Shown here: positions 1 to 64,000 of the stretch, in pieces | Numbering within the stretch: the first letter of the stretch is position 1 | Layout: each line of letters begins with the position of its first letter | Source: Acidobacteriaceae bacterium dw_441 | GTDB taxonomy: Bacteria > Acidobacteriota > Terriglobia > Terriglobales > Acidobacteriaceae | DNA: 64,000 bases | Direction of reading: 5' to 3' | NCBI GenBank assembly: GCA_018449715.1 | Contig: JAAVVA010000001.1 | Location: 682,001 to 746,000, forward strand | The notes under the pieces: model-generated | What the model was told of the DNA's origin: nothing | The model's input: the letters and a program-made list of their open reading frames with translations, nothing else | Databases searched by the model: none | Translations under genes and position numbers: made by a program

Positions 1-1214
1 GAAGCCTGCCAGACGATTCCAAAGGATGCATTTACATTGATGCGTTGTCCTTTGGCCGAACCTGTTGTTGTCTCGACGCGTGAGGCGGTTCTTGATTCAA
101 GCCCGTTGAAGTATTCGTAATAGCTGGGCAGGTTCATATTTGCGCCGGTGTACATGACGCGACCGTTGAACTTCAAACTCTTGATGTCAGAGCTCTGGAA
201 ACGGAACTCTTCGGTGGGGAAGAGTGTTCGCGTGGGTTGTAGGCGGGAGTATTGCAGATATCCATTAAGACAGGGATTCGCCGTTGGAGGAGTGGTTGCG
301 CTGTTCAGGATGGCAGGATGAGCGCCGCAGGCACTGCTTGCGGAGGATGCGGCCGGAGCCGATACATTATCAAAGCCCAGAGTCGTAGGTGTTCCACCGG
401 CCAGTTGGAGGTTCAGGCCTGTCAGTGACGAGTTGGTATCGCCTTTGTAGTGGGTAATGTGTTCTTCGTACGTGAAGGAAGTGCGTGGAAGTGGCTTCCA
501 GTCGACGCCGATGAGCCAGGTATCGGTGCTATTACGCCAGTTCTGCGCAAGCAATGCCTCAGTTCCGAAGTGAACAGAGCTTAAGGTGGGGCCCTGCATG
601 ATGTTCTGTGAATAGCCCAGGCGGATGCTGACCTTCGAGAGTGGCAGCAAAGTCAGGGTCACGTCGGTCATCCGGCGCACAGTGTTGAACAAGTGGGGCG
701 AGCTATAGATCTGCGGGAAAGTATAGCCGTTGGAGGTTACTCCCGCAGGAATGAGCGGATTGCTGAAAAGGTTGTAATCGAAGTATTGACGGTTGCGCCG
801 AAACATTCCCTGGAAGTCATAGAGTTTCCCCTTGGACAGACGCAGGGTGGTGAAGTTGTTCGGATCGCCTCCGTACCCACTGCTGGCCGTGGTCAGAGTG
901 TCGAACAGGGGAAAGTGTTTACTGTTGGTAGCCCGCATCGTGAGGAAGTGGCTGAGGATACGCGGGCCACTCTGCATATTGACCAGGGTGCTGTACATCG
1001 GCCCACTGCCCGAGATATCGGCGATGTGTCCTCCCAGATCAACCGTCTGATGGATGGCGTAGCCTCCCCTGATCATCTCTTTGGGCTCCTGCGCATCCTG
1101 TGCCGATGCGTCCGCTGATGCGAACAGGATGGAGAGACTCAGGCATCCGCCAAGGAGGAGCGCACGCGCGAGAGAATATTCCAGTGACTTATAGGCAGAA
1201 ACAATTGCTATCAT
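1..1214 (-). CDS. MtrB/PioB-like outer-membrane beta-barrel (3' end cut by window edge)
   Basis: Reading the minus strand from the ATG at 1214 gives 404 open codons to the window edge, so the C-terminus is missing. The N-terminus has a signal peptide ending near ASADASAQ. The rest has alternating, aromatic-rich stretches typical of outer-membrane barrels (for example KLYDFQGMFRRNRQYFDYN and SKVSIRLGYSQN). Its start lies 12 bases after the stop of the decaheme cytochrome gene, and the Shine-Dalgarno (GAGG) overlaps that stop, so the two are co-translated. MtrB/PioB proteins are porin sheaths around a periplasmic decaheme cytochrome and carry electrons across the outer membrane. The assignment rests mainly on the barrel character plus the adjacent cytochrome; another barrel family is possible. 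Confidence 0.75.
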   Translation of the reverse strand, partial: MIAIVSAYKSLEYSLARALLLGGCLSLSILFASADASAQDAQEPKEMIRGGYAIHQTVDLGGHIADISGSGPMYSTLVNMQSGPRILSHFLTMRATNSKHFPLFDTLTTASSGYGGDPNNFTTLRLSKGKLYDFQGMFRRNRQYFDYNLFSNPLIPAGVTSNGYTFPQIYSSPHLFNTVRRMTDVTLTLLPLSKVSIRLGYSQNIMQGPTLSSVHFGTEALLAQNWRNSTDTWLIGVDWKPLPRTSFTYEEHITHYKGDTNSSLTGLNLQLAGGTPTTLGFDNVSAPAASSASSACGAHPAILNSATTPPTANPCLNGYLQYSRLQPTRTLFPTEEFRFQSSDIKSLKFNGRVMYTGANMNLPSYYEYFNGLESRTASRVETTTGSAKGQRINVNASFGIVWQA

Positions 1215-1226
1215 CGTCTGCTAGCC

Positions 1227-2195
1227 TCACTTGAAGAAGATCGGACTCGCGTTGGAACCGTGAATCTGGGTATGGCAGTTCGTGCATGCCACATACTGCG
1301 TCGCCTGGTTATGTGCCGGTCCAGTTGGCGAAACCGCACTGGGGAAGGCATTGTTGTTGATGCCGGAGTGGCATTGCAGGCAGAGTGTATTGATGTTGGC
1401 AACGTTGAGCAGCCGTCCGTTCGGTGAGCCATGCGGTGAGTGGCAGGAGGTGCAGCCCTCCGTCTTCAGAACGGGATGTTCGAAGACGAATGGTCCGCGG
1501 GTCTCAGTGTGGCACTTAGTGCAGATTGCGTTCTGCTCCTGCGTGGTTTTGAGGGCTTTTCCCTGTGTCGTGCCGTGCGGATTATGGCAGTCGCTGCAGC
1601 TCATCAGACCTTCGTCGACCTTGTGGTGAAAGGGTTGAGAGAAAGCTGGTTTGATATCGGTATGGCAGGTGTAGCAGAGCTTCGGTTGCGATGCTTTGAG
1701 TAGGCTGGTCTCCGATGTGGAGGCGTGGACGCTATGGCAGCTGGTGCAACTTACGTTTCCTTTGGCGTGTGCGGATTGCTCGAAATCGGGATGGGCTGTG
1801 GCATGGCAGCCAAGGCAGGTCTCATCGATCTGTCGGGCGGACGCTGAGGCGAAGCGAAAGATCTTGTCGATGTCGCCGCCGCCATCGACGTGTTCTCTGC
1901 CCGGACCATGGCAACTCTCGCAGGTGGCTCCCTTGTTGCCATGCATAAGAGCAAGGCGAGAATGAGGGTTGGAAGAGAATTTCTTCGCGATCTCTCCATG
2001 GCATGCCTCACAGGTGTCGGGCCCTACATAATCTGCGGGATTATGCAGCTTTGGAGAAATCTTTTGAGCAGGAGAACTGGTCTGCTTGCTGGAAGATACC
2101 TGTTTGACCGGATCGCCGGAGGCCAGGACGCGAGTAGCGCACCAAAGTCCCGATAGCAATCCAATTACTACGATGGATAGCAGTATGCGTCTCAT
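1227..2195 (-). CDS. DmsE/MtrA-type decaheme c-type cytochrome
   Basis: The 322-residue product carries exactly ten CxxCH haem-binding motifs (CEACH, CESCH, CLGCH, CTSCH, CYTCH, CSDCH, CTKCH, CTSCH, CLQCH, CTNCH), the count and size of the DmsE/MtrA/PioA family. A signal peptide (MRRILLSIVVIGLLSGLWC...) sends it to the periplasm, where haem would be attached. I start at 2195, where GGAG sits seven bases upstream, rather than at the upstream ATG at 2219. In known systems such a cytochrome plugs an MtrB-type barrel, here the next gene downstream. The gene follows the hydrogenase large subunit and its protease, but a Crp/Fnr-like palindrome lies about 120 bases upstream of the start, so it may also have its own promoter. 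Confidence 0.9.
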   Translation of the reverse strand: MRRILLSIVVIGLLSGLWCATRVLASGDPVKQVSSSKQTSSPAQKISPKLHNPADYVGPDTCEACHGEIAKKFSSNPHSRLALMHGNKGATCESCHGPGREHVDGGGDIDKIFRFASASARQIDETCLGCHATAHPDFEQSAHAKGNVSCTSCHSVHASTSETSLLKASQPKLCYTCHTDIKPAFSQPFHHKVDEGLMSCSDCHNPHGTTQGKALKTTQEQNAICTKCHTETRGPFVFEHPVLKTEGCTSCHSPHGSPNGRLLNVANINTLCLQCHSGINNNAFPSAVSPTGPAHNQATQYVACTNCHTQIHGSNASPIFFK

Positions 2196-2314
2196 CCCAA
2201 GTCTCCAAAAGAGGTGCATTGCCCATCACTAGTCGAAGTGCTCATACAGCATGGACTTCAGATGTTTCTGGCCTGACGGTTTTCTCAGGTTAGGACTGCG
2301 CCGAACATCTGGCA

Positions 2315-2328
2315 GTGATATGGATCAC
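2315..2328. promoter_or_regulatory. Crp/Fnr-type palindrome upstream of the cytochrome gene
   Basis: GTGATATGGATCAC is a perfect GTGAT-N4-ATCAC dyad. It lies between the stop of the protease gene and the start of the decaheme cytochrome gene. The same dyad occurs upstream of the hydrogenase and of the second Crp/Fnr gene, which supports a shared regulator. Confidence 0.65.
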
Positions 2329-2333
2329 ATAAG

Positions 2334-2843
2334 TTAAGAAAGTTGTGAGAATGCTGCATGCGAAACAATTGAAGGGGAAGATGGTAGCCAGTCGGCAACC
2401 TGCGCTGCGATTGCCTCCAAAAGCGATTCCTGTGCTGCTTTGACCTTGGAGGTCAACTCGGTTCCCCAGTCTGTCGATTCTGGTTGCACGCCGAGCAGAA
2501 CAATCTCCTCTGGGGCAGCGTTCATCAAACGCATGACTCCAATGAGATCGGAGAAGCCGAGCAGGTGAACGCTCTTGGAGACCGGTAGATCGGCTATCTG
2601 AGGGCCGGAGAAACGAACGAGAGTTCCTGGAGTGGAGCCGACGTCGACTGCATCGATTGCGACGAGATGCGTGATTCCCCAAAGAGAGTGCAGCAGGTCC
2701 AATCCAAGTGTTCCACCCTCGATAAGACGTACCTCCGCGGGAAGTTCGGCATATTCACGCAGTTGCTCGATTGCCAGCATGCCAAGGGCGTCGTCGGTCC
2801 GCATGAGGTTGCCGAGTCCGAGAACTGCGATTGTGGGAGTCAT
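2334..2843 (-). CDS. hybD: [NiFe]-hydrogenase maturation protease (peptidase M52)
   Basis: The 169-residue product starts with the family motif GLGNLMRTDDALG. The three nickel-sensing positions of HybD-type proteases fall at D18, D64 (in AIDAVD) and H93 (in SVHLLGFSD). These endopeptidases clip the C-terminal extension of the large subunit once nickel is inserted. The gene lies ten bases downstream of the large-subunit gene, whose product still carries such an extension, which fits a dedicated protease. In E. coli hybC is likewise followed directly by hybD. Cytoplasmic. Confidence 0.9.
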   Translation of the reverse strand: MTPTIAVLGLGNLMRTDDALGMLAIEQLREYAELPAEVRLIEGGTLGLDLLHSLWGITHLVAIDAVDVGSTPGTLVRFSGPQIADLPVSKSVHLLGFSDLIGVMRLMNAAPEEIVLLGVQPESTDWGTELTSKVKAAQESLLEAIAAQVADWLPSSPSIVSHAAFSQLS

Positions 2844-2853
2844 GAGTTAATCC

Positions 2854-4599
2854 CTATCCCATCGATGGCGCGAAGGCGATGCCGCTATAGGGCGAAGGCC
2901 TTGCTCCATAGCGTTGTCCATTCGCGTTGACGACATGAACCGCACATGCGAGGCAGGGATCGAAGGAATGGACGGTTCTTAGAATCTCCAGCGGCCTTTC
3001 CGGATCGCTGATGGGGGTTCCCTGCAAGGCGGCTTCGTAGGCTCCACGCTGCCCCTGCGGATCGCGTGGCCCCGCGTTCCATGTGGATGGGACAACAGCT
3101 TGATAGTTGACGATTTTTTTATTCTCAATCTCGATCCAATGACCGAGGGAGCCGCGGGGAGCTTCGTGAAAACCGAAACCCTGGCACGATTTGGGCCATG
3201 TATCAGGGTTCCACTTTTCTCCATTGTGGATCCTTACATTGCCGCTGGCCATATTGTGGTGGAGCTGGTCGATCCAGCCTTCAAGCTGACCGATCATAAT
3301 ATCGGCCTCAAGGGCACGCGCAGCAATACGACCCATGGTGGAGAAAAGCGCCGTTGGTGGAAGATTCAGCTTTTGCAGCACGGCGTCGACGGACTGCTTT
3401 ACCTGTGGACGTCCAGAGGCATAGGCAACGAGGACGCGCGCGAGAGGGCCGACCTCCATGGGCTTGTTGTCATAGCGCGGAGACTTCAGCCATGAGTATT
3501 TTTCATCTGTCTTGAGATATTCGTACGGAGGCTTCGGTCCGGAGTATTTCGGCTTGGTCTCTCCCTGCGCAGGGTGCTTGCCCACCTGATCGCCGCCGGA
3601 ATACTCGTACCAGGAATGTGTGACGTATTCGGTCACGTTTGAGACGTCGACGGGATGCACCTTCGACAGATCGCGGCCCAGGATGATGCCGCGTGGGATG
3701 AAGAAGTTCGAAGCATCCTTTACCCCTGCACTTGAATAGTCCCCGTAGGCCATAAAGTTGCCAAGGCCTTCTCCATGGTTGAACCAGTCGCGATAAAAAC
3801 CGGCAATGGCGAGGACGTCAGGCAGATAGACCTGCTGTACGAAGGCCCGCGCGTTCTTGACCAACTGTCGCATCAGGTCAATGCGTTCAGGATTGACGGT
3901 CGCTCCGGGCTCATTAGCATCAATGGTGCTTGCCATTCCGCCGACCAGATAGGTCTGGGGATGTGGATTCTTGCCACCGAGCACGGCCTGGATCCGCACA
4001 AACTCTCTCTGTAGATCCAGAGCCTCAATGTAGTGGGCGACCGCCATCAGGTTGGCTTCAGGAGGAAGCTGATAGGCGGGATGCCCCCAGTCCCCGCTAC
4101 TGAACAGACTTAATTGTCCGCTGGAGACAAGGGTTTTAATACGATCCTGAATGCCTTTGAAATAAGTTGTGCTGGAAAGAGGCCACTCGGAGATGGATTG
4201 AGCTAGTTGCGAGGTCTTCGCGGGGTCAGCTTTGACCGCGGCAGTGACATCGACCCAGTCGAGCGCATGCAGGTGATAGAAGTGGATAATGTGGTCCTGT
4301 ACATTCTGCGTTGCGGCAATAATGTTGCGTACAAGACGAGCATTTTCGGGGATCTCGATGCCGAGGGCGTCCTCGACCGAACGCACGGAGGCAAGGGCAT
4401 GGACGGTGGTACAGACACCGCAGATACGTTGTGCCCAGATCCATGCTTCGCGTGGATCGCGCCCGCGAAGGATCAGCTCAATGCCACGAAACATCGTGCC
4501 TGAGCTCCATGCATCCTTTACCTGATGCCCCTCCACCTCAGCTTCAATTCGCAGGTGGCCTTCAATACGTGTCACTGGGTCGATGACTACTCGCGCCAT
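2854..4599 (-). CDS. hybC: [NiFe]-hydrogenase large subunit, HybC-like (group 1 uptake type)
   Basis: This 581-residue protein contains both cysteine pairs that bind the Ni-Fe site: RICGVC near the N-terminus (C60, C63) and DPCLAC near the C-terminus (C549, C552). His555 is followed by a 26-residue tail of the kind removed by the maturation protease. The opening segment (IDPVTRIEGHLRIE) and the HSFDPCLACAVHVV end resemble E. coli HybC closely, pointing to a membrane-associated respiratory H2-uptake enzyme. GGAAGAGG precedes the ATG. Unusually, no small-subunit gene lies upstream: the next 300 bases are a promoter region with Crp/Fnr-type sites, then a divergent regulator. The small subunit must be encoded elsewhere, perhaps beyond base 1. 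Overall function is confident; the electron acceptor is inferred. Confidence 0.95.
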   Translation of the reverse strand: MARVVIDPVTRIEGHLRIEAEVEGHQVKDAWSSGTMFRGIELILRGRDPREAWIWAQRICGVCTTVHALASVRSVEDALGIEIPENARLVRNIIAATQNVQDHIIHFYHLHALDWVDVTAAVKADPAKTSQLAQSISEWPLSSTTYFKGIQDRIKTLVSSGQLSLFSSGDWGHPAYQLPPEANLMAVAHYIEALDLQREFVRIQAVLGGKNPHPQTYLVGGMASTIDANEPGATVNPERIDLMRQLVKNARAFVQQVYLPDVLAIAGFYRDWFNHGEGLGNFMAYGDYSSAGVKDASNFFIPRGIILGRDLSKVHPVDVSNVTEYVTHSWYEYSGGDQVGKHPAQGETKPKYSGPKPPYEYLKTDEKYSWLKSPRYDNKPMEVGPLARVLVAYASGRPQVKQSVDAVLQKLNLPPTALFSTMGRIAARALEADIMIGQLEGWIDQLHHNMASGNVRIHNGEKWNPDTWPKSCQGFGFHEAPRGSLGHWIEIENKKIVNYQAVVPSTWNAGPRDPQGQRGAYEAALQGTPISDPERPLEILRTVHSFDPCLACAVHVVNANGQRYGARPSPYSGIAFAPSMG

Positions 4600-4711
4600 C
4601 TTGTCCTCTTCCTTTTAAAAACCACACAGAAGTTGCCTCTCTCCAGAAGCCGAGAGCTACGCCAATCTCAATGAGTTGAGAGGAGCATAGCTCCTTCAAA
4701 TAGAGGTGTAT

Positions 4712-4769
4712 GTGATGCACGTCACGTCCCGCGGCGCTCTCACGCGTGCACGTTGGTGACGTGCGTCAT
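4712..4769. promoter_or_regulatory. two Crp/Fnr-type sites between the hydrogenase and regulator genes
   Basis: Two related dyads, GTGATGCACGTCAC (4712-4725) and GTGACGTGCGTCAT (4756-4769), lie 44 bases apart centre to centre, close to four helical turns. They sit in the divergent region between the hydrogenase large subunit (start 4599) and the first Crp/Fnr-family gene (start 4908). Both match the TGTGA-N6-TCACA pattern read by Crp-like proteins with an RE---R recognition helix. They could serve either gene or both. Confidence 0.6.
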
Positions 4770-4907
4770 ATTCAATGCGAAAAAAAGCCCCTATACTCGC
4801 GTGCAAAAGTAAGAACGATACTGACGGTAGATCCCCAAATTTAGTCTCAAACGTTATAGTGCGCATAATTTTGAGGCTGTTATTCCGGAAGGCAGGTACA
4901 GGTACGG

Positions 4908-5630
4908 ATGTTCTCGGAGTCCCAAATCGGTCGCAAATCTTCCTCTGCTAATGCAGATAGGCAGGATCGTGCGGTGCATCAGCAGCGACAGCTAAAATCT
5001 GCAGATTTGTTGCAAATCTTCGCTCCTCTTGGCACTAAAATGTCCTGCCTTGCAGGCACTGTAATTTTTGAAGAGGGAAGACCCGCGGATGGAATCTATC
5101 TCATCGAGAATGGCCAGTTGAAGCTGACTGCAAGTGCTGATGATGGTCGATCGATGATCGTCCGGATTGCGGGAGAGGGTGATGTCCTGGGCCTGAGCGC
5201 AGTCTTGAATGAGACAGTGCATGAAACCACAGCCAAAACATTGATGCCATGCTATCTCGTTTATATTGCTCCCGCCGCATTTCTTGAGTTTCTCGGTAGT
5301 GTCGCTGGAGCGGGAGTTCATGCGCTGGCGGCGCTGGCTCGCGACCATCGAGAGGTTTTTCTATGTGCGCGAAGACTAGCGTTGTTTCCCCTGGCCTCTT
5401 CTCGTATCGCTCAGGTGTTAATTGATCTTTCGCGTTCTGATCCGAAGGCGAAGGCACCACGTACCTTCATGATGGTGCTCAGTCATGCGGAACTGGCCAG
5501 TCTGGTTGGAACCTCGAGAGAGACTGTAACCAGGCTTCTCAATGATCTCGAACGCAAGCGGATCATCACCCGGGATCGTTCCTGTGTCACTATCCTTAAG
5601 CCAGCTGAACTTGTGAAAATGGCGAATTAA
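4908..5630 (+). CDS. Crp/Fnr-family transcription regulator without N-terminal cysteine cluster
   Basis: The 240-residue protein has a cyclic-nucleotide-binding-like beta-roll (GTVIFEEGRPADGIYLIENGQ, then GEGDVLGLSAVL), a dimerisation helix and a C-terminal winged helix. The recognition helix reads SRETVTRLLNDL. The Arg-Glu-x-x-x-Arg spacing is that of CRP, which contacts GTGA half-sites, unlike Fnr where the first Arg is Val. The N-terminus lacks the cysteine cluster of Fnr, so the signal is not an iron-sulfur cluster of that kind; cAMP or another ligand is possible. It is divergent from the hydrogenase genes across a region with two matching sites, so it probably controls them and possibly itself. 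The first ATG has only a weak ribosome site. Confidence 0.88.
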   Translation: MFSESQIGRKSSSANADRQDRAVHQQRQLKSADLLQIFAPLGTKMSCLAGTVIFEEGRPADGIYLIENGQLKLTASADDGRSMIVRIAGEGDVLGLSAVLNETVHETTAKTLMPCYLVYIAPAAFLEFLGSVAGAGVHALAALARDHREVFLCARRLALFPLASSRIAQVLIDLSRSDPKAKAPRTFMMVLSHAELASLVGTSRETVTRLLNDLERKRIITRDRSCVTILKPAELVKMAN

Positions 5631-5663
5631 TCTTGCTATGAGCAAGAGCCAGGGCCGATGAAT

Positions 5664-5855
5664 CTATCGCAGCCATACCGAAGCCGCCACGGCAACAAAC
5701 GAGAGGATCAGGACAGAAAAAGCAAGATCGGTGGTGGCGGCCCAGTGAATGTCAAGGAAAGGAGAGGTCGGAGGAAGTATCCGTATTGTCCTGGAGTGTT
5801 GTGGTGCAGAAAGCTGCTGCTTATTGTGCGACATCTCATCTGGATCGTGGTACAT
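5664..5855 (-). CDS. small single-pass membrane protein, unknown function
   Basis: A 63-residue reading frame begins at an ATG preceded by GGAGG at seven-base spacing. The first 40 residues are polar. A C-terminal hydrophobic stretch (DLAFSVLILSFVAVAASVWLR) would make one membrane helix near the end. I recognise no family. It lies between two Crp/Fnr genes and is read away from the second one, from a region with three Crp/Fnr-type palindromes, so it may belong to the same regulon. The good ribosome site and the placed helix favour a real gene, but the length leaves room for chance. Confidence 0.5.
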   Translation of the reverse strand: MYHDPDEMSHNKQQLSAPQHSRTIRILPPTSPFLDIHWAATTDLAFSVLILSFVAVAASVWLR

Positions 5856-5967
5856 AGTGACCTCCGCCTTTTGAGTAGGAAGATAGATCATTGCTTTATT
5901 GGCAGGAGTAAAGAGTATGATCTCCCCACTCTGTTTTATACGGTCTCGCATTGTTCAAAAGCATGCA

Positions 5968-6057
5968 GTGATGTGTATCACAGTTTCATTTCGCACGGAA
6001 TGATTTCCCAGCCTGTTCGATGTGATACTTAGCACGTTCTTATGTGATGGGCATCAC
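5968..6057. promoter_or_regulatory. three Crp/Fnr-type palindromes in a divergent promoter region
   Basis: GTGATGTGTATCAC (5968-5981) and GTGATGGGCATCAC (6044-6057, extended to a 16-base TGTGAT-N4-ATCACA palindrome at 6043-6058) are perfect dyads. GTGATACTTAGCAC (6022-6035) has one mismatch. They lie between the small membrane protein gene (start 5855, minus) and the Fnr-like gene (start 6198, plus), and suggest strong and probably autogenous control. Confidence 0.7.
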
Positions 6058-6197
6058 ATTCTTCGCGGTACTCATCGGTCATGATCGAGTGGTATCGCAA
6101 ACAGATTTGATGTATCGGGCATGTAATGGAATCGGAGCGTGGTGGTCACCCTAATCTCTGAGCTTTTGGGTTGCCCGGATCAGGAGGGCTTCTGCGC

Positions 6198-6911
6198 ATG
6201 CAAAACCGCTTCACGCTTGAGTTGGGGGAGAATTGTTCCTTCTGTGCGAAGAAACGGACTGGATGGTTCTGCAATTTCTCCCCCGAAGTATTACTTGAGT
6301 ACAACGCGATTGGAACAACGATCGTTCTTCCTCCGGGCGGCGTTCTGTTTGCAGAAGGGCAGATTCCTCGTTTTGTGGCGACATTGTGCAACGGCAGGAT
6401 TAAGTTGACGCGATCGTCACGGGACGGCAGAACATTGTTGTTGAAACTTGCTAAACCTGGCGATGTTCTTGGATTGCATGCGATATTGAGGGATATTCCT
6501 TATGAAGTGACGGCGCAGGCGACCGAGCCATCACAGATTAGATGCTTTCCGCAAAAGGATTTTCTGCATTTTCTCAACCGGTATGCTGAGAGCGGCATGC
6601 ACGCTGCTGAAAGCCTGGGAAAGGAATACATCACTGCGTTGAATGAAGCGAGCCGTCTGGCACTTTCGCCGACGATCGCGGGGCGCATCGCCGACCTGTT
6701 GTTGGAACTGGCGATAGAGGACGAGGTGAACACGACGCCTCAACCCGAGATTCATATGTCCCTTAAGCACGAAGATCTTGCTTTCATGCTGGGAAGTTCT
6801 CGTGAATCTGTAACCCGAGCCCTGAATGATCTTAAACGGGATGGGATCATTGCCATTCGTGGGACAAAAATCATCCTGCTACGAAAAGATGCCTTAGAAC
6901 GTCTGTTTTGA
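6198..6911 (+). CDS. Fnr-like regulator with candidate iron-sulfur cysteines
   Basis: I start at ATG 6198, which has AGGAGGG 11 bases upstream, giving 237 residues; the longer TTG start is unlikely. The N-terminus has C13-x2-C16-x8-C25, and a fourth cysteine, C116, lies on the strand before the dimerisation helix, where E. coli Fnr has C122. That pattern suggests an oxygen-sensitive [4Fe-4S] cluster, although Fnr spacing is x2 and x5. The beta-roll (GGVLFAEGQIP, KPGDVLGLHAIL) and the winged helix (SSRESVTRALNDLKRDGII) are clear. The recognition helix keeps the CRP-type Arg-Glu pair, matching GTGAT half-sites rather than Fnr's TTGAT. Three such sites lie upstream of this gene. Probably an O2-responsive regulator of the hydrogenase and electron-conduit genes (inference). 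Confidence 0.85.
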   Translation: MQNRFTLELGENCSFCAKKRTGWFCNFSPEVLLEYNAIGTTIVLPPGGVLFAEGQIPRFVATLCNGRIKLTRSSRDGRTLLLKLAKPGDVLGLHAILRDIPYEVTAQATEPSQIRCFPQKDFLHFLNRYAESGMHAAESLGKEYITALNEASRLALSPTIAGRIADLLLELAIEDEVNTTPQPEIHMSLKHEDLAFMLGSSRESVTRALNDLKRDGIIAIRGTKIILLRKDALERLF

Positions 6912-7008
6912 ATGTGACGCAGATTCAATCTGAGATGGAGATGCAATTGACGGGATGTTCTACCGATGAATGATCTGCGGGCTGGGATAGGGAGGCGCCG
7001 TAAAAATG

Positions 7009-7122
7009 AGGATTTCGCTAAGTGCTTTATTCTATTGGTGTCCCGATGGGATTTGAATCCGTGTTATTGCCGTGAAGGCGTGCTTGTAAACCGTAACTGA
7101 AAGAAAGTACTAGCGAAATCCT
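7009..7122. repeat. inverted repeat pair flanking a tRNA remnant
   Basis: AGGATTTCGCTA at 7009-7020 is repeated as its exact reverse complement at 7111-7122. The similarity extends inward another seven or eight bases with one gap and one mismatch (agtgcttt / aaagtac). The arms enclose about 90 bases holding the tRNA-Glu fragment. The arrangement resembles the ends of a small non-autonomous element, but I see no target duplication, so a folded RNA or chance cannot be excluded. Confidence 0.5.
7036..7080 (-). pseudogene. tRNA-Glu(TTC) 3'-half remnant
   Basis: Read on the minus strand this segment runs from an anticodon-loop-like TTCAC through a T-arm with loop TTCAAAT to a GGGACACCA 3' end, the layout of the 3' half of a tRNA-Glu(TTC) ending in CCA. 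The anticodon loop has lost bases, the T-stem has mismatches, and no D-arm or 5' acceptor strand follows, so it cannot be a working tRNA. Such 3' fragments are typical scars of elements that integrate into tRNA genes. Confidence 0.65.
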
Positions 7123-7168
7123 GAAATTGTTCCCTGTCCACAGGAGGTCAGTTGCCAACTAAAGTAAA

Positions 7169-7198
7169 CGGGAATAGTCCTCGGAAAGACTATTCCCG
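7169..7198 (-). terminator. intrinsic terminator after the formaldehyde dehydrogenase gene
   Basis: An 11-base-pair perfect stem (CGGGAATAGTC / GACTATTCCCG) with an eight-base loop lies 30 bases past the stop of the dehydrogenase gene. On the minus strand it is followed by the T-rich TTTACTTT. Confidence 0.75.
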
Positions 7199-7227
7199 CA
7201 GTTCTAATTATTAGGACAGATGCTTTA

Positions 7228-8424
7228 TCAGGAGACCTTCTTGAGGAGGCCGTGGGGATCGAGTACAAACTTCTTGGCCGCCCCCTTATCGAAGTCCTTG
7301 TAACCCTGGGGAGCGTCATCGAGACTGATGACAGTTGCATTCACGATCTTTGCGATGGGAAGTCGATCGTGCAGAATCGCCTGCATCAATTGCCGGTTGT
7401 ATTTCAGTACTGGAGTTTGGCCGGTGTAGAAGCGGTGTGACTTCGCCCATCCCAGTCCGAAGCGCATGCTCAGGTTTCCGGTCTGTGCAGCCTTGTCCGT
7501 GGCGCCGGGGTCTTCCGTGACGTAGAGGCCGGGGATGCCAATGGAACCTGCGGCACGCGTAATGGTCATCAGGGAATTCAGCACCGTTGCTGGAGCCTCC
7601 GCACCATTGTGCCCATGCGATTTGGCCTCGAAACCCACGGCGTCGATGGCCGCATCGACCTCCGGCTTTCCGACGATCTGTGCGATCTGATCTTCGAGAG
7701 ATGCATCCTTGCTCAGATCGATGGGCTCGTATCCGACGGACTTGGCGTGGGCCAGCCGCTCTGCGTTCATATCGCCGATAAGCACGACAGCCGCGCCAAG
7801 AATATAGGCAGACGCCGCGGCGGCCATACCCACAGGTCCGGCCCCGGCCACATAGACGACCGAGCCGACACCTACACCTGCGTTGACCGCTCCATGAAAG
7901 CCGGTGGGGAGGATGTCCGTTAGCATGGTCAGGTCCTTGATTTTCTCCATGGCCTGAGCTTTGTCAGGGAAGGGGATCAGGTTGAAATCGGCATAGGGAA
8001 CCATCACATACTCGGCTTGACCTCCGACCCATCCGCCCATGTCGACGTATCCATAGGCTCCTCCGGCACGGCCAGGGTTAACATTCAGACACACGCCCGT
8101 CTCCTGGGCGCGACAGGTCCGGCAGCGTCCGCATGCGACGTTGAAGGGCACCGTGACCAGATCGCCCTTCTTGATGTATTCGACGTCTGAGCCCAGCTCG
8201 ATCACCTCGCCTGTGATCTCATGGCCAAGCACCATGCCTGTTGGAGCTGTGGTGCGGCCACGAACCATGTGCTGGTCAGATCCGCAGATGTTGGTCGACA
8301 CTACCTTGAGAATGACGCCGTGGTTGATCTTCTTCCCGGCTGGATTCTCGAGCTTGGGGTAATCGATAGACTGCACTTCAACGTGATTTGGTCCGAGAAA
8401 GACGACTCCGCGATTGGATGCCAT
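7228..8424 (-). CDS. fdhA: glutathione-independent formaldehyde dehydrogenase (zinc, NAD)
   Basis: The 398-residue protein is a long-chain zinc alcohol dehydrogenase. It shows the catalytic-zinc segment STNICGSDQHMVRG, GHEITGEV, the four structural-zinc cysteines in CGRCRTCRAQETGVC, and the nucleotide-binding GAGPVGMAAAASA. The VDMGGWVGGQAEYVMVPYADFN stretch and the overall length match Pseudomonas putida-type formaldehyde dehydrogenase, which oxidises formaldehyde to formate with tightly bound NAD and no glutathione. AAAGGAA precedes the ATG. It forms its own transcription unit closed by the hairpin downstream. A relation to the hydrogenase cluster is not evident; it probably detoxifies aldehydes. 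Confidence 0.9.
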   Translation of the reverse strand: MASNRGVVFLGPNHVEVQSIDYPKLENPAGKKINHGVILKVVSTNICGSDQHMVRGRTTAPTGMVLGHEITGEVIELGSDVEYIKKGDLVTVPFNVACGRCRTCRAQETGVCLNVNPGRAGGAYGYVDMGGWVGGQAEYVMVPYADFNLIPFPDKAQAMEKIKDLTMLTDILPTGFHGAVNAGVGVGSVVYVAGAGPVGMAAAASAYILGAAVVLIGDMNAERLAHAKSVGYEPIDLSKDASLEDQIAQIVGKPEVDAAIDAVGFEAKSHGHNGAEAPATVLNSLMTITRAAGSIGIPGLYVTEDPGATDKAAQTGNLSMRFGLGWAKSHRFYTGQTPVLKYNRQLMQAILHDRLPIAKIVNATVISLDDAPQGYKDFDKGAAKKFVLDPHGLLKKVS

Positions 8425-8499
8425 GGTAGTTCCTTTCTACTAAAAACGGCAGGAGTAAATCGTACGTTGTTATAAGGCCAAAGTCACAAATTGCGAGAG

Positions 8500-8645
8500 A
8501 GAGTGTGAGACTGACCGAAGACCCGATGGCGCAGGAATGCCTAGAACGTCGCGGCTCATGGTCCTGCTCTCCGGAGCCGCCGCTGACGCCGATGGCTCCA
8601 ACCACCTTGCCGCCCCTGCTTCAGTGGGATGCCGTCGCAAAGCAG
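8500..8645 (-). pseudogene. GlcG/HbpS-family C-terminal remnant
   Basis: Read on the minus strand with one frameshift, this gives DGIPLKQ-GGKVVGAIGVSGGSGEQDHE, the conserved end of the GlcG/HbpS haem-degrading family (VGAIGVSGG-GEQD). The upstream two thirds are absent: the fragment abuts the TetR remnant on the other strand. The frame breaks again after the motif. A dead fragment left by rearrangement. Confidence 0.6.
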
Positions 8646-8792
8646 GCGGCTGCACGTATGGACAAAATTCTCAGCGCGGCTGAGGAGTTGTTTCTTCATG
8701 AGGGATTTGATCGCGCCAGTGTTGCATCCATTGCGAAGCTGCGGGCGCCTCCAAAGAAACTCTCTACTCTTGTTTTTCTACGAAGGAGCTGT
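8640..8792 (+). pseudogene. TetR-family N-terminal remnant
   Basis: The plus strand encodes RMDKILSAAEELFLHEGFDRASVASIAK, the helix-turn-helix start of a TetR repressor. After a frameshift near 8740 it continues as AGASKETLYSCFSTKEL, the recognition helix and the segment after it. Nothing of the ligand domain follows, because the sequence runs into a fragment on the opposite strand. Non-functional. Confidence 0.7.
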
Positions 8793-9133
8793 GATGCGAT
8801 CGTGCATGTCCTTTTCGAGCCTTCCATCTGGTGTCGTGAAGTCGCCCATCCTGATAGTCAGGACGACCAGAGCTACATTCGGCGCGATCTCGGATATTTC
8901 GCTCTCCAAGGTTTCCTGCCGGACTCTGAGGAACATCGTCGAGAGATAAGCGGTGTGGGCTTTCATTACGGCTGCTTTCCCGCGCCAGTGCATCCCCACG
9001 ATGTTGATCCAGTCGCAGTTTCCGTCAGATAGGACGCGTAGGCATCCATATCGTTCGCATTCCACGCCTCGCCGAGCCCTCTCACCGTTCTCTGAATCGC
9101 CTGAGTCTCCTTTTCCCTAGGCATGTGCTCCAT
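8778..9133 (-). pseudogene. SgcJ/EcaC-family (SnoaL-like) gene with frameshifts
   Basis: From ATG 9133 the minus strand reads METxx...AIQRTVRGLGEAWNANDMDAYASYLTE, then shifts frame near 9030 into DWINIVGMHWRGKAAVMKAHTAYL and TIRMGDFTTPDGRLEKDMHDRITA. These segments match the SgcJ/EcaC (NTF2-like) family in order. A second shift falls at the C-terminus. The family has small cone-shaped folds of mostly unknown role. Two breaks make this a pseudogene. Confidence 0.65.
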
Positions 9134-9308
9134 CCCGTCCCTTCCTTGCGTTTAAGCGTAAGCCAGTGGGCGAGAGACCAGATTGAATAAATGCGACATC
9201 GGTCTTTGCCGATTCAGATTTGCTGTCGCCATGTCGGAAATATTCAATTACTCTGCCGAGTCCGCTGGTAATTTCGCACCATATCAGTTCAGGATGAGGG
9301 AGTACATC

Positions 9309-9737
9309 ATGGCTACCGTTGCAGTGTCGGTAAAGGCGGCTATCTCCGAACGACGCTTCCATGTATGGATGGCAGCAGTCTTCGTAGTGATGGTCTTCTG
9401 CGGTTTCGGACTCAACTTCGCGATGGGGCGGGTTCGCGCGACGCTGCCACCCCTGGTTCGTTTTCATGGGATGGCGTTTAGCGGTTGGATTTTGCTTTAT
9501 CTGGTCCAGTGCGTGCTGGTGGACCGGGGATCTGTTGCTGTTCATCGTCGGCTTGGCTGGTTCGGCGCTGTACTTTCAATGGTGATTGTGCCGCTGGGTA
9601 TCGTCACAACCATCATGGCCATCCGACGGGCGCTGTGCCCACCCCATGTGGACCGACAAGGGCAACCTCCGGCGACGTCTCGAAATCCTCTTGTGCCTGC
9701 GAGACGCGATAGGGTTCGGCGAGGTAGATCTCAATGA
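9309..9737 (+). pseudogene. integral membrane protein, C-terminally truncated
   Basis: From ATG 9309 there are three clear hydrophobic helices: VWMAAVFVVMVFCGFGL, HGMAFSGWILLYLVQCVLV and FGAVLSMVIVPLGIVTTIMAI. After the last helix (about base 9630) the frame turns into low-complexity Arg-rich sequence that is the antisense of an AraC fragment, so the natural C-terminus is lost. I do not recognise the family. Possibly still translated but unlikely to work. Confidence 0.5.
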
Positions 9738-9889
9738 ACAGGTCCGGGCGCGCGGGCGAGCGGATGAGTGAGACTTGCCTTGCCAAAGTGCGCGCGGCGC
9801 TCCTCGAAGCCGGATACCAGCGATCGCAGCGCTGGAGAAGGTGGCGGGCGTTCCAAAAGCATCATCGGCAATTCCTTTCGGTCCGACAT
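9640..9889 (-). pseudogene. AraC-family N-terminal domain remnant
   Basis: The minus strand reads PPPSPALRSLVSGFEERRAHFGKASLTHP and, after one frameshift, ARPDLFIEIYLAEPYRVSQAQEDFETSPEVALVGPHG. This is the usual N-terminal ligand-side domain of a class of AraC regulators. The DNA-binding half is missing because the fragment ends against the truncated membrane protein. Confidence 0.5.
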
Positions 9890-9911
9890 CTCTGGGACGT
9901 ACAGAAATCGT

Positions 9912-10089
9912 AGCAAAAGCCGATGGGCTGGCAGTAAATGTTGCCGGCAAACTTTATATCGCTGACGCGGGTAACAACCGTATCGTCAATATTACTCCTG
10001 GAAGTAGGACCGGTGTTGTCTCTGGTATCACTGGCGGTGTCACTCTGAGTGGACCGAAGAGTGTCGCGGTGGATCGGGTCTTTGTTTAG
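9912..10089 (+). pseudogene. NHL-repeat protein fragment
   Basis: The frame gives ADGLAVNVAGKLYIADAGNNRIVNI, then a glycine-rich linker and GPKSVAVD, i.e. about one and a half NHL beta-propeller repeats followed by a stop. There is no signal peptide or other blade. A piece of a larger secreted propeller protein. Confidence 0.55.
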
Positions 10090-10141
10090 TGAATCGTTGA
10101 TTTGGACTGATGATCGAGTACCAACTCTTTACTCTATGCAA

Positions 10142-11455
10142 CTATCGGGAGTGAAGTGCAGCCAGATCCGCTTGCAGTGGAACGCCTCCGCTAAGCTTGA
10201 TGTGCAGGACAGCTTCGAACGGCTTGAGGGCTCCGTTGGACAAACCGACGCGATCTTTGAGTATGCGCACGCTCTCCGGATTGCAGGCAAATTCGACGGC
10301 GGCCTGAGTTCCGTTGGTGGTGAGACCTGTGAAGATAGCAACGCGGCGGTTGACCTGGATGCCCGGAATCGAGGCGATGATGGCATATTCATCGTTGGGG
10401 CCGGAGGGAGTAAAGCTTGCCGGTTCGCCTGAGTGTGGATGGCGGTTAACTATATATCCTTTGTTGTTGCCGTCGAGATCGATGGCAAAGTCGGCGGTGG
10501 AGGGAAGCTCCTGCAGAGCCCCATTCTGACTGGGAGCACCGACAAAGACGAGATCGCGCAGTTTGGCTTCATCCCACGTGACCAGACGACTGCGCTTCAG
10601 AGTGAAGTCCGCATGATGAAGGTCGAAGACCTTCGCCAGATCGTAGATGGCGGTCGCTTCCCCTGTGCCGGTGTAGGTTTCGTCAGGTATGCCCGGGTAA
10701 GCGGGGGAGTCTGCGAGGGCTGCCTTCGGCACCAGCTTGAGCCCTGTATAGGGTGTGCCCTTGAAAAGGGGGTTGCTATAGATGACCAGGGGAGGATTGG
10801 AGCCGAAAAAAGGCTTCCAGAAAGAATCAACCTCAGAGTGGGCCGGGAAGGGAAGGCGCCAGCCCAGAGTAAGACCAGCAAGTCCTCCCAGGAACAGGCA
10901 GACAATAGATGCGGCGATGCTCCTCCAGGGAGTTTTGCGGAGGGGTTTTATCGGAGTGGCCGCCTCTATCTCCGGTGAGATGTCTGTCGGAGATGGATCG
11001 GAAAGAGTCGATGTCTCGGGCAGAACAATCGGAGGAGGAGAGACGTGAGGAGATTGGTTGGTGGCACGGAATACAGGAAGGTAATGCCCCTTCGGAATCT
11101 CGACAATTAAATCCTCATTGCTACCTTCGTTTGCAAAGTAGGCCGCGAGTTTCAGGCGGAGGAGACGAGCCTGCGAACGGACAATGCTGTCGTCACTGGA
11201 GTTGTAGCCGGGGATACGATGAAAGACGTGAACGCCGATCTGCTGCTCCGTGGCTTCTTCGGGAGCATCGCGCAAGCAGCAATCCACTACATAAAGAAAG
11301 AACTCACACAGTTTGGGCGAGGAATTAAGGTGAGGACTCGCTACGACGCGCTGAGCGAGAGTCCAGCGCGGATCGGTTATCTTTCCCCCGTAGGATGAAT
11401 GGCTTACGGCAGTTCCACTCACAATATTAACGAGTATTTCACGTTGAAAATTCAC
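10142..11455 (-). CDS. membrane-tethered regulator with helix-turn-helix-like N-domain
   Basis: The 437-residue protein has three parts: a cytoplasmic domain (about residues 30-130) with the conserved EQQIGVHVFHR and SIVRSQARLLRLKL segments; a Pro-rich linker; and one membrane helix (about 178-200), followed by a periplasmic domain of about 235 residues with no motif I know. The N-domain resembles those often labelled adenylate-cyclase-like or winged-helix in Acidobacteria. The gene is divergent from an Oar receptor, 130 bases apart, and a decayed homologue at 56910-58274 is divergent from another receptor. I infer a one-piece signal transducer that senses something in the periplasm and controls its receptor; neither the DNA target nor the signal is shown. 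Confidence 0.75.
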   Translation of the reverse strand: MNFQREILVNIVSGTAVSHSSYGGKITDPRWTLAQRVVASPHLNSSPKLCEFFLYVVDCCLRDAPEEATEQQIGVHVFHRIPGYNSSDDSIVRSQARLLRLKLAAYFANEGSNEDLIVEIPKGHYLPVFRATNQSPHVSPPPIVLPETSTLSDPSPTDISPEIEAATPIKPLRKTPWRSIAASIVCLFLGGLAGLTLGWRLPFPAHSEVDSFWKPFFGSNPPLVIYSNPLFKGTPYTGLKLVPKAALADSPAYPGIPDETYTGTGEATAIYDLAKVFDLHHADFTLKRSRLVTWDEAKLRDLVFVGAPSQNGALQELPSTADFAIDLDGNNKGYIVNRHPHSGEPASFTPSGPNDEYAIIASIPGIQVNRRVAIFTGLTTNGTQAAVEFACNPESVRILKDRVGLSNGALKPFEAVLHIKLSGGVPLQADLAALHSR

Positions 11456-11587
11456 CCGTCAAACGCAGCCACGCACCGTGAATACAGTGACAACCGTTGT
11501 TTTTGAAGTCGATTGTTAGCCACTGATGTGAGGCAAAGTGCATCTCTTGCGAGAGGCTTGACCTGCCTTAAGCATCAGGAGGACTAG

Positions 11588-14500
11588 ATGTTGAGATATA
11601 AAAAAGCAGCCCGCTTATGGGTGACTCTGGCAGTGGTGTGTTTCTTGCTGGCAGGCCCGCGAGGTATGCGCGCTCAGGCGGTCTATGGTTCGCTTTATGG
11701 AACCGTGACCGATACTTCGGGGGCAGTAGTCAAAGGTGCGACCGTTACGGTAACGAATGCCGGAAAAGGAATTACGCAGACGACGCAGACCAATGAGAGT
11801 GGAGCCTGGAATGTTGCGCACTTAATCCCAGATAGCTATGACGTGAAGATTGAGGCATCGACCTTTGCGGCTGCCGAATCAAAGGACGTCGTTGTCCATG
11901 CGGATACGGCCCAGATGGTCAACGTGCAGATGGGCGCCAGTTCGAACGAGACGGTCAATGTCTCGGCGAATGAGGTTCCGGCTCTCAAGACCGATCGAGC
12001 CGATGTAGCTCAGATCCTGGATGAGCGGGCGGTCCAGAACCTTCCAAACCTGAGCCGTAATTTCACTCAGTTTACGCTTCTTACCCCAGGGGTGCAGCAC
12101 TCGACCTTCAACATCAGTGGGCCGGAGAATCCTCAAGGCACGACCTCAGTGACGACCAACGGTTCAAGCTATGGCGTACAGGGATGGCTGCTCGATGGTA
12201 CTGATAACCGTGAGCCGGTTCTAGGAATCATCGTGATTAACCCCACGCTCGACTCGGTCGGAGAATTAAAGGTTACCTCGTCTAATTATGATGCCGAATT
12301 CGGCGGAGCAATCGGTGGCATCGTCAGCGCACAGACAAAGTCCGGCGGAAACCAGTTCCATGGGGATGCCTTTTTCTTCCGGCACAGCGGTGAGCAGCTG
12401 GCACGCAATCCGTTTACTCAATCTTCGCCCGATCCCGTGACAGGGAAGTATATTCCGGGACAGGTCTTCGGCCAGTTTGGTGGATCGCTCTCGGGGCCGA
12501 TCATCAAAGACCGTACCTTCTTCTTCATGGATTATCAGGGAACGCGTCAGCGTCTGGGAGCAAGCCAACTGCTTTCGGTTCCAACGCAGCAGGTGCGCAA
12601 CACTTGTATCGATCAGACCTCTGGCACCGCCTGCGATCTGAGCCAGTACATGGGGGCGCAGCCGCTTTATAACCATTCTTCGGGCACGGGAGTTGCGGGG
12701 CAGCAGTATGCCAGTAATGCGATTCCGCGCGCTGCTTTGTCTCCGCAGGCGATTGCTTTGCTGAAGTTGCTGCCTGCTCCGAACACGAACGGAACCTCGA
12801 CCACGAACAACTATGCAGCTTCGGGCAATGGCAGCAGCGATGCCGATCAGGCCGATGTTCGTCTGGACCATCAGGTCAACAGCAAGATCCACGCTTTCGG
12901 TCGTTATGACTACGCTCTCTTCCGTCTGTTTGGAGATGCGGCCTTTGGCCCCGGTGGAGGTTCCGGCTTCGGGATTGGTGGAACGACAGGTCGCTCGCAG
13001 GTGCAGAACCAGAGCGCGGCTCTCGGTATGGACTGGGCAGTGAGCCAATCGTTGCTGACGGATGTTCGCTTTGGCTTCCTCAGCTATCACGTCTCCGAAA
13101 ACAAGCTGACGGCAGGGCAGACGCCTGCGCAGGATGCTGGAATTCCCAACCTGAATACGGCAGCTGACAGCAGTGGTCTTCCGAACTTCACGATGACGGA
13201 TACGATCAGCAACTTCGGCAATCAGGGCTGCAACTGTCCTCTGCTGGAGAGCGAGCAGGTCTTTCAGTTGGCAAATAACTGGACGAAGTTTCTCGGCAAT
13301 CACACCATCAAGTTCGGCGGCGATATTCGTTATGCTTTGAACCTGCGTAACGCAAGCGACAACGATCGCGCCGGTGTGTTGAACTTCGCCTCAGCTTCGA
13401 CGGCTGCTGGACCTCTCGATCCGGTCGCTTCGAGCGGCAATGCACTCGGCTCGCTGCTCTTCGGACAGGTAGCTCGTTTCCAGCGCTACGATGTTTATCA
13501 ACAGGACGCGTCGAATCGACAGAAGCGCGGTGCGTTCTATGCGCAGGATTCATGGCGTGTAACAAGTAAGTTGCAGATCAATTACGGCATCCGGTGGGAT
13601 CTCATCTATCCCGAGACGGTAAACAGCCCGGGCAATGGCGGCTTCGCTGATATCAACGCTGGTGGCATCCGTGTCGCGGGTGTTGGGACCGGAACGAACG
13701 GTGGTCAGAAGATGGACTATCAGAACCTTGCAGGGCGTTTTGGATTCGCATATCAACTGCATCCAAATACGGTGATTCGTGGCGGCTTCGGCCAGGTCTA
13801 TGACAGCGTAGGCTTCTTCGGTACGCTCTTCGGCTCTGTTCTCACCCACAATCTTCCTGTGTTGAACAACGAAGATCAGGGTTCGACCAGCACGACGGGC
13901 CAGTACTTCGCTACGCTGACGACGCTTCCTGCAAAGCCCGGAGCTCCGACGATTCCGGCGAATGGAATTATCCCATTCTCGAACAGCACCAGCCCGCAGT
14001 TCCGTGGCAGCAGAATTCAGCTCCCCAAGGTCGATCAGTGGAATCTGACACTGCAGCAGCAGTTCAGCAATACGCTGACGGCGGAGATCGCCTATGTTGG
14101 TAACCATGCGGAGCACATCTATCCGGGCGAGACGTATGGCTTCGACTTCAACTCGCCTCTGTTGCCAACCTCGCCAAGCCAACTCGGCAACAGCGCTCAG
14201 CGTCGTCCCTATTACAACCGCTTCATCGGAGAGTATCAGGGCGCGCAGACGATATGCTGCTCGAACGGTCTAACCTCAGCTGCTCCAGCGGCGAACTCAA
14301 ACTACCACGCGTTACAGACGAAGGTGGATAAGCGCTTCAGCAACGGATTGCAGTTCAATGCGAACTACACCTGGTCGAAGGCGATGAACTATGCCAACGA
14401 CGCACTGTTCGCAAACTATCCTACCCTCAGCTATGGACGCAACGATACGAACCGCACGCATGTCTTTGTTACGAGTGGTGTGTATGCTCTTCCCTTCGGG

Positions 14501-15091
14501 CGAGACCGCATGTTTGCAAGCCACGTCAATCGCCTGGTCGACTATGCGATTGGAGGATGGACCCTGAGCGGAACGACAACATGGGAGAGCGGACGTCCGT
14601 TTACGCCGACCTATGCAGAGTGCGGCGCCGATCAGGACCTCGACAACAACTTCGGTGGACCTGGGGTGACGAGCGACTGCCGTCCCAACAAGACGGGTGG
14701 CGGCTTCGTGACCCAGGTCGGCTCGCTTGATCCGGTGACGCATTCGCGGCAGTATTTCACGCCGGTAGCTGCATTGTCTTCGAATGGGGCTGTCTCCGGA
14801 GCATTTGCTCGTCCTGCCTTTGGCTCGATTGGCAATATCGGTCGCAACTCCCTGGTGGGACCGCGTGACTACTACGCCGATGCGGCGCTCATCAAAGACA
14901 TCCCGATCACCGAACGAGTGAAGGCTCAGTTCCAGTTCCAGGCCTTCAACGTATTCAACCATGTCGCGCTGGATATTCCCACAGCCTCGAATGCACGATG
15001 CGTCGACTGCTCGACGGGAGGTGGTATCACCAGTCTGGAAGGAAACTCCAGCATGCGCCAGTTGCAGTTCTCTGGCCGCATCACCTTCTAA
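11588..15091 (+). CDS. Oar/TonB-dependent outer-membrane receptor
   Basis: The 1167-residue protein begins with a signal peptide ending near RAQA. A carboxypeptidase-regulatory-like domain follows (YGTVTDTSGAVVKGATVTV), then a plug region (NLPNLSRNFTQFTLLTPGV, GTDNRE, SNYDAEFGGAIGG) and a long barrel ending in a terminal Phe (GRITF). This is the Oar-type architecture common in Acidobacteria, thought to import or bind large oligosaccharides or peptides through TonB. AGGAGG precedes the ATG. The membrane-tethered regulator is divergent and an exported glycoside hydrolase follows, so glycan import is likely here (inference). Confidence 0.9.
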   Translation: MLRYKKAARLWVTLAVVCFLLAGPRGMRAQAVYGSLYGTVTDTSGAVVKGATVTVTNAGKGITQTTQTNESGAWNVAHLIPDSYDVKIEASTFAAAESKDVVVHADTAQMVNVQMGASSNETVNVSANEVPALKTDRADVAQILDERAVQNLPNLSRNFTQFTLLTPGVQHSTFNISGPENPQGTTSVTTNGSSYGVQGWLLDGTDNREPVLGIIVINPTLDSVGELKVTSSNYDAEFGGAIGGIVSAQTKSGGNQFHGDAFFFRHSGEQLARNPFTQSSPDPVTGKYIPGQVFGQFGGSLSGPIIKDRTFFFMDYQGTRQRLGASQLLSVPTQQVRNTCIDQTSGTACDLSQYMGAQPLYNHSSGTGVAGQQYASNAIPRAALSPQAIALLKLLPAPNTNGTSTTNNYAASGNGSSDADQADVRLDHQVNSKIHAFGRYDYALFRLFGDAAFGPGGGSGFGIGGTTGRSQVQNQSAALGMDWAVSQSLLTDVRFGFLSYHVSENKLTAGQTPAQDAGIPNLNTAADSSGLPNFTMTDTISNFGNQGCNCPLLESEQVFQLANNWTKFLGNHTIKFGGDIRYALNLRNASDNDRAGVLNFASASTAAGPLDPVASSGNALGSLLFGQVARFQRYDVYQQDASNRQKRGAFYAQDSWRVTSKLQINYGIRWDLIYPETVNSPGNGGFADINAGGIRVAGVGTGTNGGQKMDYQNLAGRFGFAYQLHPNTVIRGGFGQVYDSVGFFGTLFGSVLTHNLPVLNNEDQGSTSTTGQYFATLTTLPAKPGAPTIPANGIIPFSNSTSPQFRGSRIQLPKVDQWNLTLQQQFSNTLTAEIAYVGNHAEHIYPGETYGFDFNSPLLPTSPSQLGNSAQRRPYYNRFIGEYQGAQTICCSNGLTSAAPAANSNYHALQTKVDKRFSNGLQFNANYTWSKAMNYANDALFANYPTLSYGRNDTNRTHVFVTSGVYALPFGRDRMFASHVNRLVDYAIGGWTLSGTTTWESGRPFTPTYAECGADQDLDNNFGGPGVTSDCRPNKTGGGFVTQVGSLDPVTHSRQYFTPVAALSSNGAVSGAFARPAFGSIGNIGRNSLVGPRDYYADAALIKDIPITERVKAQFQFQAFNVFNHVALDIPTASNARCVDCSTGGGITSLEGNSSMRQLQFSGRITF

Positions 15092-15108
15092 CGCAGTAGT
15101 AAAACCTG

Positions 15109-15140
15109 AAGCAGGGGCTGCCTATCGGTGGCTCCTGCTT
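15109..15140 (+). terminator. hairpin between receptor and glycoside hydrolase
   Basis: Arms AAGCAGGGGCTGCC (15109-15122) and GGTGGCTCCTGCTT (15127-15140) pair with G-U and one or two mismatches around a TATC loop, followed by TCTGTCTC. It may end or attenuate transcription before the glycoside hydrolase gene 40 bases downstream. Confidence 0.5.
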
Positions 15141-15180
15141 TCTGTCTCATACCGTAGAATCCCTGATAAGAAGAGGACCC

Positions 15181-17703
15181 GTGCGATACTTTCGGCTTGT
15201 GATGCGTAACGCTCTCGGCGCGTCGTTGCTATGTATGTCTTTTGTGGCTGCTATGGCTCAGGGCTCTCTTGAGCCCGTCTCCGCTTTTCCCCTGGACAGT
15301 AACTCTTTGGTGATTCGCCAGCCTGCACAGGTGAACCGCCCTTTCAGCGTGACGGGCCAGCGCGGCGCGATTCTCGGGCAGCAGGATGGAAGCTTCGAGC
15401 TGTGGCTATTACCCGTAAAGATATTGCACAACGCGCGTCTTACCGCGAAGCTGGAAGGCTACGAAGCAACGATTAATTTGAACGATGCCGCTTCACAAAT
15501 TGAGGTCAGGCCCGATCACACAACAATCACTTACTCGCACGCCGCAATTACAGTAAAGCAGCACATGTTCATCCCGCGATCCTCTGAGGCGGGAATCGCC
15601 ACAGCGGTAGTACTCTTCGAAATTCATGCAGTGCACCCTGCGGTCATTACATTGCAGTTTGAGCCATCAATGGAGCGCCAGTGGCCCGCGCCCAACTTTG
15701 GGAGGCCAGGAGCTTCCTGGAGCAACGCCGGGAGTGGAGGAATTTATACACTGGCGACCGACAATTCAAATTTCTTCGGCATGGTGGCAATGCCCGGAAG
15801 CAAGCGGGGAGCGATTCGGCCTTACCAGGAGCGACCACAGACGTTACCGTTGGAATTTAATATCAGCTACGATCCTGCGCGGGATGACCACCAATTCTTT
15901 CCTTTGCTAGCAGCAGTTACCGGAGTGAGTGGTAAGCCCGAATTGAGCGCGGCACAGTTACAGGCGAAGTTGCTGGAGACCGCACGCAACGTTCCGGCTC
16001 TCTACCGTTCCACGGCAGAATATTTCGATCACTTCTTTGATACTCGTCTGACGGTACAGACTCCAGATAAAGAGTTAGATGATGCTCTGAGCTGGGCAGA
16101 GGTTGCGATTGAACAGGCGAGGGTATCCTCTCCGAAAGGATCGGGGCTGGCGGGAGGATGGTACACATCGGGCGATTCGGCGCGTCCCGGTTTCGGGTGG
16201 TTCTTCGGGCGAGATACTTTGTGGACCTTATATGCCGTCAATAGCTATGGAGATTTTCAATTGAGCCGAGAGGCGATGGATTTCCTGTTGGCACATCAGC
16301 GAGACGATGGAAAGATGATGCACGAGTATTCGCAAACTGCGGCGCTTGTGGATTGGGACCATCTGCCGTACCTCTATGCTGCCGCCGATTCCACACCGCT
16401 ATTTGTAATGCAGATGGAAGATTATGTACGCGCCAGCGGAGATCTAGCTTATTTGCGCGATCACTGGGACAACGTGAAGCGCGCTTATGCTTTCACGCGG
16501 GCGCATACGACGAATGGAGTTTATGACAATTCTCAGGGAACAGGCTGGGTAGAAGAGTGGCTGCCGAAGATGCCGCAGCAGGAGATCTATCTTGCGGCAT
16601 TGGATGAGCAGTCCTCAGAATCAATGGCTCGTCTGGCGAAGCTGATGAGCGACGAGGATTTGTCCTCCTCGGCTGTGCAACACGCGAAAAAGATTCGCGA
16701 GTATCTCGCAACGTATCGCACAGCGGAAGGGCTTTACAGCTTTAGCCGCGACAAAGATGGCTCGTTCGATGCTCGACCTACGGTCTTTCCTTCCGTTGCA
16801 TGGTGGAGCGGGTCACTGGAGCTTCCTCAGTCGGAAAAGATGTTCGATGCCTGGGCTTCGCCTGCCTTTTCGACAGATTGGGGGATGCGCTCGATGGCGG
16901 AAGGTGCTGCGACCTTCGATCCAATGAGCTATCATCACGGCTCGGTGTGGCCTCTTTATACTGGCTGGACTGCTCTTGCGGAGTACCGTGCAGATCGTCC
17001 GCAGGCAGGTTTTGCAAGTCTTATGCAGAACATCCGGCTTACATGGTTGCAAGATCCCGGGGCCGTGACAGAGGTCTTGTCAGGAAAGTTTTATCAACCA
17101 TTGGGAAGGAGCAGCTCGCATCAGCTATGGTCATCGGCAATGGTGCTTGCTCCCGCAGTGCGTGGACTTTTCGGACTGGAATCGGATGTTTTAAATAGCA
17201 GGCTTCGAGTCAACCCTGAGTTGCCAGCACAATGGTCCGAGGCTTCTTTGCGAAATGTTCCTTTCGGAGAGGCTCATCTTAACGTCTCAATGCATCGCGT
17301 TGACTCTGGCCTGGAGGTTGAAGTGGAGTCAGAGAAACCGATCGATTTGTGTCTTCAGAGTTCGCGGATTTTTTTTGACAACGGACCGTGCGAGCACACG
17401 AAGGACTCCATCCATCGCTTGCGAATCCCTCTGCCCGATGTCGAAGTCGGATTGGAAGAACATGTGACACAACCAGGCTCTGTCACCGAACAGACGAAGT
17501 TTATTCGACAAAAGTATGGAAATAACTCTCTGCAATTTACGCTTGATGTCCCAGGCAACAAGACGCAACGGGTTTATCTGCGGACGAATCGTCCACTCCG
17601 AAATCTAGTGATAATAGGAGCCAGGAGAGAGAAAGAGTGGTTGATCGTTGAAGGAAATAGCTCCGAAGGTTATAGCGAGCGAACAATAAATATTAGATGG
17701 TAA
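15181..17703 (+). CDS. exported (alpha/alpha)6-type glycoside hydrolase, debranching-enzyme-like
   Basis: I use the GTG start at 15181 because AGAAGAGG lies just upstream; ATG 15202 is an alternative. A signal peptide ends near AMAQG. The 840-residue protein has an N-terminal beta-rich domain (to about 280), then a helical-barrel region with GFGWFFGRDTLWTLYAVNSYGD, WDHLPYL and SYHHGSVWPLYTGWTALAEY. These are the kind of motifs seen in amylo-alpha-1,6-glucosidase/GH15/GH63-like enzymes, where acidic residues of the FGRD and downstream Glu segments act in hydrolysis. The exact family and substrate are not clear by eye. It follows the Oar receptor and probably trims glycans in the periplasm or outside. 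Confidence 0.75.
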   Translation: MRYFRLVMRNALGASLLCMSFVAAMAQGSLEPVSAFPLDSNSLVIRQPAQVNRPFSVTGQRGAILGQQDGSFELWLLPVKILHNARLTAKLEGYEATINLNDAASQIEVRPDHTTITYSHAAITVKQHMFIPRSSEAGIATAVVLFEIHAVHPAVITLQFEPSMERQWPAPNFGRPGASWSNAGSGGIYTLATDNSNFFGMVAMPGSKRGAIRPYQERPQTLPLEFNISYDPARDDHQFFPLLAAVTGVSGKPELSAAQLQAKLLETARNVPALYRSTAEYFDHFFDTRLTVQTPDKELDDALSWAEVAIEQARVSSPKGSGLAGGWYTSGDSARPGFGWFFGRDTLWTLYAVNSYGDFQLSREAMDFLLAHQRDDGKMMHEYSQTAALVDWDHLPYLYAAADSTPLFVMQMEDYVRASGDLAYLRDHWDNVKRAYAFTRAHTTNGVYDNSQGTGWVEEWLPKMPQQEIYLAALDEQSSESMARLAKLMSDEDLSSSAVQHAKKIREYLATYRTAEGLYSFSRDKDGSFDARPTVFPSVAWWSGSLELPQSEKMFDAWASPAFSTDWGMRSMAEGAATFDPMSYHHGSVWPLYTGWTALAEYRADRPQAGFASLMQNIRLTWLQDPGAVTEVLSGKFYQPLGRSSSHQLWSSAMVLAPAVRGLFGLESDVLNSRLRVNPELPAQWSEASLRNVPFGEAHLNVSMHRVDSGLEVEVESEKPIDLCLQSSRIFFDNGPCEHTKDSIHRLRIPLPDVEVGLEEHVTQPGSVTEQTKFIRQKYGNNSLQFTLDVPGNKTQRVYLRTNRPLRNLVIIGARREKEWLIVEGNSSEGYSERTINIRW

Positions 17704-17995
17704 TCCTCTCGGTATTTGCTGGATCATTTACCGTCGGATCAAGCGAAAGATTACATCGCTTCATCCGAAGCAAAACGGACGACCGGTGTGGCAGAAGCAG
17801 CGTTCAATTTGGCGACCCTGCGTTGACTGATCGACATGACGTGTTGCTCTGGTTGAGGATAGGATGCGATCTCAACGCTCTACGCAGCCATAAATTTAGA
17901 AAATCTCCCTCCGTGCCATCCGACCGTCTCCACGACGAGACGTTTTTGGGGGTACTAATTACTTGCCCAACGAGCGACTCTGTAAGTCGCGCGGT

Positions 17996-18730
17996 CTAAT
18001 GTCCGCGGGAATGAAACGGGCAGCTTCCGATCTCAGGAGAATTGTCATCCGGCAAGGCGTATTGCTTCCATTCGCGATTCGTAGGAAGGCCATAGAAGCC
18101 AATGTCCGGATGTACCGGCATTCCATCATAGGCCAGCATTCGCTTATGGATTCGCTGACGCACCTCTGGCGCGATTGGCAGTGAGGTCGCGGGATCGATG
18201 AAGAGCTTGCGTGGCTGAAAGATGAGTACGATCCCTGGACCGAGATTGCGACTGCGACGCTGAACGTAGGTCGGCGATGACCCAACCACAAACATCTCCG
18301 TGCCCCCGAAAGAGAACTCCCAAAGGGGGTGATCCGGCGTCCGTTCGAGATCCGGCGTCCGATCATGTTCATGGAGTAATTGCAGCATCTGCCAGAAGCG
18401 ATAGACGAAGGCTGCGTGGGTCGTTATCTCGGGATCTGGCTCGAGGAACGCGACCAGGCTGCAGCGGTCAAACTCCGCCGTTCCAATGAGGGCAACGAAC
18501 ACGGCCATCTCTCTTACGAATTGTTGTGAGAACTCTCGGGGGATGAAGGTATACACCATCTCGCCACGGATCTCGCCGGTCTGCCCAAAGAAGCAAGGAA
18601 ATTCGGAAGCACTTAGCTTCTCTCTGTAGGATTCGTAGGCGCGAATTTTCCAGTCCTCGGTCGGAACGACGCCCAGAATTCCATTCTCCAGAACTCGGCT
18701 GGTCCATGGCGATACTTCGGCACTCATCAT
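17996..18730 (-). CDS. YqcI/YcgG-family protein
   Basis: I start at ATG 18730, which overlaps the stop of the upstream desaturase gene as ATGA, giving 244 residues. The segment EFPCFFGQTGEIRGEMVYTFI and the later DHPLWEFSFGGTEMFVVG and RNLGPGIVLIFQPR are characteristic of the YqcI/YcgG family, which includes a haem-dependent N-hydroxylase of guanitoxin synthesis. Most members have no known reaction. The four-base overlap implies translational coupling with the sterol-desaturase-like membrane oxygenase, so the two may act on one substrate. Cytoplasmic, no signal peptide. Confidence 0.75.
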   Translation of the reverse strand: MMSAEVSPWTSRVLENGILGVVPTEDWKIRAYESYREKLSASEFPCFFGQTGEIRGEMVYTFIPREFSQQFVREMAVFVALIGTAEFDRCSLVAFLEPDPEITTHAAFVYRFWQMLQLLHEHDRTPDLERTPDHPLWEFSFGGTEMFVVGSSPTYVQRRSRNLGPGIVLIFQPRKLFIDPATSLPIAPEVRQRIHKRMLAYDGMPVHPDIGFYGLPTNREWKQYALPDDNSPEIGSCPFHSRGH

Positions 18731-19701
18731 GATGTGGCCCTTGGTGCATGTGCTTTGCGGCCCCGACGGGCAAGGCGAGCCATTCGACGAAATCCGGCGG
18801 CCTGCTGGGCTGCCCATGACCCCGTGACCATCGCAGGTTCAGCCCCGGCATCGCCCGTTTCGACGGTGTTGTCCTGGAACTTCGCTGTACCAAACAAGAT
18901 GTCCCACCAGGAGAGCGCGGTGCCGAAATTGCAGCTGCGGCGCCCTGCAGCTTTCAGGGCGTGGTGGGTCCGATGGAATCGGGGAGAGATAAAGATATGA
19001 TCACCCAGCCATCCGTAGCTGATACGCGTATTGGAATGGGCCAGGCTTCCGACGAATCGGAAGCCAAGGATGACGAAAGGGAACTGGAAGGATGGAACGC
19101 CGATGAGCAAACCAACAGCGATAAGCCACAGGTACGTGATGGCGTCTTCCAGTACATGGGACCGCTCGTCTGACCAGAAGGTCATCTGATCCTCTGCGTG
19201 ATGCACCGAGTGGACACCATACCACCAGCCATATCTATGAGACAGCCTATGTCTCCAGTAGTCGGAACAATCGAGGATCGCGAAGTAAATGCAGAATGAC
19301 AACAGCGGCCAGGAAACCAATGCCGGTACGAGCGCGACCAAGGAAGGGGGAGTCAGTGAATGGCCCAGGAAGACGCCGTCGAGTTGTTGCCGCAGCCAGT
19401 CGTATTCAAAAAAGGCAACCAACGGGAAGAGGACGATGCGAACGAAGAAGGCATACGTCACATCAGCTGCGATCGGGTTCCGTTGCGGCCAGCTGGTAAG
19501 GGGCCAGATTCGCTCGATTGGAGTGCAGATCAAAGAACTCAAACACAATTGCAAGACCCCGCACCCTGCAAAGAACAGCCAAATGGCAACCACATGACTG
19601 TGCTGCGTTACTCCAATGTTATGCAGGGATGACTGAAGAGAACTTACGACACAATCGATCGTGTGTGTAACTGTCGGGGCTGCGTAAGATATCCAAGACA
19701 T
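18727..19701 (-). CDS. sterol desaturase / fatty-acid hydroxylase family membrane protein
   Basis: The 324-residue protein has four or five hydrophobic helices and the family's di-iron histidine motifs in order: HRLSH, HSVHHAED and HRTHH, with an extra FHRTHHALKAAGRRSCNFG end. Such enzymes use O2 and a di-iron centre to hydroxylate or desaturate lipids or sterol-like molecules in the inner membrane. The downstream YqcI/YcgG gene overlaps its stop by four bases. The C-terminus is rich in Ala and Arg. Substrate unknown; a membrane lipid, carotenoid or hopanoid is possible. Confidence 0.85.
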   Translation of the reverse strand: MSWISYAAPTVTHTIDCVVSSLQSSLHNIGVTQHSHVVAIWLFFAGCGVLQLCLSSLICTPIERIWPLTSWPQRNPIAADVTYAFFVRIVLFPLVAFFEYDWLRQQLDGVFLGHSLTPPSLVALVPALVSWPLLSFCIYFAILDCSDYWRHRLSHRYGWWYGVHSVHHAEDQMTFWSDERSHVLEDAITYLWLIAVGLLIGVPSFQFPFVILGFRFVGSLAHSNTRISYGWLGDHIFISPRFHRTHHALKAAGRRSCNFGTALSWWDILFGTAKFQDNTVETGDAGAEPAMVTGSWAAQQAAGFRRMARLARRGRKAHAPRATS

Positions 19702-20218
19702 CTGTCCACTCCGCGTTCCATCAATTTAAAAGAGACGGATCGAGCATTCCAGAGGTTTGCAGGGAACAGCCAAATTTCGGCAGTAAAGCCGACTTTTTTA
19801 CGCGGCAGTTATCGAAAGGTTCGGAAGAAGGCCGTGACCCGTGCCGTCCCTCCTCCTTCGAGCTTAAGGAACCAAGCGAGGGTATTTTGAATATGGAATT
19901 GCCCTTCGGCGAAGCAGGGCATTCCAGTTTGGCATTCATTGGGCCTTATCGTCTGGACCGTTAGATTCGTTCTGCTAAATGCGTTTCCCGGTACCGATCC
20001 TGAAAATTACGCCGAAGTGTTTACTCCTATATAACTTCCGAATCGCCCACTAACCGCTCGCACGCCGAATCATCCGTAGAATTCTACGTTGCACAGGGAT
20101 TTGATAGACTCTGGTCAAGACGCAAACTCGACGACAGTCGAACGTGCATGAAATCATCGCTTTTGAAGTGACCGCTGCGAACGCCCTAGGCTCGCCAGCC
20201 TTCCTGAGGAGCTTTTGG
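19702..20218. other. intergenic region, nothing clear
   Basis: About 500 bases separate the desaturase gene from signal peptidase I. No reading frame here has coding character or family motifs, and I see no strong hairpin. It presumably holds the promoters of both neighbours. Confidence 0.5.
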
Positions 20219-21052
20219 ATGAGTCCAGCGACGAAGATTTCTCCTGTTTCAACGAAGCTCGCAGCTGCCGTCGACATCAATCGGGAAGAGACTCCTTTCG
20301 AAGCGCTGGCCAGCATCTGCTCAGTTCTGGTGGTGGGCATGTTTATTCTGACCTTCTTAGCTCAGAACTACGTCATTCCGTCGGGTTCGATGAAGAACAC
20401 GTTGCTTGTAGGCGATCACCTGCTCGTCGACCGGATCACGCTAATGCCGCCCGCTTCGTGGATGCCGCTCATCAGGTATCGCGAGCCGAGGCGCGGCGAT
20501 ATCGTGGTCTTCCTCAAGCCCGTCAATCAGCCTGGTATTGATGCCACTGACGTCGACGGAACACCACAATACACTCCCCTGGTGAAGAGGTTGATTGGCG
20601 TACCGGGAGATCATATTCATCTACGCAACGGCATTGTGATTGTTAATGGTGTTGCACAGCCCGTGGGATTTGCGCAGCCGACAACGACGGATAACTTCAA
20701 CGAGTTCCTCGACGATTTCCCCGCAGTACCTCCAGCCGAGGTGCCTGGGTCAGCAGAGTCGTGGGCCGTGAACTTCTCGAGTTATATCCAGGACGGCGAC
20801 CTGGTGGTTCCACCCGGCATGTATTTCATGATGGGCGACAACCGGCACAACAGCCTGGACTCGCGCTACTGGGGCTTCGTGCCGCGCGCTAATATACTTG
20901 GCCGTCCGCTTTTCAACTATTGGTCGTTCGAGGCCGCAGACGGGCAACTTGAACAAACAGGATTCGGTCACAAGCTCGCGTGGATCGGCCACGTTCTGGT
21001 GCATTTCTTCCCAGACACGCGCTGGAGACGGACTTTCCACGTTGTTCGTTGA
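20219..21052 (+). CDS. lepB: signal peptidase I
   Basis: I start at ATG 20219, which has GAGGAG ten bases upstream (277 residues); the longer frame upstream adds an implausible tail. One membrane helix (about 32-50) is followed by IPSGSMKNTLLVGD with the catalytic Ser57, RGDIVVF, VKRLIGVPGD with the general-base Lys123, and GDNRHNSLDSRYWG. These are the S26 family boxes in order. The enzyme removes signal peptides from exported proteins on the outer face of the inner membrane. The insert between the Lys box and the GDNR box is about 90 residues, longer than in many short versions. It stands alone; additional copies in the genome are likely. Confidence 0.93.
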   Translation: MSPATKISPVSTKLAAAVDINREETPFEALASICSVLVVGMFILTFLAQNYVIPSGSMKNTLLVGDHLLVDRITLMPPASWMPLIRYREPRRGDIVVFLKPVNQPGIDATDVDGTPQYTPLVKRLIGVPGDHIHLRNGIVIVNGVAQPVGFAQPTTTDNFNEFLDDFPAVPPAEVPGSAESWAVNFSSYIQDGDLVVPPGMYFMMGDNRHNSLDSRYWGFVPRANILGRPLFNYWSFEAADGQLEQTGFGHKLAWIGHVLVHFFPDTRWRRTFHVVR

Positions 21053-21238
21053 ACCGAAATTGTAAGATCCCGATTTGATCTTGGTGCGCTCCGGTCGTAT
21101 GACCGCCTATTCGGCAAATTCCTACTTGTGCACTACCCGACACGCCAGCCGCAGTTCTTGCCAGGATTACTCCCCAGATGTCGGCATATCGTCAGCAATG
21201 GACGCAGAGGAGAAGCGAGTGGGGCGCTTTTCCGGATC

Positions 21239-21835
21239 TTAATCCTCCGCTCTATAGCGCAGCCCATCCACCAGTAACTTAGCCATCCGGCGCGCATGCT
21301 GCGGGTCGCGCCCATACCCAGCATTGCAAAGGTTTGCGACTGCCACCAACAGATCGTTCGGATCAGTACCCGGGCGCACGGCTTTGGCCTCGACTGCTCC
21401 ATCCAGCAACGACATGAGCGCCGGACGGAGTCGACTATTGAAATACTCGGGCAACGCCTTGTACGCGGCATCGCCGGAGTACAGCGCCTTACAAAGTCCA
21501 CGCTTTGTGGCAATGAAGTCCACGTAGCGCTCCATCCAAAGAGAAAGGGCCTTGAGGGGCGGATGCTTATCTGCCAGCACGGGAGCAGTGTCGGCACAGG
21601 CGTCAACGTTGCTCTGAAAAACAGCGACGATGAGGTCGGACCGCTGGGGGAAGTGGCGATAGACCGTGCCCAGTCCAACGCCGGCGCGCTCGGCGATCTC
21701 TCGGACCGGAGCATCGACACCCGACTCCGCGAAAACCTCTGTCGCCGCTTTCAGTAGCGATCCTACCTTGCGTTGAGCATCTGCACGCTTGGGGCGTGGT
21801 TGGCTGTCTTTGGCCGCGATTATCTGCTTTTTCAT
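21239..21835 (-). CDS. TetR-family repressor
   Basis: The 198-residue protein has the TetR helix-turn-helix at about residues 27-70 (LLKAATEVFAESGVDAPVREIAERAGVGLGTVYRHFPQRSDL) and a helical ligand domain. It is divergent from a short-chain dehydrogenase gene across about 100 bases that contain two copies of a GGAAC-N3-GTTCC dyad. This is the classic layout of a repressor controlling itself and a neighbouring oxidoreductase. The inducer is unknown. Confidence 0.9.
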   Translation of the reverse strand: MKKQIIAAKDSQPRPKRADAQRKVGSLLKAATEVFAESGVDAPVREIAERAGVGLGTVYRHFPQRSDLIVAVFQSNVDACADTAPVLADKHPPLKALSLWMERYVDFIATKRGLCKALYSGDAAYKALPEYFNSRLRPALMSLLDGAVEAKAVRPGTDPNDLLVAVANLCNAGYGRDPQHARRMAKLLVDGLRYRAED

Positions 21836-21851
21836 ACACCGGCGCTTGCAA

Positions 21852-21894
21852 CCGGAACAATGTTCCGGATAGTATTAGCGGAACGATGTTCCGC
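21852..21894. promoter_or_regulatory. tandem TetR operators
   Basis: Two near-perfect 17-base dyads, CCGGAACAATGTTCCGG (21852-21868) and GCGGAACGATGTTCCGC (21878-21894), share the core GGAAC-N3-GTTCC and are 26 bases apart centre to centre. They lie between the divergent TetR and dehydrogenase genes. Confidence 0.8.
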
Positions 21895-21939
21895 TTCTTC
21901 AGGATACAAGAGGAACGGGACTGAATGAAGGAGTTGTTT

Positions 21940-22692
21940 ATGTCAGAGAATCGCGTCGTCCTTATCACTGGAGCCAACAAGGGAATTGGGCTGCAGATTG
22001 CGAAAGACCTCGCCGGCAACGGCCTTACGGTGCTTATTGGCTCTCGCAAGCTTGAAAGCGGCGAGAAGGCGGCTACGTCCATCGGCGAAAGGGCCCATGC
22101 CATTCAACTCGATGTGACGGACCAGGCTTCGATCACAGCGGCAGCCGAGTGCATTCGCAAGGAGTTTGGCCGGCTCGACGTGCTGGTGAACAACGCAGGC
22201 ATCGTTGGTGAATTTCCGGACGGCACGCCATTCGAAGAGCGCCTGAAGTTCAATGTGCCCAGCCAGGCGCCGCTGAGCTATATACGTTCCATCTACGAGA
22301 CAAATGTCTTCGGCGTCATCGCCGTCACGCAGGCTATGCTGCCATTGCTGCGCGAGGCTCCAGCCGGACGTATCGTCAACGTGGGAAGTTCGTCGGGCTC
22401 GCTCACTCTCAATGCGAATCCGGAGTTTGAGTATCGCAATGTCTTTGGCTCTGCCTACAGTCCGTCGAAGGCCGCTCTCAGTGCGACCACGCTCGCCTTT
22501 GCGATAGAGATGGAGAAGACGAACATCAAGGTGAACGTGGTTTGCCCGGGTTTCGTCGCCACAGACCTGAACGGCCATCGCGGCTATCGCACGGTCGAAC
22601 AGGGTGCAAGGCAGGCGGTGAAGATGGCACTGATCGGTCCCGACGGCCCGACTGGCACCTTCACCGACGAGGATGGGACGGTGCCTTGGTAG
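21940..22692 (+). CDS. short-chain dehydrogenase/reductase (SDR)
   Basis: I start at ATG 21940 because AAGGAG lies six bases upstream (250 residues). The protein has the classical SDR signatures: TGANKGIG for the nucleotide, NNAG, the catalytic Ser in NVGSSSGS and the YSPSK active-site Tyr/Lys pair. The AYSPSKAAL and NVVCPGFVATDLNGHRG segments resemble NADPH-dependent carbonyl reductases. It is probably induced when the divergent TetR protein leaves its two operators, so a role in reducing a toxic carbonyl or quinone is likely (inference). Confidence 0.9.
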   Translation: MSENRVVLITGANKGIGLQIAKDLAGNGLTVLIGSRKLESGEKAATSIGERAHAIQLDVTDQASITAAAECIRKEFGRLDVLVNNAGIVGEFPDGTPFEERLKFNVPSQAPLSYIRSIYETNVFGVIAVTQAMLPLLREAPAGRIVNVGSSSGSLTLNANPEFEYRNVFGSAYSPSKAALSATTLAFAIEMEKTNIKVNVVCPGFVATDLNGHRGYRTVEQGARQAVKMALIGPDGPTGTFTDEDGTVPW

Positions 22693-23267
22693 GAGAAGAG
22701 GGTCTTTTGAACATGCCCACACGGGCTGGCTTCGCTGGCGGCTGCAGCGTTTTTGATTCGCGACGGCAGCTTGTCTTCGTCACCAACGGTCCGCTCATCG
22801 AGAACTCCGAATGGGGCGACCATCATATGGCAGCGAAGTTAGACCCCATTGTGCATGATGGGGGGGGGCTGGCACCTGTGGCGCAATATCGCGGCACAAG
22901 ATCCGTCATTCGGCAGGTCTGGAATAGGGCTGGTGCCATTCGGTACTCCTTGCGTTTCTTACCTCTCACGAGCCGAAGCAGGTGACCTATCTGTGCCTAT
23001 CGCCAAAATGGATACCGGGGCGAGGTTTGGGCCAGAGCGGGACACTGCGTCAAACCATAAACCACCTACAGGTGCTTTATGGTTCCTATTGATCAGACAG
23101 GAACGATCCTGATCCGTAGATTGATGAACATAGGGTGAAATATTAGGCTTTCCCCGTACTAGGGAATGAACTGCATTCTTTATTGTTGCTGCCGCCGCTC
23201 GAACGTCCTCTACGGTAAGACAGCACCCGAGCACTTCCAGGAACTACAGATCGTAAAGGGGGCAAAC
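22693..23267. other. intergenic region with a strong hairpin and a G-tract
   Basis: About 575 bases without a convincing gene. It holds a run of nine G (22860-22868) and an inverted repeat at 23053-23067 / 23070-23084 (15-base arms, one mismatch, two-base gap) whose outer ends read AACCATAAA / TTTATGGTT. Just after the hairpin a short frame reads WFLLIRQERS, similar to a frame at 24869-24905, so both may be scraps of the same family. Confidence 0.45.
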
Positions 23268-23704
23268 ATGCGCGGACTCAAAGTATTACTCTCTGCTACA
23301 GCATTGCTTGCGACACTGGTTCTTGCACCGCTAGGTAACGCGCAAATTAGCATTGGCGAGCCTCCCGTCTGTTCGTATGGCTATTACGACTATGCTCCGT
23401 ATTCATTCCTGCGCTCCGGTGGTTTTTACGGACCGGGTTATTTCTATAACGGCATCTTTTTAGGAATGGGGCCATGGGCCAACTGGGCTATGGACACGGA
23501 TGGGGAGGGCATCGCTTCGCCGGTGGTGGAGGAGGAAGATATAACGGCCGAGGTGGTTCTATGGTCTATCGCGGACGTACAGGCGGTATGTCAAGAGCAC
23601 ACGGCAATAACCGTGGTAGATCACCATCGCGGAGTTTTGCAGGCGGACCTCACGGTGGCGGCTCCCATGGTAGCGGCGGGCACGGTGGTGGTGGGCATCG
23701 CTAA
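23268..23704 (+). pseudogene. Gly/Tyr-rich secreted protein interrupted by a one-base frameshift
   Basis: From ATG 23268, after AAAGGGGG, a signal peptide (MRGLKVLLSATALLATLVLAPLGNA) leads into APYSFLRSGGFYGPGYFYNGIFLGMGPWANW. The natural continuation, GYGHGWGGHRFAGGGGGRYNGRGG and a His/Gly-rich tail ending at 23704, is in another frame. The switch is at a GGG run near 23486 where a GGGG would restore the frame. The restored protein would be about 145 residues, a small surface or cell-wall protein type seen in soil bacteria, with no known function. Either a real frameshift, phase variation at the G run, or a sequencing error. Confidence 0.65.
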
Positions 23705-23952
23705 GGGATGGCCATCGAACGCTACGCGAAGCTGCTATCAGGAATCGTTAGCATCGGACCTTGTGCGCCTCGAAAACCAGGGACGGAAAGCGAGCGATGA
23801 AGTTCCTAAGCAGGGGCACGATATTATCGCTACTCTGGGTGCAAGTTGCGGCATTGTCGCCTGTAAACCGTTTCCTCTTCAAAAAAGAGAGTGGAAATAT
23901 GAGTTTCATTGGACGCAATCAGAGTTTACACGACCCTCACCGTGCACTTTGG

Positions 23953-24753
23953 TTACGTTTTCCGGGTAGATTCTCTTTTCCAGCAGTTGGGTAATTGTGT
24001 CGCGGCCAGAGGCCTGCTGAAGAGGTAGCCCTGGCCTTCGGCGCAACCATGGGCCTGAAGATATGTTTTTTGCGCTTGAGTTTCAACGCCTTCCGCGACT
24101 ACGAGATATTTTAGACTCCTGCCCATATGAATGATGGCATTTACTATTCTGGAGTCATGAGGATCGGCTGTGACTTCCTGGACGAAAGACCTGTCGATCT
24201 TCAGGATGTCGATGGGAAACTGGCGAAGATAACTTAGGCTCGAATAGCCGGTCCCGAAGTCATCGACTGCTAGATGTATTCCCATCTCTTTCAGTTCCCG
24301 CAACGCAAGGATAGTAGATTCTGGATCTTTCATGAGGACGCCCTCCGTGAGTTCGAGGTTGAGATAATGTGCTGCCAGACCAGTCTCTGAAAGTGCTGCC
24401 CGCACTCCCTGAATAAAACCCTTGTTGCGGAATTCGACAGCAGACACATTCACGGCAATGCGCATGGATGGTAGTCCTGCCTCCTGCCATGCACGCGCTT
24501 GCCAGCACGCTTCGCGCAATGCCCAGCGTCCGATCTGGACAATCAGGCCACAATCTTCTGCGATAGGAATGAACTGATCGGGAGAAATGAGTCCTCGACC
24601 AGGCTGTTGCCAGCGGATCAAGGCTTCGACACCGGTGATTTCACCAGTATCGAGAGATACCTTCGGCTGATAATGCAGCAGGAATTCTTCGCGCGCTAGG
24701 GCGCAACGCAGGCTGCTCTCCAAGGATTGCCGCGCCTTAGCCTTCAGATTCAT
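23953..24753 (-). CDS. EAL-domain protein (c-di-GMP phosphodiesterase type)
   Basis: The 266-residue product is almost entirely one EAL domain: ALAREEFLLHYQPKVSLDTGEITGVEALIRW, NVSAVEFRN, LELTEGVLM, VDDFGTGYSSLSYLRQFPIDILKIDRSFV and VAEGVETQ. The metal and catalytic residues of active c-di-GMP hydrolases (EAL, N, E, DDFGTG, K, E) all look intact. The start at the MNLKAKAR segment is where EAL domains usually follow a GGDEF domain, and no ribosome site is seen, so the gene may be a 5'-truncated GGDEF-EAL protein. The frame stays open upstream without a GGDEF motif. Confidence 0.8.
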   Translation of the reverse strand: MNLKAKARQSLESSLRCALAREEFLLHYQPKVSLDTGEITGVEALIRWQQPGRGLISPDQFIPIAEDCGLIVQIGRWALREACWQARAWQEAGLPSMRIAVNVSAVEFRNKGFIQGVRAALSETGLAAHYLNLELTEGVLMKDPESTILALRELKEMGIHLAVDDFGTGYSSLSYLRQFPIDILKIDRSFVQEVTADPHDSRIVNAIIHMGRSLKYLVVAEGVETQAQKTYLQAHGCAEGQGYLFSRPLAATQLPNCWKRESTRKT

Positions 24754-25051
24754 GTAGAGAGGGACCGGAGGTACTGGTTGCCATAAAGCCGGAGGGGGGA
24801 GTTCTCCTAGCCTGCGCTGGCCACAGTGTTTGAGGATGGGAACCCAGAAAGGGTGGTCATGGGAGCAAGGTTCCGGTTTTCTTGTGATCCGGCAAGAACG
24901 GTCGCCGTATTCACTGATTGATTACCCGTCCCGATCACCGTCTACAAGACGTTGGGCGGTCTTTCACAGGCGACTGCCTGGATATTCGAAGTGTATCTCG
25001 AAGCGTTTTGTGAGCTACCGAAGGAAGAACACTTGGAAGAAGGATAGCCCG
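24754..25051. other. intergenic region with a decayed coding remnant
   Basis: No whole gene. On the plus strand the pieces FLVIRQERSPYSLIDYP and, in another frame, ITVYKTLGGLSQATAWIFEVYLEAFCELPKEEH read like one coding fragment with a frameshift, ending at a stop near 25046. I do not recognise it. Confidence 0.35.
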
Positions 25052-25828
25052 TCATGCCGGTTTACTTCTCGGAGGGCGTTTTCTTGCTGTTTTTTTCCCA
25101 TGATTTTTAGGGGAAGCAGAGCGGCCAGATGTAAGCTGTGTGATTTGCACCGCAGTCTCATCCAAATGCTCTTGCATAAGCTCTCGGGCTACATGAACAT
25201 CTCTCTTCCGAATGGCCTCGTAGATTTCTGTGTGCCGCTCCAGTGCGTGTACGCAGATATGCGGAGCCATGAGCTTCAAATGTATCCAATACTTCAACAT
25301 ATTGCGAAGCAGCAAGGCAGAATTTGCCAGTACTTCGTTGTGTGCTGCTTCTCCTACCGCCTGATGAAAGGCCAGGTCTGACTCCAGGACGGGTTCTCCT
25401 GCGGCGATCTGACGTTCCATGAGTGACACAGCTCCCTTGATCACGCGAAGTTCAGGCACTGTCGCACGGCTTGCAGCCATCGAGGCAAGGTCTGCCTCGA
25501 TCATGGCACGTGCTTCTAATAGATTCTTTAGTTCATGCTGATTCGCTCCGGTAAAGGCCCACAACAGAGGACGGGACAGAAACTCCGAGCGCGGGCAGAC
25601 GAACGTACCTTCACCCACCCGACTGTCCACCATGCCGAGAAGTTCCATTGCCTTGAGAGCCTCTCGCAAAGAGTTGCGGGCTATACCCAGTTGCTGACAT
25701 AGCACACGCTCTGTGGGGATCTGCTCTCCCGCCTTCCACTTACCCTGGACGATATTGGAGATGAGCCGCTCGAAGGCTGCGGCGGAAAGAGTCGTACGTT
25801 CGAGCGGAGATGTCGGAAACAGATTCAT
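25052..25828 (-). CDS. FadR-type GntR-family regulator
   Basis: From ATG 25828 the 258-residue protein has an N-terminal winged helix (AAFERLISNIVQGKWKAGEQIPTERVLCQQLGIARNSLREALKAMELLGMVDSRVGEGTFV) and an all-helical FCD ligand domain (LLEARAMIEADLASMAASRAT, ESDLAFHQAVGEAAHNEVL, H-x-x-I in ERHTEIYEAI). The Asp and His residues of the FCD metal site appear present (D-L-A-F-H and H in the later helix), which suggests it binds an organic acid. A Lys/Arg-rich tail follows. It is divergent from the beta-hydroxyacid dehydrogenase that opens the transport and degradation locus, so it most likely represses that locus until the substrate-derived acid appears. An upstream start is possible. Confidence 0.9.
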   Translation of the reverse strand: MNLFPTSPLERTTLSAAAFERLISNIVQGKWKAGEQIPTERVLCQQLGIARNSLREALKAMELLGMVDSRVGEGTFVCPRSEFLSRPLLWAFTGANQHELKNLLEARAMIEADLASMAASRATVPELRVIKGAVSLMERQIAAGEPVLESDLAFHQAVGEAAHNEVLANSALLLRNMLKYWIHLKLMAPHICVHALERHTEIYEAIRKRDVHVARELMQEHLDETAVQITQLTSGRSASPKNHGKKTARKRPPRSKPA

Positions 25829-25837
25829 ACCAATTAA

Positions 25838-25928
25838 GTATGCGGCGGCCGACATACTTTGTATGCCAAAAGAATGATGTGAAATTATTTTTTCTACTAC
25901 TTGACAGTAAAGGTAGGACAAACCTACC
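25838..25928. promoter_or_regulatory. candidate FadR-type operators in the divergent promoter region
   Basis: Two kinds of dyad lie here: CATACTTTGTATG (25853-25865) with an overlapping GTATG...CATAC pair (25838-25857), and GGTAGG-ACAAA-CCTACC (25912-25928). Either could bind the FadR-type regulator. A TTGACA box (25901-25906) just before the second dyad could be a promoter -35 element for the dehydrogenase gene. Confidence 0.45.
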
Positions 25929-26078
25929 ATCGCTCCCGCATCTGAGTTGGACTGATTTCCGCAGTGAATCAAAATCGTTGCTCGAACAACTTGGACGAAC
26001 TTGTTAAAGATAAGTAGAAATGACCTTTGATCTCGGTCTGGTACTACCAATGAACCTTATATTAAACGGGAGCATTTC

Positions 26079-26996
26079 GTGGCCAATCTAGGCTTTATTG
26101 GATTAGGAATTATGGGCGGGCCCATGGCGCGTCATCTGCTGCAGGCGGGGCATGAGGTCGCTCTATGGTCCTACACCTCGGGCAAAGCAGACAGGCTCTT
26201 GCAATACGGCAAAGGATGTGTGTGTGCTTCGCCCTCGGAGGTTGCATCGCGCAGCGACTGTGTCTTTCTATGTGTGGGAGATACGGATATGTCCAAGCAG
26301 GTGATCCTGGGCGAAAGTGGTCTTATTACCGCAGGACGATCCGGACTCGTTGTTGTGGATTGCAGCACAGTCTCTCCCAACGCCAGTGTCGAGATGGCTT
26401 CGAAGCTTAAGCAACACGACATCGACTTTTTGGATGCGCCCTGTACTGGTTCGAAGAATGGTGCGGAGAACGGAACTCTCACCTTTATGGTGGGTGGGAA
26501 AGAAGATGTCTTTGAGAAAGTAAAGCCTTACTTCTTGGCGATGGGAACCCAGTTTTACTACTGCGGTCCATCGGGGATGGGGCTGCATGCCAAGCTTTCG
26601 CAAAATCTGATCATCGGCAACCTGATCAACACGTTCAACGAATCCTTTGTGCTGAGCACAAAGGCTGGAGTTGCGCCAGAACTGATGCTTGAGATTCTCA
26701 ACAACAGCGCGGCCCGGTCTGGACTTGTAGCTATTAAGGCCCCCCAGGTTTTCGCAAGAGACTTCTCGACTCATTTCTCCCTCAAGTGGTTGGAGAAGGA
26801 TATGGTCCTGATGCTTGAGTCAGCGGCTGCGCTGAATGTTCCGACTCCTCTTACAGCCCTTTCACAACAGATGCTGCGCGCGGCCATTGCCAAGGGATAC
26901 GGCGAGCAGGATATTTGCGCTTCCGTTCAGGTTTTAGAAGAGTTCGCCCATGTGGAAGTAAAGGCAAGTGCCACTCAAGACAAACAGTTGGGCTAG
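26079..26996 (+). CDS. beta-hydroxyacid dehydrogenase (3-hydroxyisobutyrate / tartronate-semialdehyde reductase type)
   Basis: The start is GTG with GGGAG upstream; 305 residues. The Rossmann motif GFIGLGIMGGPMA opens the protein, followed by the family substrate segment DAPCTGSKNGAENGTLTFMVGG and the catalytic-lysine segment GMGLHAKLSQNLIIGN. Members reduce or oxidise short 3-hydroxy acids or tartronate semialdehyde with NAD(P). It is the first gene of the locus, divergent from the FadR-type regulator, and precedes an Oar receptor by 68 bases, so it probably acts on a breakdown product of the imported substrate, a sugar acid being the simplest guess. Confidence 0.88.
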   Translation: MANLGFIGLGIMGGPMARHLLQAGHEVALWSYTSGKADRLLQYGKGCVCASPSEVASRSDCVFLCVGDTDMSKQVILGESGLITAGRSGLVVVDCSTVSPNASVEMASKLKQHDIDFLDAPCTGSKNGAENGTLTFMVGGKEDVFEKVKPYFLAMGTQFYYCGPSGMGLHAKLSQNLIIGNLINTFNESFVLSTKAGVAPELMLEILNNSAARSGLVAIKAPQVFARDFSTHFSLKWLEKDMVLMLESAAALNVPTPLTALSQQMLRAAIAKGYGEQDICASVQVLEEFAHVEVKASATQDKQLG

Positions 26997-27064
26997 AAGA
27001 GCTCCGCTCTGTGACGTGTTTGATTTTTGGTTGACAGAACTCTCAGGAAGTTCGTAGGAGGCAT

Positions 27065-30000
27065 ATGTACCGTTCTTTGCTAAAAGCAGTTCTTTTGTTG
27101 GTGGTGGGGATGCTCTCGAGCGTGAGTCTGTCGGCGCAGTCCGCAAACGCCACACTCTCTGGTTTTGTACATGATACTCAGGGAGGCTTTGTTCCCAACG
27201 CACATGTTGTGGTGGAGCAGATCAGCACGCACATCAAGCATGAGACCAGCACAGGCGCGGAGGGTGCATACAACATCGTGGATCTGCCGATTGGCGAGTA
27301 CAAGGTCACGGCAACGGCACCGAGCTTCAAGATCGCCGTGATTCCGACGCTTACGCTGCAGACGGCACAGGCTGCGAACCTGGATTTCACTCTCTCGCCA
27401 GGAGACGTGAGTCAGCAGGTGGTGGTCACGACTACTCCGCCACAGATTAACACGCAGGAAAGCTCCATCGGACAGGTTGTCGAAAACAAATCCATCGAAA
27501 GCGTCGCTTTGAATGGACGCCAGTTTTGGCAACTTGTGTCTCTGACTCCCGGTGCGACGTACACGCCGGGTGGACAGGGAACGCGTACGGGTGGAAGTTC
27601 ATTGCGCTCGTCTTCGGTGAATGTGCAGATCAACGGTACGGGCTTTATCTACAACGGCTGGTCGCTGGATGGCGTGGACATCACCGAATATGAGCAGGGA
27701 GGTACGAACGTACAGCCGAACGTGGATTCTCTGGCTGAATTCAAGGTGTTTGGAGCGAACATGGCGGCAAGCTATGGCTTTACGCCGAATGTGGTCTCCG
27801 CCACGATGAAGAGCGGTACTAATCAATTCCATGGGACGGCGTTTGAGTTCCTTCGCAACGACGCGGCGGATGCGCACAACTACTTTGCTCGCACGAACAA
27901 GAATGTGTTGAAGCGCAACCAGTTCGGTGGCGTGATCGGTGGACCAATTCGCAAGGATAAAGTGTTCTTCTTTTCTGATTTCGAGATGACTAAACAGAGC
28001 TCCGGCATTGTGTACGCCAATATTGTTCCCACGGACCAGGAGCGCCTTGGAAACTTCAATGACCTTCCGGCGACAACTACATTCAAGGACCCGACGACGG
28101 GAGCATCTCTCGCCCCGGGCAGCAGGTTTATTACGGTCTCCCCGCAGGCACAGTATTTCCTGCAGTTCCTGCCGACGCGCGCTCAGGCAAATTTCAGTGC
28201 TGCACAGAAGCTCACTATCCTGAAGGGCGATGGCAAGGTCGATGCTGCGTTGACCCAGCGTGATCATCTAATGGGGAGGTACTCCATCACCGACAACGAT
28301 GAAGAAGATCCGAACCAGTTTCCCTCTCTTGGCACGCAGTCGCTGCACAGTCGCGCGCAAAACATTGCCGTGACCGAGTCTCATACCTTTGGAACGAAGT
28401 GGCTGAACGAGGCAAAATTTGGCCTCTACAAAGACATCTTTCTCTTTGGACCGGTGCTCCCCGGAACGAACTATGTCTCAAACGCGGAAATCACTGGTTT
28501 TGAGCAGACTCAGCTTCAGCCCAGCTTCCCCTACATCACAATCACGGGCTACTCCGCCTTCAATGGATCTGGCAACGGAAGCCTTCCGAAATCAAACCGC
28601 ATCCGCACCTGGCAGTACAACGATACTGTTACCTACAGCAGCGGCAAGCATGAGATTGTGATGGGCTTCGGACTCTTCCATCAGCGCCATACGTTCTTCA
28701 ATGGCCAGGGACAAGAAGGCGTCTTCAACTTCTCGAACAAGTATACGGGCAATGGTTTCGCAGACTTCCTCTCTGGATACCCCGCTACGGTTGTGCGTGC
28801 TTTCCCGATCTCGCTGTATGGAAGCATCGGCAACTGGTATACCGGCTTCGTTCAGGACAACTGGCGCGTGAATCCTGACCTTACATTGAATATCGGTCTG
28901 CGCTATGAACACACTCCGTTCTATAACGGCGTAAACGGACAGAACAGCGCGATTGATTACGCTAGCGGCAAAATCATTGTGCCAACACGCAATGGGCAAC
29001 TCTATGACACGAATGCACAGCCTGAGATTCCGCTGCTGCTTCCGCTTTTCTCTGATCGCCTCGAAAGTTCAGAAGCACAGGGGCTACCTGAGTCACTGCG
29101 CACCAGCGGCCCAGGAGTTCTGGCTCCGCGCGTCGGACTCGCTTATCGCGTAGGCGGCAAGGATAATCTGGTAGTGCGCGCCGCGTATGGTCTCTTCCCC
29201 ATCTACTTCGATTCAAACATGTCGCTGCAATGGACGAAGACCGTTCCTTTTGAAGTGACACAGACTGCAACAAGCGGCACGCTGCCTACGTTCAACTTCC
29301 AGAGTCCTTTCAATGGACAACCGGTAGTTTCCCCGAACACAGCGGGAACAGCTTGCCCAGGTACAACCATCGCGTATGCTTCGTGCCTTCAGCCGAACGT
29401 ATACACCGCTCCGCCGAAGCTGCAGCACACCTATATGCACCAGTTCAACCTGGCTGTGCAGTGGCAGATCCGGAACGATCTTTCGATGGAAGTGGCATAT
29501 GTAGGCAATCGCACTGTCCACAGTCAGTTGATCTCCGTGCCGGACAACGTTCCGCAGCCAGGCGCAGGCGCCATTCAGGCACGCCGTCCGTACCCGCAGT
29601 GGGGTACGTTCTATTTAGGCCTGACCAATGGGTCCGCAAACTACAACGCGTTACAGGTGAAAGTGGAGAAGCGCTACAGCAACGGCTTCCAGCTTCTTGG
29701 TTCGTATGCTTATTCGAAGTGTCTGGATAACGGCACCAGTCAGTCGGCCCCGCTCACCGTTGGGCTCTATGGGCTGAACTACGGCGCGTGCGACATCGAC
29801 TTCCGCCAGGTGCTGACGGTCAGCTCGGTTTACGCTCTACCCTTTGGCCACGACCGCATGTTCATGAATCACAGCAATGCGATTGTGAACGGCGTGCTGG
29901 GAGGATGGGAGGTTGCAGGCATTCTCACAATGCGTAGCGGATCGCCTTATACGCCTGTGGTTGGCTCTGACGTGGCGAATACGGGGATCGGCAATCAACG

Positions 30001-30376
30001 CCCGGTACGGACGGGAGTGCCGATTCAGCCTCGCCGTCCCACCTGCTGGTTCTATGACTCGGCGAATCCAAACTGCGCCGTCGCTGCTCCCAATGGAGCG
30101 AATGCGTTTGTCAATGCACCGCAGTACACTTACGGAAACTCTGGCCGCAATATTCTCTTCGGGGACGGACTGGTTCAGCTTGATGCAACGCTGAAAAAGG
30201 TCTTCCAGATTCACGAGGCTTTGAATACAGAGTTTCGTCTGGAGGCGTTCAACGTGGCAAACCATACGACCTTCGCCAATCCGGGTGCGACAATCGGCAC
30301 CAGTTCAACGGGCGTCGTTTCCTCCACGCTCAACTCGAACCGCACGCTGCAGGCGGCGATCAAGGTCAATTTCTAA
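27065..30376 (+). CDS. Oar/TonB-dependent outer-membrane receptor of the FadR locus
   Basis: The ATG follows AGGAGG. A signal peptide (LLKAVLLLVVGMLSSVSLSAQS) leads into a carboxypeptidase-regulatory-like domain (LSGFVHDTQGGFVPNAHVVV, YNIVDLPIGEYKVTA), a plug (LNGRQFWQLVSLTPGATYTPGGQ, MAASYGFTPNVVSATMKSGTNQFHG) and a barrel to the terminal Phe, 1103 residues in all. It is in one run with the two Tat-exported proteins and the hydrolase downstream (gap to the next start 13 bases), so it is probably the importer for the locus's substrate. Confidence 0.9.
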   Translation: MYRSLLKAVLLLVVGMLSSVSLSAQSANATLSGFVHDTQGGFVPNAHVVVEQISTHIKHETSTGAEGAYNIVDLPIGEYKVTATAPSFKIAVIPTLTLQTAQAANLDFTLSPGDVSQQVVVTTTPPQINTQESSIGQVVENKSIESVALNGRQFWQLVSLTPGATYTPGGQGTRTGGSSLRSSSVNVQINGTGFIYNGWSLDGVDITEYEQGGTNVQPNVDSLAEFKVFGANMAASYGFTPNVVSATMKSGTNQFHGTAFEFLRNDAADAHNYFARTNKNVLKRNQFGGVIGGPIRKDKVFFFSDFEMTKQSSGIVYANIVPTDQERLGNFNDLPATTTFKDPTTGASLAPGSRFITVSPQAQYFLQFLPTRAQANFSAAQKLTILKGDGKVDAALTQRDHLMGRYSITDNDEEDPNQFPSLGTQSLHSRAQNIAVTESHTFGTKWLNEAKFGLYKDIFLFGPVLPGTNYVSNAEITGFEQTQLQPSFPYITITGYSAFNGSGNGSLPKSNRIRTWQYNDTVTYSSGKHEIVMGFGLFHQRHTFFNGQGQEGVFNFSNKYTGNGFADFLSGYPATVVRAFPISLYGSIGNWYTGFVQDNWRVNPDLTLNIGLRYEHTPFYNGVNGQNSAIDYASGKIIVPTRNGQLYDTNAQPEIPLLLPLFSDRLESSEAQGLPESLRTSGPGVLAPRVGLAYRVGGKDNLVVRAAYGLFPIYFDSNMSLQWTKTVPFEVTQTATSGTLPTFNFQSPFNGQPVVSPNTAGTACPGTTIAYASCLQPNVYTAPPKLQHTYMHQFNLAVQWQIRNDLSMEVAYVGNRTVHSQLISVPDNVPQPGAGAIQARRPYPQWGTFYLGLTNGSANYNALQVKVEKRYSNGFQLLGSYAYSKCLDNGTSQSAPLTVGLYGLNYGACDIDFRQVLTVSSVYALPFGHDRMFMNHSNAIVNGVLGGWEVAGILTMRSGSPYTPVVGSDVANTGIGNQRPVRTGVPIQPRRPTCWFYDSANPNCAVAAPNGANAFVNAPQYTYGNSGRNILFGDGLVQLDATLKKVFQIHEALNTEFRLEAFNVANHTTFANPGATIGTSSTGVVSSTLNSNRTLQAAIKVNF

Positions 30377-30389
30377 AGGAGAGCAGTTC

Positions 30390-31886
30390 ATGGATAGACG
30401 TCAATTTATCGCCGGGGCCGGTGCCGCTCTGGCTGCGACACAGGCCGGTCTGGGGGGTGAGATGCTAGCCCAGTCTGGAACGCAAAAAGAGGTGCCGACC
30501 ATCGGCATCCAGATTGGCGCGATCTCGTTTCAGGACGAAGGGCCGGAGAAAGTGCTGGACATCCTGCAGGAGAAGGGCGGTGTGAATACGCTCTTCATCG
30601 CGTCATGGACGTATGGCAATGGCATCGCCGGCCGTATGATTCCAGATCATCCGTTTCCTGATCACGGTGTGCAGAACCTGAACGACCATTTCTTTGGCGG
30701 CAACTATGCGACTCCTCATCCGCAATACTACAAAAACACGAAGCTGAAACCTGTGAAAGCACCGGACAACGGTGGTAAATACGACGTATTGGAGGACATG
30801 ATTCCGCGTGCAAAGAAGCGTGGCATGAAGACCTACACGTGGAGTGAGGACGTGTGGAACCGCACGGTTCCGAACTTTGACCTGATCGCCGAGCGCGATC
30901 TGTATGGGCGGCCGCAAGGCACCGCGTGCTTCCGTAATCCTGACCATCACAACTTCATCATGGGTGTAGCCGAAGACTTTACGCGCTCGTACGACATTGA
31001 CGGAGTGCTGTGGGGGTCGGAGCGCTACGGGCCGTTCGGCAACATGGTGGAGTCGGTCCACAATCCACAGGGCAACGATCCAGCGAAGGTGACGTGCTTC
31101 TGTCAGTTTTGCCAGACCGAAGCGAAACGCCGCGGCATTGATGTAAAGCGTGCTTTCGATGGTTTCAGGGAACTGGAGAAGTGGGTGAATCTCTGCCGCA
31201 GCGGCAATAAGATTCCCGACGGATATTATGTGACGTTCTGGCGTGTGATCTTTCAGTATCCTGAGGTGCTGGCGTGGGAGACGATGTGGAACGACGGCGT
31301 TCATGAAACCTACAAAAATATGTACGGGCTGGTGAAGGGCATCAAGCCCAACGCCGGTGTAGGCTGGCATGTGTGGCATGCGCACAGCTATAGCGCGTTC
31401 TTTCGTGCGCAGACCGATTTGAAGAAAATCAGTGAGTATTCGGACTTTTTGAAGATGACGGTCTACAACAACCTGGGCGGATGGCGTATGCAGAACTACA
31501 TCACTAGTGCGCATCGCACGATGTACGGCGATATGCCGATCGAAGAAGCGCTCGAGTTCGAGTACCGCATCATGGGTTACCGCGGTCGTAGCTACGAAGA
31601 GTTGCCATTCGTCGGCCTTGACTCTACCTATGTGCTTAACGAGACCAAGCGTTGTGTCGCGGGTGTCGAAGGCACGAAGACGCAGATCTGGCCCGGCCTT
31701 GATGTCGATATCTCCAATATGCCTGATGAATACAGCCACACGGTTCCTCCTGGTATCAAGGCATGCACCAAAGCATGTTTTGAAGGCGGAGCAAAAGGAC
31801 TTGTGATCTCGCGGAAGTACTCCGAGATGAAGCTGTCCAATCTTACGGCTGTAGGCGATGCACTGCGCGAGGCGAAGATCGTTTAG
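30390..31886 (+). CDS. Tat-exported protein of unknown family, TIM-barrel hydrolase-like (first copy)
   Basis: I start at ATG 30390 after AAAGGAG; the longer frame only overlaps the receptor. The N-terminus is a twin-arginine signal (MDRRQFIAGAGAALAATQA). The mature part opens with GIQIGAISFQDEG and keeps VNTLFIASWTYGNGI, AKKRGMKTYTWSEDV, SYDIDGVLWGSERYG, TCFCQFC, VGWHVWH and WPGLDVDI. Repeated beta-strand/helix units ending in acidic residues, as in DIDGVLWGSER, suggest a TIM-barrel hydrolase of the putative glycosidase kind, but I do not recognise a named family. A paralogue lies two genes downstream with these blocks conserved. Folded export fits a bound metal or cofactor. Confidence 0.75.
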   Translation: MDRRQFIAGAGAALAATQAGLGGEMLAQSGTQKEVPTIGIQIGAISFQDEGPEKVLDILQEKGGVNTLFIASWTYGNGIAGRMIPDHPFPDHGVQNLNDHFFGGNYATPHPQYYKNTKLKPVKAPDNGGKYDVLEDMIPRAKKRGMKTYTWSEDVWNRTVPNFDLIAERDLYGRPQGTACFRNPDHHNFIMGVAEDFTRSYDIDGVLWGSERYGPFGNMVESVHNPQGNDPAKVTCFCQFCQTEAKRRGIDVKRAFDGFRELEKWVNLCRSGNKIPDGYYVTFWRVIFQYPEVLAWETMWNDGVHETYKNMYGLVKGIKPNAGVGWHVWHAHSYSAFFRAQTDLKKISEYSDFLKMTVYNNLGGWRMQNYITSAHRTMYGDMPIEEALEFEYRIMGYRGRSYEELPFVGLDSTYVLNETKRCVAGVEGTKTQIWPGLDVDISNMPDEYSHTVPPGIKACTKACFEGGAKGLVISRKYSEMKLSNLTAVGDALREAKIV

Positions 31887-32780
31887 ATGAAGACACGAGT
31901 TCTCCTGACTACACTTCTCCTCTGTTGCACAAGCCTATCCGCGCAGCAGAGCTCTCTTTCGGGCGCTATTGACTTCCATGCGCATACCGGTCCCGATAGC
32001 CTTCCGCGCTCGGTGGACGCAGTAGACCTCGCACGCCTCGCACAAAACGAAGGTATGCGTGCCATTGTGATTAAGAATCATTTCGTGGAGACAGCGACCG
32101 CCGCCTACTTTGCACGGAAGGTTGTGCCCGGTATGGCTGTCTTCGGTGGCATCGATCTGAACCTCACGGTGGGAGGGATGAACCCGGCGGCTGTAGAGAA
32201 CATGGCAAAGATCACTGGACACTATGGTCGCGTGGTCTGGATGACCTCGTTCGATTCGCACGCACAAGTACGTTCTGCCAAAGAGAATCGTCCTTTTGTT
32301 CCTGTCTCGCGGAATGGACAACTCCTGCCTGAGACTAAAGCTGTGATCGCAACGATCGCGAAGTACAACCTTATTCTGGAGACTGGACACAACACGCCAG
32401 AAGAGGTGCTTATGCTTATCCGCGAAGGCAAACAGCAGGGTGTGAAGCATATTGTGGTCACGCATGCGATGATGGCTCCAATTCACATGAACATTCCTCA
32501 GATGAAGGAAGCTGTATCGATGGGAGCGTACATCGAGTTTGTATACAACGGCCTTGTTGGTTCTTATAAAGAATTTACCTTCGAGGACTACGCCAAGGCG
32601 ATACATGCTATCGGTGCAGAGCACTGCATCGTGGGTTCGGACATGGGGCAGACGACAAATCCTGTTCACACAGAAGCGCTCAAACTTTTTTACGACGGCT
32701 TGTTCAAGGCGGGCATCACACAGCACGAACTGGATTTGATGGCGCGCAAGAATCCCGCAACGCTCCTGGAACTTAACTGA
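31887..32780 (+). CDS. exported metal-dependent hydrolase, DUF6282-like
   Basis: The ATG directly follows the stop of the previous gene, so the two are coupled. A signal peptide (MKTRVLLTTLLLCCTSLSAQ) precedes FHAHTGPDSLPR, the first His pair of an amidohydrolase-type metal site. Later come VIKNHF, ILETGHNTPEEVL, KHIVVTHAMMAP and CIVGSDMGQTTNP, giving the further His and Asp ligands in the usual order. The 297-residue length and these motifs fit the DUF6282 group of uncharacterised hydrolases. It probably cuts a C-N or C-O bond of the locus substrate in the periplasm. Confidence 0.75.
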   Translation: MKTRVLLTTLLLCCTSLSAQQSSLSGAIDFHAHTGPDSLPRSVDAVDLARLAQNEGMRAIVIKNHFVETATAAYFARKVVPGMAVFGGIDLNLTVGGMNPAAVENMAKITGHYGRVVWMTSFDSHAQVRSAKENRPFVPVSRNGQLLPETKAVIATIAKYNLILETGHNTPEEVLMLIREGKQQGVKHIVVTHAMMAPIHMNIPQMKEAVSMGAYIEFVYNGLVGSYKEFTFEDYAKAIHAIGAEHCIVGSDMGQTTNPVHTEALKLFYDGLFKAGITQHELDLMARKNPATLLELN

Positions 32781-32813
32781 AATACTTTCACCACCTTATA
32801 GAGGACAAACATC

Positions 32814-34295
32814 ATGAATCGCAGAGAATTTCTTCAGAACGCAGCTGGTGCCGCTATCGCCGCAACGACATCTCCCAGCAAAGCCATCGCGGCACCACTG
32901 AAGTCGGAAAAGATGATTGGCATCCAGATTGGCGCAGTCTCGTTTGTAGATGAGGGAGTAGAAAAAGTTCTCGATGAATGTGAACGTGCTGCTGCGGTGA
33001 ACACTCTCTTCGTCGCGACTTTTACATATGGCCGTGGCATAGGCGGACGCCAGGTTCCGGGCCAGCCTCTGCCCGATCATGGAAGTAAGAAGTACGATAC
33101 AGACACTTTCTTCGGCGGTTCCTACACAAAGGTCAATCCGAAATACTACTCTGACACGGTCTTCAAAAGTTTTCGCGCACCAGATCTTGGAGACTATGAC
33201 GTGCTCGAACACGTCATTCCCGAAGCGAAGAAGCGTGGTATGAAGACGATCTGCTGGTACGAAGACGTCTTCCGTAAAGATCTTCCCAACATCGAGAGAC
33301 TGCAGGAAGTAGAACTCTCCGGCAAGAAAGCCGTGACCCTCTGCTTCAACAATCCTGAGTATCAGCACTGGCTCATGGATATCGCGGAGGACTGGTCGCG
33401 CTCGTACGACATTGATGGTGTGATGTGGGGATCGGAGCGGCAGGGTGCATTCTCGAATGCACTCGGCGCAAGCCATGCGCATCCGAAGCCATCTACGGTG
33501 ACGTGCTTCTGCGAGTACTGCTACGCTAAGGCGCGGAAGCAGGGCATCAACCCGGATCGTGCGAAGCAGGGTTTTCTTGAGCTGGAGAAATTTGTTCTTG
33601 CTGCACGTAAAGGCATTCGCCCTGTAGATGGATACTACGTCCAGCTTTGGCGCCTGATGCTTCGCTACCCGGAACTTCTCGCGTGGGAGAATCTCTGGAC
33701 GTCAAGCCTTCGCGAGGTGCAGAAAGCAATCTACGATCGCGTAAAATCTGTGAACCCGAAGCTCGGGGTCGGTTGGCACATTTGGCACAACAACTCGTTC
33801 AATCCGATCTACCGCGCAGAGCAGGACCTCGCGGAGATGGCGCCATACTCAGACTTCCTCAAGGTCGTGATCTACCAGAATTGCGCGGGCGAGCGCATGG
33901 TGGATTACATAGAAAGTGTAGGAACCTCCTATTTTGCCGACGTGCCGAAGCAAGAACTGCTCGACTTCCACTATCGCGTTCTTGACTACGGCAATGAGAG
34001 AGATCTCAAGACTCTTCCTGTTGTTGGCTACTCCTCCGATTATGTCTATCGCGAGACCAAACGGGCGCGCGCCGGACTCGCCGGTACGCAAACTAAGCTC
34101 TGGCCGGGAATTGATGTGGACATTCCTACTGCTCAGGGAAACGCAAAGTGCACCCCCGCTGGAACCAAGGGAGCAGTCACGGCTGCGTTTCGAGGTGGAG
34201 CAGATGGCATCATCATTTCACGCAAGTACTCCGAAATAATGCTAGAGAATCTTCGCGCTGTCGGTGACGGTTTGAAAGAACTGCATCTGGCATAG
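32814..34295 (+). CDS. Tat-exported protein of unknown family, TIM-barrel hydrolase-like (second copy)
   Basis: The 493-residue paralogue of the protein at 30390-31886 also starts with a twin-arginine signal (MNRREFLQNAAGAAIAATT). Shared blocks include GIQIGA-SF-DEG-EKVLD, AKKRGMKT--W-EDV, SYDIDGV-WGSER-G, TCFC-x2-C and the WPG-DVDI end. Conservation of these blocks, with divergence between them, implies that both copies are catalytically active, perhaps on two related bonds or isomers. It ends the operon; no obvious terminator follows. Confidence 0.75.
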   Translation: MNRREFLQNAAGAAIAATTSPSKAIAAPLKSEKMIGIQIGAVSFVDEGVEKVLDECERAAAVNTLFVATFTYGRGIGGRQVPGQPLPDHGSKKYDTDTFFGGSYTKVNPKYYSDTVFKSFRAPDLGDYDVLEHVIPEAKKRGMKTICWYEDVFRKDLPNIERLQEVELSGKKAVTLCFNNPEYQHWLMDIAEDWSRSYDIDGVMWGSERQGAFSNALGASHAHPKPSTVTCFCEYCYAKARKQGINPDRAKQGFLELEKFVLAARKGIRPVDGYYVQLWRLMLRYPELLAWENLWTSSLREVQKAIYDRVKSVNPKLGVGWHIWHNNSFNPIYRAEQDLAEMAPYSDFLKVVIYQNCAGERMVDYIESVGTSYFADVPKQELLDFHYRVLDYGNERDLKTLPVVGYSSDYVYRETKRARAGLAGTQTKLWPGIDVDIPTAQGNAKCTPAGTKGAVTAAFRGGADGIIISRKYSEIMLENLRAVGDGLKELHLA

Positions 34296-35033
34296 TATCT
34301 GCATCTGTAGGTAGTTCTTTAATATAGATCGTCCACTACCGGAGAACAGATTCATTTTTACTTTGACCGTAGGAATCATTTAGACCATGACGCTGATCCT
34401 ATTCGTAGCACCAGGCCGACAATGCTTCTGGCGTCAATGTGCCAGCCCGCGCGATCTGGGTGGTCAAGGCATCGTAGGCTTCCTTGCTCGTTGGCTTGTA
34501 GTTCGCCATGATGGCATTAAATCGGTCAACAACAGTTGCTTTCCGAGGCCACTGGTTCAAATCCCGAACTATCGTGAAGCCAAGGATGACAAGGCCCAGA
34601 TAATGCCAAGGACAAGGGGGGACTGCTCCATCTGCAGGATGCTGGAGAGCACATATACGCCACCAAGGGTGATCAGCTCGAATCCAAAAAAGACTAGGAA
34701 GAGATTGGGTGAGCATCGCTGTGCCTCAGATCGCGGATGATCTGATGGAACTGGTCCATTTCGGTTGCGGCCCGTTGACTCCCCACCCCTTCATGCTATG
34801 GGGAATATGGTTTGTGGTCAAAATGGGAATATATGACCTCTTGCGGAGTTGGCTGGAAGAGCCAAAATCTCCCTTCTGGCCCGCCCAATTCGGGAAAAAT
34901 GATGTCGCCAACTTCCAAGTGATTTGACATCGACAACGGAACAAGTGGTATTCCTTTGAGTAATCATTCGCTTGCTAAAGCGGAACTTCGGTTCTCGATT
35001 TGGAACGGTGAAGGTTGAACGGGGAACTACATA
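34296..35033. other. region with a decayed membrane-protein gene
   Basis: About 740 bases without an intact gene. The minus strand between 34399 and about 34720 is a frameshifted membrane-protein remnant (listed separately). The rest, 34725-35033, holds only weak frames; the plus-strand frame QIADDLMELVHFGCGPLTPHPF... to 34927 is not recognisable. Confidence 0.4.
34399..34720 (-). pseudogene. membrane-protein remnant, frameshifted
   Basis: One minus-strand frame gives NLFLVFFGFELITLGGVYVLSSIL and then, in a second frame, LGLVILGFTIVRDLNQWPRKATVV followed by a soluble tail ending at SAWCYE. Two membrane helices joined only by a frameshift mark a broken small inner-membrane protein. Family unknown. 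Confidence 0.5.
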
Positions 35034-35693
35034 ATGAGCGGGACCGCGCAAAGCAGAGCAGTACGGTTTGCTGGAACTGATGTAACTTTTTCTGGCTTGG
35101 GGAACAAGGGAATTCAACTGGTTGAGAAGGAGGAGCAACGGGAGAAAAATTTGGATGGGTTGCGTGTACTGGTAGTTGACGACGACCCCTCGATTCGACA
35201 GGCGTGTACGACGATCACCGAAGATCGTGCGTGCGAGACCTACACCGCTGAAACCTTGGCAAAGGCCCAGATAATTCTGAGCGGCAACAAAGTTGATGTT
35301 GTCTTGCTCGACATGAAACTCCCGGACGGGAGCGGCATATCCCTCCTCGAACAAATCAAAGCGCTTCACCCGGAGACGGGAGTGGTCGTAATGACCGCCT
35401 ACGCCACTGTTTCATCCGCCGTCGATGCAATGCGGATCGGGGCCCGGGATTACCTGACGAAGCCTTTCTCGATGGAAGAGATGCTGGCGGTCCTGGAGAG
35501 GGCAGCACACTGGGCGCATTTCGAACGCGAGAGCCGTTTGCTTCGGCTTCGGCTTCGATCGATACTAAATCCGGTGGATGGATGCTCGTCGGCCTTCGGG
35601 TTATCGATCTCAAGGCTCTTGCAGTGCTTCGCCAAAGACTACTGCAAGGCTTCATATTTGAATATTTCTAATTTACGACAAAATTGGTCCTAA
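35034..35693 (+). pseudogene. response-regulator receiver, truncated NtrC-type
   Basis: The product has an N-terminal extension, then a receiver domain: LRVLVVDDDPSIRQ with the acidic pocket, VVLLDMKLPDGSG with the phosphoryl Asp, VVMTAYA and YLTKPF with the conserved Lys. The following ERESRLLRLRLR stretch is the linker that leads into the AAA+ domain of NtrC regulators, and in a shifted frame the DNA still reads DTKSGGWMLVG, the start of that domain. After this the homology ends. So it is a receiver left from a longer regulator. It might still bind a kinase as a stand-alone receiver. Confidence 0.65.
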
Positions 35694-36081
35694 TTGTAGG
35701 CCTGAGAAGTTTTCTCTATGCCATCACGCAGAGTCTGGATAAAGCGTCGCGATAATTTATTGAGACTTTACGAGCAGGATGCATGGGAGATGGTTTGTTC
35801 GGTGATCCACATCTCTGCACTTGACGAGAACATGAAGCCGTCTCTGGAGACAATCTTTCTAAGAATCCTGCAATCGCCTGATTGCAGGATTCTTAGCCAG
35901 CTTTGCTTTCGTTGTTTGAAGACATTACGAAAGCCATTTCAGGGCGTCGTAGGTGTGATTGACAATGATGGCGCTTAGGCCAGAATTGCTCCCTTAACTC
36001 TGAATCCACGATGGCACGGTATGATCCGCTATTGCCTAATGGCGGGTAATATCGCTTTTCTGTAAGAAATTCTGGCAAAAA
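35694..36081. other. intergenic region with a perfect 17-bp hairpin
   Basis: No convincing gene. The striking feature is the hairpin at 35859-35896. No T-run follows on either side. Confidence 0.5.
35859..35896. repeat. perfect 17-base-pair inverted repeat
   Basis: CTAAGAATCCTGCAATC (35859-35875) and its exact reverse complement (35880-35896) are separated by only GCCT. It would form a very stable hairpin in DNA or RNA. It lacks a T-tail, so it is not a typical intrinsic terminator. A mobile-element end or an RNA structure is possible. Confidence 0.7.
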
Positions 36082-36573
36082 TTACGTCTGAGCGCATTGA
36101 CACGCCGTACCGTGAAATGCGGGCATGCTCCCATCCATGGCAGGAATACAGTGGCCGTGAGGATCGATTTGTGGATTTCCGAGCTTTTCGGCGACCTTCT
36201 CCTCAAAGCGTTCAGAAATAAAGTGTTCCAGTCTCTCGGCTTCGTCATGCAGTTCCTCCACGGAGTAACCCAGTACTTCGAAGAGAAAAGTTTCGATTAG
36301 CCGGTGATGACGAACAATCTCTAGGGCGCGACGCCTTCCAGAACTTGATAGCCGCACACCTTCACCTCGTTTGTATTCCACAAAGGACTTAGGCTGCGAC
36401 GAGAGCTTCTGCAGCATATTGGTCACTGATGCAGGAGCAATCTGCAGACGGCTGGCGAGCTCTGAGCCGCCAACCCATCGTCTCTCTTCTCCTCCGAGTG
36501 CATAGATGGCTTTGAGGTAGTCATCGACCGACTCGGTATTTCTGTTCCAACGGCTACTAGAATTTTTTTTCAT
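36082..36573 (-). CDS. DtxR/MntR-family metal-dependent repressor
   Basis: The 163-residue protein has an N-terminal winged helix (DDYLKAIYALGGEERRWVGGSELASRLQIAPASVTNMLQKLSSQ) and a dimerisation and metal-binding domain (EIVRHHRLIETFLFEVLGYSVEELHDEAERLEHFISERFEEK, DPHGHCIPAMDG) with the expected Glu, His and Asp ligands. It is short, lacking the SH3-like domain of DtxR, so MntR-like. It is divergent from a TonB receptor whose promoter carries two near-palindromic boxes. The metal could be Fe or Mn; the iron-style box points to Fe. Confidence 0.9.
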   Translation of the reverse strand: MKKNSSSRWNRNTESVDDYLKAIYALGGEERRWVGGSELASRLQIAPASVTNMLQKLSSQPKSFVEYKRGEGVRLSSSGRRRALEIVRHHRLIETFLFEVLGYSVEELHDEAERLEHFISERFEEKVAEKLGNPQIDPHGHCIPAMDGSMPAFHGTACQCAQT

Positions 36574-36597
36574 ATATCTGTGTTCCCACGTCTCTTT

Positions 36598-36636
36598 TTT
36601 AGGTTAGCCTAAATATCAAGATTAGGTGAGCCTAAA
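36598..36636. promoter_or_regulatory. two DtxR-type operator boxes overlapping the receptor start
   Basis: TTTAGGTTAGCCTAAA (36598-36613) and ATTAGGTGAGCCTAAA (36621-36636) share the TTTAGG-N4-CCTAAA pattern of iron-dependent repressor boxes and are 23 bases apart. The second covers the AGGTGAG ribosome-binding site and reaches the first base of the receptor start codon at 36636. Confidence 0.75.
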
Positions 36637-39197
36637 TGTCTGAATTCCGATTTGCTTCCGTCCTGCTACTGTTCTTTCTTTATGCCATTGCTTCATCAGC
36701 ACAGAGCGGCGTTTCCGTTGCTCTTTCCGGTACAGTGACCGACTCGACCGGAGCGGCTATTCCTGGGGCCAGTCTAACCCTCACATTTATAAGAAGTGGA
36801 GCTGAACGAAAGCAAGCCTCGGGAACGAATGGCGAGTTCGCATTCATTCAGCTCACAACTGGTGAATATCTGTTCCATCTGGACGCCTCTGGTTTTGTGC
36901 CTACGCAACAAAACATCTCGTATCAAGGGGCTCCGATTCGTCTGACAGTGCCAATGGGAGCTATGGCCAATACTGAGGTCACGGTCTCGGCGTCCGAAAC
37001 CGTGGAAGAACAGACGGCTCCCGCGCATGTGCTCATTACGCCGGAAGAGATAGACCACATGCCCACCCAGAGTGTCAGTGCGCCCTTCAGTTCGCTGATT
37101 ACGATGACGACGCCTGGAGTTTCGTCCGACTCCAATGGCTCTTTCCATCCTCTCGGAGATCACGCGGAGGCATCCTTCTTTGTGGATGGCCAGCCGATCA
37201 CCGATCAGCAAAGTCGCATCTTCTCTACACAGGTTTCCCTCAATACCATCCAATCGGTGGATGTTCATGAAGGTGCGCCAGGAGCAGATGTTGGAGACAA
37301 AACCAGTCTGGTCGTCGTTGCTCAGACTCACTCCGGTCTTGACCAGCGCAGACCTTCCGGTACGGTACAGCTAAGTCGTGGAAGCTTCGCAACCTCCAAT
37401 GCGAGTGCAAGTGTGGGTTTCGGTACTGAGCGCCTGAGTTTCTTTACTGCTGCCGACGCCGTCAATAGTGCTCGTTTTCTGGATACACCGGAGACCGTAA
37501 ACCTGCACGCAAATGGGAATGTGGAGAATGGATTTCAGCGTTGGGATTACCGTCTTACCGATAAGACTCTGCTTCAACTCAACATGAGCCTCAGTCATTC
37601 GTGGTTTCAGACGCCGAATACGTTCGATCAGGAGAGTCTTGGACAGAATCAGCATCAGACCATCGTTAGTTTCAATGTTGCTCCACAGGCGGTCCATACT
37701 TTCAGCGATCATGCCTTTGACCGTGTTAACTTTTGGGTGCGGCAAGATAAGGTGCGGTATCGCCCATCGGATGACATCTTTTCCGACTCTCCTGCCTATC
37801 TGGAGCAGGCGCGCCGCCTGACCAACGCCGGGATGAGGACGGAGTTTACCTATACGCGTGGACAGCACAATCTTGTGGCTGGTGGAGAATACAAACACAC
37901 GCTTCTGGCGGAGCAGTTCGCCACCGGCTTGACCGATCCAACCTACAACAGCCCCTGCCTTGGATCGGATGGTGCACCGTCGTCCGATACGACGGTCCAT
38001 GATCCTTTGAAATGCGCTTCGACTGGACTCGCCCCTAACGCCGGATACTTGCCTGGGTTGTTGTCTCTGGACCTGACCCGCGGAGGCAGCATCTACTCCT
38101 TCCATGGTGCCACGGATATCAAACAGCTTGCTCTATTCGCTCAGGACTTTATCCGGATCGGAGATCTCCAACTCAAGCTCGGGCTGCGATACGACAAATA
38201 CAATGGCATGGTAAGCACGCACGGCTTGCAGCCGCGTACTGGGGTGACTTATGCTGTTTCGCGCATCCGTACTACTTTCCGCGGAGATTACTCTCGCATC
38301 TTCTTGACGCCCTATAACGAAAACCTCATCGTCGCTGGTTCCAATGGACCGGGCTCTCCGTCGGCGTCACTCGGAGCCGAGGATTCCAACGTTCTCAGTA
38401 CAGCAACCCGTAATCAGTTTAATGCAGGATTTACGACTGATTTGAAGCGCCTCTCATTGAGTGGCGAATATCTGTGGAAGTTCACTTATGGTGCCTATGA
38501 TTTCGATGTGCTTCTGAACAGTCCGCTGACCTTTCCCACTCAATTCTCAAAGTCTAAGATTGACGGTGGACTGGTTCGGGTCACGCTACATCCCTACCAG
38601 GGGTTCGCGGGCTTTTTCACCATAAGCCATACTCGCTCGCGCCTGTTCGGACCTCAGACTGGAGGCGTCAGCTTTAGTGCCCCGTACAGTGATGTTGTCA
38701 GGCCAGATCATGATGAGGGATTGGCGATGAACCTTAATACGCGGTACCAGTTCGGCACACGAGGTCCATGGATGAATGCCTCCTTCCGCTACGACGGCGG
38801 ATTAGTTTCCGTGGCGACTCCAGATATACCAACTGTATTAAAGCTCACTGGCGATGAACAACAGCAGATGGGGCTGCACTGCGGGGGGACCTTCGCGATC
38901 GTCTCTACTCCTATCCGGTCATGCACGGACGACATTCGTGCAGCGCGCATCCGTATTCCTGTTCCGGGAACCTACGACGCAGATAAGAATCCGTCACGGA
39001 TAGCTGTTCGCAATACGATTGATCTATCCGTGGGGAAAGACAATCTCATCACTCACGACAGGAAAAATCTGGGTGTTCGGGTTGATATCGTGAATCTCAA
39101 TAACGCCAGCGCGCTCTACAACTATCTTTCGACTTTTTCCGGCACACACTTTCTGACACCTCGCGCAGTTACTATGGCGCTCCGTTACATGTTTTGA
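36636..39197 (+). CDS. TonB-dependent receptor controlled by the DtxR-family protein
   Basis: A signal peptide (FASVLLLFFLYAIASSAQS) is followed by a carboxypeptidase-regulatory-like domain (LSGTVTDSTGAAIPGASLTL, FIQLTTGEYLFHLDASGF), a plug (DHAEASFFVDGQPI, IQSVDVHEGAPGADVGDKTSLVVV) and a barrel of about 650 residues ending in MALRYMF. At 853 residues it is shorter than the Oar receptors here. The two metal-repressor boxes in its promoter mark it as a metal or metallophore receptor, iron being the most likely. The start codon is accepted because AGGTGAG lies just upstream. Confidence 0.88.
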   Translation: MSEFRFASVLLLFFLYAIASSAQSGVSVALSGTVTDSTGAAIPGASLTLTFIRSGAERKQASGTNGEFAFIQLTTGEYLFHLDASGFVPTQQNISYQGAPIRLTVPMGAMANTEVTVSASETVEEQTAPAHVLITPEEIDHMPTQSVSAPFSSLITMTTPGVSSDSNGSFHPLGDHAEASFFVDGQPITDQQSRIFSTQVSLNTIQSVDVHEGAPGADVGDKTSLVVVAQTHSGLDQRRPSGTVQLSRGSFATSNASASVGFGTERLSFFTAADAVNSARFLDTPETVNLHANGNVENGFQRWDYRLTDKTLLQLNMSLSHSWFQTPNTFDQESLGQNQHQTIVSFNVAPQAVHTFSDHAFDRVNFWVRQDKVRYRPSDDIFSDSPAYLEQARRLTNAGMRTEFTYTRGQHNLVAGGEYKHTLLAEQFATGLTDPTYNSPCLGSDGAPSSDTTVHDPLKCASTGLAPNAGYLPGLLSLDLTRGGSIYSFHGATDIKQLALFAQDFIRIGDLQLKLGLRYDKYNGMVSTHGLQPRTGVTYAVSRIRTTFRGDYSRIFLTPYNENLIVAGSNGPGSPSASLGAEDSNVLSTATRNQFNAGFTTDLKRLSLSGEYLWKFTYGAYDFDVLLNSPLTFPTQFSKSKIDGGLVRVTLHPYQGFAGFFTISHTRSRLFGPQTGGVSFSAPYSDVVRPDHDEGLAMNLNTRYQFGTRGPWMNASFRYDGGLVSVATPDIPTVLKLTGDEQQQMGLHCGGTFAIVSTPIRSCTDDIRAARIRIPVPGTYDADKNPSRIAVRNTIDLSVGKDNLITHDRKNLGVRVDIVNLNNASALYNYLSTFSGTHFLTPRAVTMALRYMF

Positions 39198-39498
39198 AAA
39201 GGCATGAAGCTGCCACCTGATGGGGAAGAGGGTAGCGATCGGAACTTTATAATCGAGCAAACCCCATTCATGGCGGGAAAAACAGACAATGAGAGCCGTC
39301 TTGTGGCGACTCTCTGATGAACTTGTTACATGCGCTCCGTAGCGAGTTGGAAGTAGGTGTTATTGTCCATCTCCACACCGAGTATCTGCGGTCTGTAAGA
39401 AGATCTGCCGCACAGGTACTTGCGCTTCCTTGTTGAGCATGCGATCCCGTTTGACGAGATCAGTTGAAGAGAAGGTGGAGTAAGCAATTCTTTGGAGC
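39198..39498. other. intergenic region, nothing clear
   Basis: About 300 bases between the receptor and the first Cys-rich gene. A weak dyad (GAGAG...CTCTC) near 39289-39315 is the only structure seen. Confidence 0.4.
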
Positions 39499-39921
39499 TT
39501 GCCTTGCGAAGGGAGCGATGCTTCAATAACAGCATTGCGGAAATTTCTTGCCATCGCGTTGCTGGCCCTATTGGGGCTGCCGTTAGTCCAACCACTCTTT
39601 GCGTTGACTCCCAAGAGTGAGGCGAATCTGCCGGCGTGCTGTCGTAGGAATGGTAAGCATCACTGCATGTCGAGTGTGGTGGAACGCAGCCAACCGGCAA
39701 GCCACGATCCGCAGTTTCAGGCACCTGTCGAGAAGTGCCCCTATTGCCCGGCAATTATTGCCGTGGTTCATGGCGACGCCTTTGTTCCACCGACAGCGCA
39801 GGCAGTCTTTGCGGGATTGATTGCTCACCTCGCAGTCACGGCCCAAACCGAATCCAAGCTTCGCATCTCCCGTAGCCGCTCGCGCCAAAAGCGCGGTCCT
39901 CCCGTCTCGCTCTCGCTCTAG
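39499..39921 (+). CDS. small Cys-rich secreted protein (first copy)
   Basis: The frame starts with TTG at 39499; another TTG at 39535 would begin the protein directly at a signal peptide (LRKFLAIALLALLGLPLVQPLFA). The mature part has LPACCRRNGKHHCMS and EKCPYCPA, five Cys and a His pair suited to binding a soft metal, then a second hydrophobic stretch and a basic tail. A paralogue follows 190 bases downstream. Not a family I can name. Its place between metal receptors suggests periplasmic metal binding or sensing. Confidence 0.55.
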   Translation: MPCEGSDASITALRKFLAIALLALLGLPLVQPLFALTPKSEANLPACCRRNGKHHCMSSVVERSQPASHDPQFQAPVEKCPYCPAIIAVVHGDAFVPPTAQAVFAGLIAHLAVTAQTESKLRISRSRSRQKRGPPVSLSL

Positions 39922-40110
39922 TTCTTCTCCTGAAGCAACTCTGAAGGTTGACTTTCCTTGTGCGGTTCAGTGCGCATGGGCGTTTGCCCGCTTTCCCTCT
40001 GGGTTGCACAAAGACCGTGCCGCATCTTCGGCCAGCCAGAGCTTATTGCAATAGAAGGCGAGACCGTGCGTCCAGCTTCAGAACAAAGGAAACAGAGATG
40101 GTGTGGTCAG

Positions 40111-40503
40111 ATGAGCGCTTTGCTCCTGATCTTTAGCCTTCTTCTGCCCTTCGCGCAGTTTTCTTTCGGATCTTCTGAAAACACAGATGCCGCTCTACCA
40201 GCCTGCTGCCGAACGCATGGCAAGCATAAGTGCTCGATGCGCATGTTCATGCGCACCGAGCGACAGTCTCAGCAGACTCCCTCATCTCCGCAGATTGCTC
40301 AGGTTACGGAGAAATGTCCCTATACCCCTGGATTAGCACTGTCAGCGCATAGCAACCCGCTTTGGAATCAACCGAATGGGTTAGTGCTGGTTCATGACGA
40401 AGATCGCCGCGCTCCAACCGGAGTCTCGAGAATTGAGCGACCCTCTTCTACAGGCCGAGCGAATCCCAAACGAGGTCCACCCAGCTTTAGCGAAACCGCC
40501 TAA
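40111..40503 (+). CDS. small Cys-rich secreted protein (second copy)
   Basis: From ATG 40111 the 130-residue product has a signal peptide (MSALLLIFSLLLPFAQFSFG), then LPACCRTHGKHKCSMRMFM and EKCPYTPGLAL, the same blocks as the upstream copy with one Cys of the second block replaced by Thr, plus a Met-rich MRMFMR. The receptor gene begins 56 bases after its stop, so the two are probably co-transcribed. The nearest ribosome-site-like sequence, AAGGAAA, serves an overlapping out-of-frame ATG at 40098, so the exact start is uncertain. Confidence 0.55.
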   Translation: MSALLLIFSLLLPFAQFSFGSSENTDAALPACCRTHGKHKCSMRMFMRTERQSQQTPSSPQIAQVTEKCPYTPGLALSAHSNPLWNQPNGLVLVHDEDRRAPTGVSRIERPSSTGRANPKRGPPSFSETA

Positions 40504-40558
40504 GACAACGATCTTTGGTTTGCAGCCGCATTGGGCTGCCACAACGCTGGAGACGACA

Positions 40559-43078
40559 ATGTTCCGATTTGCTCGACCTACTATTCTCCTGTCCCTTATT
40601 GCTTTTTCTATCTCGTTGCGGGCGCAAGAAGCCCGCAATCATGCCAGTCTGCATGGAGTGGTCACCGATTCGACAGGGGCGCTGATCCCCGGTGTGACGA
40701 TCACCGTGAAACCTACTGGTAACGAGACTGCCTTCACAGCCGTTACCAACCGTGAGGGACAGTTCTCTGTCCCCCATCTCGTCCCCGGCTCTTATGAGGT
40801 AAGCGCAGAACAACTCGGCTTCAACCGCATTTACCGTACAGTCATTCTCACAGCCGGCCAAGTGAGCGAAATTTCGCTTCTGTTCACCATCAACCTTGTC
40901 GGCCAGAACGTCACGGTGACGGCACAGACTGCAGCTATGACCGAGGCACCCACAGCCCAAACCATCACCTCGGTGGACCGGCAGGATACAAAGGATTCAG
41001 CGGACTTCACGATTCAGGAGAGCCTTGCGCTGGTTCCCGGTATCACGACCATTACGGGCAACGGACCGCGTGACATCTCCATCTCTCTTCGAGGCTCCAA
41101 CGACAGGCAAAGTTACGGCATCCGAAACGCGATTCTTTTTGATGACGGTTTTCAGGTGACACAGCCCGATGGCCTCGGTCGCGCCGACCTTATCGACCCG
41201 CACGCCTACGAGTCCATTGACGCCGTACAAGGGCCGTCCTCCACGATGTATGGAAACAACGCCAACGACGGCGCAATCTTCTTTCACATGCGACCGGGTG
41301 CGGACGTTCACGGCATAGACTTCGGGACGGACGTAGGTAGCTATCAATTCCTCAACAACTACGTCACGATCGGCAATGCCGGCGACATCTACGATTACTC
41401 CGTCTTCCTGAGCAATACACGAGGCAAGCAGAGCTATCAGGATCACTTCGCCTTTAACACGGCGACGGCGAACATCCTCACAACAGTTTCCTTACGCAAG
41501 GAGGACCGCATTACCTTCAAGTTCATCAACAACAATCTGGATACAGATCTTCCCATCCGTCTTTCTCTCAATCAATACAAGCTGAATCCCTTCCAGCAAG
41601 GTTGCGCCAATTACAGTGCCAGTACACCGTCCAGCCAGGGCTGCGCGACAGTCAGCCTGTTCGTCAACGGTTTTACGGGAAACAAGGTCTCACAGAGTGC
41701 GGATCAGGCTGGCCTTGGACGCCATGATCGCCGCACCGTGGTGGGTGCGTGATGGGAGCATGATCTGACCGATAACACCGCCTGGCGCACGCAGGGAGTA
41801 TGGGATGTCAAAGACATCGACCAACCCACAGGGACAACCAGCGCCCGAGGGGCAACGCCTTCCTTCATCTTCCTGAGCGACGGAACCCGTAAAGGACCTC
41901 TCTTCGGCCATCGTTCTACTACTTATGGTGGAGGATTTTTCAAGTACGAGGACACCAACTCAAACAGCTATAACGTAATGCCGGGAGGCGATGCAGCGCT
42001 TGGCGCATATATTTCCGGCTCCGTGGGAACGATCCTCGGTGCAGGGTTTCGCATCCGTGAAGAACTCTCTCTGGGAGAGAGTATCACCCTTGTCGGAGGT
42101 CTCGGGTACGAGCACACCAATCTTTCGGCCAGACAAACTCTTTACAACTACTCCGCTACAGGCACGCCATCGACCCAAGTTGTCACTGCAAATCGCACCT
42201 TCGACAACATTGCACCGGAAGCCGCCATTCTGCTGAGGGCTTCCGATTCTCTGCGGATTCATGCACGCCTCGGAACAGGCTACGGAACACCCAGTAACAC
42301 GTCATTCTTTGTTACGCCGCAAGGAACCTACGGTAATAATACGCAACTCAAACCTCAAACCAATGTCGGCGTCGACCTCGGTGCGGACTGGTTCGTAGCA
42401 CGCAACATTGAGTTGAGCGTGACTGGATTCTATGAGCGATTCACCAACGAGAATGTAAACCAATCTCCTGGTGCAGGCCTTCTGAGTTATACGTTCAATG
42501 CGCCTTCGTCCGCGCACCGTGGGCTGGTTGCCGGAGTTAACTGGCATCCGTTACCCGAACTGGTCAGCGGGCTGCGTTTCCGTGCCGCGTATCAATATGA
42601 CGCACAGGTTTACCGCGATTACATCGAGCAACTGAGTGCTGGAAACCTCAGCTCCTCCTTTGTGCGTAACGGCAACCGAATTCCCGGAGTCGTTCCCAAC
42701 AACCTCAACGCACGACTGATCTACGACAAACCTTCTAGCCGTTACGGCAACTTTGGCACATACCTCGAAACCAACTACCGCTCCGACTACTGGCTGGACA
42801 ATGCCAACCTCCTCGCTGCACCTTCGGCCACGGTGTTCGACTTCGATGTCCACTATGATCCGGCTCCTGGTCACGGGTTCTGGTCGAGGACACACTTCTA
42901 CTTCGACCTTCAGAATCTGACCAACCGCTTGTATGTCGGGTCGGCAAGCAATATCACCGACACCATCGGTTCGATGACAGGAGAGCAGAACGGCGCCTCG
43001 ACTCTGGCCTCGACTACAGGCTCGATCTATGCGGGCGCACCTCGACTGTCAATTGGAGGCTTCCGCTTCAAGTTCTAA
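40559..43078 (+). pseudogene. TonB-dependent receptor interrupted by an in-frame TGA
   Basis: The ATG follows GGAG. A signal peptide (MFRFARPTILLSLIAFSISLRAQ), carboxypeptidase-regulatory-like domain (LHGVVTDSTGALIPGVTITV) and plug (SDRQSYGIRNAILFDD-like segment, VQGPSSTMYGNNANDGAIFF) lead into the barrel. At 41750-41752 a TGA stops the frame (TVVGA-stop-WEHDLTDNTAW). The same frame then stays open for another 442 residues with normal barrel sequence to KF at 43078. A single CGA-to-TGA change in an otherwise intact 839-residue receptor explains this. A PepSY partner gene follows 86 bases downstream. Either a recent loss, a read-through codon or an error. Confidence 0.85.
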
Positions 43079-43092
43079 CGCTGGGTAAACTC

Positions 43093-43122
43093 GTGGGTCA
43101 GCCCTCTCATTGGGTGGCTCAC
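43093..43122 (+). terminator. hairpin between the interrupted receptor and the PepSY gene
   Basis: GTGGGTCAGCCC (43093-43104) pairs with GGGTGGCTCAC (43112-43122) with G-U pairs and one bulge. There is no clear T-run, so it may attenuate rather than stop transcription. Confidence 0.35.
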
Positions 43123-43163
43123 GATGCAATGCCAAACCTCACTTACCAGAACAGGAGATCATT

Positions 43164-44600
43164 ATGGCTACCGCATCGCAGGCATCATCCGAAACTTCCA
43201 GGGGACTGGACTATCGCACCGTTTGGCGTTGGCACTTCTATGCAGGACTCTTCTGCATTCCTTTCGTTCTGTGGCTTGCGACGACCGGAACGATCTTTCT
43301 GTTCAAGCCACAGATTGAGCGCTATCTTGATCGCCCCTACGACCATCTGGTCATTGGGCAACGCGCTTCGGCTAACCAGCAAGTGAAGGCGGCGCTTGCC
43401 GCTGTGCCGGAGTCCACGCTCGATGCCTATGAGCTGCCACATACTCCAACCTCGGCTGCACAGGTTCTTGTCGATAAGGGCACACAGCAGTTCCGTGTCT
43501 ACGTGCATCCACAGACCTCGCAAGTTTTGCATGTTGTCAATGAAGATATGCGCCTCGAAAAGGTAATCTTTCGTCTGCATGGTGAGCTGCTGATGGGCAA
43601 CTTCGGCTCCGCGATTGTAGAACTCGCCGCATCGTGGGCTGTGATTATGATCGTCACCGGCCTCTACCTTTGGTGGCCGCGTAATGCTCGAGGTCTCGGT
43701 GGTGTGCTCTACCCTCGTCTTCGACAAGGTCCGCGCATCTTCTGGCGGGATATTCACGCTGTCATGGGCATCTATGTTTCTTTCTTCGCCATCTTCCTGC
43801 TGCTTACAGGTTTGCCCTGGGCAAAGGGTTGGGGCACCTATCTCAAAACCTGGCGTCACATGGCAAACGGCCGCGCCATTCATCAGGACTGGACGACCAG
43901 CACTTCGGAAGAACTCGCCGCCCGCGCCGCTCGTATCGAAGGCGGTATGGCGAACATGCCGGGAATGCAGATGGACAAGATGCCAGGGATGAATGCCTCC
44001 AAACATGCTTCTCATGGTCATCATGCCCACCACATGGCTGGCGGTCCTGACGCCTATAAGCCTCTGGATCGGATGATCGCAGTGGTCGCTCCGCTCCAAC
44101 TCGCTAATCCGGTCCTAATCTCTCCGCCGATGAGCATTGGAGGAAACTGGACCGCCAAATCCGATACGCAGGACCGGCCTCTGCGCGTCGATCTTATCCT
44201 GGATTCAACAACTGGAGCTATCCTCATGCGTACCGATTTCCATTCCAGACCGTGGCTGGATCGCATCATCGGCACAGGAATCGCTGCCCATGAAGGACAA
44301 CTCTTCGGTTTAGCCAATCAGCTTGTCAGCCTGTTTACCACGATCGGACTGGTCACACTCAGTCTTAGCGGCTTCATCATGTGGTGGCGTCGTCGTCCTG
44401 AAGGCGTCCTGGGTGCCCCGGTTCCTCTTCGCCGCGTTCATTTTTCGCGGGGCCTCATCACCTTCCTCGTGGTCTTCGGCATCTATATGCCGTTCCTCGG
44501 AGGATCAATGCTTATCGTTCTTCTGATCGAGCGGTTCGTATTGAGGAAGATCGCCGCAACGCGGTCATGGCTTGGATTACAGGCAATATCCTCGCGGTAA
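43164..44600 (+). CDS. PepSY-associated membrane protein with a Met/His-rich loop
   Basis: I start at ATG 43164, preceded by AGGAGA (478 residues). The first helix (FYAGLFCIPFVLWLATTGTIFLF) follows a RTVWRWHF segment typical of PepSY-TM proteins. Further helices lie around LAASWAVIMIVTGLYLWWP, HAVMGIYVSFFAIFLLLTGLPWAKGW and two near the C-terminus. A periplasmic loop at about residues 260-290 is packed with Met and His (NMPGMQMDKMPGM, HASHGHHAHHM), as in metal-handling proteins. Such proteins accompany TonB metal receptors and may reduce or move the metal. It follows the broken receptor and precedes NikR, so nickel or copper are candidates. Confidence 0.85.
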   Translation: MATASQASSETSRGLDYRTVWRWHFYAGLFCIPFVLWLATTGTIFLFKPQIERYLDRPYDHLVIGQRASANQQVKAALAAVPESTLDAYELPHTPTSAAQVLVDKGTQQFRVYVHPQTSQVLHVVNEDMRLEKVIFRLHGELLMGNFGSAIVELAASWAVIMIVTGLYLWWPRNARGLGGVLYPRLRQGPRIFWRDIHAVMGIYVSFFAIFLLLTGLPWAKGWGTYLKTWRHMANGRAIHQDWTTSTSEELAARAARIEGGMANMPGMQMDKMPGMNASKHASHGHHAHHMAGGPDAYKPLDRMIAVVAPLQLANPVLISPPMSIGGNWTAKSDTQDRPLRVDLILDSTTGAILMRTDFHSRPWLDRIIGTGIAAHEGQLFGLANQLVSLFTTIGLVTLSLSGFIMWWRRRPEGVLGAPVPLRRVHFSRGLITFLVVFGIYMPFLGGSMLIVLLIERFVLRKIAATRSWLGLQAISSR

Positions 44601-44656
44601 CAAACCACAATGGGACAACATCTTTTCCCTTTAGAATCGAGTTGAGGCATGACTCG

Positions 44657-45082
44657 ATGGCAGAACTGAGCAGAACAGGCATATCGCTTGAACAGGACTT
44701 ATTGGCAGGATTCGATAAGCTGATTGCGCGAAGAGGATACAAAAACCGTTCCGAGGCGTTGCGGGACATGATTCGGGACGCGCTGCTCTCGGACGTGATC
44801 GACTCGAACAAGCCCGTGGTCGGGACCTTGACGCTGGTGTACGACCATCATGTGCCCCACCTCGCTCAGAAGCTGACCGAGATGCAGCATCACGCCGGAG
44901 CGATGGTGCTGGCGGCAACGCACGTCCATCTCGATCATCACTACTGCCTGGAGGTCATCATCATGAAGGGCCGGAGCAAAGAGATTCAGGAGATGGCTGA
45001 TCGCATCCTGGCAACGCGCGGCGTAGAACTCGGTAAGCTGGTGCTGACAAACTCGGGCGCTGCGCTCAAGACGGCGAAATAG
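44657..45082 (+). CDS. nikR: nickel-responsive regulator NikR
   Basis: From ATG 44657 the 141-residue protein has the ribbon-helix-helix DNA-binding start (MAELSRTGISLEQDLLAGFDKLIARRGYKNRSEALRDMIRDAL) and the C-terminal ACT-like nickel domain. The square-planar nickel ligands fall at H78, H89, H91 and C97, with the same spacing as H76, H87, H89 and C95 of E. coli NikR. It lies 57 bases after the PepSY gene, likely in one unit. A wide-spaced dyad upstream of the next receptor has the form expected for NikR sites. It would repress nickel uptake when the metal is plentiful, a need that fits the [NiFe]-hydrogenase at the start of the window. Confidence 0.95.
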   Translation: MAELSRTGISLEQDLLAGFDKLIARRGYKNRSEALRDMIRDALLSDVIDSNKPVVGTLTLVYDHHVPHLAQKLTEMQHHAGAMVLAATHVHLDHHYCLEVIIMKGRSKEIQEMADRILATRGVELGKLVLTNSGAALKTAK

Positions 45083-45225
45083 CTTCCGTCTGGACTTCAA
45101 GCTCATCCAACTGCTGCCATCTGTAGAAGGCAATCGACAGAATCCATTTCAGCAGACCGCGCATTCCATGCTCCCAATGTACCGCAAGATGGAACTCTCC
45201 CTGCGATAGCAAGCTCTTTTCATAA

Positions 45226-45256
45226 TACCATTCTTAAAAACGTGTTATCAATGGTA
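45226..45256. promoter_or_regulatory. candidate NikR operator
   Basis: TACCATT (45226-45232) and its exact reverse complement AATGGTA (45250-45256) are 17 bases apart. NikR sites are likewise two short half-sites about 16 bases apart. The dyad lies about 145 bases before the receptor start and directly after the nikR gene. Confidence 0.6.
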
Positions 45257-45399
45257 GGTTGTTTAGTTCTGCTTCCAGGAATCGTTCTGTTGAACGGTAG
45301 CGCGGACGTCTGCGTTAGTCCTTGCAGGCTGTTTTTCTGCGCAACCATTCCAGACACAAACCCAGGCGTTGCAGCGAAGGACAAAGGACAGGAGTTTTC

Positions 45400-47865
45400 A
45401 TGCGATTGGGTGGCACGAATTATGGATTGGTGTCATCAGCTATGTGGATGGCCTTATCCGTGCTGGCGGCTGCCGCGCAGAACAGCGATGTAAGGGCTGC
45501 CAGCATTATGCTCGATCCGCAGGCTCACTCGATTGCCGCCACGAGTGAAAAGACTTATTCCTCTCAGCTATCAGGAACTGTCGTTGACTCATCTGGGGCG
45601 GCGATCATTGGGGCTACCGTGCGGGTCCGAAGCGCGAACGGCATGGTACAAAGAACGACGCAGTCAGATAGAGGTGGCTCCTTCATTCTTTCGGGACTCC
45701 CGGCAGGTAATTATCGACTCGGGATATCGACTCCTGGCTTTGAAAACAGGGAAATTTCCGTCACTATGGAAACCGCCGGAGCATCGGCACCGCTTCGCAT
45801 CTCTCTTGGTTTGGATTCCGTTAGCACTACCTTGAACGTGCAGGACCGGGAAGATGATCTCATTGGAATTGCCAGTTCCGCGACACAGGGAACCATAGGC
45901 GCGAAGGAGATCGAGTATCGTCCGATTCTTCGTTCAGGAGAGATTCTGGAGACCGTTCCCGGTGTCATCATCACGCAGCATGCCGGCGGCGGAAAGGCGA
46001 ACCAGTATTTTCTTCGCGGCTTCAACCTCGACCACGGTACGGACTTTGCCATCTTCATCGACGATATGCCGCTGAACCTGCCGTCCCATGCGCACGGTGA
46101 AGGCTATGCGGATATGAACACGGTGATTCCGGAGTTCGTGCAGAGAGTTAATTACGAGAAAGGCCCTTATTATGCCGATGTCGGCAACTACAGTTCGGCT
46201 GGCTCGGCGCATCTTGAGTTTTTCAAAGCGCTGCCACATAACATTGTTCAAGTCGAGGGAGGTATGTATGGCTATGGAAGGGCCGTCTTCGGTGTATCGC
46301 ATAAGCTTGGCGTGGGCAATCTGCTGTTTGGCGGCGAGGTGTATCACGATGACGGTCCGTGGAAACGTCCGGACGACTACTTTAAATACAACGGATTGCT
46401 GACGTACAGCCGGGGCACGAACGCAAATGGGTTCAGCATCACGGCACGCGGCTACCACGGAAAATGGAACTCAAGCGACCAGATCGCGGAGAATGCTGTT
46501 CCTCTCATTGGCTTCTTCGGCACGGTGGACCCGACAGATGGAGGAAGGTCGGAGCGGTACAGTCTGCAAGGGGAGTGGCATCACCAGAACGCAAACTCCG
46601 TGACGAAGATCACGCCCTACCTGTTTTATTACGACCTCAATCTCTATTCGGATTTCACCTACTACCTGACGGATCCGGTTCTCGGCGACCAGTTCAATCA
46701 GAATGACAGGCGCTGGGTGGATGGGGTGGATGCGCGCCACACGATCTTCAGCGAGTGGGCTGGCCGCAAGGTGGAGAACACTTTCGGCTTCCAACTGCGC
46801 AACGACTGGATCGGCAACGGTCTTTACCAGTCATCGAAGCGTGTACAAGTGGACAAGACGGATTCTGCCACCGGGAACATCCTGCCCGCGACCACGCAAA
46901 GGGACAACCTTAGGGATACTCTGATCGGTATTTACGGGGAAAATCGAATCCAGTGGGCATCGAAATTCCGCTCGGTTGTGGCACTGCGCGGCGACATGAC
47001 ACACCTGGACGTGACGAGCCTTGTGACATCGGCCAACTCCGGAACGATTACCAAAGCGATTCCCAGCCCGAAGGTAAGTTTGATCGTTGGCCCATGGGCA
47101 GGGACCGAATTCTATCTCGAAGGGGGCTCCAGCTATCACTCGAACGACGCGCGCGGCACGACGCTGACGATCCAGCCGGTTTCGGCGGAGAATCCTTACC
47201 CGAATGTATCCGGCGAGAAGATTCCTCCCTTGATTCCCACCAAGGGCGCGGAGTTTGGCGTGCGCACGACAGCTGTACCGCATCTCAACAGCACGCTTTC
47301 GTTCTGGTATCTGCACAGCAAATCCGAGCTACAACAGTCTGGCGATACTGGAGGCACAACGGCGTCCTCTCAGCCGAGCGACCGCTATGGCTTTGAACTA
47401 GCGAACTACTGGACACCGGCGGAACACTTGGCGATTGATTTCGATCTGGCGAACTCCAAGGCATTGTTTACCGAGGTGGACGGCGATGATGCCGCGCCGA
47501 AGAGCGATGGTGGCAGGCGTGTTCCGGAAGCAGTCGGGCTGGTAATTGCCACCGGCGTCACATTGCGCGATCTCAACAACTTTTCGGGAAGCCTGCGCCT
47601 GCGCTTCTTTGGGCCGCGCGATTTGACCTCCGACGGAGTTTATCGTTCCAAGGCAACGACACTGCTTAATGGGGAGGTCGGTTATCGAATCCACGAGAAT
47701 TGGGGCATCTCTGCCGAATTTCTGAACTTGCTGAACCGCCCCGACCATGACATTGACTACGCTTATGAGTCCCAGGTAACGCCAACAGCCACGCCAGCAT
47801 TCACAGACGTCTTCCACCCGGTCGAACCGTTTCAGATGCGATTTTGGTTAAGAAGGACTTTTTGA
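45400..47865 (+). CDS. TonB-dependent receptor, probable nickel receptor
   Basis: I start at ATG 45400 after CAGGAG (821 residues); the longer frame lacks a signal peptide. A hydrophobic leader is followed by a carboxypeptidase-regulatory-like domain (LSGTVVDSSGAAIIGATVRV, LPAGNYRLGISTPGF), a plug (YFLRGFNLDHGTDFAIFIDDMPLNLPSHAHGEG) and a barrel ending RFWLRRTF. The His-containing plug loop LPSHAHGEGYADMN is typical of receptors annotated for metals such as copper or nickel. With NikR and a NikR-like dyad directly upstream, nickel is the best guess. Confidence 0.88.
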   Translation: MRLGGTNYGLVSSAMWMALSVLAAAAQNSDVRAASIMLDPQAHSIAATSEKTYSSQLSGTVVDSSGAAIIGATVRVRSANGMVQRTTQSDRGGSFILSGLPAGNYRLGISTPGFENREISVTMETAGASAPLRISLGLDSVSTTLNVQDREDDLIGIASSATQGTIGAKEIEYRPILRSGEILETVPGVIITQHAGGGKANQYFLRGFNLDHGTDFAIFIDDMPLNLPSHAHGEGYADMNTVIPEFVQRVNYEKGPYYADVGNYSSAGSAHLEFFKALPHNIVQVEGGMYGYGRAVFGVSHKLGVGNLLFGGEVYHDDGPWKRPDDYFKYNGLLTYSRGTNANGFSITARGYHGKWNSSDQIAENAVPLIGFFGTVDPTDGGRSERYSLQGEWHHQNANSVTKITPYLFYYDLNLYSDFTYYLTDPVLGDQFNQNDRRWVDGVDARHTIFSEWAGRKVENTFGFQLRNDWIGNGLYQSSKRVQVDKTDSATGNILPATTQRDNLRDTLIGIYGENRIQWASKFRSVVALRGDMTHLDVTSLVTSANSGTITKAIPSPKVSLIVGPWAGTEFYLEGGSSYHSNDARGTTLTIQPVSAENPYPNVSGEKIPPLIPTKGAEFGVRTTAVPHLNSTLSFWYLHSKSELQQSGDTGGTTASSQPSDRYGFELANYWTPAEHLAIDFDLANSKALFTEVDGDDAAPKSDGGRRVPEAVGLVIATGVTLRDLNNFSGSLRLRFFGPRDLTSDGVYRSKATTLLNGEVGYRIHENWGISAEFLNLLNRPDHDIDYAYESQVTPTATPAFTDVFHPVEPFQMRFWLRRTF

Positions 47866-48059
47866 CAGTGCCAGGGTTGTCGTCTCTTCGTAGAGTTGGA
47901 ACCAATGAGAAGAGCCTTCGATGATATTCTGGCAGATTAGGTCCGCCGCCGCGTCCGACGAACCGTTCGCAGAACTGGAGGTGCCGTTGCGATGATGGCT
48001 GCTTTTGCGATCTCTCTTCGTTAAGGGTTTGCCCATGATAGGCTGACGATACATTACAT
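47866..48059. other. short intergenic region
   Basis: A minus-strand frame of about 62 codons (start 48036, MGKPLTKRDRKSSHHRNGTSS...) has no ribosome site and no recognisable motif. The region mainly leads into the riboswitch. Confidence 0.35.
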
Positions 48060-48232
48060 TCTGGGTGCCCGCGAGGGCGTAACAGGGAAGTCCGGTGAAA
48101 GACCGGCGCGGTCCCGCCACTGTAATCAGGAAAATCAACTTTCAATATGCCACTCGATTTCGTTCGGGGAAGGTGGAGAGTTGGAAGTTTCGTGAGCGAA
48201 ACTTCACCCTGAGAGCCAGGAGACCTACCCAG
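48060..48232 (+). promoter_or_regulatory. cobalamin riboswitch
   Basis: The plus strand carries the conserved elements in order: GGTGCCCGCGAGGG with AACAGGGAA, a CCGGTGAAAGACCGG stem, CGCGGTCCCGCCACTGTAA containing the B12 box GCCACTG, a variable hairpin near 48187-48205, and the closing GAGAGCCAGGAGACC. This aptamer binds adenosylcobalamin and switches off the gene downstream, here a TonB receptor and PepSY pair. Confidence 0.93.
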
Positions 48233-48325
48233 AGTAAGCAGTCGAATTTTCCGCGTGGATACGGGAAGCGATGGCTCGTTCTGATATGAGCTTTTGTGCC
48301 TCTTTTCTACGCTGCGAGGCGCATC

Positions 48326-50674
48326 ATGCTCAGACAGAAACTCACAGCGATTCTTTATGCGATCACACTGTTTGCCCTAAGCCTTTCGCCGGGCTATTCG
48401 CAAACGTCGGGCACACAGCCCTCCATTCGTGCTACCGGTACAGTCCACGACAGCCAGGGACTTGGTGTCAAAGCTACCATCCGTATCAAAGATCCCAACG
48501 GTAGCGAGTCGACAGCCGGAACAACGGTCGAGGGCCAATTTACCCTCGACCATCTCAATCCTGGGCGCTACGATCTTTTTGTAGAAGCTGTGGGTTTTGC
48601 GGCGGTCCATCGTACTGTCGAGCTAAAAGCTGCATTGGAATCACTCGATGTTTTCGTGTCGCCGCAAAGTATCTCTACTGAGATATCTGTCGTCGCTACT
48701 GAAAACAAAGCGACGGCATCTCGCATGGATGTTCCCGACACGGAAATCCCGGCCCAGGTCAGTACTATCTCCTCTGAAACGCTACAGCAACAGGGAGTCA
48801 ATGATCTTGTTACCGCGCTGCGTAATGCCTCCGGGGTCACTGCGCAAAAAATCTATGGTGTGTACGAGTACTACACCATCCGAGGCTTCAGTTCCTTCGA
48901 CTCACAACTGAACGTTGTTCTCTCCGATGGTATGAGGCTCGAAGGTAATAGGATCAATACGCAGTTGAACAGCGTCGAACGCGTTGAAGTTCTCAAGGGG
49001 CCGTCCTCCATTCTCTACGGATCAGGCGCCCTCGGAGGCAGTATTAATGTCATCCATAAAAAGCCAGAGGCAACCCCAACATTTGATTTGATGTATCGCG
49101 GTGGCAGTTTTGGCACAAACCAGGTTGCAGGAGGCGCCGCCGGTCGCTTCTTTAATATTGATAGGTTGCTGTATCGAGTCGATGCTGGGTTTGAAAATAG
49201 TGACGGGTGGCGCGGCGCAGGAGCACGACGCGTCAATGTTTCTTCCAACTTAACTTTCCTGTTGGGGAACCGCGGCGATCTCTCAGTCTCCGAGCAATAC
49301 AATCATGACCGCTTTAAGACCGATGCCGGCATCCCCGCAGCGATCACCGACATTCCCAACTATCCTCTCAGCACGCGCTTCGACACGCCGCAGGACTTTG
49401 AATTGGGAACAGACGGTCTGACTCAAGTCCGTCTGAACCTAAACCTGAGCGAACATTGGGTTGCACGCAATAACTTTGCGTATCGAAACTTTGACGACCA
49501 GTACTACACGGCAGAAACCCTTACCTATTTGCCTGAAAGTAGTCAGGTCGCGAGGACGTTTCTTTACTTCAAACACCACCGCCGTCCCAAGCAGAATCTT
49601 GCAGATGTTTTGGGGCATCTGCACTTGGTGGGCACAGAGCATACCCTCATCCTTGGACATGAGTATGAGGATTACTACAACTACACCGACCGCAGCGCCG
49701 CCAGCAGCGTGGCCGTCCCTCCCATCAATATCTTTACCCTCAACGAAACCTACGTTCCTGTAGGCGCATTTCCTATCAGCCGCCGTGACTACTTTGCTAT
49801 CACAATCAATGCCTTTTTCTGGCAGGATCAGATCGCGCTCGGCAAACATTGGAGAATCAATGCCGCGGGCCGCTTCGACGGATATCGTCGAAGTTCGCAC
49901 AACGATCCTTGGGCCAACAGGCAGGTTGTCACCAGAACTCCCGACACCAACATGAGCCAAAACGCTTATACGTATCGTGCTGGTTTGCTCTATATGCCGA
50001 CTAACTCGCAGGAGCTTTATTTTACTGCGGCAAATGCCTTTAACCCGGTTACATCTGTTTCGACCGATGGAAGGCAACTCGTTCCTGAGACTGGTCAAAG
50101 CTATGAGATAGGACATCGTTGGCGCATCGCAAATGACAGCGTGAGCCTCAGCACAGCACTCTATAAGATCACGCGGCAGAATGTGGCGATCGGCTTGGCT
50201 GGCGGCATCTTCGATCAGGCCGGACAAGTGTCTTCTCGCGGAGTTGATTTCGACGCAATTGCGAACCTCGAGCATGGTATTCGGATCAATGGTAACTACG
50301 GTTACTCATCCCCGCGCTTCGACAACTACTCTACCTCGAACGGCTCAGTCATCCTGACCGGCAAACGGCCAGATTTCACGCAACGTCATGCCGTCAACCT
50401 GTGGTTAACGAAGCAGTGGATATACACGATCTCCAGTAGCCTCGGCATGCGGTACCAAAGTGCTTCATTCATCGACAACGCGAACACCTTTCGACTTGGC
50501 GGATTCACGACCTTTCAAGGGGCGCTTTCATATACCAGGAAATCGTATAACTTCAGTCTGAATGCGGAGAATCTCTTCGACCGTCGTCGGTACTTTCCGG
50601 CAGGACTCTATCAGAACCAGGTTTATCCCGGAGCACCCATCAGCGTCTATGCCACGATCAGATTCAGGAGATAG
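48326..50674 (+). CDS. TonB-dependent siderophore-type receptor under B12 riboswitch control
   Basis: I start at ATG 48326 with GAGG upstream (782 residues). A signal peptide (LTAILYAITLFALSLSPGYSQ) precedes a carboxypeptidase-regulatory-like domain and a plug of the FhuA/ferrisiderophore class: DTEIPAQVSTISSETLQQQGVNDLV, YTIRGF, VERVEVLKGPSSILYGSGALGGSINVIHKKP. The barrel ends VYATIRFRR. The sequence looks like a siderophore receptor, but the riboswitch upstream means it responds to cobalamin, so cobalamin or a cobalt chelate is the likely cargo (inference). The PepSY gene begins two bases after its stop. Confidence 0.9.
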   Translation: MLRQKLTAILYAITLFALSLSPGYSQTSGTQPSIRATGTVHDSQGLGVKATIRIKDPNGSESTAGTTVEGQFTLDHLNPGRYDLFVEAVGFAAVHRTVELKAALESLDVFVSPQSISTEISVVATENKATASRMDVPDTEIPAQVSTISSETLQQQGVNDLVTALRNASGVTAQKIYGVYEYYTIRGFSSFDSQLNVVLSDGMRLEGNRINTQLNSVERVEVLKGPSSILYGSGALGGSINVIHKKPEATPTFDLMYRGGSFGTNQVAGGAAGRFFNIDRLLYRVDAGFENSDGWRGAGARRVNVSSNLTFLLGNRGDLSVSEQYNHDRFKTDAGIPAAITDIPNYPLSTRFDTPQDFELGTDGLTQVRLNLNLSEHWVARNNFAYRNFDDQYYTAETLTYLPESSQVARTFLYFKHHRRPKQNLADVLGHLHLVGTEHTLILGHEYEDYYNYTDRSAASSVAVPPINIFTLNETYVPVGAFPISRRDYFAITINAFFWQDQIALGKHWRINAAGRFDGYRRSSHNDPWANRQVVTRTPDTNMSQNAYTYRAGLLYMPTNSQELYFTAANAFNPVTSVSTDGRQLVPETGQSYEIGHRWRIANDSVSLSTALYKITRQNVAIGLAGGIFDQAGQVSSRGVDFDAIANLEHGIRINGNYGYSSPRFDNYSTSNGSVILTGKRPDFTQRHAVNLWLTKQWIYTISSSLGMRYQSASFIDNANTFRLGGFTTFQGALSYTRKSYNFSLNAENLFDRRRYFPAGLYQNQVYPGAPISVYATIRFRR

Positions 50675-50676
50675 AC

Positions 50677-52200
50677 ATGCGAACCTCCCTCATCGTCAAA
50701 AAGGGGATTCTGCTGATACATCGTTGGACGGGTATTTTTTTCTGTTTGCTCTTCTTCATGTGGTTTGCGTCGGGGATAGTCATGATGTATTGCGAGTATC
50801 CAGTCCTTAGTACGGAGACACGACTTCAGCACTTGCCCGTTTTGCATCTAGAGGAGATTGTTATTGATCCACCAACTGCTCTGCGGGTAGCGAATCTTTC
50901 GCAGCCAGATCAAGCGGTCATTACATCTTTGATGGGGAGGCCGGTATACCATTTTCGCTACCGCAATAAGATCTCGACGATTTTTGCGGACTCCGGTATC
51001 GCTTTATCCGGGCTCAGCGAGCCGATTGCTCGCAAGATTGCCAGCAATTGGGTAGGCCTTGATTCTGCAAACGCTCACTTGGTTGAGAAACAAGTCGAAC
51101 AGGATCAATGGACGGTGACGCAAAAGTACAGAGCATATCGCCCACTTTGGGTGTACAGTTGGCCGAGTGGAGAGACTGTCTACGTATCCGATGTCACTGG
51201 TGAAGTAGTTCAGTACACGACGCGGACGTCTCGACTGGGTGCTTACTTCGGCGCTATTCCTCATTGGATTTACTTCACCAAACTGCGGAAAGACGCGGCG
51301 AATTGGAGTCTGGTTGTCATATCGCTCTCAGCATCTGGCGCAGCGATGACTCTTTTCGGGATCATCGCGGGAATCTGGTTATATTCACCGAGTAAGAGAT
51401 ACCGGTTTCAGGCTGAACCAACGAGCATACCTTTTGCGGGCCAAAAGCGCTGGCATGTCATTTTGGGCCTGTTATTTGGCCTATCTGCGTTTACATGGAT
51501 TCTCAGCGGCATGTTTTCGATGAGTATCTTGAAGTCAGGACCTGAGCCTATTCAGGCAATGTTGGGACAGCAACTAACAGGTGGAACATGGAAGGGAAGC
51601 GACTGGGCAAGCTATTCGCCAGTGAGTGCCCTGGGTTCAGTTCAGAGTTCAATGAGGGTGCATGAACTGGAGTTCACGCGGTTTGGGGGGCAGCCAGTTT
51701 ACCTCGCGATTGAGAACGCCTCGCATTCCGCGCTTCTACTTAGGAATCAAGCGCCAGCATTCATGCAGAACGCAGATGCGTTGAAGAGCATTATCGCTAG
51801 CGCTATTTACCCGTTCCATATTGTTGAAAGCCGGACGATCACTGAGTATGAGACGTACTATATCGATCGCCGGCATGAGAAGCCGTTGCCAGCATTTTAT
51901 ATCCTTACGGATGCCCCGGGGGGCATGGCTTTTTACGTCGATCTGCATACGGCAAAAGTTGTCCAATCCTATGGATCGAAGGCACGATGGAATCGTTGGC
52001 TTTACCATGGCCTGCACTCGTTAGATCTTCCGTGGCTCTACCGATACCGTCCCTTGTGGGATGTTATCGTCATCGCTTTCATGGCTGGCGGGTTGGCTCT
52101 TTCGTTCACGAGCGTGGTTATTGGCTATCGACGTATCCGGACAAAAATGAAGCGGATGAAGAGGGTCCTCGTGCATGACCCAAAAAACAGAAAAACTTGA
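50677..52200 (+). CDS. PepSY-associated membrane protein coupled to the receptor
   Basis: The 507-residue protein begins with a helix (GILLIHRWTGIFFCLLFFMWFASGIVMMYCEYP) of the PepSY-TM type, a large periplasmic part, further helices (LVVISLSASGAAMTLFGIIAGIWLY, WHVILGLLFGLSAFTWILSGMFSM) and a last helix before a basic tail. The His residues in HRWTG and HVILG could bind haem, as proposed for related ferric reductases. It lies two bases after the receptor and is probably translated with it. It may reduce the imported metal complex in the periplasm. Confidence 0.85.
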   Translation: MRTSLIVKKGILLIHRWTGIFFCLLFFMWFASGIVMMYCEYPVLSTETRLQHLPVLHLEEIVIDPPTALRVANLSQPDQAVITSLMGRPVYHFRYRNKISTIFADSGIALSGLSEPIARKIASNWVGLDSANAHLVEKQVEQDQWTVTQKYRAYRPLWVYSWPSGETVYVSDVTGEVVQYTTRTSRLGAYFGAIPHWIYFTKLRKDAANWSLVVISLSASGAAMTLFGIIAGIWLYSPSKRYRFQAEPTSIPFAGQKRWHVILGLLFGLSAFTWILSGMFSMSILKSGPEPIQAMLGQQLTGGTWKGSDWASYSPVSALGSVQSSMRVHELEFTRFGGQPVYLAIENASHSALLLRNQAPAFMQNADALKSIIASAIYPFHIVESRTITEYETYYIDRRHEKPLPAFYILTDAPGGMAFYVDLHTAKVVQSYGSKARWNRWLYHGLHSLDLPWLYRYRPLWDVIVIAFMAGGLALSFTSVVIGYRRIRTKMKRMKRVLVHDPKNRKT

Positions 52201-52359
52201 GCCCAGTTGGGGAACTGGAGTTGAAAGGCTCTCGGCCCTGAGTACCTCAACATCGAATGCAACTTGGGATCATAAGGATTGTTCGATGCTCCTGCGCATC
52301 TTTTGCCTACGTGAGCCGGGGAGCGATACTCAATTGGTGGTCACCTGAATCTAAAAAAT

Positions 52360-52738
52360 CACTGTCGAGATAGCGGTGGGATAAGATCGCTTTACCCGAA
52401 ACATCACGGCTTTATTGCTCGCAGGATCAAGATGGCAGTCCGCGACCGAAGTCGGCTTGGCAATGTGGACAGACTCAATGATCAAAGGGGAGTGGCCAAA
52501 TGCATTCGACAGGTGCAGCCGCAGACGGCTTCCCCCCGGCCGACACATGAACGGTCTCGCGAACAGTCGCGGCAGAAGAGCCATCCAGACGAATGTCAGC
52601 GACATCGTCAAGCATCTGGGCCGACGACCACGTCCCGACCCAAGGGCGACCTGTAGCCTGCTGTGCAACTAACGTGTTGCCAACGATAATTCCCATCGAA
52701 ATGGATGTCACCGCTAGTCGTAAAGCTGTCTTATTCAA
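52360..52738 (-). pseudogene. GDSL/SGNH hydrolase N-terminal remnant, frameshifted
   Basis: From ATG 52738 a signal peptide (MNKTALRLAVTSISMGIIVGNTLVAQ) leads to RPWVGTWSSAQMLDDV and TVRETVHVSAGG. After a frameshift near 52540 it continues GGSRLRLHLSNAFGHSPLIIESVHIAK. These are the first two conserved blocks of SGNH-hydrolase-type esterases with a leading beta domain. The catalytic half is missing. It lies downstream of an Oar receptor on the same strand, so the locus once paired a receptor with an esterase. Confidence 0.7.
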
Positions 52739-52763
52739 CTCTTCCCCAACCCTCTAAATGTCT

Positions 52764-52806
52764 GCTTAACTTAAAGTTAAGCGGCCGGAGAGATTTCTCT
52801 CCGGCC
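52764..52806 (-). terminator. two adjacent hairpins after the Oar receptor gene
   Basis: GGCCGGAGAGA / TCTCTCCGGCC (52783-52806) is a GC-rich hairpin just past the receptor stop. GCTTAACTT-A-AAGTTAAGC (52764-52782) is a second perfect dyad directly beyond it. Together they would end transcription of the minus-strand receptor. Confidence 0.6.
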
Positions 52807-52824
52807 CGCTTTCGATCATTCCTT

Positions 52825-55800
52825 CTAGAAGAGGAACTTGAGGCTCATCTGTCCAATGCGAGGATCGCCACTGGTCGAGGTGATAGTTCCGAAGGCCCCG
52901 TTCGTCCGCGACTGCTGGGGATCACCAAAGTTAGTGTGATTCAATACGTTGAAGAACTCTGCCTTGAACTGGAACTGGGCAGCCTCACGAATCGGGAAGC
53001 TACGCATGACACTGATATCCCAGGAAGCAAACTGCGGACCGACAAAGCTTCCCTTGCGGATATTTCCATACGAGAGCTCGAGGTTCTGCGTATACCTTGG
53101 ATTGGCCGAGAACGACATAGAGTTGAGCCAGTTCTTGCAAACTGCATTCGGATTGCAGGCGCTGCCGCCGTATGGGTTCTGTCCATTCCAGACCGCGCGG
53201 TCACGACCAAGGTTTGTACCCGAGTTGTTGGCAACGCCGGTTACAGTCAGAGGATCTCCACTCCGGTAGCTGAAGATGCCGTTTGTCTGCCATCCGTTTG
53301 CCAGATAGCGCACTACAGCATTTCCATCCTTCATCTTGGGTGTAACCCAGACATAAGAAATGGTGAGCACATTACGGTGGTCGTAGTCCGAAGGACCGCT
53401 ATCCAACCTCTTGTAGTTCTGCTCGTAGACCGGAAGCACATAAGACGATCCCGGCACTGTGCCGCCCTCGTTCGATCCGAAGGTATTGTTGTCCGTTGCC
53501 TTGGACCATGTATAGTTCACAAACGCCGTAAGGCCATCGGTAACACGCTTCTGCAGTGAGGCCTGCAGCGAGTGATAGCTTGCATTTCCTCCCGTATCGA
53601 CCAGGGCCATTGAGGTCTGAGCCTTCGATACCGGATTCTGATAGTTCCTCTGGTTGATGGGAGAGTAGTAAACCGGCTTCCCAACATTAGGTCCCTGGTT
53701 ATAGAGAGGGTTGATATCCAGAGGATTCGACTGGTGTTCGCTCTGCGAGCCGACATATGCGATACGGGTCGAGATCGTATTCGTAAACTGCTGCTCCAGG
53801 GTCAGGTTCCACGAATAGGTGACAGGCACGCGCCAGCTATCCGGGAAGAAGGTCGCAAAGCTCGACGTCTGGTAGCTCGATGTCGTGAAGTAGCTTGCAG
53901 GAGGCGGCTGCGGGGCGGGGAAGATATTCTGTCCGATACTCGCGTAAGGATCAGAGAAGTCTGCCAGATTGGAGCCCGTAAAGGTGGCATTCACAGCCGC
54001 GACATAGGGGACCGAATTAGCAAAGTTGTTGTCGTAAACGCCTGGCAGACGGGATTCATAGAACTGGCCAATGCCGCCACGCAGGCTGGTTTTTCCGTCT
54101 CCGAACAGGTCCCACGCGAATCCGATACGCGGCATGAAATGCGTATAGACCGGACGGATCATGTTGTTGACGAAGCCCTGATCACCGGGGAACAACATCC
54201 CGGCAAGCGCCGTCGGATGCGTCGTCGAGATCTGGCCGTTGGCCCACGCCTCGGGGCTGAACATGCCCATGCGCCCGAACTTCTCATGCTGCGGTGAGAA
54301 TGGCTCGTACCTCACCCCATAGTTAAGGGTGAAGTTCCGAGTGACCTTCCAGCTGTCCTGCGCATAATAGCCAGTCTGGTGGAAGCGGTTATTGAAGTAC
54401 TGTCCCGAGGCCTGCTGGAACCCGGTAAGACCACCGAGCAGGAAGTCAGCCAGCGGGCTCGGATTCGTCGTGCTGCTGTTGAAGAGGAAGATGCCAGGCT
54501 GTTGAAATTGGTTATCAACATCGACCTTTGCCAGCTCAATATGAACGCCAAAAGCCAAGGTATGGCTGCCAAGGACCCAGTGGAAGTCGTCGCCCAACGT
54601 ATAGTTGTTGCGCCGGAAGGTCGCCGCGGGATTGTCGCCGACCGTAAAGTTATTCACAACCTGAATCTGATTGATCTGCTTGAAGTCAGGCTGCCACACG
54701 TTGACTCCCAGGTCATTGACATTCGGAGCTCCCGGCAACGGACCACGACCGGCGTTCTCCATCTGGTAACTCACGATCAGGTTGTTCACCATGTTGTTGC
54801 CAAAGGTATGGGTCTCGCTGATCAATGCATTGTGATAGCTGATCGAAGCCTGGTCGGAATAGCTGAGAAGATTCGAGGTATCAAGCACACCGGCCTGATC
54901 GTACTTGTCATAGAAGTAGCGCAGGGCAAGGCGGTCGTGCGAGCCAATCACCTGATCCACGCGTCCGGTGTACTCGATATAATTCTGGACCGAGGGCTTG
55001 AAGAACTGATAGGTTCCGTTGCTGCCCGCTCCAACCGAGGGAAGATACTTCAGCAGGGCCAGCGACGAGCTGTTGTAGTCGCCCGGATTGACCTGGCAGG
55101 TGTAGGTGCTGCCCGTCTGCGTGCAGGGATAAGGATTCAGAGTCTTCGGGTTCTGGATGGGAGCCGAAAGGTCGGTAAAGGTTCCGTTCAGCTGATCGGG
55201 CGTGGGAAGAAACGCGGTTCCACCAACAGCGTTGTTACGGTAACGCGTCGCCTGAACACCAAACGAAAAGAAAGTCTTGTCTTTTCCGTCATAGAGATGC
55301 GGAATATAAACCGGACCGTTCAGCGTTCCGCCAAACTGGTTGCGCTTCAGGAAGTCGCGCGTCTTCACTCCATTCTGGTAGCTGAAGTAGTTCGCAGCAT
55401 TGAAGACGCGATTACGGACGTACTCAAATGCGTCGCCGTGGAAGCGGTTCGTTCCGCCGAGCGTGATGATGTTAACGACTCCGCCTGCGTTCTGGCCATA
55501 CTCCGCGCTGTAGTTGCTCGTCTGTACGCTAAACTCCTGCAGCACATCGGGGAAGGGGAATGGAGCGTTGACGTTCGTATATTCGTCCACATTGTTGCCG
55601 CCGTCCAGCATATAGTTCACCTGGTTGGGGCGCGTTCCGTTCACCGTCACCGCCGCAACCGTAGGAAAGGTCTTCGTCGGTCCCTGGTTGATATTAAGGT
55701 CCGATGCTGTAACCACACCCGGAACAAGGGTCGTCAGTGCAGCGGCGTTGCGTCCATTCAGAGGAAGGTCATTCACCCTCTTCTCGTCGATCACTTGGGA

Positions 55801-56226
55801 CAGGGTTCCCGTGGTGGTATCTACTTGCGGGGGAATATCCGTCACGGTCAAAGATTCAGAGGTGCTCCCGACCTTCATGACCATGTTGACGGTAAGAGCT
55901 TGGTCAGCCTGCAGAGTGGCGTTCACCGTATAGGTAGCGAATCCCTGTGCTGTGCCCGCGATCGTATATTGGGCGGGAGGCAACGAAGGGAAGACATACT
56001 CTCCGTTGCCATCGGTCGTCGTCGTACCGGCCTGGCCGGTCCCAACATTCGTTGCAGTAACCGTGGCGCCGGGAACGGCTGCGTCCGTACCATCCGTCAT
56101 TCTGCCGCTGATTCGTCCCAATCCCTGTGCGGAAGCATACCCACACCACAGAAATCCGAGGAGAAAAAGGCCGACAGTAAGGAAGATTCGTCGGTCATTA
56201 TGATTATTTTTCGATATTGCAGTCAT
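52825..56226 (-). CDS. Oar/TonB-dependent outer-membrane receptor
   Basis: The ATG follows TTGGAG. A signal peptide (LTVGLFLLGFLWCGYASAQ) precedes a carboxypeptidase-regulatory-like domain (ISGRMTDGTDAAVPGATVTA, FPSLPPAQYTIAGTAQGF), a plug (LPLNGRNAAALTTLVPGVVTA, LDGGNNVDEYTNVNAPFPFPD, SNYSAEYGQNAGGVVNIIT) and a barrel ending LKFLF, 1133 residues. The LNGRNAAAL and AEYGQNAGGVVN blocks are typical of acidobacterial Oar proteins. A decayed SGNH hydrolase follows. Substrate unknown. Confidence 0.9.
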   Translation of the reverse strand: MTAISKNNHNDRRIFLTVGLFLLGFLWCGYASAQGLGRISGRMTDGTDAAVPGATVTATNVGTGQAGTTTTDGNGEYVFPSLPPAQYTIAGTAQGFATYTVNATLQADQALTVNMVMKVGSTSESLTVTDIPPQVDTTTGTLSQVIDEKRVNDLPLNGRNAAALTTLVPGVVTASDLNINQGPTKTFPTVAAVTVNGTRPNQVNYMLDGGNNVDEYTNVNAPFPFPDVLQEFSVQTSNYSAEYGQNAGGVVNIITLGGTNRFHGDAFEYVRNRVFNAANYFSYQNGVKTRDFLKRNQFGGTLNGPVYIPHLYDGKDKTFFSFGVQATRYRNNAVGGTAFLPTPDQLNGTFTDLSAPIQNPKTLNPYPCTQTGSTYTCQVNPGDYNSSSLALLKYLPSVGAGSNGTYQFFKPSVQNYIEYTGRVDQVIGSHDRLALRYFYDKYDQAGVLDTSNLLSYSDQASISYHNALISETHTFGNNMVNNLIVSYQMENAGRGPLPGAPNVNDLGVNVWQPDFKQINQIQVVNNFTVGDNPAATFRRNNYTLGDDFHWVLGSHTLAFGVHIELAKVDVDNQFQQPGIFLFNSSTTNPSPLADFLLGGLTGFQQASGQYFNNRFHQTGYYAQDSWKVTRNFTLNYGVRYEPFSPQHEKFGRMGMFSPEAWANGQISTTHPTALAGMLFPGDQGFVNNMIRPVYTHFMPRIGFAWDLFGDGKTSLRGGIGQFYESRLPGVYDNNFANSVPYVAAVNATFTGSNLADFSDPYASIGQNIFPAPQPPPASYFTTSSYQTSSFATFFPDSWRVPVTYSWNLTLEQQFTNTISTRIAYVGSQSEHQSNPLDINPLYNQGPNVGKPVYYSPINQRNYQNPVSKAQTSMALVDTGGNASYHSLQASLQKRVTDGLTAFVNYTWSKATDNNTFGSNEGGTVPGSSYVLPVYEQNYKRLDSGPSDYDHRNVLTISYVWVTPKMKDGNAVVRYLANGWQTNGIFSYRSGDPLTVTGVANNSGTNLGRDRAVWNGQNPYGGSACNPNAVCKNWLNSMSFSANPRYTQNLELSYGNIRKGSFVGPQFASWDISVMRSFPIREAAQFQFKAEFFNVLNHTNFGDPQQSRTNGAFGTITSTSGDPRIGQMSLKFLF

Positions 56227-56909
56227 TCTGGCTCCAAAGTTGTTCCTTGATGCTCCATCACAAAACAGGTGATCTGGTGAATTCAGTTCGGAGGGGAGTG
56301 CTCACATTTGAAATTTATTCATATTGGAAACACGCAAAATTTTAGAGATGACATTTCAGCGTTGTCAAGCAGACGATTTGCCCATCGCAACAGGGCGTTC
56401 CATGTATTGCGATAGTTGAATAACCTAATTTTTCAACATATATTTACGTTGATTTTCCTGACCGAGGCTCATTCTCCGGCTCTCCTATGGTCGCGATTCG
56501 CATCCCAGCCCGTACGCGGAGAAAAGCCGAGAAATCTTCTCTCGAAGCAACGGAGGTCGTCGGAGCCGATAGCCGCACGATTCCCATACTAAGTCCAGAG
56601 TGCCGATGCCGCCCGGAAGGTACTTGTTGAGATAGCGCGGACGGCAGAAGCAAAAACCTGGTCCCCGTGAAAACATCCGGTGTAACCCAAATTTGTTACG
56701 CTCTGAGCCGCACACGGCAGGTGTGCCTGTCGAGTTTCAGATGTTTTTGGTATGGTTTTATCTCTTATTGGCGGCTTGCTGGCGGCCATAAATCTAGGCC
56801 TCTTCTCCGGAGAAAGGCACGCAGCAATGGTGGCCAGAGGCGGCTGCAACAGGTTAGCGTAGAGGATTTATGATCTGCCGCTTGGTACCTCTTGTGGACT
56901 GCCTTCACA
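56227..56909. other. intergenic region, possible transposase scrap
   Basis: About 680 bases upstream of the Oar receptor. One minus-strand frame (56485-56715) contains YLPGGIGTLDLVWESCGYRLRR, which faintly recalls the N-terminal part of integrase-type transposases, but the frame is short and no ends are visible. The rest shows only the receptor promoter region. Confidence 0.35.
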
Positions 56910-58274
56910 CTAATCACGTGTGCGCCATGCGAGTATGGTGATACGTCCGGCGCTTGAACTCATATTCTGTGTTCCGAGAAGCAGTTCGAAGTTGGGAATC
57001 CTGCCATCAGGATGCTGTATCTTCTTCAGAAATGGAAGAAGTTCGGAATCGTCGGAGACGAAGTCCCAGGCGGCTTCGGTTCCCGCCATTGAAGTCCCTT
57101 CGATAATCAGAACATTGCCGTTGGCAGAGAGATTTGGAACGAAGGCAAGAACTCCGTAGACCTTGCGCTGTGGATCGTCAGCCTTGCGCTCCCAGTGGTC
57201 AGGTTCGCCTGGTTGCGGCGCCATATTTTTTACCAGGAAGGTGTCATGCAAATAATCGTTTTTGAGTACAAAATTCATGTTGTTCTCAAAAAGTTCCACC
57301 CACGGATTGGCCTCGTTGGCGCCTACGAAAATCATGTTCCCATGTTTGAGATCATTCGGCCGCAGGTCACGGGCGTAGCGAACATCTAATACGCTATGAG
57401 CGTTTTGTGCGAGCTGACTTAGTCCGACAGCGACATCAAGATCAACCATGCTGGTGTAGCGGCGATGACTGACATTGAGTTGGACGCCTTTCGTGTCGCC
57501 TGGACGAATTTGATCGGGGGATGTTTTGAGATGGGTGTCTCTCTGCGTGCGTCCCAGATATTCGAGGAGGGGAACGGCCTGCCAGTCGAAAGCATGAGAG
57601 ATAACAAGCCCTGAATCTCCAGCTACTTCAATTGTGGATTGGCCGGGTGTAAAAAGCGCCCCAAAGCGGATGAGAGGTCACTTTGTTAACTGCGGAGACT
57701 GCTCTCATGTGATCTCGAACGAGGAGCGCAGCCACCAGGAGAGCGCAGAGAACCCACGGAAATAGATTTCCGGGGCGCCGTTCCAGTACCGGAGGAACCG
57801 GGGTTCCGGATGGCTTTATGATCTCGGCCTGGGTTTGATGGATAAGAGGGGCTGGCGGCTTGGGAGCACTGCGCGAGGTAAAGACCGGTACATAGCCGCC
57901 CTTAGTATGACGATCCGAACCGCTTCGTTAACACCTTCCCGCTCGTAGTACTGATCGAGCCGCTGACGGAGACGACTTGCCTGGGTCCGGACGATGCCGT
58001 CGATGGAGCAGTCATAGTTGGGCGAGCGCCCGAACACATCCTGTCCAATGCGTTGCTCGTTTAGCTCGTCATCGCGACCCTTGAGACTCATGTCGCATAT
58101 GTAGGCCAGGAGCGAGCTCAACCTCTCCGCACGGGAAAACGTCGGTGATGAGACGATGCGGCTGACAAGTTCCCTGTAAGCGAGCTCAGGCCAAGTATCC
58201 GCAGTCGCGTCCTCTAGGGATGCCACTGCGTCTGACGCATGCTCTCTTTTTCCAGGGTTCATTGGATATCCCAT
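56910..58274 (-). pseudogene. membrane-tethered regulator, broken by two frameshifts
   Basis: This is a homologue of the regulator at 10142-11455. From ATG 58274 (or 58262) the N-domain reads NEQRIGQDVFGRSPNYDCSIDGIVRTQASRLRQRL. A one-base loss near 57903 breaks IVIPKGGYVPVF. The restored frame gives a Pro-rich linker and the membrane helix LFPWVLCALLVAALLV, then a second shift near 57660 leads to the periplasmic domain ending at 56910. It is divergent from the Oar receptor at 58524, the same layout as the intact pair. Two breaks make an error less likely than decay. Confidence 0.8.
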
Positions 58275-58523
58275 TACAGCATTCAGTTGTTAATGAGCAG
58301 TGAATGCGGGGTCGTCCAGGCCGTGTATCAGGATACGTGAAAAGCAAGTAAATGCCTGAAACAGAATGCCTTGACGCCCTTATCTGCGAAGTCTCGGTGA
58401 ATTCGATTTCAGTTGTCGATTCCCACTGTTACTAGTCAAGTCATTGGCCACTGCTCCTTCATGCCTTGAATTGGCTTGGTCGTGAGGGGGCAATTGAGTG
58501 TTTGAACTTTTGGAGACGACGCA

Positions 58524-61500
58524 ATGAGATTGACGAATTTTAGGAGTAGAGGGAACTGGCTTGTACCTGTAAGCCGTTTGTTGTTCCTGCTACTTATCTT
58601 GATAACGGCGAGGCAAGATGCCCATGCGCAGTTCGACTCGGCGGCAATTCTGGGAACAATCAAAGATCCCTCGGGGGCTGCTCTGTCCGGGGCCAGTGTG
58701 GAACTGCTGGACATCGCAAAAGGCGTGAAAGTGGTTCGGCAGACGGAAGCCGATGGAAGCTATGCTTTCGAGGGCATACGGCCGGGAGACTACTCCATCG
58801 AAGCGAGTGCCTCCGGATTTCAGGGCTCTAAAACGGACGTGTTTCGAGTGAATGCCGGTGCGCGGCAGCGTGTCGATTTAGCCCTCAATCTTGGAGCCGC
58901 CAGTGAAACCGTCACGGTGAGCGGGGCAGCTACTCCGCTTGAGACGGAGACCAGCGATCGAGGTCAGACGGTCGAAGGAACGCAGGCCGTAACCCTGCCT
59001 CTCAATGGCCGTTCTTATGCCGATCTCGCGCAGATGGTACCGGGTGTTCGTCGCTCTCTTCTGGAAAACGGGAATCCTCCGCGCGACGGCTCCTATGACA
59101 TCAATGGCCTGAACTCGATGGACAACAACTATACCCTCGATGGCATTGATAACAACGCATATCAGGAAGCCAATCAGGGATATTCGAACCAGGCGGTTAT
59201 CCCTTCTCCGGATGCGGTGCAGGAGTTCAAATTGCAGACGGACAATTACTCCGCTGAATACGGTCGAGCGGGGGGAGCGATTGTTAACGCAACGACCAGA
59301 AGCGGAACGGATAAATTTCATGGTGGCGTCTACGAATACTTCCGAAACACTGCGCTCAACGCTTTCGGCCCTTTCTATGGAACGGGAGTAAAGCCGACGC
59401 TGGTACAGAATCAGTTCGGCGGTATGTTTGGTGGCCCTATTCTGCGGAAGCGACTGTTCTTCTTCGTGGACTATGAGGGGCTTCGTTCGGTTTCGCACGC
59501 TTTGACTACTGCAACCCTGCCGACCCCTGCAGAACTCTCCGGCCTTTTCACCGTCGATGGTACTGCTACCGGCAAGGCCATTCCTATCAAGAACCCTTAC
59601 ACTGGCACGACCTACACAAATGGTCAGGTTCCACTGAACGACCCGAACATTGATCCAATCGCGCTGGTGACTTTCAAGTCGCTTCCTACTCCGAATATTC
59701 CGGGCGCAGCGCTTACTGCGGTCAACTATCAGTATCTTCCCGCCGCTCCAACGGTCGATAACAAAGGAGACGCACGTGTCGACTTCATTCGAAACGAGAG
59801 CCAGAACGGATTTGTCCGCTGGAGTCAACGTGCTGTTTCGTATTACCAGCCCCCGCCGTTCCCAGGTCCAGTCGGTGGCAACAGCAATGGAACTCTCTAT
59901 GCGCGCACACGTCAGCTTGCAGCAGGCTATAACTGGACTCTGACTCCTACTTCGTTACTTGAGCTGCGTTTTGGACAGACATGGACGCAAAGCGGAAAAC
60001 AGCCGATCTTTCTCGGTGCTCCGAATCTGCTTGCCGGAATTCCGAATGTTCCTCAGGACTCGGCGTATACCGGTGGCCTGAACGCCCAGGCAGTGTCTGG
60101 CTTCACCCAGTTCGGCGAGCAGACCACGAACCCGCAGTACAACAATCCCACGCAAGCCAATCCGCGAGTTAACTACACATGGATTCACGGCAAGCACAGC
60201 TTCAAGATCGGTTATGAGTTCGGATGGCTCTCGCAGGCGATTTCCGATTTTCATCCGAAGTTCGGCTCCGACACCTATTCCGGCTCGTTCAGCTCGGCTG
60301 GAAGCGGGACGACAGCGCAAGCAGCGAACCTTGCCGATTTCCTCTTCGGAGCACGCAGCAACTATCAGCTCAACGCGCCAAACGAGGTCAACTATCTACG
60401 CTATTGGCACATGGGCTATGTCCAGGACGACTGGAAGGTCCTGCCGAAGCTGACGCTCAATCTCGGATTGCGCTATGAGTTCATGACGCCTGATTATGAG
60501 GAGAACAATCAGATGTACAACTTCGATCCCGTAAATAATCGCCTGTTGGCAGCTGGGAATGGTACAGACATCAACAGCACTGCTCCTGGACACGTCTACG
60601 ATATCCACTACGTCGGCGGAAGCTCTCTTGCAAGCCGCGGTTTGGTCGATCCCAACTACACCAACTTCGCCCCGCGTATTGGATTCGCTTACGAGGTGAC
60701 ACCGAAAACAGTAATACGAGGCGGATATGGCATGAGCTATGCGTATCTGTTCCGTATGGGAGGCGAGGGGCTGCTTGCATACAACGGACCCAATAATTAC
60801 ACGGCGACTCTGCCCAGCAACCAAACTCCGAGCCAGGGACTGTGTACCTCTCTGACGCAGGACCCAACAACCTGCTTCCGTCGGACTCAGGATGGCTACC
60901 AGACGAACTTTGCCGGACCGGTTAATTTCTCCACAACAAAATCCCAGACTCGTTATAGACCGAAGGATTTCAAGGCACCCTACGTACAGGCTTTTCATCT
61001 GTCTGTACAGCGGCAACTGCCGATGAACACAACGCTTGAGGTGGCTTATGTAGGGGACCATGCGGTCGATGAGGCTACCCTGATGGACTTCAATCAGACC
61101 CGCACCTGTCTCCCGAGTGAAATCCCGACGGCATCTGCGGGACAGTGCTCCACCTCTCTTCTCAATCGCCGTCCAATAAAGAACTTCACCGACATTCTTA
61201 GCTATACGAATGCTGGTTCGTTGATCTACCACTCTCTTCAAACGAAGCTGGAGCATCGCTTCTCTAACGGCATCTTCTTAATCAATTCCTTCACGTGGTC
61301 GCGCGCCATCGACCTGTCCGGAGCTGATCTGGAGACGTCAAACGGCGACAGCGCACTCGTGAATAAATACAACCCGGCTGGCGATCGCGGACCCTCGGGA
61401 CTGAACCAGCCACTCAACGACACAACCTCCTTCATCGTCGATCTACCGTTTGGGAGAGGGCACCGCTTCGGCTCCTCTGCGTCTGGATGGCAGCATGAAT

Positions 61501-62048
61501 TGATCGGAGGATGGCAGCTCACGGGTATCAATGTGGTCACGAGCGGTGTTCCCATCAATCTTTCCTATACGCCAAGCAGCAACCAAGTCGTTTCGACAAC
61601 CAGCGCCGGCTATACGATCAGGCCAAACATGACTGGATCGCCGTCCGCAATCAAGGGACAGAGCCTCGTGAAGACTGCGAGTTCGCTCAATGGTTATTTC
61701 ACCGCAGGTAACGGAACAACACCGCCTCCCGGAGTTTCTATTCCTGGGGCGACACAGTTGTTCGGCACGGCTGGCCGTAACAATTTACGCGGTCCCGCGT
61801 TCGGACAATTTGATCTCTCCGCTCATAAGCAATTTGAGGTCATAAGCGAACGATACAAGGCTGAATTCCGTATCGAAGCATTCAACGTATTGAATGCGAC
61901 GAACTATATCAGCCCCAGTACCAATGTCGGATCTGTAAATAGCACGACCGGTACACCAACCTATAGCGCCAGCTTCGGCAGCTTCAGCGGTAGCTCTAGC
62001 GCGTATCCGTCACGCCAGGTGCAGCTGGCTTTGCGTTTGTCCTTCTAA
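58524..62048 (+). CDS. Oar/TonB-dependent outer-membrane receptor
   Basis: The 1174-residue protein starts with a signal peptide (LFLLLILITARQDAHAQ) after GGAG. A carboxypeptidase-regulatory-like domain (LGTIKDPSGAALSGASVELL, FEGIRPGDYSIEASASGF), a plug (LPLNGRSYADLAQMVPGV, DNNYTLDGIDNNAYQEAN, NYSAEYGRAGGAIVNATT) and a long barrel ending ALRLSF follow. A glycerophosphodiesterase-like gene is next, with a perfect hairpin between. The divergent regulator gene is broken, so expression may now be unregulated or controlled otherwise. Confidence 0.9.
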   Translation: MRLTNFRSRGNWLVPVSRLLFLLLILITARQDAHAQFDSAAILGTIKDPSGAALSGASVELLDIAKGVKVVRQTEADGSYAFEGIRPGDYSIEASASGFQGSKTDVFRVNAGARQRVDLALNLGAASETVTVSGAATPLETETSDRGQTVEGTQAVTLPLNGRSYADLAQMVPGVRRSLLENGNPPRDGSYDINGLNSMDNNYTLDGIDNNAYQEANQGYSNQAVIPSPDAVQEFKLQTDNYSAEYGRAGGAIVNATTRSGTDKFHGGVYEYFRNTALNAFGPFYGTGVKPTLVQNQFGGMFGGPILRKRLFFFVDYEGLRSVSHALTTATLPTPAELSGLFTVDGTATGKAIPIKNPYTGTTYTNGQVPLNDPNIDPIALVTFKSLPTPNIPGAALTAVNYQYLPAAPTVDNKGDARVDFIRNESQNGFVRWSQRAVSYYQPPPFPGPVGGNSNGTLYARTRQLAAGYNWTLTPTSLLELRFGQTWTQSGKQPIFLGAPNLLAGIPNVPQDSAYTGGLNAQAVSGFTQFGEQTTNPQYNNPTQANPRVNYTWIHGKHSFKIGYEFGWLSQAISDFHPKFGSDTYSGSFSSAGSGTTAQAANLADFLFGARSNYQLNAPNEVNYLRYWHMGYVQDDWKVLPKLTLNLGLRYEFMTPDYEENNQMYNFDPVNNRLLAAGNGTDINSTAPGHVYDIHYVGGSSLASRGLVDPNYTNFAPRIGFAYEVTPKTVIRGGYGMSYAYLFRMGGEGLLAYNGPNNYTATLPSNQTPSQGLCTSLTQDPTTCFRRTQDGYQTNFAGPVNFSTTKSQTRYRPKDFKAPYVQAFHLSVQRQLPMNTTLEVAYVGDHAVDEATLMDFNQTRTCLPSEIPTASAGQCSTSLLNRRPIKNFTDILSYTNAGSLIYHSLQTKLEHRFSNGIFLINSFTWSRAIDLSGADLETSNGDSALVNKYNPAGDRGPSGLNQPLNDTTSFIVDLPFGRGHRFGSSASGWQHELIGGWQLTGINVVTSGVPINLSYTPSSNQVVSTTSAGYTIRPNMTGSPSAIKGQSLVKTASSLNGYFTAGNGTTPPPGVSIPGATQLFGTAGRNNLRGPAFGQFDLSAHKQFEVISERYKAEFRIEAFNVLNATNYISPSTNVGSVNSTTGTPTYSASFGSFSGSSSAYPSRQVQLALRLSF

Positions 62049-62061
62049 CCTACCATTTTCG

Positions 62062-62092
62062 TGGGTTGATCGTGTGCTGCACGATCAACCCA
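62062..62092 (+). terminator. perfect 13-bp intercistronic hairpin
   Basis: TGGGTTGATCGTG (62062-62074) and CACGATCAACCCA (62080-62092) pair perfectly around a five-base loop. It lies 14 bases after the receptor stop and before the phosphodiesterase gene. There is no T-run, so it may protect the receptor mRNA or attenuate. Confidence 0.6.
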
Positions 62093-62137
62093 TTCCTATC
62101 AATCCTGTATCAAGATTATGAGGAGCATTTTTCATCG

Positions 62138-63169
62138 ATGAATAAGTCCGAACGAACAGTCTGCGGCCAATTTCATGTTAATTCCAATGGCCTGTTTTCT
62201 TCGCTCAAAAGCAGTATGTTCAGCAATCGACCAGCATTTCTCCCTGAAAGACTTTGGCCCTTGTTTACAGCGACCTTGATTGTGCTTATGCCTGTGGTTT
62301 CTTCAGCACAGAGCAATCAACGGGGAAGCATCAAAGAACTGTTTTCTACATCGCATCAAGGTATTGTGGTCGTTGCTCATCGCGGTTGTCATGAGCCTGC
62401 ACCGAATCACGGTTTTGGATATGCACCCGAGAATTCTCTAATGGCTCTTGAGCGCTGCGTGGCGATGGGAGTGGACATGATGGAAACCGATGTTCACAAG
62501 ACAGCAGACGGCTACTTGGTCATCATGCACGACGAGCGAGTTGAGCGGACCACGAATGGACATGGAAATATCGCTAAAATGACACTCGCAGACCTTCGCA
62601 AGCTCCGGCTACGTCAGAATCTGGGAGGATACTCTCAACCCCTGACCGATGAGCATGTGCCAACGTTGGAAGAGCTGATAAAGGCAGCGAGGGGACGCAT
62701 CACGCTGAATCTCGACGTCAAGGACGCGATCTATGCTGAAGCTGTTAATGCAGTAGTGCGCCTCGGGGCAGTCGATCTTGTGAATGTCAAGACTCGCGCA
62801 GGTATTGGAGACCCCGCTCTGGCTGCTATCGAACCGTTTGTGCGCGCTCCATTTATCCCCGTTCTCTCCGGACAAGGTAGCAATGTCCTGGCCGTTGCAG
62901 AGCGTCAGGCGGAGGGAAGGCCAATTGCCTTTGAACTGCCACACATGACGGCAAAGGAGCTTTCCCCAATAGCTGCTTTCGCAAAGGAGCATGGAATCAA
63001 GCTGTTCAGCAACACGTTGGGCGATGGCTTCATTAGCGATGTCGGAGGCGATAACGACGCATTGCGTGATCCGGATGCTGTTTGGGGATGGGAATATCGG
63101 AATGGTGTGTCAGTTTTTCAGACCGATCAACCCGAAGCTTTGACAAAATATCGAGAAATGATGCGCTAG
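62138..63169 (+). CDS. exported glycerophosphodiester phosphodiesterase-like protein
   Basis: I use ATG 62138, with GAGGAG 12 bases upstream (343 residues); ATG 62217, which begins directly before the signal peptide (LFTATLIVLMPVVSSAQS), is also possible. The GDPD motifs are clear: VVVAHRGCHEPAPNHGFGYAPENSLMALERCVAMGVDMMETDVHKTADGYLVIMHD with the two catalytic His and the metal-binding Glu and Asp. RITLNLDVKDA follows later. Members release glycerol-phosphate from phospholipid head groups; here the protein is exported, so it acts in the periplasm or outside. It may share a transcript with the Oar receptor. Confidence 0.85.
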   Translation: MNKSERTVCGQFHVNSNGLFSSLKSSMFSNRPAFLPERLWPLFTATLIVLMPVVSSAQSNQRGSIKELFSTSHQGIVVVAHRGCHEPAPNHGFGYAPENSLMALERCVAMGVDMMETDVHKTADGYLVIMHDERVERTTNGHGNIAKMTLADLRKLRLRQNLGGYSQPLTDEHVPTLEELIKAARGRITLNLDVKDAIYAEAVNAVVRLGAVDLVNVKTRAGIGDPALAAIEPFVRAPFIPVLSGQGSNVLAVAERQAEGRPIAFELPHMTAKELSPIAAFAKEHGIKLFSNTLGDGFISDVGGDNDALRDPDAVWGWEYRNGVSVFQTDQPEALTKYREMMR

Positions 63170-63526
63170 CAACTCCTCATAATTTTTTGTGAGTTACAAA
63201 AGTTAATGAGAGTAGGCCAATCACCAATTCGGACCAGATTTCCACTTGCCTTCGCAGTTGCAGACGATCCAGTCGGAGTGCCAAACCTTATGCCCTTCGA
63301 CGAAATTGAGCGAGCCAACCAATAGAAAGGGCCAAATTGGTTCGTAGACGATTCAGACCGCAGCGTCCGGTTGCGTACGAGTCGAGCGTACTGGCAGGGA
63401 TTCTATCGAGAGGATGTCATCGACGAAGCAGGGGAGACGGTGAGCAAGCGCATGGCTGTTAACCAATCCGAGCGTCCTCTTCGAAGGGCTCAAACTCAAA
63501 GAAGAGGGCCCTTGCTTTTGGAAAAC
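63170..63526. other. intergenic region with coding scraps
   Basis: No intact gene. On the minus strand 63221-63352 an open stretch ends VWHSDWIVCNCEGKWKSGPNW with a stop, like the tail of a lost protein. On the plus strand 63340-63520 reads RAYWQGFYREDVIDEAGETVSKRMAVN, which faintly recalls the arm domain of a phage-type integrase. Both are too short to name. Confidence 0.3.
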
Positions 63527-63564
63527 GGTGTATGCACGGAGCGAAAGCTGTTCGTGCATACACC
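63527..63564. terminator. strong, probably bidirectional terminator
   Basis: GGTGTATGCACG (63527-63538) pairs perfectly with CGTGCATACACC (63553-63564); inside is a second small stem with a GAAA loop. TCTTCTTTTTT follows on the plus strand, and GTTTTCC follows on the minus strand, past the Oar receptor that ends at 63574. Confidence 0.8.
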
Positions 63565-63573
63565 TCTTCTTTT

Positions 63574-64000
63574 TTAGAAGGTAAAGAGTGCCTGCACCTG
63601 AACAGTGCGTGGATTGAAGTTTTGACGTGAAGACGATTGAGTATTCACAATTTTGCCGAAGTTCGCATTATTGATATCAGTTACCGGATTACCGCGTCCA
63701 GCGCGATTCAAAGCGTTGAATGCATCCGCCCGGAATGAAATATTTCGTCCTTCGCCTAAACCAAACCCTTTCGACAAGCCTATGTTCTCATACGCGTACC
63801 CTGGCCCTTGAAGACCTGGCAGAACCGAGGGAACATTGCCGGTAGTCAGAGCCACATGGTTATTCAATGTATAGGGAACATGGGTGAACGCAGCTGGATT
63901 CAGATACTGAGGTCCAGTGTTGTGTGCGGTGTCAATGAACCCCTTCTGGTTGAGTTTGATCGGAGCACCGGTAAAGTTTGGGCGACTGGTTGCAAACATG
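63574..64000 (-). CDS. Oar/TonB-dependent receptor, C-terminal part (cut by window edge)
   Basis: The frame is open from the window edge to the stop at 63574 and gives the typical end of an Oar barrel: QYLNPAAFTHVPYTLNN, AYENIGLSKGFGLGEGRNISFRADAFNALNRAGRGNPVTDINN and the final VQALFTF. The Met at 63999 is an internal residue, not a start; the gene continues beyond 64000. The two-hairpin terminator lies directly after it. Confidence 0.88.
   Translation of the reverse strand, partial: MFATSRPNFTGAPIKLNQKGFIDTAHNTGPQYLNPAAFTHVPYTLNNHVALTTGNVPSVLPGLQGPGYAYENIGLSKGFGLGEGRNISFRADAFNALNRAGRGNPVTDINNANFGKIVNTQSSSRQNFNPRTVQVQALFTF

What the first reader, a model, noticed from the sequence alone, without database searches (positions are those of the whole stretch)
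1..4907. Hydrogenase genes joined to an MtrAB-type electron conduit
A HybC-type hydrogenase large subunit and its protease are followed on the same strand by a decaheme cytochrome with ten CxxCH motifs and an MtrB/PioB-like barrel. Known: MtrA/MtrB-type pairs pass electrons across the outer membrane; HybC-type enzymes oxidise H2. Inference: this organism couples H2 oxidation to an extracellular electron acceptor or donor. Such linked gene order is unusual, and would be of wide interest in an acidobacterium.
Basis: partly seen in the sequence, partly recalled or inferred. Interest (0 to 1): 0.8.

Follow-up and report, generated by a model that had tools for sequence, protein, structure and literature searches.

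The report
Hydrogen-to-outside electron export gene cluster
In a soil acidobacterium and a good part of its relatives, the genes of a hydrogen-splitting enzyme stand in one shared cluster with genes for a predicted electron wire through the outer membrane, so these bacteria would likely burn hydrogen gas by passing the electrons to something outside the cell, such as iron minerals or humus.

The parts
2854..4599 (-). [NiFe] hydrogenase large subunit (HydL, group 1f-like), with RICGVC and DPCLACAVH nickel-site motifs
   Evidence: PF00374 2e-232; PDB best 3myr_B 8.5e-225; motifs read in the translation
2334..2843 (-). hydrogenase maturation protease (HyaD/HybD/HycI family), 10 bp after HydL
   Evidence: TIGR00072 127 bits over cut-off 47; gap
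1227..2219 (-). DmsE/MtrA-type decaheme c cytochrome, ten CxxCH, likely periplasmic
   Evidence: TIGR03508 262 bits over cut-off 192; 6r2q_A 1.6e-39
1..1214 (-). N-terminal part of the MtrB-type outer-membrane barrel (754 aa in all; continues outside the window to G000:C1:680950)
4712..4725 (.). CRP-type box GTGA-N6-TCAC, 113 bp before HydL
   Evidence: conserved in the promoter alignment with L152 and L153
2315..2328 (.). CRP-type box GTGA-N6-TCAC, 96 bp before the decaheme gene
   Evidence: conserved in the promoter alignment with L152-L155
4908..5630 (+). CRP/FNR-family regulator (Crp1), divergent from HydL; RETVTR in the recognition helix
   Evidence: PF00027, PF13545; alignment
6171..6911 (+). 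second CRP/FNR-family regulator (Crp2) with CxxC-x8-C at its N terminus; relatives stand divergent from conduit genes elsewhere
   Evidence: PF00027, PF13545
5968..6057 (.). two more GTGA-N6-TCAC boxes (5968-5981, 6044-6057) upstream of Crp2

Best explanation
The locus encodes the parts of a predicted electron chain from H2 to the outside of the cell: a [NiFe] hydrogenase, predicted to face the periplasm, would pass electrons through its cytochrome b to the quinone pool, an ImcH-like cytochrome would likely take them off again, and monoheme and decaheme c cytochromes would carry them through an MtrB-type barrel to an extracellular acceptor. Shown here: the parts, their order, their recurrence in relatives, CRP-type boxes shared by the hydrogenase and conduit promoters, and a natural fusion of the hydrogenase cytochrome b with an ImcH-like cytochrome in relatives. 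Inferred: the electron flow and its outward direction, control by a CRP-family protein, and the acceptor (Fe(III) or humic matter in acid soil is the likeliest). As no MtrC homologue was found, the MtrA/MtrB-type pair itself (as in PioAB or MtoAB, recalled) or an unrecognised protein would meet the acceptor.
For: Part list in 10 kb: HydL, protease, decaheme, barrel, two monoheme c, ImcH-like on one strand; HydS and cytochrome b convergent. MtrB fold. ImcH definition met: 3 TM, CX3CH, 5 CX2CH, 39% identity to a Geobacter MAG protein with CX3CH and six CX2CH. That survey reports ImcH only as a quinol oxidase, hence outward (PMC6295460 section 11). Linkage in 10 of 22 sampled same-family genomes, same strand, barrel downstream in each. 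One-strand order HydL-protease-hyp genes-decaheme-barrel-c-ImcH-like in L152-L154 (hyp identities by model in L153, by eye in the others). Three loci (L156-L158) add a 13-heme gene, with a b561 domain in L010, between barrel and ImcH-like gene. HydB-ImcH-like fusion between HydS and HydL in L013 and L016; 118 of the 120 listed (of 140) homologues carry both domains. Boxes: 5 of 84 genomic sites in 11.4 kb, Poisson 2e-6, times 84 = 1.7e-4 (motif chosen after reading these promoters); 19 of 27 decaheme promoters against 24 of 371 background and 0 of 27 for each of three control palindromes. A different hydrogenase lineage (about 48-52% identical) also stands beside conduit or ImcH-like genes in some genomes.
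Against: No expression, biochemical or growth data. 12 of 22 genomes with this hydrogenase show no barrel within 15 kb on the same contig; in one single-contig genome (G440) they lie over 1 Mb apart, and two (G562, G471) have no barrel match. None of 15 genomes with the 54-58% hydrogenase and only 2 of 11 with the 48-52% one are linked (same calls; many are broken assemblies). Conduit units also stand without hydrogenase in the stretches read (L146). No MtrC/OmcA homologue reaches its cut-off in this 99.99%-complete genome. Pseudacidobacterium ailaaui, which appears to own locus L153, is cited for consumption of sub-atmospheric H2 (PMC6896113 passage), which suggests an aerobic use of the same enzyme. 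The box is 2.4 times more frequent than its control genome-wide (84 against 35), so a broad regulator may read it. On a HydL tree the link needs 8 changes: it is often gained or lost.
Confidence: 0.6

Rival explanations
1. Shared regulon without shared electrons: the hydrogenase feeds aerobic (even trace-gas) respiration, and the conduit serves another donor; they sit together because one CRP-family regulator switches both on in starvation or low oxygen.
For: Group 1f of A. ailaaui is cited for sub-atmospheric H2 uptake (PMC6896113 passage). 12 of 22 genomes are unlinked within 15 kb. Conduit units exist alone (L146). The box is widespread in the genome.
Against: Fusion of cytochrome b and ImcH-like cytochrome in relatives; HydL-to-ImcH order on one strand, with hyp genes inside, in L152-L154; recurrence with a second hydrogenase lineage. 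This genome also has a separate Huc-like hydrogenase, a better candidate for trace H2.
Confidence: 0.22
2. Inward wire: the MtrAB-type pair, monoheme cytochromes and membrane cytochrome take electrons from Fe(II) or reduced humics into the cell, as Mto/Pio do, and H2 is a second electron donor in one lithotrophy island.
For: No MtrC found, as in MtoAB/PioAB (comparison recalled); mtoABCD clusters of Fe(II) oxidisers (PMC6295460 passages) also hold a monoheme c, MtoD (recalled); that paper implicates CbcL/MtoC-type proteins in both directions.
Against: The same survey reports ImcH only as quinol oxidase. Acidobacterium and Acidicapsa strains are reported to reduce ferric iron (PMC8790237 passage). 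Fe(II) at acid pH is too oxidising to reduce menaquinone (established knowledge).
Confidence: 0.13
3. DmsEF-like use: the conduit feeds a soluble-acceptor reductase (DMSO, iodate, arsenate or the like) at the cell surface rather than minerals.
For: The decaheme cytochrome falls in the DmsE-named model TIGR03508.
Against: I recognised no molybdoenzyme gene by eye among the longer frames around the locus, but none was searched for.
Confidence: 0.05

Closest known systems
MtrCAB of Shewanella (6R2Q)
   Same: MtrA-like decaheme beside an MtrB-fold barrel
   Different: No MtrC found; hydrogenase genes in the same cluster; ImcH-like in place of CymA
MtoAB/PioAB Fe(II)-oxidation conduits
   Same: decaheme + barrel without MtrC, monoheme c nearby (recalled; mtoABCD named in PMC6295460 passages)
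   Different: ImcH-like membrane cytochrome (quinol oxidase type) and hydrogenase; likely outward
ImcH of Geobacter
   Same: 3 N-terminal TM, CX3CH, then CX2CH motifs; 39% identity to a Geobacter MAG protein
   Different: 5 rather than 6 CX2CH; next to mtrAB-like genes, which the 2018 survey did not find for any imcH; a 2026 study reports ImcH- or NapC-like cytochromes in 6 of 8 clusters with a decaheme cytochrome and porin, with no hydrogenase mentioned in that section (PMC13264449 section 18)
Group 1f [NiFe] hydrogenases of Acidobacteria and Deferribacter
   Same: S. bohemicum S15, whose HydL is 81% identical, is reported to hold one; in D. autotrophicus a 1f cluster adjoins multiheme cytochrome genes (PMC6896113 passage)
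   Different: That paper found no MtrA, MtrB or ImcH homologues in D. autotrophicus
Acidobacteriia mtrCAB (Group 5 of Baker et al. 2022)
   Same: MtrAB in the same class of bacteria
   Different: 'hydrogenase' occurs 0 times in the main text, and no membrane quinone oxidoreductase was seen beside those clusters (PMC8805035 passages)

Membership tests
MtrA/DmsE decaheme cytochromes | family model over its cut-off and ten CxxCH | tested here: met
   TIGR03508 262 bits, cut-off 192; ten CxxCH
MtrB barrels | MtrB fold | tested here: met
MtrB barrels | gene next to an MtrA-type cytochrome | tested here: met
   12 bp apart
MtrCAB | MtrC/OmcA surface cytochrome | tested here: not met
   TIGR03507 and PF22113 give only hits below cut-off in the whole genome
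ImcH | three N-terminal TM, CX3CH next to them, 5-9 CX2CH (definition in PMC6295460) | tested here: met
   hydropathy TM 20-38, 55-73, 107-125; CGQTCH; five CX2CH
ImcH | 31.5-49% identity to the Geobacter group | tested here: met
   39% to a Geobacter MAG protein that fits the Geobacter definition; the named G. sulfurreducens ImcH itself was not at hand
ImcH | quinol oxidation | not testable with these tools
   needs biochemistry
[NiFe] hydrogenase group 1 | both nickel-site CxxC motifs, small subunit with Tat signal, b-type cytochrome | tested here: met
   (the Tat model scores 14.8, just below its cut-off of 16.7; the RR motif is read in the sequence)
[NiFe] hydrogenase group 1f | HydDB class | not tested
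   by relation only: S. bohemicum S15 reported as 1f; one HydL match at E up to 1e-100 in what appears to be its genome, G521
standard or O2-tolerant group 1 small subunit | Cys at the second position of the proximal CxxC | tested here: not met
   DCAGNSES: Asn there; of 75 aligned rows, window included, 34 have Asn, 37 Cys, 3 Asp, 1 gap

The most novel reading that the evidence does not exclude
Acidobacteria own a dedicated H2-fuelled extracellular respiration: a self-contained, mobile module in which hydrogenase, quinol oxidase (ImcH, at times with a CbcL-like partner) and outer-membrane wire work as one unit, and in some lineages the hydrogenase cytochrome b is physically fused to the ImcH-like cytochrome, so that H2 electrons go to the outer membrane without entering the free quinone pool. 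It would make H2-driven iron and humus reduction a trait of one of the commonest soil phyla.
Probability: 0.3. Interest if true: 0.88.

Novelty: new variant of a known kind. Interest (0 to 1): 0.72.

Why it matters
Acidobacteria dominate many acid soils and peats, and their part in iron and humus reduction has been guessed from decaheme genes (PMC3669403 passages). If true it would link two soil processes that are mostly studied apart, H2 uptake and reduction of iron or humus, both of which may compete with methane production.

Tried and rejected
Early reading 'S. bohemicum is unlinked' (10-kb flanks) was wrong: longer sequence shows decaheme-barrel-c-ImcH-like on the same strand about 13 kb from HydL; a second barrel-c-ImcH-like unit there (L146) is far away. 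'Small subunit missing' was an effect of the window edge. 'MtrC lies elsewhere in the genome': TIGR03507 and PF22113 gave only hits below cut-off; the other multiheme genes read (L138, L139) are heptaheme proteins with long C-terminal parts; the CxxCH pattern listing for the whole genome was capped, so unread multiheme genes may exist. Barrel by sequence against PDB: no hit at E of 1 or less, so the fold was used. Crp2 as an FNR homologue: CxxC-x8-C is conserved in conduit-linked relatives, but the fourth Cys lies elsewhere than I recall for FNR, so oxygen sensing is not claimed. Second hydrogenase as group 1h: it is Huc-like. The linkage label on the HydL tree needs 8 changes, at least 6 forced by starred branches, shuffles 11.5 (quick method; S. 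bohemicum was labelled unlinked there and most family-sample genomes were not in it). Rows set aside before counts: a fragment match (G421) in the 22-genome count; the L008 small subunit, below the score filter. In G527, counted as linked, the HydL next to the barrel is a 73% fragment at a contig end; a longer match lies on another contig.

Full report
WHAT IS THERE. The window is G000:C1:682001-746000 of a 4.92-Mb, 99.99%-complete genome. Silvibacterium bohemicum, identified by matching contig coordinates (G401/G521), is listed as same-family, so the genome belongs to the Acidobacteriaceae. On the minus strand, in order: HydL (window 2854-4599), maturation protease (2334-2843), decaheme cytochrome (1227-2219), and a barrel whose first 404 aa are in the window. 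Beyond the window's left end I read L004 (C1:667001-687000): the barrel is 754 aa (C1:680950-683214). Then come two monoheme c cytochromes (C1:680592-681035, start uncertain, and 680230-680550) and a 473-aa membrane cytochrome (678784-680205). Convergent on the other strand lie the small subunit (676628-677833) and a b-type cytochrome (677876-678670), with a fatty-acid desaturase gene behind them. Gaps inside the minus-strand run are 10, 114, 12, overlap, 41 and 24 bp.

THE MEMBRANE CYTOCHROME IS IMCH-LIKE. It has three N-terminal TM helices, one CX3CH behind them and five CX2CH. This is the definition that a published survey gives for ImcH (3 TM, an atypical CX3CH, 5-9 CX2CH; PMC6295460 section 11). 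It is 39% identical over residues 15-459 to a Geobacter MAG protein with CX3CH plus six CX2CH. The survey reports ImcH only as a quinol oxidase, and found no mtrAB next to imcH. A 2026 paper does report ImcH- or NapC-like cytochromes in 6 of 8 clusters of one decaheme-porin group (PMC13264449 section 18), so that adjacency alone is not new.

IS THE LINK MORE THAN CHANCE. In 200 sampled same-family genomes the barrel is found in 100 (E up to 1e-10), the ImcH-like protein in 108 (E up to 1e-30) and HydL in 46 (E up to 1e-100). My count from those tables, window's genome included: of the 22 genomes with HydL over 870 bits (72-100% identity), 10 have the barrel within 15 kb on the same contig, each on the same strand and downstream of HydL (in one, G527, the neighbouring HydL is a fragment at a contig end). 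Among the other 12, one (G440, one contig) is truly unlinked, two have no barrel match, and several are on broken contigs. Of 15 genomes with HydL at 54-58%, none is linked; of 11 at 48-52%, two are (G529, G560). With one barrel gene in a 4.9-Mb genome, chance proximity within 15 kb either side is about 0.6%. Among the 80 named loci fetched by HydL, 9 of 37 with over 900 bits hold the pair within the flanks (up to 10 kb) and 0 of 43 below; many are cut short. The link needs 8 changes on a HydL tree (at least 6), so it is repeatedly gained or lost.

WHOLE CLUSTERS IN RELATIVES. In L152, L153 and L154, hydrogenase maturation genes fill the space between protease and decaheme gene: hypD, hypE, hypB and hypF in all three, and hypA in L153 and L154 (identities by NCBIfam in L153, where hypA is just below its cut-off; by eye in the other two). 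One strand runs from HydL to the ImcH-like gene. In the window the hyp genes are absent from the cluster; a hyp set, recognised by eye, lies beside the second hydrogenase (L006). In L156-L158 (the same contigs as L009, L015 and L038, by length) the order is HydS-HydL-HydB-protease-decaheme-barrel-c-13-heme protein-c-11-heme cytochrome-ImcH-like; the 13-heme protein of L010 carries PF01292 at its C-terminal end, like CbcL. Bryocella elongata has the window's order, with HydS/HydB divergent instead of convergent (L021).

FUSION. In L013 and L016 a 771-aa protein between HydS and HydL is a hydrogenase cytochrome b (PF01292) fused to an ImcH-like cytochrome (PF03264; CX3CH), and no separate HydB is seen. 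The protein search, which scored only the 7993 candidates sharing most words, found 140 homologues at E up to 1e-100; 118 of the 120 listed carry both domains, and several are named 'Ni/Fe-hydrogenase b-type cytochrome subunit' from Acidobacteria. This is the strongest sign that hydrogenase and ImcH-like cytochrome work together.

A SECOND HYDROGENASE LINEAGE. L117 and L118 place decaheme-barrel next to a HydL about 48% identical; in L117 hyp genes lie between, and 4Fe-4S and NrfD-type subunits stand beside HydL, a HybOABC-like layout (L118 was not read in that detail). L160 and L161 have conduit genes and L151, L161 and L162 ImcH-like genes beside such hydrogenases.

REGULATION. GTGA-N6-TCAC occurs three times in the 20-kb L004 (expected 0.40; 1 of 200 shuffles reaches 3), at the small-subunit, decaheme and HydL promoters, and twice more before Crp2. 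Genome-wide there are 84 sites (control 35); five lie in 11.4 kb here (Poisson 2e-6; times 84, 1.7e-4; the motif was chosen after reading these promoters). Across the loci held, 19 of 27 decaheme promoters (paired with a barrel), 18 of 35 HydS promoters and 4 of 35 HydL promoters carry it; background 24 of 371. Three control palindromes: 0, 0, 0 of 27 at decaheme, 0, 1, 0 of 35 at HydS, 1, 0, 1 of 371 in the background. The low HydL figure fits operons where HydL follows HydS. In promoter alignments TGTGA-N6-TCAC stands out from poorly conserved flanks. Crp1 and Crp2 carry RE[TS]VTR (that this reads GTGA half-sites is recalled for CRP). The GTG start of HydS listed here lies inside its box, so the true start may be the ATG 96 bp downstream.

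MECHANISM AND LIMITS. H2 oxidation, electrons to quinone by HydB, quinol oxidation by the ImcH-like protein, then monoheme c, decaheme and barrel to the outside: each step follows from the family of the part, none was measured. Direction outward is favoured by ImcH and by reports of ferric-iron reduction in Acidobacterium and Acidicapsa (PMC8790237 passage). Against exclusivity: A. ailaaui is cited for sub-atmospheric H2 uptake (PMC6896113 passage).

LITERATURE. PMC5900883 (passages) lists group 1f hydrogenases in S. bohemicum and A. capsulatum and mtrA/mtrB homologues in several acidobacteria; the passages do not join them. PMC8805035 (passages) has no 'hydrogenase' in its main text. PMC6896113 (passages) notes a group 1f cluster beside multiheme cytochromes in Deferribacter autotrophicus, but no MtrA, MtrB or ImcH. 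PMC6018796 (passages) reports group 1 hydrogenases in peat acidobacteria and holds no 'Mtr' or 'decaheme'. My searches (listings only, apart from the papers named) brought up no paper that I saw to describe a hydrogenase-MtrAB-ImcH cluster; most subscription papers and all preprints are outside that library.

Noticed in passing
G000:C1:676628-677833 (L004:9628-10833): Hydrogenase small subunit has Asn in place of the second proximal-cluster Cys (DCAGNSES); of 75 aligned rows 34 have Asn, 3 Asp, 37 Cys, 1 gap. A Cys-to-Asn case at this position is listed for N. punctiforme in PMC4070099 (passages).
   Followed up: partly
G000:C9:88985-90532 (L006): A second hydrogenase large subunit, best PDB match 7uus (E 1.1e-265; Huc of mycobacteria, recalled), with hyp-like genes nearby by eye; not group 1h as I first guessed.
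   Followed up: partly
L004:8601-9473; L007, L152, L153, L037, L030, L040: A fatty-acid desaturase gene stands within a few kb of the hydrogenase genes in the window's genome and these relatives; in L152 and L153 the box lies between it and HydS.
   Followed up: no
L138, L139: Three heptaheme proteins with long C-terminal parts that look like TPR repeats (not tested); role unknown.
   Followed up: no
window 6171-6911: Crp2 and its conduit-linked relatives keep CxxC-x8-C near the N terminus and a fourth Cys in the sensor fold: a possible iron-sulphur or redox sensor unlike the FNR spacing I recall.
   Followed up: partly
window 7228-8424: Glutathione-independent formaldehyde dehydrogenase (TIGR02819, 738 bits), beyond the regulators and apparently unrelated.
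   Followed up: no
L155:7400-12500: In S. bohemicum genes on the opposite strand, one KaiC-like by eye, lie between the hyp genes and the decaheme gene.
   Followed up: no
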